Positions 1-64,000 of a DNA stretch of 64,000 bases are shown one piece after another. Source of the DNA: Granulicella sp. L46 (lineage in GTDB: Bacteria > Acidobacteriota > Terriglobia > Terriglobales > Acidobacteriaceae). A model generated the notes under the pieces. The model was not told the origin of the DNA and searched no databases. It worked only from the letters and a program-made list of their open reading frames with translations. The DNA is taken from contig NZ_LMUT01000003.1 in assembly GCF_009765785.1 (NCBI RefSeq), positions 129,292 to 193,291 on the forward strand. Reading direction: 5' to 3'. Made by a program: the position numbers and the translations under genes. Each line of letters starts with the position of its first letter. Within the stretch, counting starts at the first letter, position 1.

Positions 1-1155
1 CGCCGTGATTGCCGTGCCCTTGCCGGATCCAGGAGGACCTAGCAGCACGGTGAAGGCGCGCGGATTGACGCCTTGATAGTCCGTAGACAACTGACCGCCA
101 ACAACCGCGCCCACCACCGTGCGGAGTGATTCAGTGAAAAACCGCTTGCGGATGTAATTGCCACCCGTGCAGTAGTCTGCAAAGTCACCGTATGGCGTGC
201 CGTTCCAAACTTCATCTGGATACACCGGCACGTTCGTCTCTTGCTCCGGCTCAAAGTCCTCGGGGTCAACGGTCACAGAGACAGTACCGCTGCCAAGCAC
301 AACCTGGACATCCGCGCCCGGCTCTGGTGTGAAGGCGGTTGCATTGCGGAGTGCCATTGCTGCCTTGAATTGGGCCGTGTTGCGTTTGGCCCTATCGCAG
401 CCTCCGTGTTGACACCGGAACGCCAGCTTGCCGTCTAGGATGCTCAATACGGTGCTGCTAGGGTCACCGGCTCCGCTGTCGTGCTCCCACGGGCAGGCGA
501 TGCCCAACGTCCAGCCGTTCGCCACACGTTTTTCAAACTCACGGACTTCAACACCGTAGTGGTCGCAGTATTCCAACAGCCACGTCTTCCACTCATCGGC
601 GGCTGCGTCACTCACAGCGGCTGCCGGGTCAAACGTCTGCTGACTGGCGGGTGCAAGATCCAGCACCCAATCAGGCATGGGCAGGATGGGCGCATCCACA
701 AGGACTGAGTACAGCTCACCACTGGCGTGCACGCTGCCCGCCGCCATCACGTGTCCGCCGTTCGCACGGATGTCACCCTTGAGGCCGTCCTTCTCCCAAC
801 CAGCACCGTTGCGCACGGGCCGCGTGGGATCTGCCTGGAAATAAAGCTGGACACCAAACTCCGGGCGGCGTCCGGTTCTAACGGTGTAGGTGTACGGCAG
901 CCAATCGGGCCACTCGCCATCCTCCATCAACCCGTGGTCAACGTCCACCACCACCAGCCCGCTTGGGCCGGTGGCAATGGCCACGGTTGCTTCGGGCTTG
1001 GCAGACCACCAACGCCGCACGGTCGCTTCAGCGTCGGTGGCGCTGAGGCTGCCGTGCGGCGCTAAACCGCCAATGGATTTCTTCTTTCCAGGTATGCAAG
1101 GAAAGACAAACCATCCACGCTGTGCATAAGAAAGTGCGAAGTCTAAGTTATTCAT
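1..1155 (-). CDS. Bifunctional primase-polymerase with ATPase/helicase domain (3' part outside window)
   Basis: Replication protein of the mobile element; 385 codons are visible and the frame runs off the left edge. The N-terminal Prim-Pol fold shows the acidic DVD pair at residues 71-73 (metal binding), the TVRTGRR segment at about 91-97 and the GGHVMAAGSVHASG segment at about 133-146. A Cys/His cluster follows (CPWEH at 221, then C-x-H-x2-C near 248-252), probably zinc binding. At residues 373-381 a Walker A loop, GPPGSGKGT, opens a P-loop ATPase domain. Known of the family: such fusions prime and unwind DNA for phages and satellites. The ATG overlaps the end of the upstream hypothetical gene by 8 bases, so the two are probably translated together. 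No promoter of the family described at 3937-4914 lies in front of it. Confidence 0.85.
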   Translation of the reverse strand, partial: MNNLDFALSYAQRGWFVFPCIPGKKKSIGGLAPHGSLSATDAEATVRRWWSAKPEATVAIATGPSGLVVVDVDHGLMEDGEWPDWLPYTYTVRTGRRPEFGVQLYFQADPTRPVRNGAGWEKDGLKGDIRANGGHVMAAGSVHASGELYSVLVDAPILPMPDWVLDLAPASQQTFDPAAAVSDAAADEWKTWLLEYCDHYGVEVREFEKRVANGWTLGIACPWEHDSGAGDPSSTVLSILDGKLAFRCQHGGCDRAKRNTAQFKAAMALRNATAFTPEPGADVQVVLGSGTVSVTVDPEDFEPEQETNVPVYPDEVWNGTPYGDFADYCTGGNYIRKRFFTESLRTVVGAVVGGQLSTDYQGVNPRAFTVLLGPPGSGKGTAITA

Positions 1156-1504
1156 GGGCTGCCCGCTCCCACAACCGATTCGCGTTCGCAATCCATTGAC
1201 TGACGGTTTCGCAGCCGCCGCCGCTGCCGTGCCCCATCTGCCAATAGGTATTGTCCGGGCCGTCACCAAAGAGCGCGGGGTGCGGTATGGAATACATGGA
1301 ATCCACGTCGTATATCTCTCCGTGTCTCCGTGCTAATGCGTCATAGACCTTTTCGCATATCCGCACCTTCAGCGTGTGAGAGCCGCTGCACTCGCTATGC
1401 CCACACGGGAAAGTGACGATGAAGTCGAAGCCGGGCTGGTTGGCGAGTCGCCAATCCCAACCTGCAAGTGTGAAAAATCTTGCCCAACGTAATTTCAGAA
1501 ACAT
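1148..1504 (-). CDS. Hypothetical mobile-element protein (118 aa)
   Basis: Not recognised. It is a small basic-to-neutral protein with no membrane segment. One CGHSEC segment, a few scattered histidines and a C-terminal stretch with GHGSGGG are visible, but no convincing domain. The ATG is preceded by AAGGA at good spacing and the stop overlaps the start of the Prim-Pol gene, so it probably belongs to the same transcript and may serve replication. The competing frame at 1395-1640 lacks a comparable ribosome site. Confidence 0.55.
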   Translation of the reverse strand: MFLKLRWARFFTLAGWDWRLANQPGFDFIVTFPCGHSECSGSHTLKVRICEKVYDALARRHGEIYDVDSMYSIPHPALFGDGPDNTYWQMGHGSGGGCETVSQWIANANRLWERAAHE

Positions 1505-1608
1505 GATGTTTTCCTTCTGCCCGGTTTGAAGGTGGGCCGCCTGTTGTCTCTACCCTGCCCCGCAATTGACGGACGCGCAAACCAAAGTGCGGTCCCGTAT
1601 AAGCTCTG

Positions 1609-1647
1609 AGGAAAAACACCCGGCCTGGGAGTGACGCCAAGCCGGGT
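1609..1647 (-). terminator. Rho-independent terminator after the capsid gene
   Basis: Read on the minus strand, CCCGGC-T-TGG pairs with CCA-G-GCCGGG around an 8-base loop and is followed by TGTTTTTCC. This is a classic intrinsic terminator. It lies 109 bases past the capsid stop and ahead of the replication genes, so capsid and replication transcripts are probably separated here. Confidence 0.7.
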
Positions 1648-1660
1648 TGAATGAAGTTGC

Positions 1661-1718
1661 GCCTCCGAGGGTGTAAAAGGGCCGCGAGATAACGCGACTG
1701 CGGGGACCCTTCGGAGGC
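1661..1718. other. Imperfect inverted repeat between capsid gene and terminator
   Basis: GCCTCCGAGGGT at 1661 is mirrored by ACCC(T)TCGGAGGC ending at 1718 with one bulged base. It sits just upstream (minus-strand sense) of the intrinsic terminator at 1609-1647, and could stabilise the 3' end of the capsid mRNA. No gene is seen in 1505-1755. Confidence 0.5.
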
Positions 1719-1755
1719 GGGATTTCTCCCCGCCCTTCTCGTTGGAGACTAGCCG

Positions 1756-3141
1756 CTAAACGTGGCTAATCTTGATTTGCTGGATGGCCTCAGACCTCCG
1801 AATCCGAGAATCGATCCGGCGATAAGCCAAAATGGCAAGCTGTCCCTGCAAAGCAAGCGGCTGGTCAAGGATCTTGACATTTATGCCTGCTCCGCCACGA
1901 ACGCCAATCATATTGCCCGCCCGGAAGTCGCCGTACAGGATGGGCAGCACACCCGCTGTGGTCGCGGTGGGCAAGCTCGGCATGTTGCTGTCAAACAGAA
2001 CCGGCTTGTCCAAGATGCGCATGTCCCCGTTCGCGTCCGTCGTGATGATGGGCACGTATAGGTTGGCTTGCATCTGTGCCTTGCGGATAGCCAGCGCAGT
2101 GGCGCGCGCCATCACCCAGGAGGCGTTGGGCTGGTAAACGCCCTTGAGCTGCGCAACCACGTCGTACAGAGCATTGATGAGGGTCAATCCGTCTGCTGAC
2201 GTCCCCAACATTTCATACGCCGTGTTGGTGCCAAGGCCGGTGTTGCCCAGGATGCCCTGAGGCTGCCCGGAGCCGGTCCCGGTTGCCAGAAGTGCGCCCT
2301 CCGTGATCCGCTGGCCAATCAGGAGGTCATTTACAACGAACTCCTGAAACATGCCCACGTCTTGCAACAGCTCCCAAGACACGGTTCTTGCCGCCCCTAC
2401 CATGTAGGCGCTGAGTAGCGTCTGTCCCAAGGTGGGATCCGACCCACCGAAGGTAGCAATGGTGCCGTTGGATTCAGCCTTGATAGCGCTGGCACCGAAC
2501 GATGCTTGGCTGGGGACTTTAATGTCTGTAGCCGTAGGGATTAACAGGCTGGCGTCATACAGGGCGAGGTCCGGCAAGCCAAGCGGGACAATCTGTTGCC
2601 ACGTTGGAATGCTAACGACATCGCCGCCCGCCGTGGTGGAGCTGCCCTGCGTGCCTTCATACAGAGCCGCGCTTGCACGTGGTCCTGCATAATTGCTGGT
2701 AGGGCGCTGGCGGGTAAACGCCTCACTCCTGGGGATAGCAAAGCCGCCCTGCCCGTCTGCACCAACCACCAAGTCTGCGGAGGCAGTTTTGCCTCCCGAC
2801 AGGAGGAAGCTGCGCAATGCCTCAGAATAATCGCGGCTCTGCGTGTCAGCAGCGTTGAGCGCCGGTGAGTAGGTCGCCATGAAGCCACTCGCCGCTCCGC
2901 CAGCGCCGGGCGTGCCGTCGCCTCCAATCCACATCGGTATACCATCTTTGTTGAACATGGACCGGATGGTGCTCTGTGCTTTCCGGGCCTCAATCTGCCC
3001 GCGCAGAGCCTCCACGCGCCTCATGGTGCCCTTGTACTGTTCCTCGTCTGAGGCTGTCATCTGGTGACCCATCGGGCCGATAAGGGCATCCGCCTTGGCA
3101 ATCTCTTCTTTGTGCTGATCCAACATTTCCATGAGAGTCAT
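1756..3141 (-). CDS. HK97-fold phage major capsid protein
   Basis: Shell protein of a tailed-phage-type particle, 461 aa. Residues 1-60 are a charged, coiled-coil-like segment typical of the delta (scaffold) region of HK97 capsids. The rest matches the family: a glycine/alanine-rich linker, the E-loop/P-domain region with QASFGASAIKAES, the VSWELLQDV helix, a TGTGSGQPQGIL loop, and a C-terminal A-domain with GDFRAGNMIGVRGG. The start at 3141 is chosen over the longer frame (to 3186) because GGAG lies 8 bases in front of it. No protease, portal or terminase gene is adjacent. It ends in its own hairpin and terminator. Confidence 0.88.
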   Translation of the reverse strand: MTLMEMLDQHKEEIAKADALIGPMGHQMTASDEEQYKGTMRRVEALRGQIEARKAQSTIRSMFNKDGIPMWIGGDGTPGAGGAASGFMATYSPALNAADTQSRDYSEALRSFLLSGGKTASADLVVGADGQGGFAIPRSEAFTRQRPTSNYAGPRASAALYEGTQGSSTTAGGDVVSIPTWQQIVPLGLPDLALYDASLLIPTATDIKVPSQASFGASAIKAESNGTIATFGGSDPTLGQTLLSAYMVGAARTVSWELLQDVGMFQEFVVNDLLIGQRITEGALLATGTGSGQPQGILGNTGLGTNTAYEMLGTSADGLTLINALYDVVAQLKGVYQPNASWVMARATALAIRKAQMQANLYVPIITTDANGDMRILDKPVLFDSNMPSLPTATTAGVLPILYGDFRAGNMIGVRGGAGINVKILDQPLALQGQLAILAYRRIDSRIRRSEAIQQIKISHV

Positions 3142-3394
3142 TGAAAATCTCCAATTGCATATGCGGGTTGAGTAGGTAATCAACATCCGCGTCCGCGCCT
3201 ACAAAGCCGGTGCATTTCCGGCAGCCATCGCGGGCGACTCATGCCGTTTACATGAGCAACAATTAGGACACTCGGGCGGCTCCCCGTTACCGCCCTACAG
3301 TTCGCTGCCACATCTTGCACGTCTCCAGGTCAAGTACATGACCCGCTATCGAGCATGAGCCGGAGCTACTTCTCCGACCAGCGAAGCTTGGGTG
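3142..3394. other. Gap between capsid gene and upstream gene
   Basis: No open frame with a ribosome site was found. The gap has a TTGACC-like minus-strand -35 near 3330 without a matching -10. It lacks the promoter family seen at 3937-4914, so the capsid gene is probably read from upstream promoters or a divergent one. Confidence 0.4.
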
Positions 3395-3796
3395 TTAGTG
3401 GATGTGCTTCGGCCCGTCGCTGTATGCATAAATGCGCTCCAGCTCAGACACTTCCGCGCGTTCAATCTCAGCGGCAAAGCTGCCAGTGGTCATCGCGCTT
3501 TTCACGATGATGCCGATGTGTGCAGCGAATGCATCAGCCAGCGCCTCAAGTTGGCCGCCGTCCAACGGTTCACTGAGGGCCAACTGCGGCGCGCCGTCAA
3601 CCAGCCCGATGTAGCCAACACCACGCAGGCCCCTGCCGGGCCAGCGCGAACGTAATTCTTCCCGCATCGCGTCCGTGGCAGGCTGTGGCCTAATCGGAAC
3701 GAATTCCATATCGCCCGGCATGTCGCCTAAGAGGACACCCACGCAGATGGAGGAGTTGATTACTAGTTCGTCGCGTCTATGCTCATACGTTGTCAT
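3395..3796 (-). CDS. Hypothetical mobile-element protein (133 aa)
   Basis: Not recognised. A soluble, acidic protein with alternating strand-like segments, a GRGLRGVGYIGLVDG loop near the middle and a helical C-terminal half; no signal or membrane segment. ATG at 3796 is preceded by AAGGTGAG at 8 bases; the GTG at 3805 offers no better site. It lies about 140 bases downstream of the promoter-like element at 3937-3978 and upstream of the capsid gene. Position suggests an early or capsid-linked role, but nothing in the sequence shows which. Confidence 0.6.
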   Translation of the reverse strand: MTTYEHRRDELVINSSICVGVLLGDMPGDMEFVPIRPQPATDAMREELRSRWPGRGLRGVGYIGLVDGAPQLALSEPLDGGQLEALADAFAAHIGIIVKSAMTTGSFAAEIERAEVSELERIYAYSDGPKHIH

Positions 3797-3936
3797 TGCT
3801 CTCACCTTTCAATTTGTGAGCAGCGCAGTCAGCCGTATAATGAGACAGGCTGATTGCGGTGCATTCGCGTGCGTCCAATTTCTTGCCAACCGGCTTCGGG
3901 GTGTTAGCGCACCTCGGAGCCTTCGTTTTTGTTTGT

Positions 3937-3978
3937 CCCTCTAATCCCCTGTTTACCTCCGGCCACCGCTTTTGTCCA
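3937..3978 (-). promoter_or_regulatory. Promoter of repeated family, copy 1
   Basis: Minus strand: TGGACA (3978-3973), 17-bp spacer, TAAACA (3955-3950), then the family tail ending TTAGAGGG. It drives the gene at 3395-3796 with a leader of about 140 bases. Confidence 0.65.
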
Positions 3979-4001
3979 GCAACGTCCGGGAGCCTTCTTT
4001 G

Positions 4002-4496
4002 TTAGTTCTTGAATCCCATCTGTGCCGCTGCAACGTTCATCGTGGCCTGGAGTTGCTGCTTAGCGGCGTCTCCGCCCATGAGTGGCTTCACCCATAAGGA
4101 AGCACCGCCGTCACTGCGCGCCTGCTTCCAGAGGATCCCAAGGAACAGCAACGTTCCGCGCGCCGCCATACGTTCAAAGTCCGTGACGTACTCTCCAATT
4201 TGCCCGGACGCGACCGGCAGCCACTTGCAACCAAACTCACCCGTCTCAATCGTGGAGTGGACAAGCCCGGCTGTGATGTCATCGCGGTTCAAGCCCTCAT
4301 CGGCCATGAGCGTCCGTCCTTTCTCGACGGCCTCCACAAGGCGGCCCACGGCTTCAATGACCGGCATTTCCCGGGTGACGATACGGGCCGGGCTGCCCGA
4401 TGCCAGCACCCGCCGTACACGCGCAGCCGGGTCGTTTGCTAGCTTGGCCTTCATCGTCTGAAATCCTTTCTCACGGCCTTGTTCGGTCAGTCCCAT
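4002..4496 (-). CDS. Hypothetical mobile-element protein (164 aa)
   Basis: Not recognised. Mostly helical, with a basic N-terminal segment (residues 1-40, rich in Lys/Arg) and a central region with conserved-looking tryptophans and glycines; no signal peptide. ATG at 4496 has AGAGGGAG in front, and this ribosome site is also the conserved tail of the promoter copy at 4505-4547, so the leader would be only some 15 bases. Three stacked promoters of the same family precede it, so it should be the most strongly or most tightly controlled gene of the leftward set. The N-terminal basic part might bind nucleic acid, but this is a guess. Confidence 0.6.
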   Translation of the reverse strand: MGLTEQGREKGFQTMKAKLANDPAARVRRVLASGSPARIVTREMPVIEAVGRLVEAVEKGRTLMADEGLNRDDITAGLVHSTIETGEFGCKWLPVASGQIGEYVTDFERMAARGTLLFLGILWKQARSDGGASLWVKPLMGGDAAKQQLQATMNVAAAQMGFKN

Positions 4497-4504
4497 TCGT
4501 TTCT

Positions 4505-4547
4505 CCCTCTACTTATGGTGTTTACGAAAATCACCTTGCAATGTCAA
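4505..4547 (-). promoter_or_regulatory. Promoter of repeated family, copy 2
   Basis: Minus strand: TTGACA (4547-4542), 17-bp spacer, TAAACA (4524-4519), tail with GTAGAGGGAGA that doubles as the ribosome site of the gene starting at 4496. Confidence 0.75.
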
Positions 4548-4585
4548 GCGGGTTATCGGCTATTCCGCTGTAAATTACCAGCGTT

Positions 4586-4627
4586 CCATCTATACTTGTA
4601 TCTACACATGGCGGCCACGTGTGTCAA
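4586..4627 (-). promoter_or_regulatory. Promoter of repeated family, copy 3
   Basis: Minus strand: TTGACA (4627-4622), 17-bp spacer, TAGATA (4604-4599), tail AGTATAGATGG. No reading frame separates it from copy 2, so it acts as a tandem promoter. Confidence 0.7.
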
Positions 4628-4630
4628 GGT

Positions 4631-4672
4631 CTCCCTATACTCGTATTTACAAGAACTCGGTTTATAAAGCAA
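4631..4672 (-). promoter_or_regulatory. Promoter of repeated family, copy 4
   Basis: Minus strand: TTGCTT (4672-4667), 17-bp spacer, TAAATA (4649-4644), tail AGTATAGGGAG. It is only 45 bp upstream of copy 3 (same distance counted between matching positions). Confidence 0.65.
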
Positions 4673-4693
4673 GCAAGTTATTGAATAAATCGC

Positions 4694-4789
4694 TCATGCC
4701 AGAAGCGATGTCCTTCTGAGACGTGTTATAGCCGCGCTCGGGTCGGGTGTAAAGGGGCATTGCACAATCCCGGCCTCCATGAGCAGCAT
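4694..4789 (-). CDS. Possible small protein (31 aa, or 28 aa from the inner ATG)
   Basis: A short frame beginning just after promoter copy 6 and ending before promoter copy 4. Two ATG codons are possible (4789 and 4780); AGAGG sits 10 bases before the second. The product has no recognisable motif. It is the only frame of note in the stretch between the promoters, and its reality depends on whether copy 6 yields a coding transcript. Confidence 0.25.
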   Translation of the reverse strand: MLLMEAGIVQCPFTPDPSAAITRLRRTSLLA

Positions 4790-4790
4790 T

Positions 4791-4833
4791 GCCTCTGAAC
4801 TCTCCTTTTACAGAAGTGCGGCATGTTTGTCCA
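4791..4833 (-). promoter_or_regulatory. Promoter of repeated family, copy 6 (weakest match)
   Basis: Minus strand: TGGACA (4833-4828), 17-bp spacer, TAAAAG (4810-4805), tail GTTCAGAGGC. The -35 box overlaps the first bases of the palindromic operator at 4832-4856, so a protein bound there would be expected to block it. Confidence 0.55.
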
Positions 4834-4856
4834 GCGAGTTATTGCGCATCTCGCTG
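4832..4856. promoter_or_regulatory. Palindromic operator, site A
   Basis: CAGCGAGTTA-N7-TCTCGCTG: perfect 7-bp inverted arms around an 11-base centre. The same 25-bp pattern recurs at 4937-4961. It overlaps the -35 of promoter copy 6. Confidence 0.65.
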
Positions 4857-4872
4857 CTTGTTGGTAGCGATG

Positions 4873-4914
4873 CCCTCTATACCTCTGTTTACCGACTAGA
4901 AGCACAGAAGTCAA
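4873..4914 (-). promoter_or_regulatory. Promoter of repeated family, copy 5
   Basis: Minus strand: TTGACT (4914-4909), 17-bp spacer, TAAACA (4891-4886), tail GGTATAGAGGG. This is the farthest upstream of the leftward series; operator site A lies just downstream of its start region and site B about 23 bp upstream of its -35. Confidence 0.7.
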
Positions 4915-4936
4915 CTACAAAATAAAACCAAACCTA

Positions 4937-4961
4937 CAGCGAGTTAGGCATTTTCTCGCTG
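4937..4961. promoter_or_regulatory. Palindromic operator, site B
   Basis: CAGCGAGTTA-N7-TCTCGCTG, identical to site A in 18 of 25 positions including both arms and the flanking TTA and T. Start-to-start distance to site A is 105 bp, about ten helical turns. Confidence 0.65.
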
Positions 4962-5047
4962 AAATAAAACAGCGATACGCCCTCTGATACGGGTTATATC
5001 CGGGCCGCCCAGCGGTGTCAAGGCGCGCGGGCCGGGACGCGTAAAAA

Positions 5048-5089
5048 TGCATTCTTACAAGTACATTCTTATAACTACATTCTTATAGC
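5048..5089. repeat. Three 14-bp direct repeats (iteron-like)
   Basis: Three head-to-tail units of the pattern TRCATTCTTAYARV, each 14 bp, in an AT-rich stretch between the operators and the rightward gene at 5203. They could be repressor or replication-initiator sites. Confidence 0.6.
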
Positions 5090-5202
5090 TCCACTTTAGG
5101 ACTACAGTTACAAACTACACAAAATACACCACTTGACAAGAATAAAATCCGTGCGGTAGCGTGGTTTTCATCAATCATCCGCTCCACTGAAAGGACACAC
5201 TA

Positions 5203-5379
5203 ATGAAAATGAAAGAAACGCAAAAACGCTTGAATCGTATTCTCCGGGATCTCGACAACGCCGCTGGCTTCTTTGAGAAGTTGGGCCTAACCGCACAAAC
5301 GGCGTTGCTTGACGAAGCCGCAGACGCCGTGGAGGCAACGCGCCATGTGGCGAAGGATCTCCGGGGGTGCTGCGCCTAA
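5203..5379 (+). CDS. Small hypothetical protein (58 aa)
   Basis: Rightward gene of the element, start ATG with AAAGGA 8-10 bases upstream. The product is almost entirely helical and charged (Lys/Arg N-terminal third, acidic centre), ending in GCCA; no Cys pair pattern or membrane segment. A TTGACA at 5133-5138 upstream has only a weak -10. First gene to the right of the control region, so it may be a small regulator such as an anti-repressor, but no family is recognised. Confidence 0.55.
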   Translation: MKMKETQKRLNRILRDLDNAAGFFEKLGLTAQTALLDEAADAVEATRHVAKDLRGCCA

Positions 5380-5395
5380 CAGCCGGGCTCGCTGC

Positions 5396-5674
5396 CTAGT
5401 TGCTGGCGATGCCCCTTCTGCTTTGGACGAACACGGCCAAGCAGCGGGGGCAACGCATACGCTCAAAGTCCAGGCGCATGATTTCGCTAGGCGGGATTGG
5501 GTAGTGACACTGCGTGCAGGGGTTTCGAGGTCTTTGGGCTGGATGGCTAATCGGCGGGCTCTCATCCTCGCAGCATAAGCGAACAGAAAGCGAATATCCT
5601 GTGGACGCGGCAGGACTGTGCGCTCGGCTGTTGCCATCATTCCGGTGTCGGATTATGCTCGGTCCAATATGGCC
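5396..5674 (-). pseudogene. Start-less zinc-ribbon protein fragment
   Basis: A 92-codon open frame on the minus strand with no ATG, GTG or TTG start. Its C-terminal half reads like a zinc ribbon: CTQC, a PIPPSEIMRLD segment, then CPRC and a short basic tail. The spacing of the two Cys pairs (about 20 residues) fits small zinc-ribbon proteins. A better-looking ATG at 5640 opens another frame, so a frameshift may have separated start and body. It lies antisense to the start of the gene at 5669. Confidence 0.4.
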
Positions 5675-6073
5675 TCAAACAACAAGGTTTGGAACGCATC
5701 CGACGCCCTCAAGCTCGTTGCGGTTGGAGCCGTCATACTCGGAGTTATCGCCTTTCTTAGCTCCCACGAACGCCCTCCCCAAGACCAACGGCCACTAGAC
5801 AGTCAACTGGCCCCTGAAACCGCCAGCCAGTCTTCGGCAACGGATGTGTCATACCTATGCGATGCCCAGTCGTATCGGCAAAAGATGCTGGACGATGCGC
5901 TTGAGGATGTAGAAGAACACAGCGGGGATAAGTTCGATAAAGAAGCCGCGCGAAAGCGAGTTTTAGCCACTCCATACGCTACGCTTGAATCAGAGCGCCT
6001 GGGTGACTTGGCCTTCGTGCGCAAGACGTATCGCGAAGCCAACGACACGCACCAGATCTGCCCGAATCAATAG
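5669..6073 (+). CDS. Hypothetical single-pass membrane protein (134 aa)
   Basis: The N-terminal 12-35 segment (about ALKLVAVGAVILGVIAFLSS) is a clear membrane anchor followed by a hydrophilic, probably periplasmic domain of about 95 residues with two cysteines (YLCDAQ and the C-terminal ICPNQ) that could form a disulfide. No family recognised. The ATG at 5669 was chosen because it places the anchor at the N-terminus; a GTG at 5618 is possible and neither has a strong ribosome site. The gene at 6101 follows 27 bases later. Confidence 0.55.
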   Translation: MASNNKVWNASDALKLVAVGAVILGVIAFLSSHERPPQDQRPLDSQLAPETASQSSATDVSYLCDAQSYRQKMLDDALEDVEEHSGDKFDKEAARKRVLATPYATLESERLGDLAFVRKTYREANDTHQICPNQ

Positions 6074-6100
6074 GCCCGGCACACCTGGGCGGAGGAAACA

Positions 6101-6319
6101 ATGACAGTCGGTGAATTGATGAAACGTTTTGAAGGGTCTGACCCAAAGGCGTACGTTTTTGTCATTGACGAAACGGACGGCAAACAGCGGTACCTCAACA
6201 TCGACAACATCGCACCCGGAGTTGGTAAGCCTTCCACAAGCCTTGCCGCTTGGCCCGGATTCGAGAATAACGGCACAGACAAATGGATGTTCCTCACCGC
6301 TCGCGCCATGGATCGCTAG
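6101..6319 (+). CDS. Hypothetical protein (72 aa)
   Basis: Small soluble protein starting at an ATG with GGAGG 6 bases upstream, one of the best ribosome sites in the element. MTVGELMKRFE at the start and a following YVFVIDET strand resemble the alpha/beta layout of many small phage proteins, but no family is recognised. Probably co-transcribed with the membrane protein upstream. It is the last gene before the attachment region. Confidence 0.6.
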   Translation: MTVGELMKRFEGSDPKAYVFVIDETDGKQRYLNIDNIAPGVGKPSTSLAAWPGFENNGTDKWMFLTARAMDR

Positions 6320-6356
6320 CTGTCACCGGGCGTGTTTCAACTATTGGGCGGCCAAT

Positions 6357-6530
6357 CAACACCATCTAAGTGGTGTTGAAAATGGTGTGGGACTGGCGCA
6401 CCCGGCGCTCTAATTTCGCGGCGCGTCGATTCCCAACAAACACAGAGCTAGAACGTAATCGCATTTGACCCGGCTGCCCTAAATGGTGTGGTTTTGTGCG
6501 ATGGTGGCAAAAATGGTGTTGCACAAAACC
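6357..6530. repeat. Cluster of AATGGTGT repeats and inverted repeats
   Basis: Copies of (A)AATGGTGTKG start at about 6380, 6481 and 6511, with a variant (AGTGGTGTTG) at 6369. Two inverted repeats are built from or around them: CAACACC/GGTGTTG (6357-6378) and GGTTTTGTGC/GCACAAAACC (6490-6499 and 6521-6530). Their place next to the tRNA junction suits integrase arm-type binding sites. No gene is seen in 6320-6690. Confidence 0.5.
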
Positions 6531-6590
6531 CGCATGGATAAAGGCCAAACACCACACTCAATGCCATCGTAAAGATTTCACTTGACTCGC

Positions 6591-6620
6591 TACGACTCTT
6601 TAGCGCCTCTTACGACTCTT
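6591..6620. repeat. TACGACTCTT direct repeat pair
   Basis: TACGACTCTT occurs at 6591-6600 and 6611-6620, exactly 20 bp apart, about 35 bp from the tRNA junction. The second copy is part of TTAC...GTAA. They may be recombination protein sites. Confidence 0.4.
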
Positions 6621-6652
6621 GTAAGTTGCTGAAAGTAATAGACTTGTCCATT

Positions 6653-6689
6653 TTGGGAAGCTGACGTTCTGCCACTGAACTACTCCCGC
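6653..6689 (-). pseudogene. 5' part of tRNA-Gly(CCC); junction of the integrated element
   Basis: Minus strand 6689 to 6653 reads as positions 1-38 of tRNA-Gly: acceptor strand GCGGGAG, D arm with GTTCAGTGG, anticodon stem TCAGC and loop TTCCCAA (anticodon CCC). The next bases (AATGG) do not pair with the stem and no T arm follows. The gene is therefore cut exactly at the end of the anticodon loop, as expected for an attachment site or a disruption by the element to the left. Confidence 0.75.
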
Positions 6690-6898
6690 TCAGAAGACTG
6701 ATTATACCGCTGGTGGAGCGTTGAGGGTGGTTGGAGCCTGGGGGGTGGGTGGGATGGGGTGACTGGTATCACATACTTGCGGTGCGGTGAACGTTTCAAT
6801 CGGAGCGGGTCTGGATGCCTCAGAGAAAGACTTGATGGGCCCGGCGGATGGGGCTGGCGAAATTTTCGCTGGGAGATTCGCTGGGAGAAGGAGCGGGT

Positions 6899-7774
6899 AT
6901 GACTCCAATGGCGGCGTTGAGCGGCATTGCATTGAAGAGGATCGTGTTTGGCACGGATTTTTCGGTGGTGGCCGAGCGTGCGGCTACCTATGCGAAGGGG
7001 CTGGCACTGAGCTTTTCGGCAAGCGTGGACCTGGTGCATGTGTTCGATACGGATGTGTACCTGGATGACGCTGAGCCGCGGCTGCGAACGCTGGATGACC
7101 GGCTGGCGGTGCGGTCGGAGAAGCTGGAGGCGTTGGCGAAGACGTTTGCCGCAGAAGGACTGCGGACAAGGACTGAGTTACCGATAGTGCGGCCGAGCTG
7201 GAGCGGGCTGCTGAAAGCGGCGGAGACCGAGAAGGCGGATCTGATTGTTGTGGCGACGCGATCGAAGGCGCAGTTGAAGCGGGTGTTTGTGGGGTCGACG
7301 GTCGAGGAGCTGATTCGGCAGGCGCCGCAGCCGGTGCTGACGGTGGGGCCGCACGTGGCGGCGATGGATGGGCCGCTGGAGTTCAGGCGGATTGTGTATG
7401 CGACGGACTTTACGCCTGAGGCGGAGAAAGCGGCGCAGGCGGCACTGCTGTTTGCCGGGCATGGGGACGCGAATCTCTACGTGTGCCATGTGATTCCTTG
7501 CCGGGAGAATTCGGAGGACGGGCCGGCGGAGGGGGATGTGCGGGAGAACCTGGAGCGGTTGCTGGCTGCGTCGTCGCTGGGGGCGTATGGCTGCGAGCTG
7601 GAGATTGCGTATGGAGCTCCGGCGGAGTCGATATTGGCGCTGGCAGAGAAGGTGAAGGCGGATTTGATCGTGATGGGGCCGAGGAAGCATTCGTTCTGGC
7701 TGACGCATGTGCAGCGCGGGGTGACGCTGGAGGTGCTGGCGCAGGCGACGTGTCCGGTGCTGACGGTTCATTAG
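6899..7774 (+). CDS. Tandem universal stress protein (UspA family)
   Basis: Cytoplasmic stress protein of two fused Usp domains (about residues 8-145 and 155-291). Each begins with the strand-loop RIVxxTDF. The second ends with the nucleotide-binding pattern GPRKHSFW...GVTLEVLAQATCPVLTVH; the first has ATRSKAQLKRVFVGSTVEELIRQAPQPVLTV, so both loops are close to the ATP-binding consensus G-x2-G-x9-G(S/T) but not perfect. ATG at 6899 follows GGAG at good spacing; the longer frame to 6848 adds no conserved residues. First chromosomal gene after the element. Confidence 0.85.
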   Translation: MTPMAALSGIALKRIVFGTDFSVVAERAATYAKGLALSFSASVDLVHVFDTDVYLDDAEPRLRTLDDRLAVRSEKLEALAKTFAAEGLRTRTELPIVRPSWSGLLKAAETEKADLIVVATRSKAQLKRVFVGSTVEELIRQAPQPVLTVGPHVAAMDGPLEFRRIVYATDFTPEAEKAAQAALLFAGHGDANLYVCHVIPCRENSEDGPAEGDVRENLERLLAASSLGAYGCELEIAYGAPAESILALAEKVKADLIVMGPRKHSFWLTHVQRGVTLEVLAQATCPVLTVH

Positions 7775-7802
7775 GGGTGGGCGTGTGGGTAATGCATGCC
7801 TC

Positions 7803-7858
7803 AGGGCTAAAGCCCTTTCTCCTTTGCGAGCGTATGAGACCCGAGGCTAAAGCCTCGG
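7803..7858. repeat. Two GGCTAAAGCC palindromes
   Basis: AGGGCTAAAGCCCT (7803-7816) and CCGAGGCTAAAGCCTCGG (7841-7858) share the core GGCTAAAGCC with changed, compensated flanks, as in dispersed REP-like hairpins. The same core is at 11608 and 11643. They occupy the gap between the stress gene and the M16 protease gene. Confidence 0.7.
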
Positions 7859-7965
7859 GGTACCTATATTGTGGTGTGCCGTTATGATGGGAGGGTTGAG
7901 ACTGCGCGGGTTGGCGCGGTTTCCCTGATGCTCATACGTTGCGCGGCCATAAGGAGATAACTTAA

Positions 7966-10638
7966 GTGACCTCACGAAAGATTCTTGCACTGGTGTTGGG
8001 ACTTGCCGCTTTTGGCACGGTTGGAGTGGTGGCGCAGACGTCGGGCGATACGGGGACGGTGCGGGCTACGCTGCCGAATGGGATGCGGGTGGTGATCATT
8101 CGCAATTCGCTGGCGCCGGTGGTGACGGTGCAGACGAACTTTATCGTGGGTGGGGATGAGACGCCGGAGGGGTTTCCGGGGATGGCGCACGCGGAGGAGC
8201 ATATGGCGTTCCGCGGATGCACGGGGATGACCGCGGATCAGACTGCGGCGATCTATGCGCAGATGGGTGGAGAGAATAACGCCGACACGCAGCAGAATAT
8301 TACGCAGTATTACGCGACGGTGCCTTCGGCGGATCTGGATGTGGCACTGGAGGCGCAGGCGGCGTGCTTGCGGGGTGCGGATAATACGCAGGAGGAGTGG
8401 TCGAAGGAGCGTGGGGCGATTGAGCAGGAGGTTGCGCGCGATCTCTCGAATCCTACGTACAAGTTTATCGACCGGATGAATGGGGATATGTTTGCGGGGA
8501 CCCCCTATGCGCATGACCCGTTGGGTACGAAGGACTCGTTTGATAAGACGACGAGCGAGATGCTGCAGGAGTTTTACAAGAAGTGGTATACGCCGGCGAA
8601 CGCGATCCTGGTGATTGTGGGCGATGTGGATCCCGCGGCGACGATGGCGAAGATCAAGGAGATGTACGGAAAGATTCCGAGCCATGAGCTGCCGAAGCGG
8701 CCGGCGATCCAACTGGGCGCGGTGAAGTCAGAGAGCTTTACGCTGGACAGCAATCTGCCGTACACGCTGGGTTTCATTGCGTACCGGTTGCCGGGAACGG
8801 ACTCTCCGGATTATGCGGCGAGCCAGATTTTGGCGGATGTACTGAGCAGTCAGCGCGGCGATCTGTACGGGATGGTGCCTGCGGGCAAAGCGCTGGGCAC
8901 GGAGTTTGGGATGGCTGAGGAGTATCCGATGGCGAGCGTCGGGTTCGGGCTGGTAGCCGAGCCGGCGGGCGTGGATGCGGCAGCTTCGATCGCGGAGATG
9001 CGCGGGATTCTCGAGAACTATGCAGCGAAGGGCGTGCCGGAAGATCTGGTGGATGCGGCGAAGCGGAGCGAGGTGGCGGCCGCGGAGTTCCAGCGGAACT
9101 CGATTCCGGGGCTGGCGAATGTTTGGTCGAATGCGCTGGCGGCGGAGGGACGGACGTCGCCGGATGAGGATGTTGAGGCGCTGAAGAAGGTGACGGTAGC
9201 GGATGTGAATCGCGTGGCGAAGCAGTATTTGACCCCCGCGAATTCGGTGACGGCGACGCTGAAGCCGGTGCCGACGGGGCAGCCGGTGTCTGCTAAGGGA
9301 TTTGGCGGTGCGGAAGAGGTCACGTCGGCTCCTACGAAGCCGGTGGTGTTGCCGGAGTGGGCGGCGAGTGCTCTGGACACGCTGAAGGTGCCGACGGATT
9401 ATGCGCAGGTTTCGCTGGATACGACGCTGGCGAATGGGATTCGGCTGATTGTTAAGACCGATCCGATCTCGCCGACGGTGACGGTGATGGGCAGCGTGAA
9501 GCATAACTCTGATTTGCAGACGGCGGAGGGGATGGATGGCGTGGCCGGGGTGCTGGACGGGCTGTATTCGTATGGCACGCAGACGATGGATCGGCTGGCG
9601 TTTCAGAAGGCGCTGGATGATATTGCGGCGAATGAGAGCGCGGGCTATGGGTTTTCGGTGGTCGTGCTGAAGGACCATTTTTCACGCGGTGTTGAGTTGC
9701 TGGCCGACAACGAATTGCACCCTGCCCTGCCGGCGCCGGCGTTCGCGGTGGTGAAGCAGCAGACGTCGCAGTTTGTCGAGGGGAACTTGAAGAGCCCGGA
9801 GTACAAGACGTCGCGGGCGCTTGATTTGGGACTGCTGCCCGTGGGCGATCCGTCGCTGCGTGAGACGACGCCGGCGACTCTGGCGAAGGTGACGCTGGAC
9901 GATGTGAAGAAGTATCACGACAGCACGGTGCGGTCGGACCTGACGACGATCGTGGTGATTGGCGATGTGAAGCCAGATGAGGCGAAGGCGGTCATCGAGA
10001 AATGGTTTGGGGATTGGAAGGCGGTGGGGCCGAAGCCGGAGACGACGCTGCCACCGGTTCCGGTGAACAAGGCGTCGGCTGCGAATGTGGCTGATCCGGA
10101 GGCAGTGCAGGATTCGGTGTTTCTTGGATTGCAGCTGAAGCTGGATCGGTTTGATCCGGACTACTATCCGGTGCAGCTGGGCAACCACGTGCTTGGCGGC
10201 GGGTTCTATGCGACGCGGCTGTATCACGACCTGCGGCAGGTGGCGGGGTATGTGTATTACGTGAACGTCGGCGTGTCGGCTTCGAAGACGCGGGCGACGT
10301 ACACGGTGGAGTACGGCTGCAACGCGGAGAACGTGTCGAAGGCGCGAGCGCTGGTGCAGCGGGATCTGAACCAGATGCGGACGCAGAATGTGTCCGACGC
10401 GGAGCTACACCAGGCTAAGGCTTTGTTGCTGCGGCAGATTCCGCTGAGTGAGTCGAGCGAGGAGGCGGTGGCGCATGGGTTCCTGGGACGCGCGGAGATT
10501 GGGCTGCCGCTGGATGAGCCGATTCACGCGGCGAAGACGTACTACGAACTGACTGCAGACCAGGTGCGGGCGGCGTTCTTCAAGCTGATTCGGCCAGAGG
10601 ATTTTGTGCAGGTGGTGCGGGGGCCGGCTCCGCAGTAA
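7966..10638 (+). CDS. Secreted M16 family zinc metalloprotease, two-domain (890 aa)
   Basis: Pitrilysin-like insulinase-family protease. Signal peptide at residues 1-24 (ends VVAQ), then the first M16 domain with the inverted zinc motif HAEEH (H75, E78, H79) and a downstream acidic ligand region. The second half (about 460-890) repeats the fold without the motif, the usual catalytic/non-catalytic pair that forms a clamshell. GTG start with AAGGAG 9 bases upstream. Probably periplasmic peptide degradation. Alone in its transcription unit as far as seen. Confidence 0.88.
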   Translation: MTSRKILALVLGLAAFGTVGVVAQTSGDTGTVRATLPNGMRVVIIRNSLAPVVTVQTNFIVGGDETPEGFPGMAHAEEHMAFRGCTGMTADQTAAIYAQMGGENNADTQQNITQYYATVPSADLDVALEAQAACLRGADNTQEEWSKERGAIEQEVARDLSNPTYKFIDRMNGDMFAGTPYAHDPLGTKDSFDKTTSEMLQEFYKKWYTPANAILVIVGDVDPAATMAKIKEMYGKIPSHELPKRPAIQLGAVKSESFTLDSNLPYTLGFIAYRLPGTDSPDYAASQILADVLSSQRGDLYGMVPAGKALGTEFGMAEEYPMASVGFGLVAEPAGVDAAASIAEMRGILENYAAKGVPEDLVDAAKRSEVAAAEFQRNSIPGLANVWSNALAAEGRTSPDEDVEALKKVTVADVNRVAKQYLTPANSVTATLKPVPTGQPVSAKGFGGAEEVTSAPTKPVVLPEWAASALDTLKVPTDYAQVSLDTTLANGIRLIVKTDPISPTVTVMGSVKHNSDLQTAEGMDGVAGVLDGLYSYGTQTMDRLAFQKALDDIAANESAGYGFSVVVLKDHFSRGVELLADNELHPALPAPAFAVVKQQTSQFVEGNLKSPEYKTSRALDLGLLPVGDPSLRETTPATLAKVTLDDVKKYHDSTVRSDLTTIVVIGDVKPDEAKAVIEKWFGDWKAVGPKPETTLPPVPVNKASAANVADPEAVQDSVFLGLQLKLDRFDPDYYPVQLGNHVLGGGFYATRLYHDLRQVAGYVYYVNVGVSASKTRATYTVEYGCNAENVSKARALVQRDLNQMRTQNVSDAELHQAKALLLRQIPLSESSEEAVAHGFLGRAEIGLPLDEPIHAAKTYYELTADQVRAAFFKLIRPEDFVQVVRGPAPQ

Positions 10639-10663
10639 GAGGTTTGCTTCATGGCTTGCGCTG

Positions 10664-10691
10664 TTGACTACCTAGCCGGACAAGGTACACT
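10664..10691 (+). promoter_or_regulatory. Sigma70-like promoter before the anti-sigma pair
   Basis: TTGACT (10664-10669), 16-bp spacer, TACACT (10686-10691), followed by GGAGG at 10697-10701 and the TTG start at 10712. The leader would be about 15-20 bases. Confidence 0.5.
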
Positions 10692-10711
10692 CCACTGGAG
10701 GACGGACAGCC

Positions 10712-11152
10712 TTGACCGATTCGACGACAAATCGTGGCAGCATGACGCTGGAGTCTGATCTTTCGAGCGTGGACGCTGTGGAGACGAAGGCCGAGCAGCT
10801 GGCGCGTGAGGCTGGATTCGACGAGGACAGTTCCAGCCAGATTGCGATGGTGGCGCGCGAAGCCGTCATCAATGCGATCCTGCACGGTAACAAGAAGGAC
10901 CCCGCCAAGCAGATCCACGTGAGCTACGAGCTGAACGCCGAGGCGCTGCGGATTAAGATTGCTGATGAAGGACACGGGCTGGATCCGGATACGGTACCCG
11001 ATCCGCTGGCGCCGGAGAATATTCTGCGCAGTTCAGGACGAGGGATATTCCTGATGAAGGCCATCATGGATGAGGTACACTTTCACCAGTTGAACCCCGG
11101 CACGGAGATCGAGATGATCAAATACCGAGTGAAGAAGGAGCTTTCAGCATGA
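10712..11152 (+). CDS. Serine-protein kinase / anti-sigma factor, RsbW-SpoIIAB type
   Basis: GHKL-fold ATP-binding regulator of 146 aa. Visible boxes: the N box REAVINAILHG (about residues 50-60), the DEGHGLDP G1 motif (about 87-94) and the G2 loop SSGRGIFLMKAIMDEV (about 109-124). In partner-switching systems such proteins hold a sigma factor or other target and phosphorylate a STAS antagonist. That antagonist is encoded next, overlapping by 4 bases. Start taken as TTG because GGAGG lies 10 bases in front; an ATG at 10742 would shorten the product by 10 residues. No sigma factor or PP2C phosphatase is adjacent. Confidence 0.85.
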   Translation: MTDSTTNRGSMTLESDLSSVDAVETKAEQLAREAGFDEDSSSQIAMVAREAVINAILHGNKKDPAKQIHVSYELNAEALRIKIADEGHGLDPDTVPDPLAPENILRSSGRGIFLMKAIMDEVHFHQLNPGTEIEMIKYRVKKELSA

Positions 11153-11493
11153 GCATGACATTTAAGGTCCGCGAAGTGGGCGGCGTCACCATCGTTGATT
11201 TGAGTGGGAAGATCACCATGGGTGAAGGCAGCCCGACGTTGCGCGAGGAAGTGCACAAGCTGGTGGCCGAGGGCAAGAAGAAGATTGTGCTGAACCTGGC
11301 TGACGTGAACTATATCGACAGCTCGGGGCTGGGTGAGCTGGTAAGTTCGTACACGTCCGTGAAGAACTCTGGCGGCGAGTTGAAGCTGCTGAACCTAACC
11401 AGCAGGGTGCGGGATCTGCTCGTGATCACGAAGCTGGTGACGGTGTTCGACGTTAAGGATGATGAAGCGACGGCGGTTTCTTCGTTCGCGTAG
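11149..11493 (+). CDS. Anti-sigma factor antagonist (STAS domain)
   Basis: SpoIIAA/RsbV-type STAS protein of 114 aa, translationally coupled (ATGA overlap) to the kinase gene upstream. The phosphorylation site region is NYIDSSGLGEL, with Ser58 or Ser59 as acceptor, followed by the usual helix and TSRVRDLLVITKLVTVFDV. It is expected to switch the kinase partner between its client and itself. The 3' end is followed by a strong hairpin. Confidence 0.88.
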   Translation: MSMTFKVREVGGVTIVDLSGKITMGEGSPTLREEVHKLVAEGKKKIVLNLADVNYIDSSGLGELVSSYTSVKNSGGELKLLNLTSRVRDLLVITKLVTVFDVKDDEATAVSSFA

Positions 11494-11513
11494 AGATTCT
11501 GGAGTTTGGAAAA

Positions 11514-11540
11514 CAACGGCGCGTCGATGACGCGCCGTTG
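11514..11540 (+). terminator. Hairpin after the STAS gene
   Basis: AACGGCGCGTC-GAT-GACGCGCCGTT, an 11-bp perfect stem with a 3-base loop 20 bases after the stop. No long T run follows, so it may be a weak terminator or an mRNA-end stabiliser. Confidence 0.55.
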
Positions 11541-11607
11541 CTGCGTTTGCGTGGAATGCGATGTCGGCCTGTAGTATTCCATCGGGCGGACAAGGATCGC
11601 AGTCCCA

Positions 11608-11660
11608 GGGGCTAAAGCCCCGTCGATTGGGTTGGTTTGTTGTCCAGGCTAAAGCCTGGA
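11608..11660. repeat. Two further GGCTAAAGCC palindromes
   Basis: GGGGCTAAAGCCCC (11608-11621) and TCCAGGCTAAAGCCTGGA (11643-11660), the same core as at 7803 and 7841, arranged again as a pair of dissimilar flanks. Confidence 0.7.
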
Positions 11661-11683
11661 CCTATCTAAGAGGCAACGACAAA

Positions 11684-11833
11684 GGCAACGGCAGAAGAAG
11701 AAGCAGATTCCCAGAGGGAATGACAGAAAGAAAAGCAACGACAAAGGCAGAAGAAGATTCCCCAAGGGAATCACAAAAAGAAAAGCAACGGCAAAGGCAG
11801 AAGCAGATTCCCCAAGGGGATCATAGAAAGAAA
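11684..11833. repeat. Three tandem 50-bp repeats
   Basis: Three adjoining units of exactly 50 bp (starts 11684, 11734, 11784), roughly 85-90 percent alike by eye. Each carries a short palindrome of the type GATTCCC-N2-GGGAATC and a purine-rich arm with AAGAAA. They lie upstream of glpK and are read through by the long frame that starts at 11561, but have no coding look. Confidence 0.75.
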
Positions 11834-11884
11834 GGCAAAAACCTCGGGTACAGCAACTGTGGGTTTGCGCTAAAGGAGATGTCG

Positions 11885-13396
11885 ATGAGCAGCGGCGTTG
11901 CGGGTTATATCGCGGCATTGGACCAAGGGACGACGAGTACGCGATGCATCATTTTTGATCGTCGCTGCCGGGTGGTGTCGGTTGCGCAGAGAGATCATGA
12001 ACAGATTTATCCGCGGCCGGGCTGGGTGGAGCATGATCCGCTGGAGATCTGGCGACGCACGCAGGAGGTGATCGAAGAGGCGGCCGGGGCGCGGGGGCTT
12101 CTGGCGAAGGACATTCATGCCCTGGGGATTGCGAATCAGCGGGAGACGACAGTGGTTTGGAATAAGCGCACGGGCGTGCCCGTCTACAACGCGCTGGTGT
12201 GGCAGGATACGCGGGTGGCCGAGGGGGTGGAGGCGTTGAGCCGTAAGGGTGGGAAAGATCGACTGCGTGAGACGACGGGGCTGCCGCTGAGTACGTACTT
12301 TAGTGGGCTGAAGATTGCGTGGATCTTGGATCATGTGGAGGGGGCGAGGGCGGATGCGGAGAGGGGCGAGCTGCTGTTTGGGAATGTCGATAGTTATTTG
12401 CTTTGGAATATGACGGGGGGCGTGGACGGGGGCGTTCATGTGACGGACGTGACGAATGCGAGCCGGACGCAGTTGATGAATCTGCGGACGCTCGAGTGGG
12501 ACATGGAGATTCTCGAGTTGCTGAGGATTCCGCGAGGGATGCTGCCGGAGATTCGGTCGAGCAGCGAACACTATGGAGAGATGAAGAGTGGGGCGCTGGC
12601 GGGGGTTTCGATCTGCGGGGTGCTGGGAGATCAGCAGGCGGCGCTGGTGGGACAGGCGTGCTTCAGGCCGGGGCAGGTGAAGAACACGTACGGGACGGGA
12701 TGTTTTCTGCTGATGAATACGGGGGAGCTGAAGGTGTCGACGCACGGATTGGTGTCGACTGTGGCGTATCAGTTTGGCGGGGAGAGGCCGGTGTATGCGC
12801 TGGAGGGGAGCGTGGCGATTACGGGCGCGCTGGTGCAATGGGTCAGAGATAACCTGGGGCTGATTGAGCGCAGTGAGGATATCCAGGCGCTGGCGCAGAC
12901 GGTGACGGACAATGGCGGGGTGTATTTTGTGCCGGCGTTCTCGGGGCTGTACGCGCCGTACTGGAAGGACGATGCGCGCGGGGTGATTGTGGGGCTGACG
13001 CGCTATGCGAATAAGGGCCACCTGGCGCGGGCGGTGCTGGAGGCTACGGCTTTCCAGACGCTCGAGCTCGTGGAAGCCATGGAGGCCGACGCGGGGATTC
13101 CGCTGGCGCAACTGCGGACGGATGGAGGGATGGTGGTCAATGATCTGCTAATGCAGTTTCAGGCAGACATTCTGGATCGCGAGGTGATCCGGCCGGCGAT
13201 GCGGGAGACCACAGCGCAGGGTGCAGCGTATGCGGCGGGTCTGGCTTCGGGGTTTTTCACGGGGACGGAACAGCTCGCCGAAAGCTGGGAGATGGACCAG
13301 GTGTGGAAGCCGCAAATGGAGGCGGGGAGACGCACGCGGCTGTGCAAGCAGTGGAAGAAGGCTGTGCTCCGCAGCATGGATTGGGAGGAGGAGTGA
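11885..13396 (+). CDS. glpK: Glycerol kinase
   Basis: ATP-dependent phosphorylation of glycerol to sn-glycerol 3-phosphate; FGGY family, 503 aa, normal length. Visible signatures: [15 protein letters not shown] at the start, the substrate segment NALVWQDTR, the family motif region [16 protein letters not shown] with YGTGCFLL, and late [23 protein letters not shown] lies 6 bases before the ATG at 11885, so this start is preferred to 11879 and to the long frame from 11561, which would run through the 50-bp repeats. No glpF or glpD is adjacent. Confidence 0.92.
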
Positions 13397-13620
13397 GTCG
13401 CCGGGATGGATCCGCGGAGGCGCTGTGAGGGTGCGACTTCGCGGTGCTGCGAGGCTCGAGAGTGGAGGTCCGGTAGGAGGGTTGGGATGGCTGCTGTGGA
13501 GCAGGATATGAGGGTTGATCATGGTAGACTCGGAGCAGAATGAGTGACCCTAAGTATGGCGTGGGCAGCGGAGTTTGGAGCCCTGGCCCTGCCCGTTGTC
13601 GAACCGAAATTTCCCTCCGA

Positions 13621-16323
13621 ATGGTGAGGCAGCTTGGGTTTTTTTTCCTAATGCCTGTGCTGGTGGTCTCTGCGAGCGCGCAGCAGCAGCAACAGCAGCA
13701 ATCGACTCCTTCAGGCTATCCAGATAGCTCACAAACTTCTACGAATCCGGATTGCTCCGACCCGGCGCTGGCAAGCTCTGCGGACTGCATGGGGCAAGAC
13801 CAGGGCAACGGTCAGCAGTTCAATGGGAATTCCCAGAACGGAGCTGGGGTGCCCAGAACGTTTGGAGCTCAGACGCCGAACTCAAACAATTACACCGATA
13901 CGGGCCAGCAGAATTCGCGGCAGGGTCAACAGAACGGCGCGAACTCTCAGCAGCAGCTCTTGCTTCCGCCGGAGCCGTTGATAGAGTTCCAGAAGTTTAT
14001 TGCTTCGACGACGAGCCAGGTTTTGCCGATCTTTGGAGCGAATTTGTTTCGGCGTGTGCCGTCGACGTTTGCGCCGCTGAACATGACGCCGGTTCCCTCG
14101 GATTATGTGATTGGACCGGGGGATGAGCTGCGTGTACGGGTGTGGGGTCAGGTGAACTTTCAGGCCAACCTTCAGGTGGACCGGGCGGGAGAGGTTTATC
14201 TTCCACAGGTGGGGCCGACACACGTAGCGGGCATGCCGTTTTCGGAGTTGGATGGGCATCTGCGGAAGGCGATTGGGCGGGTGTATCGCAACTTCGATTT
14301 GACGGCAGACATTGGGCAGATTCGGGCGATCCAGGTGTATGTGGCGGGACAGGCGCGGCGTCCGGGCGTGTACACGGTGAGTTCGCTGAGCACGCTGGTG
14401 GATGCGGTATTTGCTAGCGGCGGACCGTCGGTGCAGGGGTCGATGCGGCACATTGAATTGCGGCGCGGAAGCGAGGTTGTTACGGATTTTGACTTGTACG
14501 GTCTGCTGGTTCATGGCGATAAGTCGAAGGATGTGAAGCTGCTGCCGGGCGACGTGATCTTCATCCCGGCCGTGGGAGCCGAGGTTGCGATTACGGGCAG
14601 CGTGCGGACGCCGGCGATCTATGAGCTGCGGGAGGGCGAGTCGCTGGACGGGCTGATTGCGGATGCGGGAGGTGTGTCGGCCGTGGCGGCGGAAGCACGC
14701 GTCTCGATCGAGCGCATCTCTGAGCATCACGATCGATTTGCGATGGAAGTCGCCTACGATGCCAACGGCCTGAAGACGCCCATGGCGGATGGTGATCTGG
14801 TGCACGTGTACTCGATTGTGGCGCGGTACCAGAAGACGGTGACACTGCGCGGCAATATCGCGAATCCCGGACGGTTTGCGTGGCATGCGGGCATGCGTGT
14901 GAGCGATCTGATTCCGGATAGGGATTCCCTGATCACACGCAACTACTGGTGGAAGCGAGCGCAGCTTGGCTTGCCTGCTCCGGAGTTTGAGCCAATTCCC
15001 TACTTCTCCAACATGCGGCAGCCGACGGATGGCAACGCGGTCACGCTGAGGCTGCGGTCGCAGGGAGGAATAAACGGACAGCAGGGCCAAGATGGCTCGC
15101 AGCAGAATCTGGACGGGAACGCGAATGGAGTTCCTAACAACGGGCCGAACAACACTGCAGGCTTGCGTGATGGCCAAAATGGGTTAGCGCAAGACCAGGT
15201 GGGGCAGAACGCGGATGGTTCGCAGCAGGGGCAGTATGGTTCGCAACAGAACCAGCGGCTGAATGCGCAGCAGCAGGCGAGCAACTCGTCACTGGCAGCA
15301 CAGCAGTCGGGAGTTTTCAATGGCCCAGCGCCGGCGCAGCGCACAGAGGTGAAAAAACTTGCTCCGGAAATTGATTGGGATTATGCAGTGATCCAGCGCC
15401 AGGATCCGGACACGCTGAAGACGACGCTGATTTCGTTTGACCTGGGCAAGCTGGTGCTGCAGCATGACACCTCGCAGGATATGGAGTTACAGGCGGGCGA
15501 TGTGGTCTCGATTTTCTCTGAGGCTGACATCCGCGTACCGATTGCGCAGCAGACGAAGCTGGTGACGCTGAGTGGAGAGTTTGTGCATTCGGGCGTGTAC
15601 TCGGTGCAACCGGGAGAGACGTTCCACCACCTGGTGGAGCGGGCTGGAGGTTTCACTCCGAATGCGTACTTGTACGGCTCGGAGTACACACGCGAATCGA
15701 CGCGGGCGCTACAGCAGGCGCGCATTGATGAATACGTGCAGAACCTGAGCATGGAGATCCAGCGCAGCAATATGGCGATCGCGGCGTCAGGGACGGGATC
15801 CCCGCAGGATGCAGCGGCAGACCTGTCGGCACAGACAAATGAGCAGAACCTGCTGACGAACCTACGGCGGATTCGCGCGACCGGGCGTATTGTGCTGACG
15901 TTTGTGCCGACGAGCAGCGGAACCGTTTCCCTTCCCGAGATTTCGATGGAGGATGGCGACCACTTCAGCGTTCCGTCGGTGCCGGCGACGGTTAACGTGG
16001 TGGGCGCGGTGTACGATCAGAACTCCTTTTTGTACTCCACGAGCCGGCGGGTTGGCGAATACCTGGGGTTGGCAGGAGGACCGAACCGGGACGCGGATTA
16101 CAAGCACTCGTTCCTGATTCGCGCGGACGGCGAAGTGGTCAGCAGCGACCTTGGAAAAGGGCTGTGGGCGGCCAAGTTTAAGGACGTGCGGGTGTATCCC
16201 GGCGATACGATTGTAGTGCCGGAAAAGACGTACAAACCCGGAACGTTGCGTACCGTACTTGCCTATTCGCAGCTGTTCTCATCGCTAGCGCTGGGGGCTG
16301 CGGCAATTGCCGTAATTCAATAG
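13621..16323 (+). CDS. Polysaccharide export protein, Wza-like with several SLBB domains
   Basis: Outer-membrane/periplasmic export channel protein, about 900 aa. A signal peptide (residues 1-21, ending SASAQ) is followed by a Gln/Asn-rich linker, the Poly_export motif DYVIGPGDELRVRVWG, then SLBB domains with repeats such as VYVAGQARRPGVYTV, VAITGSVRTPAIYEL, VTLRGNIANPGRFAW, VTLSGEFVHSGVYSV and VNVVGAVYDQNSFLY. A second Gln/Asn/Gly-rich insert separates the third and fourth SLBB units. It is more than twice the length of E. coli Wza. The frame is open from an ATG at 13540 with GGAG close by; 13621 was chosen because it gives a normal signal peptide. No lipobox cysteine is seen. Confidence 0.82.
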   Translation: MVRQLGFFFLMPVLVVSASAQQQQQQQSTPSGYPDSSQTSTNPDCSDPALASSADCMGQDQGNGQQFNGNSQNGAGVPRTFGAQTPNSNNYTDTGQQNSRQGQQNGANSQQQLLLPPEPLIEFQKFIASTTSQVLPIFGANLFRRVPSTFAPLNMTPVPSDYVIGPGDELRVRVWGQVNFQANLQVDRAGEVYLPQVGPTHVAGMPFSELDGHLRKAIGRVYRNFDLTADIGQIRAIQVYVAGQARRPGVYTVSSLSTLVDAVFASGGPSVQGSMRHIELRRGSEVVTDFDLYGLLVHGDKSKDVKLLPGDVIFIPAVGAEVAITGSVRTPAIYELREGESLDGLIADAGGVSAVAAEARVSIERISEHHDRFAMEVAYDANGLKTPMADGDLVHVYSIVARYQKTVTLRGNIANPGRFAWHAGMRVSDLIPDRDSLITRNYWWKRAQLGLPAPEFEPIPYFSNMRQPTDGNAVTLRLRSQGGINGQQGQDGSQQNLDGNANGVPNNGPNNTAGLRDGQNGLAQDQVGQNADGSQQGQYGSQQNQRLNAQQQASNSSLAAQQSGVFNGPAPAQRTEVKKLAPEIDWDYAVIQRQDPDTLKTTLISFDLGKLVLQHDTSQDMELQAGDVVSIFSEADIRVPIAQQTKLVTLSGEFVHSGVYSVQPGETFHHLVERAGGFTPNAYLYGSEYTRESTRALQQARIDEYVQNLSMEIQRSNMAIAASGTGSPQDAAADLSAQTNEQNLLTNLRRIRATGRIVLTFVPTSSGTVSLPEISMEDGDHFSVPSVPATVNVVGAVYDQNSFLYSTSRRVGEYLGLAGGPNRDADYKHSFLIRADGEVVSSDLGKGLWAAKFKDVRVYPGDTIVVPEKTYKPGTLRTVLAYSQLFSSLALGAAAIAVIQ

Positions 16324-16343
16324 CAGGAATTTGCAGGAATTCT

Positions 16344-17609
16344 ATGACTTCCAATTCCCCACTGCCGACCGTGAACGAACGAGTTGATGCGCCTCCTGCC
16401 GTGACGTCGGCGGATCGCGGCGCCGCGGACGATGAGGAAATCTCGTTGCTTGATTTACTGATTGTCCTCGCCGAACGCAAGCGCACTGTGCTGCGGGTAA
16501 CGGGAGTCTTCGCTGTTCTTGCGGTCATCCTCTCGATGATTCTGCCGGTCCGCTACACCGCGACTGTTACCTTGCTGCCGCCGCAGGAGAGTTCCTCGAT
16601 GGGCGCCGCGATGGCATCACTTGGCAATCTGGGAGGGGTGGCGGCTTTGGCGGGCGGCAGTCTCGGCCTCAAGAATCCGAACGACCGTTACGTCGCGATG
16701 CTACAGAGTCGAACAGTGGAAGATGCCATGGTGCAGCGATATGGTCTGATGCAGGAATACCACGCGCACTATCTGTCGGACGCGCGAAAGGTATTCCAGG
16801 GCCACACAACAGTCGATGGTACTGGCAAAGATGGTTTGATTCATATCACGGTTGAAGATCACAACGCGCAGAAAGCTGCAGAGCTTGCCAACGGCTATGT
16901 GGAAGAATATCGCGATCTGTCGCAACATCTTGCCATTACAGAAGCGTCGCAGCGCAGACTATTTTTTCAACGAGAACTCGAGCAGGCGAAGAACAACCTG
17001 GCCAATGCCGAGGTAGCGCTCGAACAGACGGAGCAGAAGACAGGCGTCATCCAACCGGATAGTCAGGCACGAGCCTTGATCGAATCCGCGGCAACTCTAC
17101 GCGCGCAGATTACGGCACGCGAGGTGCAGATCGAGGGAATGCAGACGTACGCAACCGGACAGAACTCGGAGTTGATTCAGGCGCAACAGGAATTGGCTGG
17201 GCTGCGAGCGCAACTGGCTAAGCTGGGAGGCTCCGAAGATAACTCGGGGAGCGAAGTCCTGATCCCCAAGGGGCTAGTTCCCCAGGCTGGGATGGAATAT
17301 GTCCGGAGGCTCCGGGACGTGAAGTACTATGAGACGATCTTTGACATCCTGGCGCGGCAGTTCGAGTTGGCGAAGCTCGATGAGGCGAAGGAGGGCGCGG
17401 TGATTCAGGTGGTTGACCCGGCGATTCCGCCAGATAGGAAGTCTTTTCCGAAGCGCAGCCTTATTGTGCTCGGGGCTACCGTAGCGGGATTCTTTATCGG
17501 AGCTTTCCTTGCACTATTTCAGGCTGCGTTGCAACGCCTAAAGGCCGACCCAGAAGGCACCCAAAAACTCAGCATTCTGCGCAGGGCTTTCTCAGCTAAA
17601 CGCCTGTGA
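16344..17609 (+). CDS. Chain-length determinant protein (Wzz/GumC family)
   Basis: Inner-membrane polysaccharide co-polymerase of 421 aa. Wzz domain at the N-terminus with a first membrane helix (about residues 51-71), a long periplasmic coiled coil (about 190-310, rich in Glu/Gln/Ala), the pre-helix motif DPAIPPDRKSFPKRS, and a second membrane helix (about 375-397). No BY-kinase domain follows, and no separate kinase is seen in the locus. It starts 20 bases after the Wza-like gene and should act with it in export. Confidence 0.87.
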   Translation: MTSNSPLPTVNERVDAPPAVTSADRGAADDEEISLLDLLIVLAERKRTVLRVTGVFAVLAVILSMILPVRYTATVTLLPPQESSSMGAAMASLGNLGGVAALAGGSLGLKNPNDRYVAMLQSRTVEDAMVQRYGLMQEYHAHYLSDARKVFQGHTTVDGTGKDGLIHITVEDHNAQKAAELANGYVEEYRDLSQHLAITEASQRRLFFQRELEQAKNNLANAEVALEQTEQKTGVIQPDSQARALIESAATLRAQITAREVQIEGMQTYATGQNSELIQAQQELAGLRAQLAKLGGSEDNSGSEVLIPKGLVPQAGMEYVRRLRDVKYYETIFDILARQFELAKLDEAKEGAVIQVVDPAIPPDRKSFPKRSLIVLGATVAGFFIGAFLALFQAALQRLKADPEGTQKLSILRRAFSAKRL

Positions 17610-17791
17610 TCTTGAATTGCCGGGCGATAGGTGGACCGTAACTACGGCGTGTTCAGAGACACGAACTAGTACATGCATTTGGTCATGTTAGCGGAAGGAT
17701 AAGATCGCATCCATCGGTAACGATGAACCAGCCTGCTGAACACAGTCGGGCAGAAGTGATCGACACGGGAGCGCTTGTGTGGCCCCGGATG

Positions 17792-17860
17792 ATGTGCAGC
17801 CTGGGACGCCGGGAGCTTTTGAGACTCAGTGCATTTGCAGCTACTGTCACAAAAGTGTAG
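17792..17860 (+). pseudogene. Possible relic of a Tat-exported protein (signal region only)
   Basis: The 443-base gap between the Wzz-like gene and gmd holds no convincing gene. One short frame reads LGRRELLRLSAFAATVTKV and stops; twin arginines followed by a hydrophobic AFAAT stretch look like a Tat signal peptide that lost its mature part. It could also be chance. Confidence 0.3.
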
Positions 17861-18052
17861 GCAGCTTTATGTACGCGAACCTAACAAATCCAGTACAAGG
17901 AATCCGCGTCGTTGCATGAAGGTGGGCGATTGCCTATTTGCGTTCCCGCCTAGAACACTCCACGCAACCGACGGCTGGGAGGCATCTGAGCCACGAGCTT
18001 ACGGTAGAATCAAGGCTTGGGACACATAACAAAACGGGGTCATTAGAATAAC

Positions 18053-19138
18053 GTGGCGAAGATTGCTTTAATCACCGGCGTAACCGGGCAAGACGGTTCT
18101 TATTTGGCGGAGTTTCTTCTTCGCAAGGGCTATCAAGTCCATGGCATCAAGCGGCGCAGCTCTCTCTTCAACACAGACCGTATCGACCATCTTTATGAAG
18201 ACCCCCATTTCGAAAAGAGGAACTTCGTCCTGCACTACGGAGATCTTTCTGATGCATGCAGTCTGCTTCATATTATGCAGAAGGTTCAACCGGCCGAAAT
18301 TTACAATTTAGGCGCGCAGAGCCATGTTGCGGTGTCGTTCGAACAACCGGAGTACACGGCGGACATTGACGGGCTGGGAACTCTGAGGGTGCTGGAGGCT
18401 ATTCGAATATTAGGAGCCGAAAAGAAGACGCGGTTCTACCAAGCCTCGACTTCGGAGCTATACGGATTGGTGCGGGAGGTTCCGCAGACCGAAAAGACGC
18501 CGTTTTATCCCAGGTCTCCGTATGCGGTGGCGAAGCTTTATGCGTACTGGATCACTGTGAATTACCGTGAAGCCTATGGCATGTATGCATGCAACGGCAT
18601 CCTTTTCAATCACGAGTCACCGGTGCGGGGCGAGACATTTGTGACGCGCAAGATCACTCGGGCATTAGCGCGCATCAAGTTGGGTCTGCAGGATACGTTG
18701 TACCTGGGAAACCTGAGTGCTCTCCGAGATTGGGGTCATGCGCGCGACTATGTGGAGATGCAGTGGCGAATGCTTCAGCAGGAGCAGCCGGAGGACTTTG
18801 TAATCGCTACCGGGGTGCAGCATAGCGTGCGGGAGTTTGTAACGCTGGCGGCCGAGATCCTTGGTATCAGGCTCAGTTGGGTTGGCCAAGGAGTAGAAGA
18901 AAGAGCGATGGATGAGAGCGGCTCCACGGTAGTTGCGGTGGATCCGAGGTACTTTCGTCCGTCGGAGGTGGAGACCTTACTGGGTGACCCCAGCTATGCC
19001 CATGAGCGATTGGGATGGAAGCCGAAAGTCAGCTTCGAAGAACTTGTGAAAGAAATGGTTGACGCCGACCTGTTGGCGGCTGAGAGAGATCAACTTGTCA
19101 AGAAGCACGGATACAGCGCCTATGAATATCACGAATAG
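18053..19138 (+). CDS. gmd: GDP-mannose 4,6-dehydratase
   Basis: Makes GDP-4-keto-6-deoxymannose, the first step to GDP-L-fucose. Extended SDR of 361 aa with NADP motif [12 protein letters not shown] (residues 9-20), RRSS loop, STSELYG and the catalytic [13 protein letters not shown] (Tyr-x3-Lys), and [16 protein letters not shown] typical of Gmd. GTG start is needed to keep the beta strand before the nucleotide loop. Overlaps the start of fcl by 17 bases, and together they form the GDP-fucose module of the locus. Confidence 0.93.
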
Positions 19139-20147
19139 TTCCCTTCTGATCGGCTCCAAAGTGTATGTAGCGGGACACCGGGGGCTGGCGGGCTCGGCCA
19201 TCATGAGACGGCTTGAGGGTGAAGGTTGCGCTGAGATAGTTACGCGGAGTCATGCAGAGTTGGACCTGACCGATGAAGCGGCGGTGGTTCGCTTCTTTGC
19301 GGAAGAGCGTCCGGAGTATGTGTTTCTCGCGGCGGCAAAGGTGGGTGGCATCCTGGCGAACAACACACGTCCAGCAGAATTCATTCAGGATAACCTCAAC
19401 ATCCAGGCCAATGTTATACAGGCGGCGCATGATTTCGGGGTAAAGCGTCTGCTGTTTCTCGGGTCAAGCTGTATCTATCCGCGTGACTGTCCCCAGCCGA
19501 TTCGGGAGGAGTACATCCTCTCCGGGCCGCTGGAGCCGACCAACCGTTCCTATGCCGTGGCAAAGATTGCTGGCATCGAAACCTGCTGGGCCTTCAATCG
19601 CCAATACGGAACGCAATTCATCTCGGTGATGCCAACCAATCTCTATGGACCGAACGACAACTACGACCTGGCAGGTTCCCATGTGCTCGCCGCTCTGCTG
19701 CGCAAGATGCACGAGGCGAAGGTGGCGGGTGCATCCGAAGTCTCCGTATGGGGGACAGGCACGGTACGGAGGGAGTTCCTGCATAGTGACGATATGGCGG
19801 ACGCTTGTGTCTTCCTGATGAATCTGCCGGATGCGGTGTATGGGCCCATCATTGACTCCAAGTCGCTGGCACCCCTGCTCAACATTGGTTGCGGTGAAGA
19901 TCTGACGGTGCGTGAGCTTGCGGAGCTTATTGGCGAGGTTGTGGGTTTCAAAGGCCGGCTGGCCTTTGATACCTCGAAGCCCGATGGAACGCCGCGGAAA
20001 TTGCTTGATGTATCTCGGATGAAGGAGCTTGGTTGGCAGGCGAGCATCTCTCTGCGCGAGGGACTCGCTGCTGTCTACCGAGAATATTCGGACATTCACA
20101 ATGCGGCGCAGGAATATCCGGGCGAAGTTACAGAGGTCGTTGAGTGA
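19122..20147 (+). CDS. fcl: GDP-L-fucose synthase
   Basis: Epimerase-reductase that turns the Gmd product into GDP-L-fucose; 341 aa, SDR fold. Motifs: [10 protein letters not shown] (NADP loop), [15 protein letters not shown] (Ser), [10 protein letters not shown] (Tyr-x3-Lys) and the [12 protein letters not shown] stretch specific to GDP-fucose synthases. The start at 19122 lies inside the end of gmd; the longer frame to 19059 only reads gmd in another phase. The stop overlaps the flippase start. Confidence 0.93.
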
Positions 20148-21574
20148 TCCAGTCAGCTATACGGAGGATTCGGCAGTTGCTGCATCTCCGGAACCAAGGC
20201 AGCCTGGAGGACCATGAGCGTGGGGCCGAGAGGAATCGCCGAGCACTGCTGACCGGGGGCACTTCCACACTTGCGCGTGTGGTGCAGATCGGCACCTCGC
20301 TCATCACCGTCCCTCTCACTCTCAAGTATCTGGGCAATGAGCGATTCGGCCTGTGGATGACCATCAGCTCCGTGCTGGCGATGGCAGCGTTCGCGGACTT
20401 CGGCGTGGGTAATGGCGTACTGAATACCGTCGCCAAGGCCTTCGGGAAGGACGATATGGAAGGCGTCCGCAAAGCCGTCTCCAGCGGATTCGCTGTGCTC
20501 AATACCATCGCCGCACTCCTTCTGCTGTCGTTCTTCTCTATCTACCGGTTCGTCAACTGGGCGAATTTCTTCCGCGTCTATTCGCCACAGGCCCGTGCGG
20601 AAGCAGGCCCCGCGCTGGCGGTCTTCGCCATCTGCTTCGCGCTGAACATCTCAATGGACGTGGTACAGCGGGTGCAACTTGGCCTGCAACAGGGGTATCG
20701 CTACGGTCTTTGGCAGTTGTGCGGGAGCGTCACGGGACTTATCGGCGTTCTAGGCGGCATCTGGCTGCATGTGAGCCTGCCCGTACTAGTGATCGCCATC
20801 GCCGGAGCACCGATTGTGTCCACTGCGCTGAATGCCATCCATTTCTTCGGCTTCGTTCGCCCCGACCTGCGACCAAGCCGGGAGCTTGTATCCCGCGATG
20901 CCATCTCCCAGATCGCGAGGCTCGGCGGCTTGTTCTTCGTGCTCCAAGTGGTGTCTGCTGTCTCTTACTCGGCGGACAACTTCATTGTTGCCCGTACGCT
21001 CGGCGCAGTGAATGTGCCCGAGTTTGCGATCCCGCAACGTATGTTCGCGCTCATCGCGATGATGTCGTCCATGCTGGTCGCTCCCCTTTGGCCCGCCTAC
21101 GGTGAGGCCGTCTCTCGTGGCGATATCAAGTGGGTGCGGCACACCCTTGGCCGCTCTCTGCTGATTGTTCTTGCGGCAACCTCTGTAGCGTCAGGAGTTT
21201 TGCTGTTCTTATCCCACAGGCTTCTCTACTGGTGGGTTGGCTCCCGTATACATCCGCCCTTCCTCCTACTGCTAGGACTTGCTATTTGGACGGTCATAAG
21301 CTGTTGCGGAGATGCCCTTGCTATGTTTATGAATGGAGCGGCAATCATACGAATACAATTAGTGGTCGCGACGGTCTTTGGAGTAGCCTGCCTGGCAACA
21401 AAGATTACTTTCATACATCACTATGGAATATCCGGTATTCCCTGGGCTACGCTTTGCGCTTACATGGTTACGGTCGTATTGCCGTATAGCCTGTATGTCC
21501 CGCGTGTCGTCGGCCGGTTGGCAAATGCGGTAAAGCCACCTATACCATCTATGCGGTTGGATAGTTATGAATAG
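20144..21574 (+). CDS. Polysaccharide flippase (Wzx-like, MATE/MOP superfamily)
   Basis: Integral inner-membrane protein of 476 aa with about twelve hydrophobic segments. After a basic cytoplasmic N-terminus it has the RALLTGGTSTLARVVQIGTSLITVPLTL start typical of Wzx proteins and a conserved LGNERFGLWM loop. It should translocate undecaprenyl-linked oligosaccharide units to the periplasm. GTG start overlaps the fcl stop (GTGA), so it is coupled to the fucose genes. Wzy follows five kilobases later. Confidence 0.88.
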   Translation: MIQSAIRRIRQLLHLRNQGSLEDHERGAERNRRALLTGGTSTLARVVQIGTSLITVPLTLKYLGNERFGLWMTISSVLAMAAFADFGVGNGVLNTVAKAFGKDDMEGVRKAVSSGFAVLNTIAALLLLSFFSIYRFVNWANFFRVYSPQARAEAGPALAVFAICFALNISMDVVQRVQLGLQQGYRYGLWQLCGSVTGLIGVLGGIWLHVSLPVLVIAIAGAPIVSTALNAIHFFGFVRPDLRPSRELVSRDAISQIARLGGLFFVLQVVSAVSYSADNFIVARTLGAVNVPEFAIPQRMFALIAMMSSMLVAPLWPAYGEAVSRGDIKWVRHTLGRSLLIVLAATSVASGVLLFLSHRLLYWWVGSRIHPPFLLLLGLAIWTVISCCGDALAMFMNGAAIIRIQLVVATVFGVACLATKITFIHHYGISGIPWATLCAYMVTVVLPYSLYVPRVVGRLANAVKPPIPSMRLDSYE

Positions 21575-21593
21575 ACTACAGTAACCAAGGGTT

Positions 21594-22604
21594 ATGCTTA
21601 TAATGAGTGCTTTTCGGTCTAAACTTGCGCAGTGTACATTTGATGCAACGATAACGTTACATTCACTTTCCGCTCACTCGGGGTTGCTTGGTCGTTCTTT
21701 GGCCCGTGCGGCGCTCAAAGCAGTGTTGCCGATCCTGCGGGTTGTAGGTAACGACCAGGCAGTAGTTGCGACCGTCTATGGACAGAGCCTCGCTATGCCG
21801 GCAAGGCATCCCCTGCCTGCCACGATGGCCTTATTTCCCCAATACAACCGGCCCTTTGGCCTAGCGGCGGAGGCTATAGTCCACTCAAGCACTAGTAATG
21901 CTCATCTGGCTGTTATTGATGTAGGCGCTAATATTGGTGACACAATTGCTATTTTGGAGCAGAGCTGCCCCGCACGCTGGCACTATCTATGCATTGAGCC
22001 GGATCCAGCGATTGCTGAATTCTGTACAGCAAATCATGCTGATAACGACCGAGTCCAGGTTAGGCAGATATTTATTGGAGAAGATGAAGGCGCGGACGTC
22101 TGGCTCCAGGATGATGGTCGGGCAAATCCATCGACGAAGCGACAGGATATTATGGATAGTCAGTCGCAACAGCGCGACGGCAAACTGGTGCGCTTGGACA
22201 CCGCCAGTAATTGTTTTGCCACAAGCTACGGGACTGACCTCATTAAGGTGGATACCGAGGGCTACGATTTTCACGTTCTACGTTCGGGGCAGAACCTATT
22301 AAGGACGTACCAGCCAGCACTTTATTTTGAATTATTCCCGAAGTTACTGCTGGAGGCTATGGACAGCGTTGAGGCAGGGTTTAATTATCTGGCGGGTTTG
22401 GGGTATCGCTATTTTGTGTTTTTTACAAATCGTGGGGACCTGTACTGTACTGTTACCGATCCAGATCACATCTTCTTGCGGGGGCTGGAGAACATAGCAG
22501 GTGGAACTTCACCTCTACTCCCCTACTTCGATGTATTTGCTTCTGTTCACAAAAATGTGTGCGATACGCTGGTCGAGATGAACATTGATAGAGCTGCTAA
22601 ATAA
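21594..22604 (+). CDS. FkbM family methyltransferase
   Basis: Probable sugar O-methyltransferase, 336 aa. SAM-binding region AVIDVGANIGDT (about residues 101-112) with the acidic IEPDP following it, and the FkbM-typical LIKVDTEGYDFHVLRSGQNLL plus a YFELFPK segment. N-terminal 80 residues are extra relative to the minimal domain. Start ATG at 21594 follows AAGG; an ATG at 21603 is also possible. It suggests that the exported glycan carries methyl ethers. Base use becomes less GC-rich from here to about 27 kb. Confidence 0.8.
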   Translation: MLIMSAFRSKLAQCTFDATITLHSLSAHSGLLGRSLARAALKAVLPILRVVGNDQAVVATVYGQSLAMPARHPLPATMALFPQYNRPFGLAAEAIVHSSTSNAHLAVIDVGANIGDTIAILEQSCPARWHYLCIEPDPAIAEFCTANHADNDRVQVRQIFIGEDEGADVWLQDDGRANPSTKRQDIMDSQSQQRDGKLVRLDTASNCFATSYGTDLIKVDTEGYDFHVLRSGQNLLRTYQPALYFELFPKLLLEAMDSVEAGFNYLAGLGYRYFVFFTNRGDLYCTVTDPDHIFLRGLENIAGGTSPLLPYFDVFASVHKNVCDTLVEMNIDRAAK

Positions 22605-22663
22605 TCGCTCTTCCCCTATGTCAATGCAGGCATTGGATTGGGGGTTACCCTTAGCAACATAGT

Positions 22664-23917
22664 GTGATTCCGCACGCTAAAGTTTACAGGACTCTGGAGA
22701 TGTTTAAATTGCTCGAGGTTGTGCACAGAAGGATGAGATATGTGACACAACTCTGTGTTGACACCTTAGTAGTGTTGATGCAGAAGGGGACGCTTCGTCC
22801 TGATAGTGTGCTATTAATCCGTCTTGACGCCATTGGTGATTTCGTTCTATGGCTGGATGCCGCTCAGGCCACGGTAAAGCACTACAAGGCACAAGGTAAG
22901 AGCGTCGTGCTTGTAGCGAATGCAGCCTGGGCGGAATGGGCAAAAGAACTTGCAATCTTCGACGATGTGATTGCCCTGGACCGACGAAAATATGAACAGG
23001 AGCCGCTGTACAGGTTTCGTCTTGGGCGTCGTATTCGCAAGCTGAAATGCTCGATTGCCGTGCAGCCAACCTATTCGCGGGAGTTTTTTTGGGGAGATGC
23101 TGTTGTTCGCATATCCGGTGCAAGTGAACGAATTGGCTCCGCTGGTGACAACTCGAACATATCGCCATGGCAAAAGCGTATCAGCGACCGCTGGTACACG
23201 CGCCTGATATCTGCCACTCCAGCACCCTGCATGGAACTGGTGCGCAATGCCGAGTTTATACGAGGTTTGGGAGAGATCAGCTTTCTGGCCAAAGCACCGA
23301 ATTTACGTGCAATGAGCACTCTTCGGAAAGGCGAATCGTTCCTTGCTGCAATGCAGCAGGATCAGCGCTATTATGTTCTATTTCCGGGCGCAAGTTGGGA
23401 TGGCAGGCAATGGCCCGTGGCCAGTTTTGTCCAGATAGCTGCGCGACTTTACCATGAGACCGGATGGCATGGGGTGATATGCGGCGGAAACGTGGACCGT
23501 CAGCTTGCCGAGGACATCTGCGGACTGAGCAGAGCCCCACTAATGAACTGGGCCGGACGCACAGATCTGCCACAGTTGGCGGCCATTCTTTCCGAAGCGC
23601 AATTACTGTTGACAAACGAAACTTCTGCAGTGCACATTGCGGCTGCTGCTGGAGTGCCGACGGTGTGTATCTTGGGCGGTGGCCATTATGGACGTTTTAT
23701 GCCTTACCTAGTTGAACAAACGGATGGCCGCTCGTTGCCATACGCAATTACCCACCAGATGCCATGCTTTGGTTGCAATTGGCACTGTATTTACACGCGT
23801 TCAAATGGGGTTCCAGTGCCGTGTATCGATCGAATCACCGAGGAAGAAGTGTGGAACGCAATTAGCACAATACTTCGGCCCGTGACTGGAACATTCTCGT
23901 GCCGCACGAGTCATTGA
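22664..23917 (+). CDS. Glycosyltransferase family 9 (heptosyltransferase-like)
   Basis: GT-B enzyme of 417 aa resembling ADP-heptose:LPS heptosyltransferases. Start of the first Rossmann domain is LLIRLDAIGDFVLWLDA; the C-terminal domain shows YYVLFPGASWDGRQWPVASF, the VICGG loop, and TNETSAVHIAAAAGVPTVCILGGG, the nucleotide-sugar site. A late FGCNWHCIY contains two cysteines. GTG at 22664 or ATG at 22700 may be the start, as the N-terminal 40 residues are not conserved in look. In EPS loci such enzymes may transfer other sugars. Confidence 0.8.
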   Translation: MIPHAKVYRTLEMFKLLEVVHRRMRYVTQLCVDTLVVLMQKGTLRPDSVLLIRLDAIGDFVLWLDAAQATVKHYKAQGKSVVLVANAAWAEWAKELAIFDDVIALDRRKYEQEPLYRFRLGRRIRKLKCSIAVQPTYSREFFWGDAVVRISGASERIGSAGDNSNISPWQKRISDRWYTRLISATPAPCMELVRNAEFIRGLGEISFLAKAPNLRAMSTLRKGESFLAAMQQDQRYYVLFPGASWDGRQWPVASFVQIAARLYHETGWHGVICGGNVDRQLAEDICGLSRAPLMNWAGRTDLPQLAAILSEAQLLLTNETSAVHIAAAAGVPTVCILGGGHYGRFMPYLVEQTDGRSLPYAITHQMPCFGCNWHCIYTRSNGVPVPCIDRITEEEVWNAISTILRPVTGTFSCRTSH

Positions 23918-23965
23918 CTCCATTGGTCAAAGCATTAGCGGATCGAGAATTTTATGTGCTATTGA

Positions 23966-24254
23966 GTCGCCTTTATCGATCCCTCGCGATTTGAGGGTTG
24001 GAGCACCAGCGTCGAAGAGACCAAGTCCATGGAATCAGATCGTACTTTCCGACATCTCTGTACATCGGGAGCAAACACCAGAGTGGAGCTTCTTCTTTCC
24101 GTCAGAGGATCCCGAAGATCTGGCCGGCTCCCTGGAGGCTGCATACAATCGATGCGAAGTGCGACACGACGCCGCCGATGCAGGACAAGTCAATGGAGCG
24201 TTGTCCCGAATGACGGCAGGAATTCGCACACACCTACTGAGATATCATGAATAG
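23966..24254 (+). pseudogene. Relic of a GT4 family glycosyltransferase (C-terminal part)
   Basis: Two frames together spell a GT4 C-terminus: from 23966 a frame reads IDPSRFEGWSTSVEETKSM, and after a shift near 24030 the frame ending at 24254 continues NQIVLSDISVHREQTP and FFPSEDPEDLAGSLEAAY. These are the nucleotide-sugar E-x7-E region and the following strand of retaining GT4 enzymes. The N-terminal domain is absent and the frames are out of phase by what looks like a two-base loss. Confidence 0.7.
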
Positions 24255-24329
24255 GATGTCAGAGAATCGAATCCTCTCCTAGTCCGAGGAGAACTGCTCC
24301 CGCGAACGGAGTATCCATCAGGAGCCGCA

Positions 24330-25115
24330 ATGCAACTCGATCATGCATCCACATCTGGCGGCAAACGGCTCTCGACACCGATGAGGCCGGATTGTCCTCT
24401 CTTTACGGTGGTCACCGTTGTCTTCAACGGCGAAAAGGAGTTGGAGACAAGCATACTTAGCGTACTGAACCAGAGTTATAAGAATGTCGAATATATCATC
24501 ATCGACGGCGGATCAACTGACGGGACACTCGACATACTCCGCCGGTATGAAGACGCGATCGATTACTGGATCAGCGAGCCGGACAATGGAATTTACGATG
24601 CAATGAATAAGGCAATTCGCCTCGCTCGCGGTAAGTGGGTGTACTTCCTTGGGTCTGATGACACTTTGCGCAATTGCCTGGAAATAGTGGCCGAATACCT
24701 CAAGGATGAGCGGATCATCTATTTTGGCACTGTTTACGCCCCAGGGCTAAAAGCAATAACTCAGACCCCCGTGCGACCATGGCAACTGCTACGCCGCAAC
24801 ATCTGCCAGCAGGCTATATTTTATCCTCGTGCATTGTTCGAATGGCGCGAGTTTAATATAAGGTACCGGATACTTGCCGATTGGGAGTTTAACATGCGAT
24901 GTTACTCTAACCCGCACTTCAGTTTCCAGTACATACCTGTAGTGGTTGCAAATTATAACAATCTCACCGGGATCAGTTCAGTTTGTACTGATGAACAATT
25001 TATACTCGATCAGGCCGATATCATTCGTGAGTGCTTGCCCCCGGCGTGCTATGTATGGCATCGGATGAAAGGATTAGCCCATCTAGCGATAGACGGTGTT
25101 CAGGGGAAGCGATGA
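24330..25115 (+). CDS. Glycosyltransferase family 2
   Basis: GT-A enzyme of 261 aa, inverting, cytoplasmic face. TVVTVVFNGEKELETSILSVLNQSYKNVEYIIIDGGSTDGT is the UDP-sugar start of the fold; SEPDNGIYDAMNKA and the metal motif SDD in FLGSDDTLR follow; late DWEFNMR is the usual acceptor-side ED/W region. AGGAG precedes the ATG by 6 bases. Stop overlaps the ATG of the polymerase gene. Confidence 0.88.
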   Translation: MQLDHASTSGGKRLSTPMRPDCPLFTVVTVVFNGEKELETSILSVLNQSYKNVEYIIIDGGSTDGTLDILRRYEDAIDYWISEPDNGIYDAMNKAIRLARGKWVYFLGSDDTLRNCLEIVAEYLKDERIIYFGTVYAPGLKAITQTPVRPWQLLRRNICQQAIFYPRALFEWREFNIRYRILADWEFNMRCYSNPHFSFQYIPVVVANYNNLTGISSVCTDEQFILDQADIIRECLPPACYVWHRMKGLAHLAIDGVQGKR

Positions 25116-26461
25116 CGTATCTTGAGTATTTTGCATCGGTTGGCGAAGCTCCGGGCACTTATTTTTTGATAATGATCGTCACTATTGCTTGCTACATATT
25201 TATCTTGCGCAAGCAATTTTACTCTATTTTCGATCCCCTATTTTACGCGACCGTGTTTGGCGCCTTTGCCGCAACCTGTCCCGTGTTTCTCTGGTGGCGT
25301 GGTCTAATCGACACAAGATATTTTATTCAGTTTTTGTGCACCGAATGCGCCTTTTTTATCGGACTTCTTTTATTTAAACCTATCAATTTCAATAAGCTAA
25401 ACATTCGAGCTGTCGAGGGAGGCGGACAGAGACGGTTTCTTAATGCATTATATATGGTCTCTGCAACTACTTTCATTCTGACACAAGCGGTTAGCTATGC
25501 CACTCTCGGTATTCCTTTTCTCTCAGACAGCCGCCTTTCATACTATGCTGCGGGCGGCGGGATAGGCGCCTTGGGTCATATCATTGGTGTAACCTGGTCT
25601 TTTAGCGGCTACCTATTGATATATCGCCTTGCCCGCAACACTGAGACTGGACAACGAATTCATTTATCCGACATATTTGTAGGAGTCGCACTGCTTACGT
25701 CGGTAGCTTTGTCTGGCAGTAGGTCTGGACTCATACAGGTCATCTTCTTGATCTTCTATTCCCGATTCATGCTTAAGGGGAGGCGGTCAGGTGCAATAGC
25801 TGAAAAGTTTTTAGGGCGGTTACAAAAAACTATCATGATCGCTGCGGTAGTCGGAGCAATCCTCATCGTTAGCGTGAAAGCAGGAGGGGGCACTATTGAT
25901 GGGTCAATTTTCGTACTGCTCCAACGGCTTGCAGTTAACGGCGATGTGTTCTTTATGGCATATCCGACGCACATCATTGACACTCTTTCTCCTAGAGGAG
26001 CATTCCTTGCTCTCTTTGGCAGTGTACTTGCCATGTTCCGCCTAGTCCCTCCAGCAAGCTTGCCAGAGCCCCTGGGGTTTCAGATCTTTCGCGCTGTTTA
26101 CGGCTCTGTTGATTTTGTGGGGCCCAACCCCAGACACAACGTATTTGGAGTTGTCTATCTTGGGGTTTTCGGCGCCACGCTCTATTCGCTAATGCTCGGC
26201 ATGATGGTTGGTTTCGTTCGCAATCGTATCCCGAGGTTCGTACGCAGTGGCAGCGCGATTGAACCACTATATGTGTTCTTGGCTATCTCATGTGTAGCGG
26301 CTCTGACTGATATCGGGGTGTTAATGATGGATATTGGAAGCGTAATACTCGTTGCCCCCTTTCTCTACGCCGCCGCAGCGATCCTGAGCCTTGCAGTTCC
26401 TCCGAGTTTGTTCACTTTACGGCACCTGTCCCTGCAATCGACATTATCAAAGGATTCGTAA
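25112..26461 (+). CDS. O-antigen/exopolysaccharide polymerase (Wzy-like)
   Basis: Integral membrane protein of 449 aa with about eleven hydrophobic segments and a large polar loop, the layout of Wzy polymerases (O-antigen polymerase, oligosaccharide repeat unit polymerase type). A GSRSGLIQV segment in the middle matches the conserved loop seen in several of them. Start at 25112 (ATGA overlap with the GT2 stop) replaces the longer frame to 25031. Wzy sequences diverge strongly, so assignment rests on topology and locus. Confidence 0.75.
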   Translation: MTYLEYFASVGEAPGTYFLIMIVTIACYIFILRKQFYSIFDPLFYATVFGAFAATCPVFLWWRGLIDTRYFIQFLCTECAFFIGLLLFKPINFNKLNIRAVEGGGQRRFLNALYMVSATTFILTQAVSYATLGIPFLSDSRLSYYAAGGGIGALGHIIGVTWSFSGYLLIYRLARNTETGQRIHLSDIFVGVALLTSVALSGSRSGLIQVIFLIFYSRFMLKGRRSGAIAEKFLGRLQKTIMIAAVVGAILIVSVKAGGGTIDGSIFVLLQRLAVNGDVFFMAYPTHIIDTLSPRGAFLALFGSVLAMFRLVPPASLPEPLGFQIFRAVYGSVDFVGPNPRHNVFGVVYLGVFGATLYSLMLGMMVGFVRNRIPRFVRSGSAIEPLYVFLAISCVAALTDIGVLMMDIGSVILVAPFLYAAAAILSLAVPPSLFTLRHLSLQSTLSKDS

Positions 26462-26742
26462 TGTGCTCAAGGTTTTTGGACTGACAGCGCTACTCAAGGA
26501 AGCGCGGGCAACCGATGGCTCTATGCCCGGGATTCAAAGGGCCCAAAGAAGCAGGGGGCAGCCATATTCGATAAGCCAAGACGCAGACTTATGTTTTAAT
26601 TAGGAAGCGCTTAGGGGCGCGTAACGAGAGAGTATTCAGAGATTCGCTTGGAAGCGAGATCTCGGTTAGTCCATCAGGGCGGCCCTCACCTCAAGGCTGC
26701 CGGACGCTGCGACCTAACATTTCCAAGCCACACAACTCAGTC
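26462..26742. other. Non-coding gap in the EPS locus
   Basis: No supported gene. A short frame (26391-26603) continues out of the polymerase gene in another phase, without a ribosome site. Base use is like the surrounding locus. Confidence 0.5.
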
Positions 26743-27687
26743 ATGAAAATCCTTGCGATTGTCGTCCGCTACAAAACGCCTATTGAGCAATCGCACACGC
26801 TTCGGAGTTTGTCGGAGGCATTCTCATCCGAGCCTGAACTGCTTGGCAATTATGACGTCCTATTGTGGGACAACAGCCCTATGCGACTTGAGAATCCACA
26901 GCTTAGTTTTCCCTTCCAGTACAACTTTTCAGATCAAAACGTCGGAGTCGCGGGAGCCTATAACAGGGCGTTGGCACATGCCGAATCGATCGGTACTCCA
27001 TGGCTTTTGCTCTTGGATCAGGACACCATCGTGACGGCGCATTATCTCCGACGCATGCTGGGATACGCCAAGGAAGTTGAGAGCGACCAGAGCATCGCAA
27101 CAATCGTACCCTTCGTCCGCTCTCATGACTCTCTGTTTTCGCCACGGAAGCTTGGGCGGTTCATTCGCAGTCATGTGATCCCCCGGTCAGTCTCCGGGAT
27201 CTACCGGAAGGAAGCGTATGCGGCAAACAGCGGAACTGTGATGCGAGTATCCGCTTTACGCGCGGTCGACGGATACAGCCAGGAATTCTGGCTTGATTTT
27301 TCCGACATCTACATCTTTCATGCGCTCTATCGGCACGGGAAATATATGTACATTGCTGGTGATGTGGAATTGTCTCATTCTCTTGCGAGCATGAATTTCG
27401 ATCAAGAGGTGGGCTTGGAGCGCTACCGCAGTTTTCTCGCAGCCGAAAACGCCTATGTCGTACAGTATCGCTCCAGTCTGGCAAACCTGGCCCAGACCTT
27501 CTGGCTTGCAGGTCGAGTAGTGAGGCAATACCAGCGTTATAACAATAAACAATTTGCTAGAATCACGATGAATTTTCTGGGACAAAGAATCTTCTGGTCG
27601 AAATCCTCCTGTCTCGCAAACTGGAAGGATATCCTCCGAAAGGGCCGCAGCATTCCAGCCATCGCCGAGGGCAAAGTTATTGGATAA
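26743..27687 (+). CDS. Glycosyltransferase family 2 (rhamnosyltransferase-like)
   Basis: 314 aa GT-A enzyme of the type that includes RfbF/WbbL-like rhamnosyltransferases. IVVRYKTPIEQSHTLRSL opens the fold, VLLWDNSP replaces the usual NxS loop, SDQNVGVAGAYNRAL follows, and LLLDQDT is the metal motif. A later SGTVMRVSALRAVDGYSQEFWLDFSDIYIFHAL gives the acceptor side. With rmlABCD downstream, rhamnose transfer is plausible but inferred. Confidence 0.82.
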   Translation: MKILAIVVRYKTPIEQSHTLRSLSEAFSSEPELLGNYDVLLWDNSPMRLENPQLSFPFQYNFSDQNVGVAGAYNRALAHAESIGTPWLLLLDQDTIVTAHYLRRMLGYAKEVESDQSIATIVPFVRSHDSLFSPRKLGRFIRSHVIPRSVSGIYRKEAYAANSGTVMRVSALRAVDGYSQEFWLDFSDIYIFHALYRHGKYMYIAGDVELSHSLASMNFDQEVGLERYRSFLAAENAYVVQYRSSLANLAQTFWLAGRVVRQYQRYNNKQFARITMNFLGQRIFWSKSSCLANWKDILRKGRSIPAIAEGKVIG

Positions 27688-27983
27688 TAGTTGCGTTTGG
27701 GATGCCAACTATCCCAACACTGTCCAGAGTCTGTCTTATCCATCGTTGTGGTATTGCGTTCAAATAGAACAACTATGATTGAAGTTTCAGCAATGCCGTG
27801 ATCACGGCGGAGTTTTTGGGGTTGCACGACGGTATATTCTCGTCGTCCGGCAAGTTGGTACTGCTCCTTTAGGTTGCGACGATCAATGAAAGACTTTGAG
27901 AGCTATTCTGCCGGCCCGCGGTGTGAACACACCTTAGTCTATTATTCTTGTGCTTGTAGGACCACGGACGTGGAAGGTCTATC
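27688..27983. other. Non-coding gap in the EPS locus
   Basis: About 296 bases with no supported gene, hairpin terminator or repeat; a short minus-strand frame (27869-28138) runs into the next gene's antisense and was dismissed. Confidence 0.45.
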
Positions 27984-29303
27984 ATGTCTTGCCGGCAAAC
28001 AATGCAGACTGAAGGATGGCGGAAAACGGTGCTGAAAGCGGCTCTAAAAAGTGTGATGAGGACAGGAATCCTACCTCGACTTCTAATAGCACGCGTTAAG
28101 ATCCTCAGGAGTTTGGGTAAATTGCCGAAGTTACGCATAGCACCCTCGGCGACGATTCAACGCATCTTCTTCTCGTTTCCATATCATAGCGTTGGCGATT
28201 TGATCCTTTCTCTAACGCTAGTGGATCGCATCCATGAGCTTTGGCCGGAAGCGCAGATTGATGTCGCTGTGGGGGTCTCAATGGGGGCAATCGTCGAGGA
28301 GATTCCATATGTGAGCCGGACCTTCAGGCTGACGAGGTCACGGTTTCGACAATCTTGGTTTGCAGCTTACGCCGAATTGTCCAATGCAACTAAACTGTTC
28401 CGGGCTGAGATCGCTGATACCGTCTACGACCTAGCGGTTGCGCCGCGGTGGAACTCTGCTGATTCGATCTACTCGGCCTATTTGGCCTACCTTACTGGTG
28501 CTCCCATCCGTTGCGGGTATTCCGAAAGCTCTGGTGGTGGCTCAGTCGGGATTGATCGCTTCTATACTATCGCCGCTCAAGGGGGAGCGAACGAGCATGA
28601 GACTGTGCGGTATACGCGGGTTTTGAGCCGTTGCGGCTTGGAGCCGGGGAGCGGGGTCCACTTTGCTCAAAATCCGATTCGTGCCTTAGAGTCAATTGTG
28701 GAGCACCGCAAGGCTCGGGGGGTGAAAATGTCTGCCCCCGTCGAGGGGAAGTATGTTGTGTTCTCGCCTGGGGCGACTAATCCTCGGAGGATGTGGCCGA
28801 TAACGCGGTTCGCAGCGATTGGTCGCGCACTTGAGGAGAGATTCGGACTCAGCGTGATCGTAGTTGGTGGACCTGGGGACATAAGGCTCTGCCAGCAGTT
28901 GGCGGATGCCGTGGGCAAGAGCGCCTATTCGACGGCAGGCAAGACCGATCCTGTTCAGATGTTGGATCTTATTGCGGATGCGGTATTGTTTTTGGGGAAT
29001 GACTCCGGTCCAGCTCATATTGCCGGTGGCTTGGGTGTCAGAACGATTGTGATCAGTCCTTTTCCTTCGTCCTGCACGGTGGATCACACCAATTCGCCGC
29101 TACGTTTTCGGCCTGCCGGGCCTCGGGTGCACGTGCTGCAACCGACAGCTCCCATGGCTCCCTGTTTCCCAACCTGTCAGCAGAATACACAGCACTGCAT
29201 TCTGCAAGTCTCGATAGAAGATGTTCAGACAGTGTTGGATAGCCTGGTCACCGATAAGTCTGAGTTCGCTTCCGACCACCAACGGCCTCTTTCCGTGTCA
29301 TAG
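27984..29303 (+). CDS. Glycosyltransferase family 9 (heptosyltransferase-like)
   Basis: Second GT9 member of the locus, 439 aa. FFSFPYHSVGDLILSLTLVDRIHELWPEAQIDVAV is the first Rossmann unit; the donor domain shows YVVFSPGATNPRRMWPITRFAAIG, VIVVGGPGD and FLGNDSGPAHIAGGLGVRTIVI, the classical GT9 signature. Late PCFPTCQQNTQHCIL has three cysteines, similar to the Cys-rich tail of the enzyme at 22664 and perhaps structural. GGAAGG lies 7 bases before the ATG. Confidence 0.82.
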   Translation: MSCRQTMQTEGWRKTVLKAALKSVMRTGILPRLLIARVKILRSLGKLPKLRIAPSATIQRIFFSFPYHSVGDLILSLTLVDRIHELWPEAQIDVAVGVSMGAIVEEIPYVSRTFRLTRSRFRQSWFAAYAELSNATKLFRAEIADTVYDLAVAPRWNSADSIYSAYLAYLTGAPIRCGYSESSGGGSVGIDRFYTIAAQGGANEHETVRYTRVLSRCGLEPGSGVHFAQNPIRALESIVEHRKARGVKMSAPVEGKYVVFSPGATNPRRMWPITRFAAIGRALEERFGLSVIVVGGPGDIRLCQQLADAVGKSAYSTAGKTDPVQMLDLIADAVLFLGNDSGPAHIAGGLGVRTIVISPFPSSCTVDHTNSPLRFRPAGPRVHVLQPTAPMAPCFPTCQQNTQHCILQVSIEDVQTVLDSLVTDKSEFASDHQRPLSVS

Positions 29304-29519
29304 CGTAAGAGGATTTGCAGTGTTGCCAGCTCCGACGCAGTGATCGAGCATGCCTTTGCGAACCACAGAATTTGCCCGGATCACGGAACCTCTCGCGATT
29401 TGAACATTAGACGTAATGAGTGTGTCGGCCCCCGCAAGAGATGTTTCTGAAGGCAGACCTGACTTCATAGGCTCGCAGCAGATCATCGAGTTTTTACACT
29501 TGATGCCGTATTCCCACAT
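29298..29519 (-). pseudogene. Relic of a hexapeptide-repeat acetyltransferase (C-terminal part)
   Basis: On the minus strand the frame reads NVQIARGSVIRANSVVRKG and ends GAGNTANPLTL. This is the last left-handed beta-helix turn and tail (usually VxAGNPAxPL) of WcaF/CatB-like acetyltransferases. The upstream coils are missing and no ribosome site is present. Orientation is opposite to the locus. Confidence 0.55.
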
Positions 29520-29581
29520 TCAGCAGAAAATCACCCGATACTGCGCCCGCACTTCGGCCTTCACGCATCGGGATAAACCAG

Positions 29582-29717
29582 GACTACAGTCTCCTCGCAA
29601 TGGGTGGAGGGACCGTCAAATGCAGAGCCTATCGCGCTAATTGATCAACTCGGTTTGTCCGGACGCGTGAAGTTCATCCCTCGCGCAAGTGACGCGTGTG
29701 AGGTTGTCAGCAAGTAG
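29582..29717 (+). pseudogene. Relic of a second GT4 glycosyltransferase (middle part)
   Basis: The frame from 29604 reads ALIDQLGLSGRVKFIPRAS and stops at 29717, matching the segment that follows the G-x-GP loop in GT4 enzymes. The preceding GG-rich bit (DYSLLAMGGG, from 29582) lies in another phase. Neither N- nor C-terminal domains are present. Confidence 0.55.
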
Positions 29718-29776
29718 CGTGGGCACATTTCCGAATCTGCAATCGATAGACTAAGCTACACAAGGGAGATATCTCG

Positions 29777-30931
29777 GTGTCGGTTGATAAAGTATTGATT
29801 ACTGGCGGCCTTGGATTTATTGGCGGTGAAGTTGCCAAACGGCTGGTGGAGATCGGCCAAAGAGTCGTTCTATTCGATAATCTAAGCCCGCAAATTCACG
29901 GGGCCGTTCCCAATCTCTCCTCGTTGTCGCTGCTCAGAAGCACTGATGTAGAAGTCTTTCGTGGCGACGTCTGCAGACCCTGTGATTGGGAGGTGGCGCT
30001 CTCGGACGTCAAGTGCGTTATCCATCTTGCGGCTGAAACTGGTACCGCTCAATCCATGTACGAGATTTCACGATACACAGAGACCAATGTCGGCGGCACA
30101 GCCTTTTTGCTTAATTATTTGGCTAATCATAAACACAACGTTGCTAAGATCATCCTTGCTTCGTCGCGGTCCGTGTATGGCGAAGGCGCATATCTATGTG
30201 CCTGCTGCGGTCTGGTCTATCCATCCATGCGTTCGGAAGAAATGTTTCGCAGCAAACGATGGCAACCCGCATGTCCAACCTGCAACGGCCCGATCGTCGC
30301 AACCGCGACGCCCGAAGAGGCAAGAACATCTCCTGCCTCAATTTACGCGGCCACGAAGCTGGCGCAAGAGGACTTGGTACGGATCGCCACCAAGGCGCTT
30401 GGAATTCCCGCCGTCATCTTCCGATTTCAGAATGTGTATGGCGAAGGCCAGTCACTGAAAAATCCGTATACCGGCATTCTGTCAATTTTCTCTAACCAGT
30501 TGCGGAGCGGCGTGACGATCAATCTCTATGAAGACGGCCAGGAAAGCAGAGACTTCATCCATGTTTCAGACGTCGCGCGCGCGGTATTCCTCGGCGTAAC
30601 CGGGGACGGCGCTGACGGGAGCACGTTGAATGTAGGATCCGGTCGGGCGACCACTGTGGAGCGGATTGCTCTCTTACTAAGGGAGAGGTTTGGATCTGAG
30701 ACCCAGCCTCTCGTATCCGGCCAGTATCGTTTGGGCGATATTCGCCACGGGTATGCCGATACGGCTGCCATTTACGAACAACTGGGGTTTGCTCCTGAGA
30801 TCTCTTTGGAACAAGGGCTAGATCGCTTTGTAGCTTGGGTAAAACAGCAAGCGCCGGAACCGGATCGGCTCAATGCTGTCACGGAGGAACTGATATCCCG
30901 GGGGCTGTATGGTGGGACATGCCGCAACTAA
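29777..30931 (+). CDS. NAD-dependent sugar epimerase with zinc-ribbon insert (dTDP-rhamnose 4-epimerase-like)
   Basis: Extended SDR of 384 aa: LITGGLGFIGGEVAKRL nucleotide loop, IHLAAETGTAQS, the SSRSVYGEG active-site strand and YAATKLAQE (Tyr-x3-Lys). Between the serine strand and the Tyr-Lys helix is an insert of about 45 residues with CACC and CPTC pairs (about residues 141-175), probably binding zinc. Known of the family: this arrangement occurs in a branch including proposed dTDP-L-rhamnose 4-epimerases that yield 6-deoxy-L-talose. Rml genes are downstream, which fits. GTG start with GGGAG 8 bases upstream. Confidence 0.8.
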   Translation: MSVDKVLITGGLGFIGGEVAKRLVEIGQRVVLFDNLSPQIHGAVPNLSSLSLLRSTDVEVFRGDVCRPCDWEVALSDVKCVIHLAAETGTAQSMYEISRYTETNVGGTAFLLNYLANHKHNVAKIILASSRSVYGEGAYLCACCGLVYPSMRSEEMFRSKRWQPACPTCNGPIVATATPEEARTSPASIYAATKLAQEDLVRIATKALGIPAVIFRFQNVYGEGQSLKNPYTGILSIFSNQLRSGVTINLYEDGQESRDFIHVSDVARAVFLGVTGDGADGSTLNVGSGRATTVERIALLLRERFGSETQPLVSGQYRLGDIRHGYADTAAIYEQLGFAPEISLEQGLDRFVAWVKQQAPEPDRLNAVTEELISRGLYGGTCRN

Positions 30932-31458
30932 GACAGCTCCTATCTAGCGACCTCAAGCGCCAGTATGTACAGGAGGGTAAAGCTGATGCTTCTCCAACTT
31001 TCTTCCAGTTCATTTGCCGATTGCCCCATCCCCGGTTTTTACCGATCGTATTGTGCCGTATGAGTCGATCTGCGATGCTGCAGGGCATCCCGATACTGCC
31101 CAAAATGTTCACGTATATCAATATCGTGGTATTCGGCATGGAAATCACACCGCTTTGCGAAATTGGGCCTGGGGTCTTTTTCCCCCATACCTCGGGGATT
31201 GTGATTGGCGCCCGCCGGCTCGGCAGCAATGTGACGGTATTTCAGGGTGTCACGCTGGGTAGCAAAGAACTGGATATGGGGTTTGAGCCGGCTCTACGGC
31301 CCGAGGTCGGGGATAACGTCGTGTTGGGATCCGGCTGCAAGGTACTCGGCGGCATTCGAATCGGCGACAATGTAACTGTTGGAGCCAATTCTGTGGTGTT
31401 GAATTCAGTCGAACCAAACGGCACAGTGGTCGGGATTCCAGCTCGGAGAATCACCTAG
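30919..31458 (+). CDS. Serine acetyltransferase-like hexapeptide acetyltransferase
   Basis: 179 aa, left-handed beta-helix. After a helical N-terminal part (about residues 1-65) hexapeptide repeats run from about 75, with PHTSGIVIGARRLGSNVTVFQGVTLG and later VGDNVVLGSGCKVLGGIRIGDNVTVGANSVVLNS. The histidine in PHTSG suits the catalytic His of CysE-type enzymes, but the N-terminal domain is shorter than in CysE, so a sugar O-acetyltransferase is likelier. The ATG at 30919 overlaps the epimerase stop. Confidence 0.8.
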   Translation: MPQLRQLLSSDLKRQYVQEGKADASPTFFQFICRLPHPRFLPIVLCRMSRSAMLQGIPILPKMFTYINIVVFGMEITPLCEIGPGVFFPHTSGIVIGARRLGSNVTVFQGVTLGSKELDMGFEPALRPEVGDNVVLGSGCKVLGGIRIGDNVTVGANSVVLNSVEPNGTVVGIPARRIT

Positions 31459-31475
31459 TTCGCGGAGAGCACACA

Positions 31476-32465
31476 ATGATCGGGGATTATGCAATGGAGG
31501 GTGCGTCAGTGGTCGAGCTTAAATCAGTCAAAGCTATGGAGAGCGGCTTGCTTGATTTGACGATCATCATTCCGAACTACAACACACAAGAATTACTTTA
31601 TCAATGCCTCCAATCTATTTATGAAAACACGTGTGGGATTACCTTCGAAGTCTTTTGTATTGATGACAACTCGAGCGATGGCAGCGCCGACATGGTGGAG
31701 TCGTTCTTCCCGCAGGTAATTTTGGTGCGCAACCGTACTGGGCAATATTATGCGAAGAACAATAATCGTGGCTTGAAGGAATCCAAGGCGCGTTATGCGT
31801 GTCTGCTTAACAGCGATACCAAACTCTTAGGAAACACCTTTCAGCAACTTGTGGATTTCATGGATGCGCATCCGGAGGCTGCAGCGTGCGGTCCGACGCT
31901 TCTGAATCCCGATATCACAGTTCAGTCCTGCATACGACGGTTTGCCGGCAGCGGCACGATGATTCTGCAAGGGTTAAACATGCATAAGTTTTTCCCTCGT
32001 GGCAAAGTCGCACGAGAATACTATTCCATCAACTTCGATTACGAGAAGGAGCAGGTTGTCGATAGTATCGGGACTACGGCGTATGTTATACGCCGGTCGA
32101 CTTGGGAGCAGGCAGGCATGTTGGATGAACGCTTTCCGCACTTCCAGGTAGATCTTGCCTATAACCTGATGCTCAAGCGTGCAGGCCTAAGAGTCTTCTA
32201 CACTCCTTGCGCCAAGGTGATTCACTATGGCAGTCAGAGCGTGAATCAACAGCCCAAGAAAAAAATCATCGAGCTTCACCGCGCTCTGGCGGACTTTAGT
32301 GACTTCTACAATTACTTTGGAACAAGTTGGCTAGTAAAGAAGGTAGTTCGTGTAGCCCTGAGAATCCGTTGCTGGATCAAGCTTCTTGAATTTCAGCTTG
32401 GCTCCGACAAGCGAGTAATCAAGGGTCCAGGTGCGCCTCCGCTGAAGCGAAGTGATCTACACTAA
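31476..32465 (+). CDS. Glycosyltransferase family 2 (WbbL-like)
   Basis: 329 aa GT-A enzyme. LTIIIPNYNTQELLYQCLQSIYENTCG begins the catalytic fold about 28 residues in; IDDNSSDGSADM, NRGLKESKARYACLLNSDT (metal motif NSDT region) and the long acceptor part YVIRRSTWEQAGMLDERFPHFQVDLAYNLMLKRAG follow, as in rhamnosyl/fucosyl transferases of the WbbL group. A basic tail may touch the membrane. An inner ATG at 31494 is also possible. Confidence 0.86.
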   Translation: MIGDYAMEGASVVELKSVKAMESGLLDLTIIIPNYNTQELLYQCLQSIYENTCGITFEVFCIDDNSSDGSADMVESFFPQVILVRNRTGQYYAKNNNRGLKESKARYACLLNSDTKLLGNTFQQLVDFMDAHPEAAACGPTLLNPDITVQSCIRRFAGSGTMILQGLNMHKFFPRGKVAREYYSINFDYEKEQVVDSIGTTAYVIRRSTWEQAGMLDERFPHFQVDLAYNLMLKRAGLRVFYTPCAKVIHYGSQSVNQQPKKKIIELHRALADFSDFYNYFGTSWLVKKVVRVALRIRCWIKLLEFQLGSDKRVIKGPGAPPLKRSDLH

Positions 32466-32537
32466 CCAACCGATGCAGTTGATTGGATTCATCCTATGCT
32501 GCTCGCAAGTACGAAAGTGAGGCAGTCGTATATGTTG

Positions 32538-33626
32538 ATGAACACTGGGATCCTGGTTACAGGGGGAGCAGGGTTTATTGGGTCGAATTTTGTGCTGCAT
32601 TGGATTCTGGCTGGCAAGGGACGGGTTGTCAATGTGGATGCGTTGACGTATGCGAGCAACCTTGGGAACCTGGCTTCTATTGAGGGGGACCCGGACCATG
32701 TGTTCGTGCATGGAAACATCTGTGATGCGGAGTTGATGGCCAGGACGCTTGCGGAGCATCGGCCTCGGGCTATTGTTCATTTCGCGGCGGAGAGTCATGT
32801 GGATCGGTCGATTATGGGGCCGGATGCCTTTCTGAAGACAAATATCGATGGGACGTTCACCTTGCTGCAGGCGGCGCGGGCGTATGTGGCAACGCTGACC
32901 GAAGAGGAGCGCGAGGCGTTTCGGTTCGTGCATGTTTCTACAGACGAGGTGTATGGGACGCTTGGGCCGGGAGATCCGGCTTTCTCGGAGACGACGCCGT
33001 ATGCTCCGAATAGCCCATATGCCGCTTCGAAGGCCGCTTCCGACTTCCTGGGGCGCGCTTGGTTTCATACCTACAAGCTTCCGGTGTTGATAACCAACTG
33101 CTCGAATAACTATGGGCCTTATCAGTTCCCCGAGAAATTAATTCCGCTGATCATCACGCATGCCCTGACGGGCAAGCCGCTACCGATCTATGGGGACGGG
33201 CTGCAGATTCGCGATTGGCTGTTTGTTACGGACCATTGCAAGGCGATCGTTGAGGTGCTCGAGAAGGGTGTGGTTGGGGAGACGTACAACATCGGGGGGA
33301 ATAACCAGCGCAGCAACCTGGAGGTGGTGAAGACGATCTGTTCCCTGCTGGATGAGCTGATGCCGGAGTCGCCCTACACGCCGCATGCGCAACTTATTAC
33401 CTATGTGAAGGATCGGCCAGGCCATGATCGGCGGTATGCAATTGATGCGACGAAGATTGGGCGGGAGTTGGGGTGGAAACCCGAGGAAAGTTTTGAGACA
33501 GGCATGCGTAAGACGATCCAGTGGTACCTGTCGAATGCGGAGTGGATCGAGTCAGTGACGGGGGCGGCCTATCAGGAGTGGGTGACGAAGAACTACACTG
33601 ACCGCAAGCAAAAGGCGGAGGGCTGA
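32538..33626 (+). CDS. rmlB: dTDP-glucose 4,6-dehydratase
   Basis: Second enzyme of dTDP-L-rhamnose synthesis; 362 aa. [14 protein letters not shown] binds [17 protein letters not shown] and VSTDEVYG carry the family's active-site Asp-Glu pair, and [15 protein letters not shown] has the Tyr-x3-Lys. The start at 32538 restores the usual N-terminus; the frame extends to 32496 without added conservation. It ends one base into the ATG of rmlA, so translation is coupled. GC content rises sharply here compared with the preceding 10 kb. Confidence 0.94.
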
Positions 33627-34501
33627 TGAAGGGTATTATCCTCGCGGGCGGTTCGGGAACGCGTTTGCACCCAGTGACGCAGGCGGTTTCGAAACAACTG
33701 TTACCGATCTATGACAAGCCGATGATTTATTACCCGCTGACGACACTGATGCTGGCGGGCATCCGGGAGATTTTGCTGATCTCGACACCGCAGGATACGC
33801 CGCGGTTTGAGGCGCTGCTTGGGTCCGGAGAACAGTGGGGCATCAAGATTCAGTATGCGGTGCAGCCGTCGCCCGATGGCATCGCACAGGCATTCCTGAT
33901 TGGCAAGGAGTTTCTTGCCGGGGAGGGATGCTGCCTGGCGTTGGGAGACAATATTTTCTTCGGTCATGACTTCGTGAAGGCGATGCAGCAGGCGGTTTCG
34001 CGTACCGAGGGGGCGACGGTATTTGCCTACGCAGTCACCGACCCGGAACGATATGGCGTGGTTGCGTTTGATGCTAACCGCAAGGTGACGTCCCTGGAAG
34101 AAAAACCCTTGAAGCCGAAGTCGCGGTACGCGGTTACGGGGATTTATTTTTATGACGCACAGGTTGTTTCCGTCGCCGAACAGATGAGGCCTTCCGCGCG
34201 TGGCGAACTGGAGATTACCGATGTGAACCGGTGGTACCTGGAGCGCGGTCAGCTGTGCACTGAGCTGCTGGGGCGGGGTATGGCGTGGCTGGATACTGGG
34301 ACGCACGAAGCGCTGCTCGACGCCTCGAACTTTGTGCAGACGATTGAGCAGCGACAAGGTTTGAAGATTGCCTGTCCAGAGGAGATTGCGTTCCGCCTTG
34401 GATACGTCTCGACTGTGGAGCTGGAGGCGCTGGCAAGCAAACTGGGAAAGAGCTCGTACGGGCAGTACTTGAAGCGCCTGCTTACGGAGACACTCTACTG
34501 A
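33626..34501 (+). CDS. rmlA: Glucose-1-phosphate thymidylyltransferase
   Basis: First enzyme of the pathway: dTTP plus glucose-1-phosphate to dTDP-glucose. 291 aa with [36 protein letters not shown] at the N-terminus (nucleotide loop and signature), a [10 protein letters not shown] metal-binding region and late [15 protein letters not shown]. Typical length. Lies between rmlB (1-base overlap) and rmlD (5-base gap). Confidence 0.95.
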
Positions 34502-34506
34502 CGCCG

Positions 34507-35442
34507 ATGGGCAATGGTCCGATTTTGCTACTCGGTGCTCATGGCCAGGTGGGCGGAGAGGCGTTGCCGCTGCTGCGCGAGCTTGGCGAGGTTGTTAGCC
34601 TTACGCGAGCCGAGCTTGACTTGACCGACGGCGCTGCCGTTCGAGCGGCCGTAAGAGAGCTGAAGCCGCGTTGGATTGTGAATGCGGCGGCCTACACGGC
34701 GGTGGACAAAGCCGAGAGCGAGTCGCGAACGGCGTATGTCCTCAATGGTGAGTTGCCGGGAATCCTGGGCGAAGAGGCTGCTCGCATCGGATCGGCGGTC
34801 ATTCATTTTTCGACGGACTACGTGTTTTCGGGGGAGGGATCGCGGCCTTGGCGGGAGGACGATCCTACGGGCCCGCTGGGGGTGTATGGGGCGTCAAAGC
34901 TTGCGGGGGAGAGGGCGCTTACGGAGAGCGGCGCGGCGCACTTTATCTTTCGCACGAGCTGGGTATTTGGCGCGCGCGGTGAGAACTTTCTGCGGCGGAT
35001 CCTGCAGTTGGCGATGGAGCGCGACGAGTTGAAGATCGTCGATGACCAGATTGGGTCGCCAACCTGGTCGAGGACGCTTGCGCGCCTGGTGGGGCATACG
35101 ATTCGACGCACGGAGGATAGGGCGAAGCTCGGTGGAGGCGGGTTGGATGAGGTGGTGAGATCGGTGGGTGGGGTCTACCACGCCTCCAGTATGGGGTACA
35201 CGACGTGGTTTGGTTTTGCAACGGAGTTCGTACAGATTGCGCGGAGGGCGATGCCGGAGAAGACGCTGGCGAAGCTGGCCGCTATTCCGACGAGCGCTTA
35301 TCCCACGGCTGCGGTGCGCCCGAAGAATTCGCGGCTGAACTGCGAGAAACTTGCGCGCGGACTGGAGTTTGAGATGCCTGATTGGCAGTCCGCCACACGC
35401 GAGGTGATGGAGGAAGTGCTCGCGGAGATGCGGACGCGATGA
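34507..35442 (+). CDS. rmlD: dTDP-4-dehydrorhamnose reductase
   Basis: Final reduction to dTDP-L-rhamnose with NADPH; 311 aa. LLGAHGQVGGEALPLL loop, the WIVNAAAYTAVDKAES segment, STDYVFSGEG and YGASKLAGER (Tyr-x3-Lys), all typical of RmlD. Five bases after rmlA. Convergent with rmlC, whose stop lies 30 bases away. Confidence 0.93.
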   Translation: MGNGPILLLGAHGQVGGEALPLLRELGEVVSLTRAELDLTDGAAVRAAVRELKPRWIVNAAAYTAVDKAESESRTAYVLNGELPGILGEEAARIGSAVIHFSTDYVFSGEGSRPWREDDPTGPLGVYGASKLAGERALTESGAAHFIFRTSWVFGARGENFLRRILQLAMERDELKIVDDQIGSPTWSRTLARLVGHTIRRTEDRAKLGGGGLDEVVRSVGGVYHASSMGYTTWFGFATEFVQIARRAMPEKTLAKLAAIPTSAYPTAAVRPKNSRLNCEKLARGLEFEMPDWQSATREVMEEVLAEMRTR

Positions 35443-35471
35443 GGCCAAACGGACTTATCAAGTTGTGCGCG

Positions 35472-36047
35472 TCACGCGATGGTCTGGTGCAGGTCGAGGG
35501 ACGCAGGAAGTTCAGCGTCTTGCAGGAAGCTTCCTTTCGCGTCCTTCGCTGAGATCAAAGGTTCTTCGATTCCCTCAAGCGGCCAGGCAATGCCAAGGGT
35601 GGGGTCATTCCAGCGCACGCAGCGTTCTCCTGCCGGGTAATAGAAGTCCGTCGTCTTGTAGAGCACGTTGGCGGTCTCGGATAGAACGACGAAGCCATGC
35701 GCGAAGCCCTGGGGGATCCAAAGGAACTCGATATCCTCTCCATGCAGGTCAAAGCCCGCCCATTTACCGAAGTCAGCAGAGTTGGGGCGGAGATCCACGG
35801 CGACATCCCAGATGTGTCCTGAGATTGCGCGAATCAACTTGCCCTGGGGCTGCAGGAGTTGATAGTGAAGGCCGCGCAACACGCCTCGCTGGGAAAAGGA
35901 CTGGTTGTCCTGCACAAAGCGATCGGGGAGACCAGCTGCAGCGAAGGTACGGGTATTGAATACTTCGGAGAACCAGCCGCGCTCGTCGCCATTCTTCTGT
36001 GGGCGGAGTCGTTTTACGTCGCGCAAGCTGGTGTCAAAAATTTGCAT
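35472..36047 (-). CDS. rmlC: dTDP-4-dehydrorhamnose 3,5-epimerase
   Basis: Cupin-fold epimerase of 191 aa. QDNQSFSQRGVLRGLHYQ contains the catalytic His region, then KLIRAISGHIWDVAVDLR and IPQGFAHGFVVLSETANVLYKTTDFY; WNDPTLGIAWPL ends the core. Normal length. The rml set is thus complete, but rmlC is on the opposite strand and would need its own promoter in 36048-36200. Confidence 0.94.
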   Translation of the reverse strand: MQIFDTSLRDVKRLRPQKNGDERGWFSEVFNTRTFAAAGLPDRFVQDNQSFSQRGVLRGLHYQLLQPQGKLIRAISGHIWDVAVDLRPNSADFGKWAGFDLHGEDIEFLWIPQGFAHGFVVLSETANVLYKTTDFYYPAGERCVRWNDPTLGIAWPLEGIEEPLISAKDAKGSFLQDAELPASLDLHQTIA

Positions 36048-36619
36048 GGCTCATTCTAGCGTGGGCTAAATTTGTGACCTGCAGAAATACAAAAGGTAGG
36101 GATGGCGATCGGGGGTATCGAAGGTATATACACCCCCCATCGGGCACAGATGTTTACGCGGCTGGTCGCTTGACGGCGTCTTTCGCGTGCTTTGATTGGG
36201 GCAGCTAAACGCATGAAAACACTAGCTGCAGACGGAGATGCGCGGATGCTTGAGGGCTGGACACCGGAGTGAGGGTTGAGGCAGCCACCAAGTGAGTGAT
36301 TGGTCGCACAGTTCGGTTCTCAGTGAGGGCGGCTGCGCGAACCTCAATGTGTTCGCACTTTCAACGATTTGTAAACTATTCGCGAAGGTTGCTACGTCTA
36401 TCCTTAGACAGGAGAACGAATCGTGATGATTATGCGCCGTGGTTCCGAATTGGTATCAGACCCGTAACAGGAAATTCATCACGACAACCCGATTCCGCAA
36501 GAATGGATCACTGAAATCGCTCGAATGGCTCATGTACTATGTTTAAAACGTCTTGCGAGCATCGCACCCACACAGAGTGTTACGGCTGACAACCGACGGA
36601 AAAGGGATGGGCAGTTTTA
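36048..36619. other. Non-coding region between rmlC and the initiating transferase
   Basis: 572 bases with no supported gene. A GC-rich inverted repeat GATCGGGGGT/ACACCCCCCATC spans about 36106-36142 around a TATA-rich centre and might be a regulator site for the divergent genes. No palindrome of the GGCTAAAGCC family is present. Confidence 0.45.
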
Positions 36620-37477
36620 ATGGCAAATTCGCGGGCCGAACACGATCGTACCCCAAAGTCCGAAAAGAAGCTTTCCGAAACGTTCGAGGGGCAATTGTCG
36701 GAAAAGGCCAATGCAGATCCACTGTTTTGTCCCCGTTATGTAAGTGGTTGGTGCATGTCGAAGCGTAAACGCTGCTTCGATCTGGTGCTGAGCGTTATTG
36801 CTTTGATCGTTTTTTCTCCGCTGATGTTGTTGATCGCCTGGTTGATCAAGTTCACGTCGCAAGGGCCAGCCTTGTTTCGCCAGGAGCGGGTTGGGTTGCA
36901 TCAGCAGACGTTTGTCATCTTCAAGTTCCGGACGATGGAAAACCGCCGCGAGCTTCTGAACGCCGGCCCGACGGTCACGAGGCACGGTGATTCGAGGATG
37001 ACGAAGATCGGCGCACTACTTCGCCGCCTGAAGCTGGATGAGTTGCCACAGTTAATCAATGTTCTTCGCGGTGAGATGAGCTTCGTTGGGCCCCGACCCA
37101 AGATCGCGCAGCATGAAAATCTATGTATGCTTTGCCGCCCGGGTATCACGGGAGCGGCGACGATTGAGTTCTCTCACGAGGAAGGTTTGCTCGCAGGCGT
37201 TCCGGAAGAACTTGTCGAGCGCTATGTGGTGACTGTCCTCAATCCTGAGAAGTGCAAGCTGGACATCAAGTACATCGAGACGACCAGGTTTTCGACCGAT
37301 CTCAAGATTCTGATGCACACCGTCTTCAAGCTCAGCAACCGGTCGAGGCGTACATTCTCAACGGAGTCCGTACGTTTTCTCAAGGCCAGAACGAACATGG
37401 AGACGAACTCCTCCAAGGCGCTCAATGCAGCGGGCGAATCGGACTTTTCCGGTCAAGAGGTTCGGCAGTCCGCGTGA
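36620..37477 (+). CDS. Undecaprenyl-phosphate sugar-1-phosphate transferase (initiating PGT)
   Basis: Bacterial sugar transferase domain of 285 aa with a single re-entrant membrane helix (about residues 49-71) and no N-terminal multi-helix part, i.e. the small monotopic form. Signatures: LFRQERVGLHQQTFVIFKFRTM, LRRLKLDELPQLINVLRGEMSFVGPRP, where the Asp-Glu pair is the catalytic dyad. The usual PGITGWAQV is replaced by PGITGAATIEF. It loads the first sugar of the repeat unit on the lipid carrier. A hydrophilic 45-residue N-terminus is unusual, and ATG at 36752 is an alternative start. Confidence 0.86.
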   Translation: MANSRAEHDRTPKSEKKLSETFEGQLSEKANADPLFCPRYVSGWCMSKRKRCFDLVLSVIALIVFSPLMLLIAWLIKFTSQGPALFRQERVGLHQQTFVIFKFRTMENRRELLNAGPTVTRHGDSRMTKIGALLRRLKLDELPQLINVLRGEMSFVGPRPKIAQHENLCMLCRPGITGAATIEFSHEEGLLAGVPEELVERYVVTVLNPEKCKLDIKYIETTRFSTDLKILMHTVFKLSNRSRRTFSTESVRFLKARTNMETNSSKALNAAGESDFSGQEVRQSA

Positions 37478-37536
37478 CCCGCGAGGCGCATAAAACTATC
37501 GGTGCGCTTCACTGTTCTTGATCTTGTGCCGAAGAC

Positions 37537-39429
37537 CTATTCCTTATGCAGGAAGTAGGTTAGTTGAATGGTTCCGATAACATTGTGCTGTTGCCCCTGG
37601 GCTATCAGGGGTGCCTTCCACAGTTCGCCTTGCACGTTCGCCTTGATCTCAAAGTTGCGTAAGGGGCGTAACACGACGTCGGCGGAGAGGTCGTTCTGGG
37701 TAGTGCCTCCGGGAATAAAATCGTCTGCGGCCTTCGCTTGACGATATTGCAGTTGAATCTGCTGATCAGGACGAAGGTGCCAGGTTAGCCAGGCTTGGCC
37801 ACCGGTGCTCTCGCGGCCAATCCAGTCGCCGAGAATGTAACCCTTGTTGGTGTAGCCCTGGACCTGAACGTTTTCCCACATGAGAAGACGACCTTGATTG
37901 CTTTCAGGATCATGCACATTGGTGGTAAATCCTTCGGCGCGGAAGTCCACTCGCGGCAAGCCGGGTAAGCGCGCGATGTAAATGCCTGGTCGTAGGCCGG
38001 AGCGTCCGAGGTTGCTGATGGGGAAGACGTTGTCGTGGGCGAACGAATCCATATAGAGGGTAACGAGGTGATTGTCCCAGGGTGTTCTCCAGGTCAAGTC
38101 GAAGGTGCTGAAGCGGGCGCCGGGATTCTGCCTTGAAAACTTGACGTCGGGCTGCGCAGCCGTGACGCTGAAAAAGCTGCGGAGAAACGTGCCAATCGTG
38201 ATGGGCACGTTGCAGGTGGCAGATTGTGGGTCCGCCGGCGGCCCGCAATATTGTCCATGACCACCCCAGATGACGGAGCGCATGAAGCCGATCTCTAGAT
38301 CGGGTACCACCTTCATGCTGACCTTTTCCATATGAATCCAGGGGTCGCTGGGAAACTGGTGCCCTTGCAAGATGCCTACCATGAAGTCATAGCGAAAGAG
38401 TCCCACATATCGGGAGAGGCCCGGGATATAGAGCGGCTCTACCCGGTTGATCCGAAAGCTGTAAATGTCCTGCGCGTTGTTGGACCAGCCCATGGCGGCG
38501 CCAAGTGCCGGACCTAGCCATTCATCACTTCTGCCGAAGGAGACTTCGTTGCCGAGGAGGTGGACGGAGGCATTTGCCTCCAAAATCTGGACAGTGTCCT
38601 GGCCGGGAATTACGCCTGCAGGGATGGTGGTTTGAGGGACGTTGGGGGTTTGATCGATGGCGGCGAGTTGTGCAGCGACAGACGGGGAGTAGCCCATCGC
38701 AGACGGAGCATGTTGGTACTCGGCGCGGACGATGAGGCTAAATCTTCCGCCCTGCGCTTCTGCGCTGACGCCGGTGAGGTTGTTGAAGCCGGTCTCATCG
38801 GGACGGCCGTAGTCGTTGACGATGGTTTGACCGAGGTGGAAACTGTCGTTCAGGATCTCGCCGTTGATCTCACGGACACGGGTGTAGGCGCTGGCTGAGC
38901 GGAGAGTGGGTGACCGGTCGCCGGCCAACTCGGGAGCCAATTCTCGGCGGAGGGTTGCGTTGATCTCGACGGCCTCCGCGGGTGCATAGGTTGAGTGCAG
39001 CGACTCCTGAGAAAGGGTAAGCATGTGCGCGAGCGAAGCGCGTGTCCAGGGCCGCATGTCAAGGTACGCGGTTGGAAGATAGCCGAGGTAGTAGAGGCGC
39101 AAGGCGGCTGAGTAGATCCAACTGTCGACCGGAATGTACGCGGAGCCCGCGGTGCTGGCGGATGCGGCGGCTACCTCATGGTGAGAGGGGATAGGCTCGC
39201 CGCTTTGCGCGAGCGTCGGCGTCGCGAGCATACCTATCGCGGAAGAAGCGACCAATAGGGCGCGGAGGATCAGTCGTTTCGCGGGCGAGGCGGAGGTGAT
39301 GAACGATCGAGCTGACTGGCGGGAGAGAATCCGATGACTGGCAGGATGAAAGTCGATTGCTGCCTCCAAGGCGGGACGCACATGCAAGGATTGCGTTCTG
39401 GAACCCAAAGAAGATTGCTTACTTGGCAT
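37537..39429 (-). CDS. Capsule assembly protein of Wzi type
   Basis: Outer-membrane beta-barrel of about 630 aa, anchoring polysaccharide on the cell surface. An internal signal peptide lies near residues 50-75 (ALLVASSAIGMLATPTLAQ); the N-terminal helical plug carries YLGYLPTAYLDMRPWTRASLAHML, and the barrel contains alternating strands with motifs LGNEVSFGRSDEWLGP and RINRVEPLYIPGLSRYVGLFRYDFMVG, characteristic of the Wzi family. It is convergent with the initiating transferase and ends the EPS locus. Confidence 0.85.
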   Translation of the reverse strand: MPSKQSSLGSRTQSLHVRPALEAAIDFHPASHRILSRQSARSFITSASPAKRLILRALLVASSAIGMLATPTLAQSGEPIPSHHEVAAASASTAGSAYIPVDSWIYSAALRLYYLGYLPTAYLDMRPWTRASLAHMLTLSQESLHSTYAPAEAVEINATLRRELAPELAGDRSPTLRSASAYTRVREINGEILNDSFHLGQTIVNDYGRPDETGFNNLTGVSAEAQGGRFSLIVRAEYQHAPSAMGYSPSVAAQLAAIDQTPNVPQTTIPAGVIPGQDTVQILEANASVHLLGNEVSFGRSDEWLGPALGAAMGWSNNAQDIYSFRINRVEPLYIPGLSRYVGLFRYDFMVGILQGHQFPSDPWIHMEKVSMKVVPDLEIGFMRSVIWGGHGQYCGPPADPQSATCNVPITIGTFLRSFFSVTAAQPDVKFSRQNPGARFSTFDLTWRTPWDNHLVTLYMDSFAHDNVFPISNLGRSGLRPGIYIARLPGLPRVDFRAEGFTTNVHDPESNQGRLLMWENVQVQGYTNKGYILGDWIGRESTGGQAWLTWHLRPDQQIQLQYRQAKAADDFIPGGTTQNDLSADVVLRPLRNFEIKANVQGELWKAPLIAQGQQHNVIGTIQLTYFLHKE

Positions 39430-39649
39430 GCGGTGGCCTGGACTCACGAAACCCAACGTTACTCAAAGATAGTATAAGTCCTGCGCTGGCCGGGGGATCT
39501 TCGTGCGAGCGGCTTGGGTGTAGCCGGTTGAACACAGCGGAGATCGTGCTTTCGTGGGCAGGAGCGACTTCGGCCTTCTACTATAGAAAACTTTTGACAT
39601 CCTGCCGATAGCTGGTCTGCATCCGTGAGGGTGCGTGCGGCGGTGAGCG

Positions 39650-40342
39650 ATGAATGATGAGTGGTATGCGGAGGACAGCTCCTATTCGACTGCGGATTTA
39701 ATTTGCGGAGGAGAGCCGACGGAGACGCCACTTGGATCTGCAAGCCCATCGTGCCTGGCCAGCCAGATTCGCGAATTGCTTGGCGAAGGTTGTGAGCTGG
39801 AGGCAAGCTTTCTTGAAGAGAGCTGGGCGTCTGGTCGACCGGTGACCTCGGCAAAGTGCTGGCCCAAGCGCGACCGGGCTACGGAAAACATCGTAGGCGT
39901 CACGTTTGCAGACTTGAGCACGGTCGGGAGCTTCTTCTTTTCAGCGGCGGATGGTTTGATGGGCGATCGCCCTGCTTACGCCTATCCCGCTAGTTCAAGG
40001 AACTCCTATGCTGCAGCTTGGTTGCACGATCCTTTAGAAGAGTTTGTCTCACGGACGGAGGATCACGCTGCGGTGCGGGATTCAGCGAGGGATAAGAGGC
40101 GTGCTGCCACGGAGACATTTGACTCGATGACGTATCAACGCGCTTGTGAACTTCTTAGTGTGGGCGAGGGCAGCACCGTAACGCAGATCAGGACGGCGTA
40201 TCGGCGGATGGTCGGCGAGTGGCATCCTGACCGGCTGGAGCAGAGTAGCGAGAGGGTGCGCGCGTTCGCTACGAAGCAGATGGCTTCGATTAATGAGGCG
40301 TACCACTTGCTGCGGGATTTTTCGCCTGCGTCGGCATGCTAA
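39650..40342 (+). CDS. J-domain protein (DnaJ-like co-chaperone)
   Basis: 230 aa. The C-terminal 70 residues are a J domain: CELLSVGEGSTVTQIRTAYRRMVGEWHPDRL with the HPD tripeptide, then a helix IV ending INEAYHLLRDF. The N-terminal 150 residues are low in recognisable features and contain no glycine-rich or zinc region of canonical DnaJ; part may be a divergent GAF/PilZ-like fold, but that is not shown. It may recruit DnaK to a special client. Confidence 0.72.
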   Translation: MNDEWYAEDSSYSTADLICGGEPTETPLGSASPSCLASQIRELLGEGCELEASFLEESWASGRPVTSAKCWPKRDRATENIVGVTFADLSTVGSFFFSAADGLMGDRPAYAYPASSRNSYAAAWLHDPLEEFVSRTEDHAAVRDSARDKRRAATETFDSMTYQRACELLSVGEGSTVTQIRTAYRRMVGEWHPDRLEQSSERVRAFATKQMASINEAYHLLRDFSPASAC

Positions 40343-40367
40343 CGGACAGTGCCGATGCGCGAGGCGG

Positions 40368-40853
40368 TTATTCGGGGAGGAGCAGGATCACTAAGACCAG
40401 GGCCTCGACAGCGAACATTCGGAAGGCCGCGTCCTGACCGTTCCAGAGCTTCGATTGCCACATTAGGAACCACTCGGCGCCGATGCATAGAAACGCGATG
40501 AACCACTGAAGCATTCCGGAGGTCAGTGCAATCACGCCCACCTGCTTGGCACGGTGGAACTCCGGCTGGGGACTGCGGAGGGTACGAAAGAGGGCTATGC
40601 TCCCCCACCAGCTGAGAGCTGCGTTGAGGATCTCCCACGCGATGATGCTGAGATAGAAGGCGAGGTGGATCCAGGGGGCGCGAATGGCGCGCCATAGGCC
40701 GTGGTTTCCGGGGAAGGTGGAGTCCATCATGAGGACATGCCGGACAAATTGGTAGTTAGAGTCGAAGTCGGTCAGGTTATTGAATGCGACGAGGGCGAAG
40801 AAGAAGCCGACCGCGGCGAGCAGCAGCATCTTGCAGGTTCGAATGGCGATCAT
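40368..40853 (-). CDS. DUF2165 family small membrane protein
   Basis: 161 aa with four hydrophobic helices, matching the DUF2165 layout: an N-terminal helix VGFFFALVAFNNLTDFDSNYQFVRHVLMMDSTFPG, a W-rich centre, and a C-terminal helix pair ending in EWFLMWQSKLWNGQDAAFR. Function of the family is not known. The start overlaps the stop of the cytochrome gene upstream, so the two are co-translated. Confidence 0.8.
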   Translation of the reverse strand: MIAIRTCKMLLLAAVGFFFALVAFNNLTDFDSNYQFVRHVLMMDSTFPGNHGLWRAIRAPWIHLAFYLSIIAWEILNAALSWWGSIALFRTLRSPQPEFHRAKQVGVIALTSGMLQWFIAFLCIGAEWFLMWQSKLWNGQDAAFRMFAVEALVLVILLLPE

Positions 40854-41731
40854 CGGGAGGACTCCTGAAAGCTGGCGAGATACCGTCGCAACGCAGTGAG
40901 TGTGGCGCCGTCATACTGCGGGCTGGAAGCCATCTGCGATCGCGGGATGATGTTCTTTGGGTGTAGGACGTAGGCGTCGAATTGAGTTGGATTGGCTACG
41001 GCCTCTTGCGCCAGGTCGCGCCAAAGGAGTTTGGACTTCTGTCCACCCTCTTCCGAACGGCTGTGGCAGCGAAAGCAATTTTGGCGCGCAATGGCGTAGC
41101 CCTGTTGCACTACTGAATCTTTGGCGGCTGCGCCTTGCGGCTTAATGGGTGCATAGACGGTTTGTTCGCGGCGTAGATCGAGTCGCACGACTCCCCAGGG
41201 GATCTGCGCTTCGTCATCGTGGGAGAGGACTCGGAACGACGGCTTGAAGCTGGGATGCGACACCATGTAGGGACCCATGGGCAATCGAACTATTCCCAAT
41301 GGCCAATGATCCGATTCCAGGCCATTCATTTTGAGGACGAGGAGCGGGTGATGGGCATGAACGTAGGACGCTGGATAGTGTGCGGCGTACTTGTCGTCGC
41401 AAATGGCGATGACCATCGTCGCTCCGCTCTGCGCGCCGAGCCAGCCCGGTAATCTCTCCAAGGAGACGCCGCTGATCTGCACGGTTGTTCCAAAGTTTGG
41501 GTCGTCGGTAACGGTGTAGGTTTCTTGCGGAAGAGACAGCAGAGACTTGTAGGAGACGAATCGCGTTTGACCTTGCGGAACACCTTGCAATGACCCACCT
41601 ATCTCGAGGTCGCTGGGTGCGTGGCGCTCAGTCTGAAGGACGAGGCGATGTTCCGTCTCGAGGGCGGCCGCACATACAGTCATCCCGCACAGCACCAGAA
41701 GTGCCATCAGAGACCGGCTTGTATGGGTCAT
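40850..41731 (-). CDS. Moco-domain-like / cytochrome c fusion, secreted
   Basis: 293 aa, signal peptide at residues 1-22. The middle (about 55-190) follows the pattern of an oxidoreductase molybdopterin-like domain (VQISGVSLERLPGWLGAQSGATMVIAICDD..., LLVLKMNGLESDHWPLGIVRL), yet without a visible Moco cysteine. The C-terminal 85 residues carry a c-type haem motif, NCFRCHS, with a later methionine-bearing segment RSQMASSP as axial ligand. It may pass electrons in the periplasm. Overlaps the DUF2165 gene by 4 bases. Confidence 0.7.
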   Translation of the reverse strand: MTHTSRSLMALLVLCGMTVCAAALETEHRLVLQTERHAPSDLEIGGSLQGVPQGQTRFVSYKSLLSLPQETYTVTDDPNFGTTVQISGVSLERLPGWLGAQSGATMVIAICDDKYAAHYPASYVHAHHPLLVLKMNGLESDHWPLGIVRLPMGPYMVSHPSFKPSFRVLSHDDEAQIPWGVVRLDLRREQTVYAPIKPQGAAAKDSVVQQGYAIARQNCFRCHSRSEEGGQKSKLLWRDLAQEAVANPTQFDAYVLHPKNIIPRSQMASSPQYDGATLTALRRYLASFQESSR

Positions 41732-41805
41732 TCGGTAATAGTAGCCGAAAACCGGCGAAGTTCAGCCACGGGACGGCTGACTAGCATGCTAAAGTAACCT
41801 TCACT

Positions 41806-42258
41806 ATGGACCCACTCGAAGCACTGGAACACCTTGGTCTCGTGCTGCCGTCGCCGCCGGCGCCGGGGGGCAATTACACGTCGGCGAAGACTGCGGGCAA
41901 TATTGTTTACCTGTCTGGAGTGGTCTCTCAGACTGCAGATGGCATCCTGACGGGCATCGTGGGGTTGGACCGTTCGATTGACGAAGGCTACGCGGCGGCT
42001 CGTGCCTGCGCGCTGTTGCAGCTCGCGGTGTTGCAAAAACATCTTGGCTCGTTGAGCAAGGTGCGAGGAATTCTCACGGTCAACGGCTATGTAAACTCTG
42101 TTGCGGGCTTTGCGGAGTCGCCGAAAGTGATCAATGGCGCGTCGGATTTGTTTCTTGCAGTCTTCGGCGAGGCTGGGCGGCATGTTCGCGCGGCAATTGG
42201 CGTGAGCGGCTTGCCGCGCCATGCGCTGGTCGAACTGCAAATGACGGTGGAAGTCTGA
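41806..42258 (+). CDS. RidA family protein (YjgF/L-PSP)
   Basis: 150 aa, a longer Rid-type protein that hydrolyses reactive enamines or imines, or acts as a related deaminase. SAKTAGNIVYLSGVVSQTADG, a central RGILTVNGYVNSVAGF and the C-terminal VRAAIGVSGLPRHALVELQMTVEV match the family; the arginine in VRAAIGV corresponds to the active-site Arg. The stop is shared with the ATG of the truncated acetamidase downstream (TGATG). Confidence 0.88.
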   Translation: MDPLEALEHLGLVLPSPPAPGGNYTSAKTAGNIVYLSGVVSQTADGILTGIVGLDRSIDEGYAAARACALLQLAVLQKHLGSLSKVRGILTVNGYVNSVAGFAESPKVINGASDLFLAVFGEAGRHVRAAIGVSGLPRHALVELQMTVEV

Positions 42259-42479
42259 TGGCCGAACATGCGCTCTCCGCCGTGCCAATGCATTCACGAT
42301 GGAACGCGGCGCTGCCGCCACGCCTGACGATTGACTCGGGGGATGTGGTGCACTTTGAGTGCCAGGACGCGAGCGGCGCCGAGGTCCATCGCGGCATGAC
42401 GGCGGAGGAGTTTCAAAGGATTGATTGTGGATTGATTCACGCGCTTACCGGGCCCGCGACCTGGGAGGCCGCATCCTAA
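42258..42479 (+). pseudogene. Truncated acetamidase/formamidase (N-terminal 73 aa)
   Basis: The N-terminus resembles acetamidase/formamidase family proteins: WNAALPPRLTIDSGDVVHFECQDASG and a later TGPATWEAA, where full-length members continue for more than 200 residues. Here a TAA follows at once and no frame in the next 300 bases continues the family. It is therefore a fragment, coupled to RidA by TGATG; the pair hints at a former amide/imine degradation operon. Confidence 0.7.
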
Positions 42480-42556
42480 GTGGATAAACCGCTGGAGCCT
42501 AAAGGAAGCATCGTTATGATTGAAAGCAGGAACAGGGCGACGCGTTTGAGTTTCAT
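42476..42556 (-). CDS. Possible small secreted peptide (26 aa)
   Basis: A short frame with an excellent ribosome site (AGGAG, 7 bases before the ATG) encoding a basic start MKLKR, a hydrophobic core ALFLLSIITMLPL and a short polar tail, i.e. a signal peptide or membrane peptide alone. It lies after the terminator of the RiPP operon and overlaps antisense with the end of the acetamidase fragment. Could be a remnant of a longer secreted protein gene. Confidence 0.35.
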   Translation of the reverse strand: MKLKRVALFLLSIITMLPLGSSGLST

Positions 42557-42710
42557 GAAAGTTCTCCTAGGGCCTAAGGAAATCCTTAATTCATTTCGTC
42601 CTTGGCTTGATATGAATTGAGCTTAGAAGTGCGCGGCCTCAAGATATATAGAGGTCTTTACACGCGGATGCATGTGGTTCTACTGGGGCTCGAAGAAACA
42701 ACGACTGAAG

Positions 42711-42746
42711 AAAGAAAAGCCTGCGACGCGAGAACGCGCTACAGGC
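42711..42746 (-). terminator. Rho-independent terminator of the RiPP operon
   Basis: Minus strand: GCCTG-TAG-CGCG, loop TTCT, CGCG-TCG-CAGGC followed by TTTTCTTTCTTC. It stands 24 bases after the last gene of the leftward operon, marking its end. Confidence 0.75.
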
Positions 42747-42769
42747 CTGCAAACTTCGGTGAGAAATTC

Positions 42770-43093
42770 TTACTGCGGCGGCTGTTGATCTTGGGGAGGC
42801 TGCTGATCCTGATGCTCATTAGCGACGTCGGCGGCGAGACGGAGTTCTTCGTTCGCCTCGCTTAGAAGCTCTTTCGCTCTCTGAGCATGGCCGCCGAGCT
42901 GGCCGTCGTTGGCTCTCTGCGCATAGCTGATGTAGTTGAAGGCCTGGACGACGTTGTCCTGCGCGGCCGCGAGGTTGCCATGGCGGTAGCGGTCGATGTT
43001 GACGTACGGCGTTGGTACGCCCTGGGCGATTGCCATGGCGCACACTACCGAAGCGCTGGCAACGGTAGTGAGGACGATATTGCGGCGTTTCAT
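42770..43093 (-). CDS. Small secreted protein of the RiPP operon (107 aa)
   Basis: Not recognised as a family. Signal peptide at residues 1-23 (ends AMAIAQG), then a helical region of about 65 residues with the look of a helical hairpin (AAQDNVVQAFNYISYAQRANDGQLGGHAQRA, SEANEELRLAADVAN), and a Gln/Pro tail made of two DQQPPQ repeats. AAGGAG precedes the ATG by 7 bases. It is the last gene of the operon, 73 bases after the I78-like protein. It might bind the mature peptide or the envelope, but nothing proves this. Confidence 0.7.
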   Translation of the reverse strand: MKRRNIVLTTVASASVVCAMAIAQGVPTPYVNIDRYRHGNLAAAQDNVVQAFNYISYAQRANDGQLGGHAQRAKELLSEANEELRLAADVANEHQDQQPPQDQQPPQ

Positions 43094-43166
43094 GATGTTT
43101 CTCCTTTGTTCAATTGAAATGGAATACGGCGTTGCTGCTGCGTGGCTTGGAGCGGACGGCGGCGAG

Positions 43167-43880
43167 TTAGTCCCACACGGCCATGATGATTTCGCCCTTC
43201 TCGTTGAGCAGGAGGGTTATACGGTTGGGGTCGGAGTCGAAAGTGCCAAGCCCGTCGGACTCACGGATGACACGTAGCCTGGCGGGTAGATCCTCTTCGC
43301 GAACAATGCTTTCCTGCGGTCGACCGGCTGGCGCGGTTTGTCCTTTGGGAACAAAGAGTTTACCCACGCACTTGACGCAGTCTTTCGGAGGGGCAGCGGC
43401 TTCCACATAACCGGGAATCGATTTCAGGACGACGCGGTTGGCCGCGCCGTGCACTCGCACGCCGTTGAAGGGATGTCCGGGCTCAATCGTGAAGACAGCT
43501 TCGACCTCAGGATAGGAAGTCGGCGCCGTATTTTCGAACGGCGCTTCGGCGATGAGTGCGAGATCAAGGATGCCGTCGGCAGGGATACCTTTGGTGAGGG
43601 GAACGAGTTCCACGGATTCCCAGCCTTCCGTGGTGACAAGACCGCGCACACGGACTACATCCAATTGCGGGGCGTGGGTGCTGCGCAAGACTTCAACGCT
43701 GGTGATCCAGAAGACGGGCGCCGTGTTCGGAGCATCGCCCTGGTCAGGCTTGGGCGCGGAGACTGATTCCTGCGGGTTGGGTGCGTTGACCGCGAGCGGT
43801 TTACTGCTTTGTGCGTTGCCGATGCCCGTGAGTATGAGGGTGGCATTCAGAAGTGCGGCTAACTTGGTTCTGGTTTGCAT
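43167..43880 (-). CDS. Secreted protein with I78 inhibitor-like C-terminus (237 aa)
   Basis: Signal peptide at residues 1-23, a Pro/Ala-rich linker, a beta-rich central domain (about 60-160) with no recognised family, a KDCVKCVGKLFVP segment (two cysteines), and a last 45 residues that follow the layout of the I78 protease-inhibitor family: LPARLRVIRESDG, then DPNRITLLLNEKGEIIMAVWD, where I78 proteins usually have DyRpdRLNxxLDxxGxIxxvxCG. AAGGAG lies 9 bases before the ATG. Placed 35 bases after the radical SAM gene, so probably part of the same function: protecting, presenting or processing the peptide. Confidence 0.7.
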   Translation of the reverse strand: MQTRTKLAALLNATLILTGIGNAQSSKPLAVNAPNPQESVSAPKPDQGDAPNTAPVFWITSVEVLRSTHAPQLDVVRVRGLVTTEGWESVELVPLTKGIPADGILDLALIAEAPFENTAPTSYPEVEAVFTIEPGHPFNGVRVHGAANRVVLKSIPGYVEAAAPPKDCVKCVGKLFVPKGQTAPAGRPQESIVREEDLPARLRVIRESDGLGTFDSDPNRITLLLNEKGEIIMAVWD

Positions 43881-43915
43881 CGTTGTTACTCCTTATTTTT
43901 TGGAGATGATTTGAG

Positions 43916-45148
43916 TTATGCGCAGGCGGCTGGAGCGGGTTCGAGTTCTATCGGTGCTGAGCCAGGGAATACGGAGAAGTGGCCTGGTTGCACGGGTCGG
44001 GTGCCGTTCGTGAGGCTGGCTTCCATCTGATCGAAGGCTGAGAGGATAAGGTTGGCCGGCGTAATTTGAACGAGATTGCAGAAAGAAGTCTGAGTACTGG
44101 CAAACGTGCCGTTCTCTGACAGCTTGTTGACGGGCGCGCCGCCTCCGCAGAGCGAGAAGTATCCGCATTCCTTCTTGCAAGCTTCGACCCCGGCGCGGAT
44201 GTCGGTAACCATAACTGCCATCGCGGGACTGCTCAGCATTTCTTCTATGGTGTGCTGGTGTACATTGCCGATGATGAAGTTGTTGTAGCGCTCATTCTTG
44301 TATCCAAGCAGCTCGGGCGAGAACGACGATACGTTGCCATTGCAATCGATGTTGAGCATTGCCAGGGGTTCGACCTGTTCGTTGCCGACCGGAGCCTCTT
44401 CTGGACGGAAAATGCGAGGGATCAGGCCGTCGATTTCACGAATGAAATTGATGCCTGGATTCTGGCGAGAGATGGTCCAGAATCGTTGCAGAAAGGCGTT
44501 GAACTTGTTCCGCATGCTGTCACGCGACAGCGTCATCAGCTCGGAGACGTGGTCGCCTTCGGACTCTTCGACGTTGAAGCAGACATCTTCGATTCCCTCC
44601 TCAACATAGAAAGCATGCAATTCGTCCGGGCATTCCAGGCCTTCTTTAGAAAGCACAGAGATGACGTGGAACGGAATTCCCTCCTCCTTCAGCAGGCGTG
44701 CTCCGCGGATCGCGCGGTCGAAGGTTCCCTTGCCCGAACGGGTGATACGGTTCGCGTCGTGCATGTGGCGAGGGCCATCGATACTGACTCCCACCCCCAC
44801 GTTCCAACGACGGATCAGGTCGCACCACTCCTTCGTTACCAGGGTTCCGTTGGTCTGGAAAGAGTGGCGAATTTCGATGGAGGGAGGCCGCAGCTGTTCG
44901 ATTGCCAGAAAGGCGGATTCGTAATATGAGACCGGAAGCACAAGCGGCTCTCCAGCATGCCAGATGACCGTGATCTGATTACCAGCATAGGGAGAATCGA
45001 AGACCTTCTGGAAGCTCGCGGTGACGGTATCGATGCTCATGACCGATGTGTCGTCGCGAGTTGGCAGATAGCAGTATTTGCAACGAATGTTGCAGAACGG
45101 TGTAGGCTGCAAAACGATCGTTTGAATTCTCGGTTCCGAGCTCTGCAT
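43916..45148 (-). CDS. grrM: Radical SAM/SPASM peptide-modifying enzyme (GRRM type)
   Basis: 410 aa. QPTPFCNIRCKYCYLP holds the 4Fe-4S CxxxCxxC (Cys19, 23, 26), followed by WHAGEPLVLPVSYYE and the long SFQTNGTLVTKEWCDLI and VGVSIDGPRHMHD strands of the TIM barrel. The C-terminal SPASM region has ACKKECGYFSLCGGG and a final TSFCNL, for auxiliary clusters. The whole sequence pattern fits the enzymes of GRRM systems, which install three-residue cyclophanes (aromatic-x-Asn) on glycine-rich precursors. AAGGA lies upstream of the ATG, 40 bases after the precursor gene. Confidence 0.88.
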   Translation of the reverse strand: MQSSEPRIQTIVLQPTPFCNIRCKYCYLPTRDDTSVMSIDTVTASFQKVFDSPYAGNQITVIWHAGEPLVLPVSYYESAFLAIEQLRPPSIEIRHSFQTNGTLVTKEWCDLIRRWNVGVGVSIDGPRHMHDANRITRSGKGTFDRAIRGARLLKEEGIPFHVISVLSKEGLECPDELHAFYVEEGIEDVCFNVEESEGDHVSELMTLSRDSMRNKFNAFLQRFWTISRQNPGINFIREIDGLIPRIFRPEEAPVGNEQVEPLAMLNIDCNGNVSSFSPELLGYKNERYNNFIIGNVHQHTIEEMLSSPAMAVMVTDIRAGVEACKKECGYFSLCGGGAPVNKLSENGTFASTQTSFCNLVQITPANLILSAFDQMEASLTNGTRPVQPGHFSVFPGSAPIELEPAPAACA

Positions 45149-45188
45149 GATCTCTGTGTCCTTTCTGGTGGGTTGGGAGGGTCAGGTG

Positions 45189-45584
45189 CTACCAGTTGTG
45201 CCAGAAGTTGTGCCAGTTGTGCCAACCCCCGTTGCCCCAGTTATGCCAGCCGCCATTTCCCCAGTTGTGCCAGCCGCCGTTGCCCCAGCCGCCATTCCGC
45301 CAGCCGCCATTGCCCCAGCCGCCGTTACGCCATCCGAACCCTCCGTTAAGCCAGTCGGCGAGCATGAGAGGCATTCCGGATGGGCTTTTGAAGACGGCGT
45401 CATTGACCGAGGAGACGGAGGCGCGGATGTCGCTGAGGCGGTCGGCGACCGATAGATTGTCGACCGTGCTGGTGGGGGTGGGTTCCGCTTGACCCTGTGT
45501 TGCGGCGAGAGCGGCAGAAATGCCAACTACGCCAGCGGGTATGAGTAATGCGAGAGCCTTTGAAGTGCTTTTCTTTGCGCTCAT
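45189..45584 (-). CDS. grrA: Glycine/tryptophan-rich RiPP precursor (GrrA/OscA-like)
   Basis: 131 aa, first gene of the operon, AAGGAG 7 bases before the ATG. Residues 1-33 are a Lys-rich start and a hydrophobic export signal (ALLIPAGVVGISAALAA, ending GQAE). A leader of about 40 residues follows (VADRLSDIRASVSSVNDAVF). From residue 78 to 131 the tail holds twelve W-x-N motifs (WLN, WRN, WGN, WHN types), spaced mostly by GG. Known of the family: the radical SAM partner joins Trp and Asn of such triplets. The tail has no Cys, Ser or Thr, so lanthionine or thiazole chemistry is excluded. Confidence 0.88.
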   Translation of the reverse strand: MSAKKSTSKALALLIPAGVVGISAALAATQGQAEPTPTSTVDNLSVADRLSDIRASVSSVNDAVFKSPSGMPLMLADWLNGGFGWRNGGWGNGGWRNGGWGNGGWHNWGNGGWHNWGNGGWHNWHNFWHNW

Positions 45585-45781
45585 GGTGATTCTCCTTGAT
45601 GACTAATGGTAGGTAGCCGCGATACATAAATGAATCCGTGGCGCTACACGTCTCGGGGTGTGAGGCTACATAAGTAGGCCATGTGGTTCCGCATGGGTCG
45701 AGGTGGAGCGGGAGAGGCGGAACGAGTACAATCTCGACACAACCCGCGCTTCACTCTGGATTTTGTCGAGGAATGTGCAGC

Positions 45782-48700
45782 ATGTCGCAGTGGCCGCGTG
45801 ATCAGGATGCTCGCAAAGATGAAGGCGTTTCTGCGCGCGCGTTTTTCATCGCATTCGTCGCAGCGTGCGTTTTGTCTTTCGCCCCGTGCGGGTGGGCACA
45901 GTACCGATCAACGCAGTGGACGGCTGACTCTGGCCTCCCGCAGAACAGCGTCCGCGGCATTGTCCACGCCGCAGACGGCTACCTCTGGGTCGCCACGCTG
46001 GATGGAATTGCAAAGTTCGACGGGCTCCGCTTTACCGTCTACAACAAGAGCAACACGCCGGGCATCACGTCCAACCGCTTTGTCGCGATGGCTGAAGGAG
46101 ACGGCGGCGATCTCTGGATGGCTAGCGAAGACGGGAACCTCATTCGATATCGCGCTGGCCACTTCCAACGGATGGGAGAGGCAGAAGGACTCCGTCCCTA
46201 TTCGGTTGGCGCCATCACCTACGATCATCGCGGTGGGTTCTGGGTGGACTCTGACGACCGGGTGTACCGTTGGGCACCCCAGTCCGGGCGCTTCGAAAGA
46301 GAAGCGTTCGACCGCGACGACACGCGATTCATTCCTTTGTGGTGGGGGGGGACAGGTTTCTGGGCGATTCAGAATGGCAATCTGGTATGTTTCACGCGCG
46401 GTCACCTGACGACACATCTGCTTCCGAAGACATTGACGCTCGCACACATTCAAGGTGTCGCGGTTGGAGGAGACGATGTCGTGTGGATTGGTACTACGGA
46501 TGGCCATCTCGGAAGACTGGTTGACGGTTCCCTGGCCGTGGGAAAGGGAACAGTTACGACAGACTGGCTGAGTTCGAAGAGGGAGGGTTGGAGAGGCCAG
46601 ATCGCGCCGGACTTCAGACGCACGGTGATCTTCCCGTCTGACGGCATAGAAAAGGGGATCCCCTATAACGTGGTCGTTGCCGACGACGAAGATAACATGT
46701 GGGTGGGTTCGGAGGATGAAGGGTTATTCCGGGTTCAACGACAATCGATTAAGTCGTTGTCTTCAACCCAAGGCCTTGCGAGTGACGGCGTTTATCCAGT
46801 AATGGAATCCAGCGCGGGCGACATGTGGGTGGGAAGCTGGCCGGCGGGTCTGACGCGTGTGCATGACGGCCGGGTAACGGCCTTTACGAAGGCGGACGGC
46901 GTCCCTGGCCTGGTGACAGCGCTCGCCGAAGATCGATCGGGAACCATCTGGGTGGGGTCGCATAACGGAGTGCGGATATTCTCCCACGGACGATTGATCG
47001 TTCCTCCCGGCATCCCCGAAGAGAAACTTCCGGTCGTCCAGGTAATCCATCCGATGGGCGATGGCGCCATGATGCTCGGAACACCGAAGGGCATCTACCT
47101 ACTCGCTGGATCTAACTCGCGCTGGATGACAACGCGCGATGGCCTGGCGAGTGACGATGTTCGTGTGATCCTCGAGGACCGCAGGGGAGATACGTGGGTC
47201 GGTGGATATGGCGGTCTCACGCGCATCCACAACGGAGTGATGACGCGCTGGACAGAGGCGGAGGGTTTGCCCAGCAATAACATCCGCGCTATCGACCAGG
47301 ACAGCGCAGGCGAGATCTGGGTGGGAACCTATGACGGTGGTATCGGATGGCTTCACAACGGCAAATGGGCAGTTTTCAATCAGAGTTCAGGACTCTACGA
47401 TAATGGAGCTTTTCAGATCCTTGAAGATGGTCAGGAGCGGTTCTGGATTAGCTCCAACCGTGGCATCTATCGGGTAAGCCGGAGACAGCTCATCGACGTG
47501 GCGGAAGGGCACGAAAAGAGGGTCGACTCAGTGGCCTACGGGAGGGCCGACGGCATGTTGAGCATGGAATGCAATGGCGGAGTATGGCCAGCGGGAGCCA
47601 AAGACGCCCATGGATTCCTTTGGTTTCCAACCGAGAAGGGTGTCGCCATTGTCGATCCAACGTCTGTGTCCGTTGACAACTTGCCTCCGAAAGTCGTGAT
47701 TGAATCAGCATCGGTTGAACATAAGGTGCAAACTGCAGTCGACCAGGTTGTGATGCGGCCTGGCGAGACGAACCTCGAGGTACAGTACACGGCGCTGAGC
47801 TACTCGAGGCCGGAACAGATTTCATTTCGTTACAAGCTGGATGGCGTGGATGAGAACTGGCAGGAAGTGGGTCATAGACGAACGGCGTACTACACGCATC
47901 TGCCGCCCGGCGATTATATCTTCCGTGTGACGGCGAGGAACAGCGACGGGGTCGAAAGCCTGGCGGACAGCACGCTGCGGGTGACAGTAATTCCGCCGTT
48001 CTATCGTCGCTGGTGGTTTTTCGCCTTAATCATTTTGACGACACTGGGGATTCTATGGCTGCTTTGGAATCGCCGCGCGCAAGAAGTGGCAAGAGAGCAG
48101 GCATCACAGCAGGCATTCTCACGTGAGCTAATTGCGTCTCAAGAAAACGAACGGCGGCGCATCGCTGCGGAGTTACACGACAGCCTGGGTCAGCGACTGA
48201 TCATTATCAACAATCTTGCGCTCTTCCTGCTGAAGACAAAGGGCAAGGTTCGTTCTGAAGAAGATAAGCAGGAAACCATTGAGGAAATCAGTTCGGAAGC
48301 CACGCAGGCGATCGAAGAAACTCGAGCGATTTCCTATGCACTGAGGCCATTCCAGCTTGACCGGTTGGGACTGACGAAGGCGATTCAGGCGATGTTGACA
48401 AAGGTAGAGCGCGCGTCAGAGATTGAACTGAAAGCCGACATCCAAGACATTGACGACGCCTTTCCCGAAGAGTTGCGCATAAACTTTTATCGCATCGTAC
48501 AGGAGGGCCTGAACAACATTGTGAAGCATTCTCATGCGACTCAGGGCACAGTGACAGCGCATCGAACGAAGTCGTCCGTAGTGTTGACAATTTCCGATAA
48601 CGGCCAGGGACTGCCGAGCGAACCACGCAATATGAAGCCCGGAGCTGGAGGATTTGGGTTGACCGGCATCCGCGAACGCGCCATGCTGATGAGTGGAACG

Positions 48701-48793
48701 CTTCAGATCAAGAGCGAGAACGGGAATGGGACCGTGCTCGTGATCCACTTCCCACTGGAGAAAAGGAGCGCCTACGATGAGCCAAGTAATTGA
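45782..48793 (+). CDS. Hybrid-propeller sensor histidine kinase (Reg_prop, Y_Y_Y, HisKA_3)
   Basis: About 1003 aa from the ATG at 45782 (GAGGA nine bases before; the frame is open to 45683). Signal peptide, then two seven-bladed periplasmic propellers built of Reg_prop repeats (LWVATLDGIAKFDG, MWVGSEDEGLFRV, TWVGGYGGLTRIHNG, IWVGTYDGGIGWL and others), a Y_Y_Y domain, a membrane helix near residues 747-766, a HisKA_3 dimerisation helix with the phospho-acceptor in RRIAAELHDSLGQR (His799), and a GHKL ATPase with SDNGQGLP and GGFGLTGIRERA. Coupled to its NarL-type regulator by overlap, and divergent from the RiPP operon. Confidence 0.87.
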   Translation: MSQWPRDQDARKDEGVSARAFFIAFVAACVLSFAPCGWAQYRSTQWTADSGLPQNSVRGIVHAADGYLWVATLDGIAKFDGLRFTVYNKSNTPGITSNRFVAMAEGDGGDLWMASEDGNLIRYRAGHFQRMGEAEGLRPYSVGAITYDHRGGFWVDSDDRVYRWAPQSGRFEREAFDRDDTRFIPLWWGGTGFWAIQNGNLVCFTRGHLTTHLLPKTLTLAHIQGVAVGGDDVVWIGTTDGHLGRLVDGSLAVGKGTVTTDWLSSKREGWRGQIAPDFRRTVIFPSDGIEKGIPYNVVVADDEDNMWVGSEDEGLFRVQRQSIKSLSSTQGLASDGVYPVMESSAGDMWVGSWPAGLTRVHDGRVTAFTKADGVPGLVTALAEDRSGTIWVGSHNGVRIFSHGRLIVPPGIPEEKLPVVQVIHPMGDGAMMLGTPKGIYLLAGSNSRWMTTRDGLASDDVRVILEDRRGDTWVGGYGGLTRIHNGVMTRWTEAEGLPSNNIRAIDQDSAGEIWVGTYDGGIGWLHNGKWAVFNQSSGLYDNGAFQILEDGQERFWISSNRGIYRVSRRQLIDVAEGHEKRVDSVAYGRADGMLSMECNGGVWPAGAKDAHGFLWFPTEKGVAIVDPTSVSVDNLPPKVVIESASVEHKVQTAVDQVVMRPGETNLEVQYTALSYSRPEQISFRYKLDGVDENWQEVGHRRTAYYTHLPPGDYIFRVTARNSDGVESLADSTLRVTVIPPFYRRWWFFALIILTTLGILWLLWNRRAQEVAREQASQQAFSRELIASQENERRRIAAELHDSLGQRLIIINNLALFLLKTKGKVRSEEDKQETIEEISSEATQAIEETRAISYALRPFQLDRLGLTKAIQAMLTKVERASEIELKADIQDIDDAFPEELRINFYRIVQEGLNNIVKHSHATQGTVTAHRTKSSVVLTISDNGQGLPSEPRNMKPGAGGFGLTGIRERAMLMSGTLQIKSENGNGTVLVIHFPLEKRSAYDEPSN

Positions 48794-49442
48794 AGTTCTG
48801 CTTGCGGATGACCATCCGGTTGTACGTCGGGGGCTGAAGGCGACGATTGAAGAAGACAGCGATCTGCGTGTTGTCGCGGAGGCTGCGGATGGTAACGACG
48901 CCTTGCGTCAGATCGTCGATCTTCGGCCGGCGGTTGCGATTCTCGATATTGATATGCCGGGCCTCAACGGACTCGGGGTGGCGCGCGAGTTGTTGGCGCA
49001 GAACATCGGGACGCACGTCGTGTTTATGACGTTCCATGCCGACGAGGATCTGATGCGCGCCGCAATGGATGCAGGCGGCAAGGGATATCTGCTCAAGGGC
49101 AGCGAGACGGACGAGGTAGGAGCGGCCATACACGCCGTGTGTGCAGGCAGGACCTACATCGGGTCCAAGATGGCGGCGGTTCTGCTTAAGCAGAAGGATG
49201 AATTATCCGGAGGCGTACAGCAGCTGGACATCACTGTACTGACTCCGTCGGAGAAGAAAATCCTTCGGCTCATCGCCGATGGCCTTTCCAGCAAGGAGAT
49301 CGGTGACTCACTTTCGATCCATTACCGAACGGTGGAAAATCACCGCACAAATATGTGTCGCAAGCTAAACATCGAAGGCGCGAATGCGCTCGCGCGGTTT
49401 GCGTTGCAACATCGATCTGCGCTGCATGAACGACTGCTTTAA
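48777..49442 (+). CDS. NarL/LuxR family response regulator
   Basis: 221 aa. Receiver domain with acidic pocket DD (residues 11-12), phospho-acceptor Asp57 in AILDIDMPG, the Thr/Phe switch VFMTFHAD and Lys at KGYLLKGSE. C-terminal GerE helix-turn-helix LTPSEKKILRLIADGLSSKEIGDSLSIHYRTVENHRTNMCRKL. ATG lies 17 bases inside the kinase gene. It should be the output of the sensor kinase and may control the divergent RiPP operon, which is inferred from position only. Confidence 0.9.
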   Translation: MSQVIEVLLADDHPVVRRGLKATIEEDSDLRVVAEAADGNDALRQIVDLRPAVAILDIDMPGLNGLGVARELLAQNIGTHVVFMTFHADEDLMRAAMDAGGKGYLLKGSETDEVGAAIHAVCAGRTYIGSKMAAVLLKQKDELSGGVQQLDITVLTPSEKKILRLIADGLSSKEIGDSLSIHYRTVENHRTNMCRKLNIEGANALARFALQHRSALHERLL

Positions 49443-49840
49443 GGCACACCTGGCGTAGAATTCTGAGCGCGGCAGCTATTCAGCGCGTCCCTGAGTACGG
49501 TATCGAGTTCGGTGAGATTGTTTTTCAACGCGTAGGCACACGCTCCCGCCTCCCGAGCTGCGCTGCGAAGCGCATCGTCGTTATAATCCGTCAAAATCAC
49601 GATCCGCGCATTGGGATGATGCTGAAGCAGTTGCCGGGTGGCTGACAGGCCATCCATGCGCGGCATGCGCACGTCCATCAGCACCGCGTCGGGGCTATGT
49701 TCTGTATATGCGGCCAATGCGTCGGCTCCGTCTTCACACTCGAAAATGTTGTCAGCAAAATCACTGATCGCGCGCCGGATCAGCCTTCGAATGGTTGGAT
49801 TGTCTTCCACAATTAATATTGTCATCAGTTGCTTTTTCAA
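49439..49840 (-). CDS. Stand-alone receiver domain protein (CheY-like)
   Basis: 133 aa, receiver only: ILIVEDNPTIRRLIRR, Asp56 in AVLMDVRMPRMDG, VILTDYNDDAL and the Lys in YALKNNL. No output domain. The frame begins with TTG at 49840; ATG at 49825 gives a usual CheY start and is equally possible. Its stop overlaps that of the NarL regulator on the other strand. It may act as a phosphate sink or protein-protein switch. Confidence 0.82.
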   Translation of the reverse strand: MKKQLMTILIVEDNPTIRRLIRRAISDFADNIFECEDGADALAAYTEHSPDAVLMDVRMPRMDGLSATRQLLQHHPNARIVILTDYNDDALRSAAREAGACAYALKNNLTELDTVLRDALNSCRAQNSTPGVP

Positions 49841-50100
49841 TCTCGTACCTGAATAAAATCATAGGCGTTACTTGATTCCACAATCATTGGTATCGCTACA
49901 TAGCGGCAGCGTGTACCACTGCACGGCCTTCCCATGCGGTTCCACACGGTCGAGTGATGAGCGTGACATGACGTGAGCCTTCTCGGTAGTGCGGCGCCCG
50001 TGGCTGCGGCCAGCAATTAGCACGTGTGGAAGCGCACGTAACGCTTGTGTAGTGATCGTCATTGGTTTCGGGGCGGCTGCTCTCTATAGTTTCAATCGTG

Positions 50101-52530
50101 ATGAAATTGACGAGAGCCGTGCTGTGCCTGGTGGTTTTAAGTAGTGCTCTACCCATCAGGGCCGACGACGCCCGCTTTGATCTACCTGGCCCGAGGATCG
50201 ATGTGTATGTAACTCGTGGCAACGCAACCTTGCCGATCGCCCAGGTGCCGGAGCTGCAGCCAAATGACAAACTGAGAGTCAAAACAGACCTTCCCGCGAC
50301 GCAGTCCAATCACCTTTTGCTCATCGTGGCCTTCTTGCGTGGCACAACGAACGAACCGCCGGACAACTGGTTTACTAAAATCGAAACCTGGAAGCAGAGC
50401 TCACCGGAAGGGACGCTGATCGTCGTTCCTGACGGAGCCCAGCGTGCCATGTTATTTGTTGCACCGGAGACCGGTGGTGATTTCAACACTCTTCGCTCCG
50501 CGGTAAAGGGAAATCCCGGTCTTTTCACGCGGGCAAGTATTTCGCTCAACAAGGCCTCGCTCGAACAGCAGCGAATCGAGCGTTATATCACCAACATGCA
50601 GACCGTCGCGTTGGACGATGAGAAAGTGATCCAGATGCGCTCGGCAAAATTGGCCGCGGCACTGGCATTGAAGCCCAACGCAGACTGCTTCAAGCAGCCG
50701 GTGGCAGACCAGGTAGATTGCCTGACTCAGACCAGTGCGCCGTTGCTGCTCGATGATGGCCACGGGCAGACAGTCGCCGATGCGATCTCGACTGGCGCTT
50801 CATCGGATTTCTTCAACGAGGCGGCACAGAGCGACGACGCTACCTATTCCGCATATGTTGGTACGCTGATCGACCTCGTGCATTTGGTGGTGATGATGCG
50901 CACGGCTCAATATCAGTACATCCCGGCGATCAGCTTTCCTCGAGGACCCACCCTGAACCTCAAGTTGAACGCCCCGCCGTCGTTCAACAAAACGAAATCA
51001 GTCATCGTGGTTGCTCTGCCGCCGATCCAGAGTCCGCGTCTGCCAACGCTGCGGCCGGCAACGTCGACGCAGGTTTTCTGCCTCGCGAACCCTGCACTCA
51101 TGTTGCCATTGCGTGGAGAGCCATTGCTCTTCTCCACCTCTTTCGCCCACGACCTTTCGGTCGAATTTGATGCCTCCGCTTCTATGGCGGGCATGCCACT
51201 CACGCCGGACGCATTTGATGGTGGCCTTGTACGGAGCGACACGGACTTGGCCCGAGGTCTGCAAGCCACCGCTGGCTCCGGGCCTTCGCAGGCCGCGTCA
51301 ACTGTGCGCGGCACACTTCGAGGCTATTGGGGGTTCCGTGCGTTTGAGGGGCCAATTCTTACATTCCAACGGTCTGACGACGGCAACTGGCAGTTGACAG
51401 ACACCAACGCCCTGGTCGCGGGGAAAGACGGGCAGGTCACATTGCAAGGGAGTGACACGGCTTGCATTAGCCACATCGTATTGACGAGCGCCGACGGTTG
51501 CAGCATTCCGGTGGCATTTGCGCCGGTTCCAAGCGGGGCGGACGCAATGAGTCTTAAAATTCCGCTGCAAGGCAAACAGCCTGGCACCTATTCGCTGGTC
51601 GTGCAGCAGTACGGTAACGCCATCCAGAAGACACTTCCGCTGACTGCATACAGCGCAGACACCCGTCTAGATAAAGTGTTGATAAGCCTGACCGGCGATA
51701 CTGCCACGATCTTTGGGAAGGGCTTAGAGAATGTGCTTTCGATGAAGGTGGGAGATCAGGTCTTTTCGCCGGCAACACAGGCTGAAGATCTCGGAAGCCT
51801 CGATTTGCATGCGTCTCACACTGGATTCTTCCCTAAGATAGCGAACGCCGTCGTGACGCTGAAGGACGGTCGCGTGATCAACATGCGGGCGACAAGCGAG
51901 AATCCCAGCGCAACGCTGCAGTTGGTTTCGTTGCAACCGATGGTCACGCCTCGCGATGGAGAGCTTGAAGTGACGCTCGGCTCGCGTGAGGATATTCCCC
52001 TTCGCGCGGTTCTCAACTTCGTCGTCCAGAGTGCGGGTGTGTTTCCACTTTCGCAGTCAATCGAAGTGGCCACTGCGGATGGCACTCTCCGTACCACGCT
52101 TTCTTTCCGGTCGGAGAGCTTGATCCTGCAGGATGCGCACACCGTCGTGGGCTCTGTGGACCTGTACAAGGCATTTGGAGAATCCGCGTTTGGTGAATTG
52201 CATTTGCGTGCCGTACAGGGCGACGGAACAGCCGGCAGCTGGATCACTCTGGGAAAGCTGGTGCGTCTGCCGCACATCAAGGACGTTCACTGTACGGAAT
52301 TCGATGCGCCAACTTGCGTGATTGAAGGCAGGGACCTCTTTCTGTCCCTTGCATTCAGTCCGACAGAAACTTTTGAGTCCGAGGCGCTGGTCCCAACCGG
52401 TTTTGACGAGCCAACCTTCGTTATGTCCATGCCGGCGTCCGGACGCTGGACCACGCTTTATATGCGTTTGCGCGATGACCCACAGGCAACGGCGACGGTC
52501 CGAGTACCACCTCGAGACGCCAGGCAATAA
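50101..52530 (+). CDS. Large secreted protein of unknown function (809 aa)
   Basis: Signal peptide at residues 1-20 (ends LPIRAD). The body is beta-rich with no recognised domain: a first part (about 20-260) contains TLIVVPDGAQRAMLFVAPETGGDFNTLRSAV and a QRIERYITNMQTV helix; the middle has Ig-like strands and a few Cys pairs (SDTACISHIVLTSADGCSIP, EFDAPTCVIEG). No membrane helix or sorting signal at the C-terminus. ATG at 50101 was chosen because it leaves a clean signal peptide; the frame opens at 50062. Standing alone between two transcription units, it gives no contextual hint. Confidence 0.6.
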   Translation: MKLTRAVLCLVVLSSALPIRADDARFDLPGPRIDVYVTRGNATLPIAQVPELQPNDKLRVKTDLPATQSNHLLLIVAFLRGTTNEPPDNWFTKIETWKQSSPEGTLIVVPDGAQRAMLFVAPETGGDFNTLRSAVKGNPGLFTRASISLNKASLEQQRIERYITNMQTVALDDEKVIQMRSAKLAAALALKPNADCFKQPVADQVDCLTQTSAPLLLDDGHGQTVADAISTGASSDFFNEAAQSDDATYSAYVGTLIDLVHLVVMMRTAQYQYIPAISFPRGPTLNLKLNAPPSFNKTKSVIVVALPPIQSPRLPTLRPATSTQVFCLANPALMLPLRGEPLLFSTSFAHDLSVEFDASASMAGMPLTPDAFDGGLVRSDTDLARGLQATAGSGPSQAASTVRGTLRGYWGFRAFEGPILTFQRSDDGNWQLTDTNALVAGKDGQVTLQGSDTACISHIVLTSADGCSIPVAFAPVPSGADAMSLKIPLQGKQPGTYSLVVQQYGNAIQKTLPLTAYSADTRLDKVLISLTGDTATIFGKGLENVLSMKVGDQVFSPATQAEDLGSLDLHASHTGFFPKIANAVVTLKDGRVINMRATSENPSATLQLVSLQPMVTPRDGELEVTLGSREDIPLRAVLNFVVQSAGVFPLSQSIEVATADGTLRTTLSFRSESLILQDAHTVVGSVDLYKAFGESAFGELHLRAVQGDGTAGSWITLGKLVRLPHIKDVHCTEFDAPTCVIEGRDLFLSLAFSPTETFESEALVPTGFDEPTFVMSMPASGRWTTLYMRLRDDPQATATVRVPPRDARQ

Positions 52531-52661
52531 ATGGCGGAAAGTGCGCCATTTATATGTGGGCAAACCCGCTATGTTTTCTATCAGCCCGCTTCCGAATTTT
52601 AGAGGCAGTACCCTGATAGAAAACTGGATGGGTCAATCGAACATCGAAACATACTCCCCAT

Positions 52662-55600
52662 CTACCGCACTGTCAGGTTGTATGACACAGTCTCGGTCGT
52701 CGTGCCCGATGTGCCTGTGACCGTAAGCGTATAGGCCCCCGGTGGCGTCTTGTTCGCAGCGCCGCCTGAGTCGCCGCATCCCGTCACCGAGCCTGCCGCC
52801 AGCAATACCAGCGCAAGTCCTAGTTGCACGAACAACCAACTCTTACGCCGCCTCCGCACCAGCGTCGATCCCACCAGCGCGACGCCACTCAGCAACACCA
52901 CCATTCCCTTTCCGCCGCCAGGCAGAGAACTGCGTCGCGCCGACATCACCGCTACATTCGTCTGCACTGTCAGTGTGGAGGTGACAGCAGCACTTCCGCT
53001 TGGTGTAACCGAGCTAGGACTCACTACGCACGTAGCATTAGACGGGGCTCCTGTGCAGGCAAGGCTCACGGCCTGTGTGAACCCTCCGGCCGAGGTCACC
53101 GAAATTGTCGCATTCGTCCCGCTGCCGGCCGCCACACTTCCACTGTTCGGTGAGATCGAAACCGCATAACTCGGCGTCACCGCCGCAGTAATCGTCACCG
53201 ACACGGCGGTCGAAGTGGAAGCCGTAAAGCCCGTAATCCCTCCATACGCCGCCGCGATCGAATGCGTCCCCACCGCCAGCGCACTGGTCGCATAGGTCGC
53301 CACGCCCGACCCGTTTAGCGTCCCAGTCCCCAACGTAGCCGCCCCATCCAGGAACGTCACCGTCCCCGTCGGCAACGTCGTTCCTGACGCCGGCGTGACC
53401 GTGGCCGTGAATGAAACGCTCGTCCCACTCACCGCAGTAGTCGGCGAAGCTGCCAGCGCGGTGCTCGTCCCAACCGGGGTCATCACAGCCGACACCACGA
53501 CCACCGACGCCGCTGACGTGCTCCCGCTGAAATTCGCATTGCCTCCATACACCGCCGTCATACTATCCGACCCAACCGGCAGCCCAGTCGCCGCATACGT
53601 CGCCACCCCGGCAGTCAGCATACCTGTCCCCAGCATCGTCGTTCCGTCATAGAACGTCACGGTCCCCGTCGGCGTTCCCGTACTCCCTGCCGCTCCCGTT
53701 ACCGTCGCCGTCAGCGTCACACTGGTGCCCGCCGTAATCGCTGAAGCCGAAACGCCCAGACCAGTCGTCGTTGTCGCCAGTGTCGGGATCGTACTGCCAT
53801 AGTCGTTCAGCAGCACTGTAGAGCCAGCCAGAATGTCCGGCTTCCCATCGCCATTCAAATCCACGGCAATCGACGTTCCTCCCGCAGCCAGGTTGATCAA
53901 ATCTTTCGGCGCAAGTCCGCTCCCCGTATCCACGGATGTAAACGTCCCATCGCCCTTGCCATAGAGGATCCCGCTATATGCATTGAAATCAAACAGCGCC
54001 AGGTCGATGTTGCCATCTCCATCGAAGTCCGCCGCTGTAATTCCTCCTTCGATCCCGCCCTGCACGTCGCCAATGCCGCCGGTGAGCTGCAGAATCGTCG
54101 GCGCCGCAAACGTCCCATCGCCATTGCCCAGCGAGATCGCCAGTTCGGGATCAGCATTCGCATCCGCGCCCATGCAAGCTAGATCCAGTTTTCCATCCTT
54201 GTTGAAGTCCTCCACCACGCACGGAGAACCCGCATTCGGATACTGGGGAACGTTGACACTCGCCGCGGTATTTACAGTCGTCGGCGCAGCAAACGTCCCA
54301 TCTCCATTCCCCAAATACACCTGCACGATGGTGTCGAGATCGTCGTCCGCGTTGTATGCACCCGAATGCGAAACGGCAAGCAAATCCTCCTTGCCATCGT
54401 TATTGAAGTCTGCAATCGTTACCACCTGCGGCACGCCCGTCAGAATCGCCGGCGCGGTCGGGCTGTTTAAACTATACGTCGTTACCGGCGTGCCAAACGT
54501 TCCATCGCCATTGCCAGGCAACACCATGAAGCCTTCGAGGTAGATATTCTGTGTCGTATAAATATTCTCGTAGAAGCTAAACGAGATCGCCGCTTTCCCT
54601 CCTTTCTTGAGAGGAGCCAACTGCAAACCCACAATTTGGCTCTGGGAGTCGTTTTCCCCCGGAGGCGCCAGCGACGGCATCAGGTGCGGCACCGGCGTAG
54701 CAAACGTACCGTCTCCGTTGCTCAGGGCCGTCCAGTAGAGCAACCCGCTGAAACTCAACGACGACGCATTATTTGTAATGAAAACCAGGTCTGCCTTCCC
54801 ATCGCCATTTATGTCTCCGACCGCAAATGCCACGAGGCCAAGACTGGAGCCATTGATGGTCGTTCCATTGACCACAGCGCTTGCCGGAATATTAATCGTC
54901 GAGACCGGATTGAAGATGCCCTTCGCGGTTCCCAGCTGAACCGTAAAGGTCGAGTTCACCTGGTTGTTGGAGTAGGTGCCAAGCGTGATCAGGTCCGGCA
55001 ATCCATCGCCGTCCACGTCACCCATATTCGTCCCCGTATACGCGCCATAAGCTCCCGTACCATTCACATACGGCGCCCCCGAAAACGTCCCATTGCCATA
55101 TCCCATCAGCGCATACGACAAGTTCGGATCATCGCCATCCCCCACATACACGCCGCCATTCGCCAGTCCGTTATAGATGTCCAGGTTCCCATCGCCATCC
55201 AAATCCGAAACCGCTACCTCTCCATAGTTGCCGATCGACGCATAGTTCGGTCCCACATGAAACGTCCCATCGCCGTTACCAAAGTAGGTCGAGATGTTTC
55301 CGTTCCCTAGCACCAGGTCCAGCTTCCCGTCCTTATTCAAATCACCGCTCGAAAGATAAGGTCCGGTTGCCGACGAGAAATTGGCCTGGTACGGAAACGC
55401 CGGCGTGGGCGACGCTGTAAACGTCCCATCCCCGTTACCCAGAAACACCTCACCATTGTTGCCAATCAAGTCTTTCTTGCCATTCCCGCGCAGGTCGGCC
55501 GTAATCATGTTCGTAATCGGAGTCGAGAACTCGTCGGTGTATCCCGGCAGCGCCGGCACCATAAAGCTCTGCGCCGCGACAAATGTCCCGTCCCCCTTGC

Positions 55601-56489
55601 CCACCAGCACTGAGATCTGCTGTACCACCCCGCCGCTGTTACCCTGGAAATCTGAAACTGTAACAATGTCCAGCTTGCCATCGCCGTTCACATCCTCAAT
55701 TACCGCGGCAATCGTCGCTGTCCCCGCCGTCGGATACGACACCGCCGTCTGAAACGTTCCATCCGTGTTGCCAAGCAGCACCGACACACTCCCGCTCGTC
55801 GTGAACACACTGTTCGTTACCACCAGGTCGTTGTTTCCATCCTTGTTCAGATCTGCCGCAGTAAGCGCGCTCGCTGTGGAGAAGCCAAAGATGCTAAGTG
55901 CGTAGTCCGTTGAAAACGCGCCAGTCGGGAGGTAACTTCCTTGCGTCAACGTACTGGTCACAACGTAAAGACCGGCAGTCATCGCGATAGGGTCATAGGC
56001 AATCCCGGCGAATATGTTGACTCCGGACGTTGTGGTCCCCACGAAGACCTCCTGTTCCGTCCCGAAGCCTGTAGTTGGTGGGACACAGCCGGATGCAAAC
56101 ACATCGGGGGCGGTGGTCAGGCCGGCTTCAGAATGCAGCAGGACCTCATAGTTGTCTGAAATCGTCCCACTCAGCACATCACTGCTTCCTGGTTGAACCG
56201 AGTAACTGCCGGCAGCCAATGTAAGCGAGCAATTGGGCTCGCGGACAAGGGAGACCAACTCGTTCCCCGGTGCCGAGATCGTCGTGAGGTTGCCCTGAAA
56301 ATCCGCGACCCCGGTGACGGAGCCATCGGTCCCCGTCACCAGTGGCTTCGCCGCACCACGCTTCACCACAGCCTTTGGTTGCTGCTGAGCATGGGCCCCC
56401 ATCCCCAACAACCAACTCGCTACCAGCACCAGTGCCGCACCGCCTCGAACCCGCCCACTCACACGACTCACCCACAACGTAACGGCCAT
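52662..56489 (-). CDS. Secreted FG-GAP/VCBS and Ig-like repeat protein (about 1275 aa)
   Basis: Signal peptide at residues 10-36 (ends GAHAQQQ). Residues about 160-860 contain repeated FG-GAP/VCBS units with calcium-loop signatures such as DLNKDGNNDLVVT, DVNGDGKLDIVT, DFDGDGNIDLAL and LGNGDGTF. Two to three Ig-like domains (Big_3 type) of the ATGxPTGTVTFLDG pattern follow, then an Ala/Ser/Thr-rich segment. Near the C-terminus a hydrophobic stretch beside RRRRKSW is followed by LAAGSVTGCGDSGG and a last beta segment. Likely a surface or extracellular adhesin-like protein. It ends 130 bases before the unknown secreted protein's convergent stop. Confidence 0.85.
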   Translation of the reverse strand: MAVTLWVSRVSGRVRGGAALVLVASWLLGMGAHAQQQPKAVVKRGAAKPLVTGTDGSVTGVADFQGNLTTISAPGNELVSLVREPNCSLTLAAGSYSVQPGSSDVLSGTISDNYEVLLHSEAGLTTAPDVFASGCVPPTTGFGTEQEVFVGTTTSGVNIFAGIAYDPIAMTAGLYVVTSTLTQGSYLPTGAFSTDYALSIFGFSTASALTAADLNKDGNNDLVVTNSVFTTSGSVSVLLGNTDGTFQTAVSYPTAGTATIAAVIEDVNGDGKLDIVTVSDFQGNSGGVVQQISVLVGKGDGTFVAAQSFMVPALPGYTDEFSTPITNMITADLRGNGKKDLIGNNGEVFLGNGDGTFTASPTPAFPYQANFSSATGPYLSSGDLNKDGKLDLVLGNGNISTYFGNGDGTFHVGPNYASIGNYGEVAVSDLDGDGNLDIYNGLANGGVYVGDGDDPNLSYALMGYGNGTFSGAPYVNGTGAYGAYTGTNMGDVDGDGLPDLITLGTYSNNQVNSTFTVQLGTAKGIFNPVSTINIPASAVVNGTTINGSSLGLVAFAVGDINGDGKADLVFITNNASSLSFSGLLYWTALSNGDGTFATPVPHLMPSLAPPGENDSQSQIVGLQLAPLKKGGKAAISFSFYENIYTTQNIYLEGFMVLPGNGDGTFGTPVTTYSLNSPTAPAILTGVPQVVTIADFNNDGKEDLLAVSHSGAYNADDDLDTIVQVYLGNGDGTFAAPTTVNTAASVNVPQYPNAGSPCVVEDFNKDGKLDLACMGADANADPELAISLGNGDGTFAAPTILQLTGGIGDVQGGIEGGITAADFDGDGNIDLALFDFNAYSGILYGKGDGTFTSVDTGSGLAPKDLINLAAGGTSIAVDLNGDGKPDILAGSTVLLNDYGSTIPTLATTTTGLGVSASAITAGTSVTLTATVTGAAGSTGTPTGTVTFYDGTTMLGTGMLTAGVATYAATGLPVGSDSMTAVYGGNANFSGSTSAASVVVVSAVMTPVGTSTALAASPTTAVSGTSVSFTATVTPASGTTLPTGTVTFLDGAATLGTGTLNGSGVATYATSALAVGTHSIAAAYGGITGFTASTSTAVSVTITAAVTPSYAVSISPNSGSVAAGSGTNATISVTSAGGFTQAVSLACTGAPSNATCVVSPSSVTPSGSAAVTSTLTVQTNVAVMSARRSSLPGGGKGMVVLLSGVALVGSTLVRRRRKSWLFVQLGLALVLLAAGSVTGCGDSGGAANKTPPGAYTLTVTGTSGTTTETVSYNLTVR

Positions 56490-56534
56490 CGCGATCCCGC
56501 CCTCGTCACTCGACATGTATTCGCAACGACGCCT

Positions 56535-57188
56535 CTAGCAGTAGAGACGTCGTCGCATCACCACCACCGCACCCATCCCGATCGCCAGCAGCATCCACGT
56601 TCCAGGCTCTGGCGCTGGCGTCGGATTGGTCACCGAAAAGTTCAGCGAACTCAAGCTCGTGATATCCAGTGTGTCGCCGTTCAAAAGCGAGTAGCCGACC
56701 CCCGAATAATTCGCGATCGTTTGACCGGTCACGCTTCCCGTAGGCGCCAGCGTTGTCATCAGCTCATAGTTCAGCAGCGCCGGGTCGTAGAAGATCTGCA
56801 TATCGGTAGCAAACGTTGCGTTGAACAAATTAATGCTTTCGTAAATGCCCGACCCCGTGTTCGGATTTCCGTTGACTTCGATGTACGCGTTCGTCAGTGT
56901 CTCGGACGTGCTGCCGTCCGTAAATGCCCCGCTGACCGAGCTCAGAAGATAGTAACCAGCTGAGCCGGTTACGGTCGTGGGATCTTCAGTGAAACTGATG
57001 CTGAAGTTTTGATTACTGAAGGTAGAACTGCTCAACGCCGTTGGTCCAACGATCGCACCCGACGCGACTCCTGAAAACGTGTACGTCAGGTCGTCCGCTC
57101 TCATCGAGCGGGTCGACATTAATAACAATCCTCCTGCAACAGCGAACCACACAGGAAGCAAACGACTGGGAGACTTCAAGTGCAACAT
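56535..57188 (-). CDS. PEP-CTERM sorting domain protein (217 aa)
   Basis: Exported protein with a signal peptide (residues 1-30, ends RSMRAD), a beta-rich mature domain with YTFSGVASGAI at its start, and a C-terminal PEP-CTERM tail: APEPGTWMLLAIGMGAVVVMRRRLYC, i.e. the PEP motif, a membrane helix and a basic end. Such tails are cleaved by exosortase; none is encoded in this window. ATG at 57188 has GGAGG 8 bases before it, so the longer frame to 57263 is rejected. Follows the FG-GAP gene's start by only 46 bases on the same strand. Confidence 0.82.
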   Translation of the reverse strand: MLHLKSPSRLLPVWFAVAGGLLLMSTRSMRADDLTYTFSGVASGAIVGPTALSSSTFSNQNFSISFTEDPTTVTGSAGYYLLSSVSGAFTDGSTSETLTNAYIEVNGNPNTGSGIYESINLFNATFATDMQIFYDPALLNYELMTTLAPTGSVTGQTIANYSGVGYSLLNGDTLDITSLSSLNFSVTNPTPAPEPGTWMLLAIGMGAVVVMRRRLYC

Positions 57189-57508
57189 AACGCAATTCCT
57201 CCATTTGGCCTGGGTTTCGATCAATCGAACCCGGCCCTTGTTGGCGGTTCGATGGCGGTTCATGGGACGGCAGTTCTTCCATGCACAGCCCAGTTGGCTA
57301 CAGGTGCGGCGGTCTAAATCGCGAGACAGGTAGTCCGCGCGGAAGGTTCAATACAACCTGCCTCGCCATCGGGATCTCATCGCATGCACGCAGCCTAGGC
57401 TTCGGACCTCGAAAAATCCTCACCCAAATCTGACCTAAATGCGAAATAATGCGGTGAACGTCCACTATTGTCGATATACTTCGGCGCAGACAGCCTTGGT
57501 CTCCCAAA
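57189..57508. other. Divergent promoter gap between PEP-CTERM and CadC-like genes
   Basis: 320 bases with no supported gene. Contains the leader of the PEP-CTERM gene and, towards 57400-57500, an AT-richer stretch (TGACCTAAATGCGAAATAATGC) likely to hold the promoter of the regulator gene. No palindromic repeat was found. Confidence 0.4.
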
Positions 57509-59419
57509 ATGTTTGTCTTAGGTTCTGCTCGGCTTGACCCAGAGAAGCAGCTGCTGATCACCGGCTCCGGCACGGTAGCCCTTCAGCGCAAGCCGTACCT
57601 CGTCCTTCGCTATCTCATCGAAAACCGACATCGCATGATCCTCCGCAAGGAGCTCCTCGATCAGTTCTGGGACGGCAAGAACGTCTACGACCAAAGCCTC
57701 AGCAAAGCCGTAAGCAGCATTCGCAAAGCCTTTGGCGAAACCCGCGACAGCTCCATCTTCATCGAGACGCGCTGGGGAATTGGCTACCGCTATGTCGGCC
57801 CCTTCGACGAGTCTCTCGCCGTCTCGCCGGCCTCGCCATTCTTCACCCCGCCGCCGAACACGCCAATCCCCGAGCACACTCCCCAGCTCGCCACAAAGCC
57901 TTCCTTCAAATGGCTCTTCCCACTTCTCCTATTCGCTCTCATCGCAACAGTCGCCCTCCTCATCCTCCAGCCACGCTCACACCGCTTGGCTGCGTCCAAC
58001 CCTGTGCATGCGTCCGTGCTTGGACCCATTCGCTCTGTCGCCGTCCTTCCGTTCTCCGCCGACGCTGCCCAGCAGCAGGATCAATATCTCGGCATGGGAC
58101 TCGCCGATGCCGTCGCCGACAAGCTCAGCACCGCCAACCAGCTCACAGTCCGCTCCTCGTCCACCGTCCGCTCCATTCTCGGCCCTCACCCCGACCCCGC
58201 CACGGCCGGCCCCCGCCTCAAGGTCCAGGCCACCGTCGCCGGCGACGTTCACCGCTCCATGCACAACCTCGTCATCACCGTTCACCTCATCGACAGCGCA
58301 ACCAACGCCAACCTCTGGTCCAGCACCTTCAACACCGACGACTCCAACATCTTCGCTACCGAATCCTCCATCGCCCAGCTCGTCTCCACCGCGCTCCTTC
58401 CCCAACTCCCCGCCAACCCCATCCAGCCCTCCGCTACTCCAGACACCACCCATCCCGAGGCCTACAGCGATTACATGAAGGCCGAGTTCTTCGCCAGCAG
58501 CCGCACTCAATCCTCTTTCCTTAAAGCCATCGAACTTCTCAACCACGCCATCCTCATCGACCCCAACTACGCCCGTGCCTACGCCGCCCTCGCCAGTTGC
58601 TACCAGCTCCAGGGCTTCTACCACCTCGCGCCGCCGGAACAGGCTTACCCCCGCGCCAAGGCCGCCGCGCTCAAGGCTCTCTCCCTCGATAACTCGCTCG
58701 CCGAAGCCCACGTTGCTCTGCTTTCCATCCACACTGATTACGACTGGGACTGGGAAGGCGCCGAGCGCGAGTTCAAAGCCACCATCGCCATCGACCCCAA
58801 CTACGCCGTCGCCTACCAGTACTACGGCTACGCTCTGTTCGGCATGGGGCGCGGCGAAGAAGGTCTCGCGGCCATGAAGCACGCCGCCGAACTCGACCCC
58901 GTCTCTCCCAGCGTCCAGACCTCGCTCGGCTGGGCCTACTTCCTCCTCCGGCAATACGACCAGTCCGCCGACCAGTGTCACCGGGTCCTCGAGCTCCATC
59001 CCGACTTCGTCCCCGCCCACCAGCTTCTCGGCCTTGTGCTCGGTCAGATGAAACAGGATCAAAAATCCCTCACCGAACTTACCGTCGCCCGCAAGCTCGA
59101 GCCTGACAGCAGCATCACGCCCATCCTCATAGACTACGAATTAGCCCGCACCGGCAAACGAGTCGAAGCCGCCAGCCACCTGACCACCCTCTTCGAAGGC
59201 GGCCATGGTGCCTCGTTACCCGACTACTACATTGCCGCTGCCTGGCTCGCCATCGGCGACAAGCAACAAGCGCAGCTCTTCCTCAATCGCGCCTTCCAGG
59301 CCCGCTCCAACTGGATCATCTACCTCCAATACGATCCTCGCTTCGACGACCTCCGCCCCAACCCTCAATTCCAATCGCTCGTCTATCAAGTCACCAACTC
59401 CCACACCGGCGCTAGCTAA
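57509..59419 (+). CDS. CadC-type winged-helix membrane regulator with TPR repeats
   Basis: 636 aa. N-terminal winged helix (Trans_reg_C, about residues 1-95) with QRKPYLVLRYLIENRHRMILRKELLDQFWDGKN and FIETRWGIGYRYVG. A Pro/Ser linker and one membrane helix (about 132-153) follow, then a periplasmic TolB-like/adenylate-cyclase-associated part (IRSVAVLPFSADAAQQQDQYLGMGLADAVADKL) and several TPR repeats (AYAALASCYQLQGFY, YAVAYQYYGYALFGMG and so on). It should sense an envelope signal and control nearby genes. The coding strand is unusually C-rich in the third position. Confidence 0.88.
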   Translation: MFVLGSARLDPEKQLLITGSGTVALQRKPYLVLRYLIENRHRMILRKELLDQFWDGKNVYDQSLSKAVSSIRKAFGETRDSSIFIETRWGIGYRYVGPFDESLAVSPASPFFTPPPNTPIPEHTPQLATKPSFKWLFPLLLFALIATVALLILQPRSHRLAASNPVHASVLGPIRSVAVLPFSADAAQQQDQYLGMGLADAVADKLSTANQLTVRSSSTVRSILGPHPDPATAGPRLKVQATVAGDVHRSMHNLVITVHLIDSATNANLWSSTFNTDDSNIFATESSIAQLVSTALLPQLPANPIQPSATPDTTHPEAYSDYMKAEFFASSRTQSSFLKAIELLNHAILIDPNYARAYAALASCYQLQGFYHLAPPEQAYPRAKAAALKALSLDNSLAEAHVALLSIHTDYDWDWEGAEREFKATIAIDPNYAVAYQYYGYALFGMGRGEEGLAAMKHAAELDPVSPSVQTSLGWAYFLLRQYDQSADQCHRVLELHPDFVPAHQLLGLVLGQMKQDQKSLTELTVARKLEPDSSITPILIDYELARTGKRVEAASHLTTLFEGGHGASLPDYYIAAAWLAIGDKQQAQLFLNRAFQARSNWIIYLQYDPRFDDLRPNPQFQSLVYQVTNSHTGAS

Positions 59420-59504
59420 CGCCACGGCTCCTGTTCCTGGTACTAACGAGAACGAGGTTAACTTTTGTCAGGAGCTAACCGACGCTTGCTCTTTTCTGCG
59501 AGAG

Positions 59505-60644
59505 TCACGCGAATTCCTTGATCTTCCGACGCAAGTAGCGGTTCCAGTACATGACGAGGCCAGTTGCGGTAAGGACGGCGAGGCTTAGGCCTAAGAGGAA
59601 CCAGAGTATTTTGATGGGGAGACCCCAGAGGGTTCCGAAGTGGAGTGGGTGCATGGACCAGAGGAACCAGTCGCCGACGGAGTGGTTGGCGCCGTAGTGC
59701 CAGTCGGTGAGTACGCGGGCGTCGACGGTCGAGATGGCGATGATGTCGCGGTGAGAAAAGTCGGCGGGGTCGCGTAGATCCATCTGAGCGTAGGCGGAGG
59801 TGCCGAGCAGCGAGGGATCGCTGATGGAGAAGAGGCGGCCTTGGGGAGAGGCTTGCTGGGCCGCGTCAAGGATCGATTGGAGCGAGGCGCGGTGCGGGCC
59901 GGTGGGCGTGGTGGACGGCATGCTGGGTGAGGCCATTCCGCTGAGAGGCGAGAGAGCATTGACGGCGGCGACGATGGGTCTGTAGAAGCCGAAGTAGACG
60001 CCGGAGAGCGACCACCAGATGACGATGAAGAGGGTCCAAAAGCCGATAGCGTGGTGGAGATCGAAGTTGATGCGACGCCAGTTGCTGCGCAGGCTGAGGG
60101 TGAGGGCGCGCGACCAGCGCGCAATTCCCTGCCACCAGAGAAAAATTCCGGTAATGCAGAGAAGGAGAAGGATGGCCGCGCCGATGGCATTGACCTGTTC
60201 GCCATATGCGGGGCTGAGCAGGAGAAGAACGTGGAGATCGTGGATCCATTGCACCCACGTGCGGGGCCGGGGATGGAGGGCGGCGGTGACGGGGTCGGCA
60301 ATGAGGGTGAAATGGGAGCCGGTGGACGTGACGGCGTCGAGCGTGTAGGCGGGGATGGTGGGCCAGGGAGTGTAGAGGTCGGTGACGTGGGCGGTGGGAT
60401 AGGCTCGCGCGAATGTATCCATCACGGTGGGGATCGAAGCGAGGTGCGCGGGGTCGTAGGCGGAGAGATGTGCGGGAAGCGTTGTGCGGGTTAGCTCGTT
60501 TTCGAATACCAGGATCGATCCAGTGAGGGCGATCACGATGACGTAAACGGACAAGAAGATTCCGGACCAGAGATGGATCTGGAAGAGCGCCTTGCGCAGG
60601 AAGAGCTTGCGCGGGTTGTGGACGGCATCGTGGAGAAACGGCAT
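59505..60644 (-). CDS. PepSY-associated membrane protein
   Basis: 379 aa with four membrane helices: residues about 23-43 (HLWSGIFLSVYVIVIALTGSILVF), about 150-175, 205-225 and 345-370. Shape and motifs (FQIHLWSG at the first helix, the HxxxG-type loops) are those of PepSY-TM proteins, often beside TonB-dependent receptors and linked to siderophore or metal reduction and uptake. It begins only 5 bases after the S9 peptidase stop, so the two are co-transcribed. Confidence 0.82.
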   Translation of the reverse strand: MPFLHDAVHNPRKLFLRKALFQIHLWSGIFLSVYVIVIALTGSILVFENELTRTTLPAHLSAYDPAHLASIPTVMDTFARAYPTAHVTDLYTPWPTIPAYTLDAVTSTGSHFTLIADPVTAALHPRPRTWVQWIHDLHVLLLLSPAYGEQVNAIGAAILLLLCITGIFLWWQGIARWSRALTLSLRSNWRRINFDLHHAIGFWTLFIVIWWSLSGVYFGFYRPIVAAVNALSPLSGMASPSMPSTTPTGPHRASLQSILDAAQQASPQGRLFSISDPSLLGTSAYAQMDLRDPADFSHRDIIAISTVDARVLTDWHYGANHSVGDWFLWSMHPLHFGTLWGLPIKILWFLLGLSLAVLTATGLVMYWNRYLRRKIKEFA

Positions 60645-60649
60645 ACGGG

Positions 60650-62698
60650 CTACTTGTTGAGATGGGTGTCGTACCAGGCCAGGATGCGCGTTAGGGATTC
60701 GATCTGGTGGGCCTGCTCGTGGAAGATATGCTGCTCGCGAGGGTAGCGAACCATCTGAACATCCTTGTTGAGGAAGCGGAGGCCGTTGTAAAACTCTTCG
60801 CCTTGCGAGATGGGGACACGAGGATCCGCTTCGCCGTGGAGGATGAGAACCGGCGTTTGAACGTTGGCAACGTAGCGGACGGGCGAGTGGGCATCGTAGA
60901 TGGCGATGTTGGGTTGAAGCGGGCCCATGTAGCTTTGCGAGAAGCTAGGCGAGATGTCAGTGGTGGTGGCCATGCTGTAGAGGTCGGTGACACCGGCGCC
61001 GTCCATCGCAACCTTGAAGCGGTCGGTGTGGGTGACGGTCCAGGAGGTCATGAATCCGCCGAAGCTCCAGCCTCCGATGCCGAGGCGGTTGGGGTCGCTG
61101 ATGCCCTGGGCGATGAGGTCGTCGACGCCGGCCATGATGTCGGCGAAGTCACCGCCACCCCAATCCTGATAGTCGGCTTCGGTGAAGGCTGGCCCCTGGC
61201 CCTCGGAGCCGCGGGGATTGGGAAGTAGGACGACATAGCCGTGCGACGCAAGCATCGTGGCATAGTTGTACCAATTGCCGTTGAAGCCAATGGTCCAGGC
61301 TTCTTCAGGGCCGCCATGGACGTGGACGATGGTCTTGTACTTGGTTCCCTGCTGGTAGTCGGGCGGAAGAACGACTACACCGTAGACGATGTGGTGGTCT
61401 TTCGGATTCTTCCAGGAGATTTCGCGCTGGTCGCCGATGTTCCAGTTCGCAACCTGCGGGTTGGTATTAGCAAGGGCTTCGGAGTGGCCGTCGTGCCAGG
61501 CGTAAGGATCAGGGGCTTCCGTCGGTGTGTCGCCGAGGAAGGCGAAGGTGCGGCCGTCGGGAGTGACGTCGAAGGATTCGCTGGAGGCGGGAAAGCCCGA
61601 GAGCGGCGTGATGGTGAAGTTCGCAGTGTCGACGTCGACGAGTTCATAATGCGTTGCGACGATCTGGTTGACGAGGAGGTGGGAGCCGTTGCCAAGCCAA
61701 TGCATCTCGCGGATGGTGCCGGGAAGTTTGGATTCGAGCTTGATGTCCGCACCCGTGGATAGCATTTTGACGAAGTGCTCATCGGTGATGTGGAGCGTAG
61801 TGAAGCGCGAGTAGGCAACACGCAGGCCATCATGCGAGAAGGTGGGAGTGGCGTAGCCGGAGATAGGCTCGAGGGTTTTGGTGACCGCACCGGTGCGAGC
61901 ATCGAGAAGGAGGACTTTGGAGACGCGCCAGTAGTCGTCGATGCGGGGCGTGGGAGAGGCGCGGGAGATGATCGTGGCGTCGTCGGGCGACCACTCGATG
62001 GTGTCGATGTTGATGTCGCCGGTGGTCAGGTGACGCGCTTGATGTGAGGCGAGATCGTAGATCCAGAGGCGATCGTACTTGTAATGGTGGTCGACGTAGT
62101 CCTGATCGTTCTTGTCTTTCTTTGCGGCAGCTTCGGCGGGCGTGTCCGTGTCGGTGCGGACGAAGGCGATGGACTTGCCATCGTGGGACCAGCGGAAAGA
62201 TTTGATGCCGCCGGGGAGGTAGGTGAGGGGTTCCGCTTCACCGCCGGAGAGAGAGATGATCCAGAGTTGCATGGCGTCGGCGTCGGCTTCAGGTTTGGCG
62301 GGGATGTCCGGGCGGGTGGGCGTTGAGGTGAAGTGGTAAGGCGAAGGCTCGGCGTTGGACAGCGGATTCGAGCGGTTAGAGAGAAACGCGAGGTGAGAGC
62401 CATCGGGCGAGAAGGCGGGATTGTCTTCGGCGGCTCCGCTGTACGCGAAGGGATGCGCGCTATTGGGGACGCCGACGGTGGCGAGGAAGATGTGGGCGTC
62501 ACGATGCTTGCCGGCCGGGACGGAAGTGTCCACCGCGTAGGCAACGAGTTTGCCGTCGGGGGAGATTGCCGGTTCGGCGACGCGTTTGATGTTCACAATG
62601 TCGGAGGGCTGGATCGTGGTCTTCTGGGCGCACGCAGGAACGATGGGGGAGCAAAGGAGGGCGGCGAGGACGCGGAGTCGAGAGGTAGGGGAGGCCAT
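60650..62698 (-). CDS. Prolyl oligopeptidase family S9 peptidase, secreted
   Basis: 682 aa. Signal peptide at residues 1-24 (ends PACAQ), WD40/TolB-like beta-propeller (about 35-410: LVAYAVDTSV, NPAFSPDGSHLAFLSNR, IEWSPDDATII, SFRWSHDGKSIAFVR), then an alpha/beta hydrolase domain with VHGGPEEAW (oxyanion), the nucleophile in GGWSFGGFMTSW, the Asp in HGEADPRVP and the His in REQHIF. Acylaminoacyl-peptidase-like. AAAGGA lies 7 bases before the ATG. May break peptides for import by the receptor encoded upstream. Confidence 0.92.
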   Translation of the reverse strand: MASPTSRLRVLAALLCSPIVPACAQKTTIQPSDIVNIKRVAEPAISPDGKLVAYAVDTSVPAGKHRDAHIFLATVGVPNSAHPFAYSGAAEDNPAFSPDGSHLAFLSNRSNPLSNAEPSPYHFTSTPTRPDIPAKPEADADAMQLWIISLSGGEAEPLTYLPGGIKSFRWSHDGKSIAFVRTDTDTPAEAAAKKDKNDQDYVDHHYKYDRLWIYDLASHQARHLTTGDINIDTIEWSPDDATIISRASPTPRIDDYWRVSKVLLLDARTGAVTKTLEPISGYATPTFSHDGLRVAYSRFTTLHITDEHFVKMLSTGADIKLESKLPGTIREMHWLGNGSHLLVNQIVATHYELVDVDTANFTITPLSGFPASSESFDVTPDGRTFAFLGDTPTEAPDPYAWHDGHSEALANTNPQVANWNIGDQREISWKNPKDHHIVYGVVVLPPDYQQGTKYKTIVHVHGGPEEAWTIGFNGNWYNYATMLASHGYVVLLPNPRGSEGQGPAFTEADYQDWGGGDFADIMAGVDDLIAQGISDPNRLGIGGWSFGGFMTSWTVTHTDRFKVAMDGAGVTDLYSMATTTDISPSFSQSYMGPLQPNIAIYDAHSPVRYVANVQTPVLILHGEADPRVPISQGEEFYNGLRFLNKDVQMVRYPREQHIFHEQAHQIESLTRILAWYDTHLNK

Positions 62699-62791
62699 CG
62701 GGGTTCCTTTGATTGTAGGGGCGCGGGGGCGGGTTCTAGTGCGGGAATCTTCGCGCTTCGGTCAAGAGGTCGCGGGTTACGAGCAGTGCCG

Positions 62792-62840
62792 GAAAAAATG
62801 CTGCGCGCGCGGCGGCTGTTGGCCGTTCCGCACGCGCAGC
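62792..62840 (-). terminator. Rho-independent terminator after the TonB-dependent receptor gene
   Basis: Minus strand: GCTGCGCG(T)GCGG, loop, CCGCCGCGCGCGCAGC, then ATTTTTT. It stands a few bases after the receptor stop and separates it from the S9 peptidase gene. Confidence 0.7.
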
Positions 62841-62844
62841 TTGG

Positions 62845-64000
62845 TTAGAACTGCAGCTTGAGGGCGAACTGCAGCGAGCGTGGAGCACCGATTTGATACA
62901 GGCTGCTGAAGCCACCGTCAGCGCCGCCGCCGCCCAAGCTGGAGGCAAGCGTTTCGGAGGAGATACCGAAGTAGGGGTTGACGGCGCCATAGCTCGTGAG
63001 AATGTTACGGCCGTCGTTGACCCCTACATCGCCGAAGAGCGGGTGGTTGAAGACATTGAAGGCCTCGGCCCGGAACTGCAGCACGATGTCGTTGTGGATG
63101 GGAAATGTGCGACGGAGAGCGACGTCTTCCTGCCAGACGTCGAAGCCGCGAATGGTGTTGCGACCGAGATCGCCCTGGGTGAAGCTGCTGGCGGGTGTGC
63201 TAAAGGCAGCAGGGTTGATTACGCGTCCACCAGCAGCGGAGGGCTCGGAGAGCCAGATAGGCTGGCCGGGAACAACGTCGGGACGCTGGTTGGCCGCGGT
63301 CTCGTTATAGACGAGACCGAAGGAGAAGACGCCGGTATAAACCGTGAGCGGAGCGGCGGTATTGGAGCGGAAGAGGCTGTCGACGGCCCAGCCGTTAGCG
63401 ATGTATTTGACTACGCTATTGCCGCGCGTAAGCTTTGGCAGCTCGTAGGTGATGGCATTGGTGAAGGTGTTGCGGATATCAAAGTCCGAAGAACCGTAGT
63501 CGAGACTGGGAGCGTAGACGGTATAGTACGGAACCGGCAGCGCTACGCCGGAGCCGTTGTCGAGGCCATGCGACCACGTGTACGTTGCCAGAAACTGCAG
63601 GTGATGCCAGAGCTGTTGCTTGAATTCGAACTGCAAGGCGTTGTAGTTGGAGTAGTCGTGATTGGTGATGACGTCGAGGAATTGGAAGTCGGCGTTGGCA
63701 CCCATGGCAGGCGTGAGCATCTCGTTACGCAGAAGGTCGCTGCCAATGTTGCCGACGTAGGTGAGCTTCATGCTGCGATTGCCGCCGAGGTTCTGCTGCA
63801 ATCCAAGGTTCCACATGTAGGTGCGAGGATCGCGCAGGTGCGGATCAAACGCAAACACGAAAGAGTATGGAGGATCGAGGGTGAAAGGGATGGGAGCAGC
63901 GGCGGCCTGCGAGAGCGGATAGGTGCCGTCGGTTCCGTAGAGGTATTCGGAACGGCTGTAGGGGAACCCAAGAGTTCCCTGCGCGCCCTGCTGGTTGCCC
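62845..64000 (-). CDS. TonB-dependent receptor, Oar-like (C-terminal part; 5' end outside window)
   Basis: About 384 codons of the beta-barrel C-terminus are visible; the frame runs open to the right edge (the apparent start at 63858 is only an internal GTG). Typical strand pairs: FDPHLRDPRTYMWNLGLQQNLG, SMKLTYVGNIGSDLLR, FQFLDVITNHDYSNYNALQFEFKQQ, LQFLATYTWSHGLDNGS, and the C-terminal FRAEAFNVFNHPLFGD, ending in LKLQF with the terminal Phe needed for outer-membrane assembly. This family (carboxypeptidase-like N-terminal domain, plug, barrel) is highly expanded in Acidobacteriota. Confidence 0.87.
   Translation of the reverse strand, partial: GNQQGAQGTLGFPYSRSEYLYGTDGTYPLSQAAAAPIPFTLDPPYSFVFAFDPHLRDPRTYMWNLGLQQNLGGNRSMKLTYVGNIGSDLLRNEMLTPAMGANADFQFLDVITNHDYSNYNALQFEFKQQLWHHLQFLATYTWSHGLDNGSGVALPVPYYTVYAPSLDYGSSDFDIRNTFTNAITYELPKLTRGNSVVKYIANGWAVDSLFRSNTAAPLTVYTGVFSFGLVYNETAANQRPDVVPGQPIWLSEPSAAGGRVINPAAFSTPASSFTQGDLGRNTIRGFDVWQEDVALRRTFPIHNDIVLQFRAEAFNVFNHPLFGDVGVNDGRNILTSYGAVNPYFGISSETLASSLGGGGADGGFSSLYQIGAPRSLQFALKLQF

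What the first reader, a model, noticed from the sequence alone, without database searches (positions are those of the whole stretch)
42711..45584. GRRM-type RiPP operon with twelve W-x-N cyclophane motifs in an acidobacterial setting
The precursor at 45189-45584 has an export signal, a leader and a tail of twelve W-x-N triplets. It is followed at 40 bases by a radical SAM/SPASM enzyme whose motifs fit GRRM maturases, then by two secreted proteins, and a clear terminator at 42711-42746 ends the unit. Established: GRRM radical SAM enzymes make three-residue Trp-Asn or similar cyclophanes. New here: the number of motifs, the secreted-precursor layout and the companion genes.
Basis: partly seen in the sequence, partly recalled or inferred. 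Interest (0 to 1): 0.88.

Follow-up and report, generated by a model that had tools for sequence, protein, structure and literature searches.

The report
Stapled-peptide operon with inhibitor-like partner
A soil bacterium carries a four-gene unit that makes an exported peptide predicted to be stapled at up to twelve tryptophan-asparagine points, a known kind of system, and an unnamed secreted partner protein that looks partly like a protease inhibitor travels with one branch of that system across several bacterial groups.

Summary
45189-45584 (-) encodes a 131-aa precursor with a signal-like N-terminus and 12 W-x-N motifs (shuffled mean 1.36; 0 of 2000 shuffles reach 12). A radical SAM enzyme 40 bases on passes NCBIfam's GrrM/OscB model (404 bits, cut-off 310); two signal-bearing proteins and a hairpin follow. 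The precursor misses the GrrA cut-off by 0.5 bit. This is a GrrM-type cyclophane RiPP in an Acidobacteriaceae genome.

Motif number and export signal are not special: 72 related loci have a median of 8 W-x-N, three have 12, and 68 precursors have a hydrophobic N-terminus. What stands out is Orf3 (43167-43880). It follows grrM in 47 of 49 resolved loci of one GrrM clade and in 0 of 33 outside. Nine of 784 sampled genomes hold it, each beside GrrM. It reaches no family threshold. Its C-terminal domain resembles I78/potato-inhibitor-I inhibitors by predicted fold and weakly by sequence; its N-terminal domain weakly resembles NigD-like proteins. In Reyranella-type loci grrA and orf3 are duplicated together without grrM. 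I read Orf3 as an exported partner of the stapled peptide; its action is inferred.

The parts
45189..45584 (-). grrA-like precursor, 131 aa: signal-like N-terminus, short leader, W-x-N tail
   Evidence: (TIGR04260, 30.5 bits)
45486..45584 (-). predicted Sec-type signal peptide (residues 1-33; the S8 homologue has A-H-A at the matching end)
   Evidence: sequence by eye; 13-residue hydropathy maximum 2.45; no signal-peptide program run
45414..45440 (-). conserved leader motif R-[hydrophobic]-x-x-[hydrophobic]-R-x-x-[hydrophobic] (residues 49-57, RLSDIRASV), possible GrrM recognition site
   Evidence: motif found in 67 of 72 best precursors against 4.4% of shuffled ones; role inferred
45192..45353 (-). 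core: twelve W-x-N motifs in the last 54 residues
   Evidence: W and N codons against S8: 21 identical, 4 synonymous, 0 nonsynonymous
43916..45148 (-). grrM: cyclophane-forming radical SAM/SPASM maturase, GrrM/OscB type
   Evidence: TIGR04261 404.3 bits, cut-off 310; PF04055; PDB relatives by sequence are anaerobic sulfatase-maturating enzymes and other radical SAM proteins
43167..43880 (-). orf3: exported two-domain partner protein with DCxxCxGK motif; no family in Pfam or NCBIfam at threshold
43407..43727 (-). orf3 N-terminal beta-sandwich domain, weakly NigD-like
   Evidence: AlphaFold2 pLDDT 85.9; VIA-align best rows 5bmt Z 6.1, 4pqx Z 5.9, 3nqi Z 4.9, 3k6o Z 4.7, next row Z 3.2; Foldseek weak, 4pqx at rank 16
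43170..43391 (-). orf3 C-terminal domain, I78/potato-inhibitor-I-like
   Evidence: 3w0d AFUEI Z 6.8, rmsd 2.2, 59 aligned, Foldseek probability 0.97 but E 0.31; PF11720 weak hits in 9 of 34 homologues
42770..43093 (-). orf4: small exported protein with HGNLAAAQ and GGHAxRAKELL motifs; optional member
   Evidence: no family found at threshold
42717..42748 (-). terminator-like stem-loop with U-rich tail
   Evidence: not listed by the generic scan
45683..48793 (+). divergent sensor kinase (Reg_prop propeller, Y_Y_Y, HisKA_3, HATPase_c), probable regulator
   Evidence: found beside the operon in L034/L049, L045, L046, not in L050, L051, L053
48777..49442 (+). NarL/LuxR-type response regulator, probable regulator
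   Evidence: found beside the operon in L034/L049, L045, L046, L050, not in L051, L053

Best explanation
The unit is a GrrM-type triceptide (three-residue-cyclophane RiPP) operon. In the cytoplasm GrrM binds the precursor through its leader and joins each Trp to the Asn two residues on, up to twelve times. The cross-linked precursor leaves through the Sec pathway and signal peptidase removes the N-terminus, so no dedicated transporter or leader peptidase is needed. Orf3 is exported by the same route and acts on the outside as the dedicated partner of this peptide; its I78/potato-inhibitor-I-like C-terminal domain most likely blocks or docks a protease, protecting the exported peptide or controlling its processing. 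A divergent two-component system probably controls expression. Shown: gene anatomy, family of the enzyme, conservation of motifs, near-constant link of orf3 with one GrrM clade. Inferred: cross-linking and its extent, Sec export, regulation, what Orf3 does.
For: GrrM/OscB model far over its cut-off; OscB is reported to join Trp C7 to Asn or Asp C-beta (PMC11002830, passages). N is two residues after W in 365 of 489 tail Trp of 40 loci with a full orf3 and 187 of 232 in the 32 other loci with a precursor, with a varied middle residue. W/N codons show no nonsynonymous change against S8, while residues 1-75 have 29. Hydrophobic N-terminus in 68 of 72 precursors and leader motif in 67 of 72. Orf3 next to grrM in 47 of 49 resolved loci of one clade (support 100/99), 0 of 33 resolved outside it. 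Orf3 in 6 of 399 (one split over two contigs) and 3 of 385 genomes, all 9 beside GrrM. grrA and orf3 duplicated as a pair without grrM in L067, L070, L078, G855 and, in part, L066. I78-like C-terminus: the top 13 Foldseek rows and top 26 VIA-align rows are all I78/potato-inhibitor-I proteins; 9 of 34 homologues touch PF11720; profile against a true I78 protein P 8.8e-6, probability 83; the Orf3 profile itself drew out a true I78 protein at E 1.1e-4.
Against: No chemistry or export was observed. Orf3 of the window itself matches no Pfam family, I78 matches of homologues stay under the gathering score, and the C-terminal Cys seen in the I78 proteins is Trp here. A whole-genome PF11720 scan picked Orf3 as the best hit in only 3 of the 8 Orf3-bearing genomes among 13 searched. 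Foldseek E-values are all above 0.1, and the VIA-align note warns that Z under 8 can be a common arrangement. The stretch before PNR is not extremely variable, so inhibition may be lost. Two members of the clade (L054, L056) lack orf3, and L081 carries two grrA with one orf3.
Confidence: 0.6

Rival explanations
1. Orf3 is an immunity or sequestering protein: the exported stapled peptide is a bacteriocin-like weapon and Orf3 binds it in the periplasm of the producer.
For: Pairing of orf3 with grrA, not with grrM, in duplicated loci; N-terminal domain closest in structure to NigD-like proteins, NigD being a suggested immunity protein of the nigrescin locus (PMC9308784, passage).
Against: NigD similarity is by predicted fold only, Z about 6; NigD immunity is itself only suggested; no activity of a GrrA product is mentioned in the passages I read; the I78-like domain would be unexplained.
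Confidence: 0.2
2. Orf3 is a biosynthetic helper of GrrM, such as a chaperone or cofactor protein for cross-linking.
For: Immediate downstream position and clade-wide link to GrrM.
Against: Most Orf3 homologues carry signal-like N-termini (by eye, listing), so they should leave the cytoplasm; duplicated with grrA without a second grrM; 33 resolved GrrM loci outside the clade do without it.
Confidence: 0.08
3. The tail is a Gly/Trp/Asn-rich structural or surface protein that is not cross-linked; the radical SAM gene is a chance neighbour.
For: Low-complexity tail: 19 G, 13 W, 12 N of 56 residues.
Against: A precursor-like ORF lies near GrrM in 72 of 85 loci examined, from several phyla; W-to-N spacing kept while the middle residue varies.
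Confidence: 0.04
4. Orf3's C-terminal domain keeps the inhibitor fold but has lost inhibition and serves only as a binding or anchoring module.
For: Weak sequence match to I78, no C-terminal Cys.
Against: P-N-R is kept in all 34 aligned homologues.
Confidence: 0.25

Closest known systems
GrrM/OscB three-residue-cyclophane (triceptide) systems, TIGR04261/TIGR04260
   Same: Enzyme passes the curated model; precursor aligns full length with the GrrA/OscA1 model; W-x-N motifs; precursor before enzyme. OscB chemistry: Trp C7 to Asn/Asp C-beta (PMC11002830, passages).
   Different: Precursor is 0.5 bit under the GrrA cut-off; extra gene orf3, absent from the 33 resolved loci outside this clade.
Sec-exported RiPPs (bufferins)
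   Same: Precursor with a Sec-type signal; [quoted passage not shown]
   Different: Bufferins are modified by MNIO enzymes, mostly on Cys; here Trp/Asn motifs and a radical SAM enzyme; no Cys in the window's precursor.
I78 / potato inhibitor I protease inhibitors (AFUEI, CI-2, eglin c)
   Same: Predicted fold of the Orf3 C-terminal domain; RVI...PNR...I pattern beside that of a true I78 protein.
   Different: Under Pfam's threshold, no C-terminal Cys, fused to a separate N-terminal domain, encoded in a RiPP operon.
NigD-like proteins of Bacteroidota
   Same: Best structural rows of the Orf3 N-terminal domain.
   Different: No sequence match found; different phylum and locus.

Membership tests
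GrrM/OscB cyclophane-forming radical SAM maturase | Score over the curated cut-off of TIGR04261 | tested here: met
   404.3 bits against 310
GrrM/OscB cyclophane-forming radical SAM maturase | CX3CX2C radical SAM motif and SPASM cysteines | tested here: met
   invariant in A1, 5 sequences; Pfam SPASM itself 19.2 bits, under its 21.5 cut-off
GrrM/OscB cyclophane-forming radical SAM maturase | Neighbouring precursor with repeated aromatic-x-Asn motifs | tested here: met
   12 W-x-N, 40 bases upstream
GrrM/OscB cyclophane-forming radical SAM maturase | Trp-to-Asn C-C cross-linking | not testable with these tools
   needs co-expression and mass spectrometry or NMR
GrrA/OscA1 precursor | Score over the curated cut-off of TIGR04260 | tested here: not met
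   30.5 bits against 31, E 4.2e-7, profile positions 4-118 of 118; hence called GrrA-like
I78 peptidase inhibitor (Orf3 C-terminal domain) | Score over Pfam gathering score of PF11720 | tested here: not met
   no hit for the window protein; best of ten homologues scanned singly 18.9 bits against 23.6
I78 peptidase inhibitor (Orf3 C-terminal domain) | Potato-inhibitor-I-type fold | tested here: inconclusive
   predicted model only; 3w0d Z 6.8, rmsd 2.2, 59 aligned, CI-2 and eglin rows Z 4.6-6.0; Foldseek E 0.31
I78 peptidase inhibitor (Orf3 C-terminal domain) | Protease inhibition | not testable with these tools
   needs protein
NigD-like (Orf3 N-terminal domain) | Fold of the NigD-like C-terminal domain | tested here: inconclusive
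   Z 4.7-6.1 for the four Bacteroidota entries on top, of which 4pqx is titled NigD-like and the others uncharacterised, then 3.2; Foldseek probability 0.15 for 4pqx; 3qwn, titled NigD-like, Z 5.4 with the whole model
Sec-exported RiPP precursor | Sec signal peptide used in the natural host | not testable with these tools
   hydrophobic N-terminus only

The most novel reading that the evidence does not exclude
Orf3 defines an unnamed family of exported, NigD-like plus inhibitor-like proteins that are the dedicated outside partners (protector, processing brake or immunity protein) of heavily stapled Sec-exported peptides, a protease-inhibitor-type fold tied to cyclophane RiPPs, so that peptide and inhibitor act as one secreted pair.
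Probability: 0.3. Interest if true: 0.72.

Novelty: new variant of a known kind. Interest (0 to 1): 0.55.

Why it matters
The passages on triceptides that I could read describe the chemistry of these enzymes, not what GrrA-type peptides do. A companion gene that follows the enzyme through one whole branch, is duplicated with the precursor in some loci, and has an inhibitor-like domain gives a direct, testable handle on that function. Polypeptides with up to twelve strained rings passing through the Sec pathway would also test how much cross-linking that channel tolerates.

Tried and rejected
Number of motifs as the novelty: rejected, because 12 W-x-N also occur in L049 and L123, and 72 loci have a median of 8.

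Orf4 as a core member: rejected. It occurs in 31 of 398 genomes of the class sample, far more than orf3 (6 of 399), and a profile found it in 8 of the 86 loci: WIN, L045, L046, L049, L050, L051, L053, L063; in L051 it is upstream and in L053/L063 over 4 kb away on the other strand.

Orf3-like genes outside the clade: not established. 388 neighbouring ORFs of the 39 loci without a scored orf3 plus L160 and L161 were compared with the Orf3 profile; the best was a gene before grrA on a Phaeobacter plasmid (L160, probability 6.9, P 0.005, 175 columns), but a shadow ORF in L175 reached 19.6, so this is not evidence.

PF11720 in relatives: 0 of 81 genomes, and the control genomes did not ring either, so that call shows nothing. 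Among 13 genomes behind my loci, 8 carry Orf3; at E up to 1 the Orf3 C-terminus was the best hit in Reyranella massiliensis (0.007), R. aquatilis (8.7e-4, second copy 0.015) and, at chance level, Enhydrobacter (0.51); in the other five it was not listed. One search was meant as a second I78 protein but used the wrong frame; it serves only as an out-of-frame control (probability 0.4).

PDB sequence searches with the Orf3 profiles gave nothing convincing (best E 0.34; none; best E 0.038 to an RNase P protein, AFUEI only at 0.8). No Orf3 match in the plasmid and phage collections. No Rfam family in 42500-46500. Clustering of all ORFs around GrrM merged true genes with shadow ORFs and was not used. 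Base composition shows no sharp break at the operon.

Rows dropped before counts: one search kept the best 80 of 187 relatives, so the clade statistics are for GrrM near the window's type. 13 of the 85 loci gave no precursor under my limits; one of them, L122, has an F-x-N-rich ORF over my length limit. Of 43 full-length Orf3 ORFs, 34 went into alignment A2 (L057 with unread bases, L058 and seven near-duplicates or close relatives left out). 47 orf3-bearing loci = 41 with full ORFs + 6 cut by contig ends. Of the 8 genomes with a match, two weak ones (G152, G388) hold stops and were set aside. Of the 7, four gave only partial hits (L166 and L168 look like one-domain relatives, L167 is an I78 protein, L165 is unclear), and G777 gave one extra short fragment.

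Literature: primary triceptide papers (10.1021/jacs.2c00521, 10.1038/s41557-020-0519-z) are not held, so I cannot say whether they list this Orf3. Orf3 has no name to search for; searches around it whose listings showed no paper on it: (listings only, several cut to the first 10-30 papers). Passages were read from PMC11002830, PMC10373908, PMC10885120, PMC12452194, PMC9308784. The link of NigD with nigrescin is from the passage.
Full report
WHAT IS THERE. On the minus strand of the window, four genes follow one another with gaps of 40, 35 and 73 bases: a 131-aa precursor (45189-45584), a 410-aa radical SAM protein (43916-45148), a 237-aa protein, Orf3 (43167-43880), and a 107-aa protein, Orf4 (42770-43093). 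A stem-loop with a U-rich tail follows (about 42717-42748; -24.8 kcal/mol, z -3.77), though the generic scan did not list it. The window lies in G000, contig C21. The nearest named GrrM is 85% identical, in Acidobacterium sp. S8.

THE PRECURSOR. It has a lysine-bearing hydrophobic N-terminus that probably ends near A33, a leader, and a tail with exactly twelve W-x-N motifs. Shuffling the protein gives a mean of 1.36 and never reached 12 in 2000 tries; shuffling the tail alone gives 2.78 and never 12. Against the S8 homologue, tail W and N codons are identical (21) or synonymous (4) and never changed in meaning, while residues 1-75 show 29 nonsynonymous and 16 synonymous codons. NCBIfam's GrrA/OscA1 model aligns over positions 4-118 of 118 with 30.5 bits, half a bit under its cut-off, so I call it GrrA-like.

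THE ENZYME. It passes the GrrM/OscB model with 404.3 bits against 310; the next model, AmcB, scores 302.1 and is under its own cut-off of 425. The radical SAM cysteines and the C-terminal cysteines are invariant in five acidobacterial sequences, the window's included. A review reports that OscB joins Trp C7 to the C-beta of Asn or Asp two residues on (PMC11002830, passages read).

THE WIDER FAMILY. Among 200 acidobacterial genomes, 5 including the window's pass the GrrM cut-off; of their loci two have Orf3 and three do not. A scan of named genomes found 187 GrrM relatives, of which the best 80 were kept. In 72 of 85 examined a precursor-like ORF lies nearby (82 candidates, a few of them spurious, e.g. 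in L125). The number of W-x-N in the best precursor has a median of 8; it is 12 in three loci (window, L049, L123) and 0 in four that use F-x-N. 68 of 72 have a hydrophobic N-terminal stretch, and 67 of 72 a leader motif that 4.4% of shuffled sequences show. N stands two places after W in 365 of 489 tail Trp (40 loci with full orf3) and 187 of 232 (the 32 others, six of them with orf3 cut by a contig end), with G, H, R, N and others between. So both the motif number and the export signal belong to the family at large.

ORF3, THE REAL SURPRISE. Profile searches found 43 full-length Orf3 ORFs in 41 of the 86 loci and six more loci with Orf3 cut by a contig end. In a maximum-likelihood tree of 85 GrrM proteins one branch of 51 (support 100/99) holds all 47 Orf3 loci, two cut contigs (L061, L077) and two that lack it with full flanks (L054 Methylocella, L056). 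Outside the branch none of 34 has it, one of these being cut (L124), hence 0 of 33 resolved. The branch spans Acidobacteriota, Alphaproteobacteria and Gammaproteobacteria (Luteibacter). In whole genomes Orf3 occurs in 6 of 399 of the window's class, one of them (G363) split over two contigs, and in 3 of 385 of the Reyranella class. GrrM lies beside it in all nine: the window, G096, G250, G287, G330, G363 and the three. GrrM over the cut-off was found in 5 of 385 genomes of what the handles show to be the same class sample; the other two have no recognisable Orf3 in their loci.

ANATOMY OF ORF3. N-terminus signal-like by eye, with a conserved Gln (Q24); then two domains, with a DCxxCxGK motif at the start of the second; P218-N219-R220 and W236 invariant in 34 aligned homologues. 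Neither Pfam nor NCBIfam names it at threshold. AlphaFold2 gives a beta-sandwich (residues 57-146) and a second domain (about 164-237) after a disordered N-terminus (mean pLDDT 74.9, pTM 0.43). The second domain's best PDB row is the elastase inhibitor AFUEI (Z 6.8, rmsd 2.2, 59 aligned), followed by CI-2 and eglin c; Foldseek agrees in order, with poor E-values from 0.31 up. Sequence agrees weakly: 9 of 34 homologues touch PF11720 (best E 0.0014; those scanned singly are under the gathering score), a true I78 protein of Paracoccus aligns with the domain profile (probability 83, P 8.8e-6), and the Orf3 profile drew a true I78 protein from an alphaproteobacterial genome (E 1.1e-4; Pfam E 6.1e-7). 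Against this, a whole-genome PF11720 scan chose Orf3 as best hit in only 3 of 8 Orf3-bearing genomes, once at chance level, and the C-terminal Cys of those I78 proteins is Trp here. I therefore say I78-like, not I78. The first domain, modelled alone (pLDDT 85.9), gives four Bacteroidota entries, NigD-like or uncharacterised, at Z 4.7-6.1 and then a drop to 3.2, again weak.

WHAT ORF3 GOES WITH. In L067, L070, L078 and G855 a second grrA-orf3 pair follows the first orf3, with no second grrM seen; in L078 and L066 the second orf3 is cut by the contig end, and in L066 no first grrA was found by my limits. These are Reyranella-type loci and may be one event. It suggests that Orf3 is matched to the peptide, not to the enzyme. 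Against this, L081 has two grrA and one orf3.

REGULATION. A divergent sensor kinase (Reg_prop, Y_Y_Y, HisKA_3; 45683-48793) and a NarL-type regulator (48777-49442) flank the operon. Of six loci tested, both were found beside it in L034, L045 and L046, only the regulator in L050, neither in L051 and L053.

HOW IT MOST LIKELY WORKS. GrrM cross-links the tail inside the cell, Sec exports the product, signal peptidase cuts it, and Orf3 meets it outside, where the inhibitor-like domain guards it or brakes its processing. The first part follows from family membership; export from sequence; the role of Orf3 is inference. An immunity role is the main rival; NigD was suggested, not shown, to be an immunity protein (PMC9308784, passage). 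Sec export of RiPP precursors is described as highly unusual and shown in the natural host only for bufferins (PMC12452194, passages).

NOVELTY. The peptide and enzyme are new members of a known kind. The clade-wide exported partner makes it a new variant. The listings of eight searches showed no paper on it, but it has no name to search for and the primary triceptide papers are not held, so priority is open.

Noticed in passing
L067 5687-9192; L070 5294-9250; L078 5666-8729; L176 (G855): Tandem layout grrA-grrM-orf3-grrA-orf3: precursor and partner duplicated together, one enzyme seen for two precursors.
   Followed up: partly
L160 2986-5188: Conjugative plasmid of Phaeobacter piscinae carries grrM with a W-x-N precursor, annotated only as hypothetical protein, overlapping it upstream; the secreted-looking 220-aa gene before it looks Orf3-like by eye but the profile test is not significant.
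   Followed up: partly
window 42258-42479: 73-aa ORF matching only positions 12-76 of 373 of the acetamidase/formamidase family: apparently a gene remnant next to the operon's end.
   Followed up: no
window 40368-41731: DUF2165 membrane protein and a signal-bearing protein with weak cytochrome-c-like and molybdopterin-oxidoreductase-like matches, overlapping by 4 bases.
   Followed up: no
L045 7919-8584, L046 8309-8932, L050 7976-8611 (L045 in the reversed orientation); L034 4487-5197: Orf4-type domain fused to a further domain (SGNWTIYAYNV...); the L034 copy has no Pfam match. A further Orf4-like match lies elsewhere in the window's genome, G000:C5:381685-381966.
   Followed up: partly
L113, L119, L120, L127, L175: GrrM loci whose precursors use F-x-N repeats instead of W-x-N (for example FPNFPN in L127 and L175); in L113, L119 and L120 the N-terminus is not clearly hydrophobic.
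   Followed up: no
L095 5083-5980; L081 4782-5963: Two different precursors in tandem before one GrrM, one of them with WRNGGG-type spacing.
   Followed up: no
window 37537-39456 (-): Capsule assembly Wzi family protein a few kilobases from the operon.
   Followed up: no
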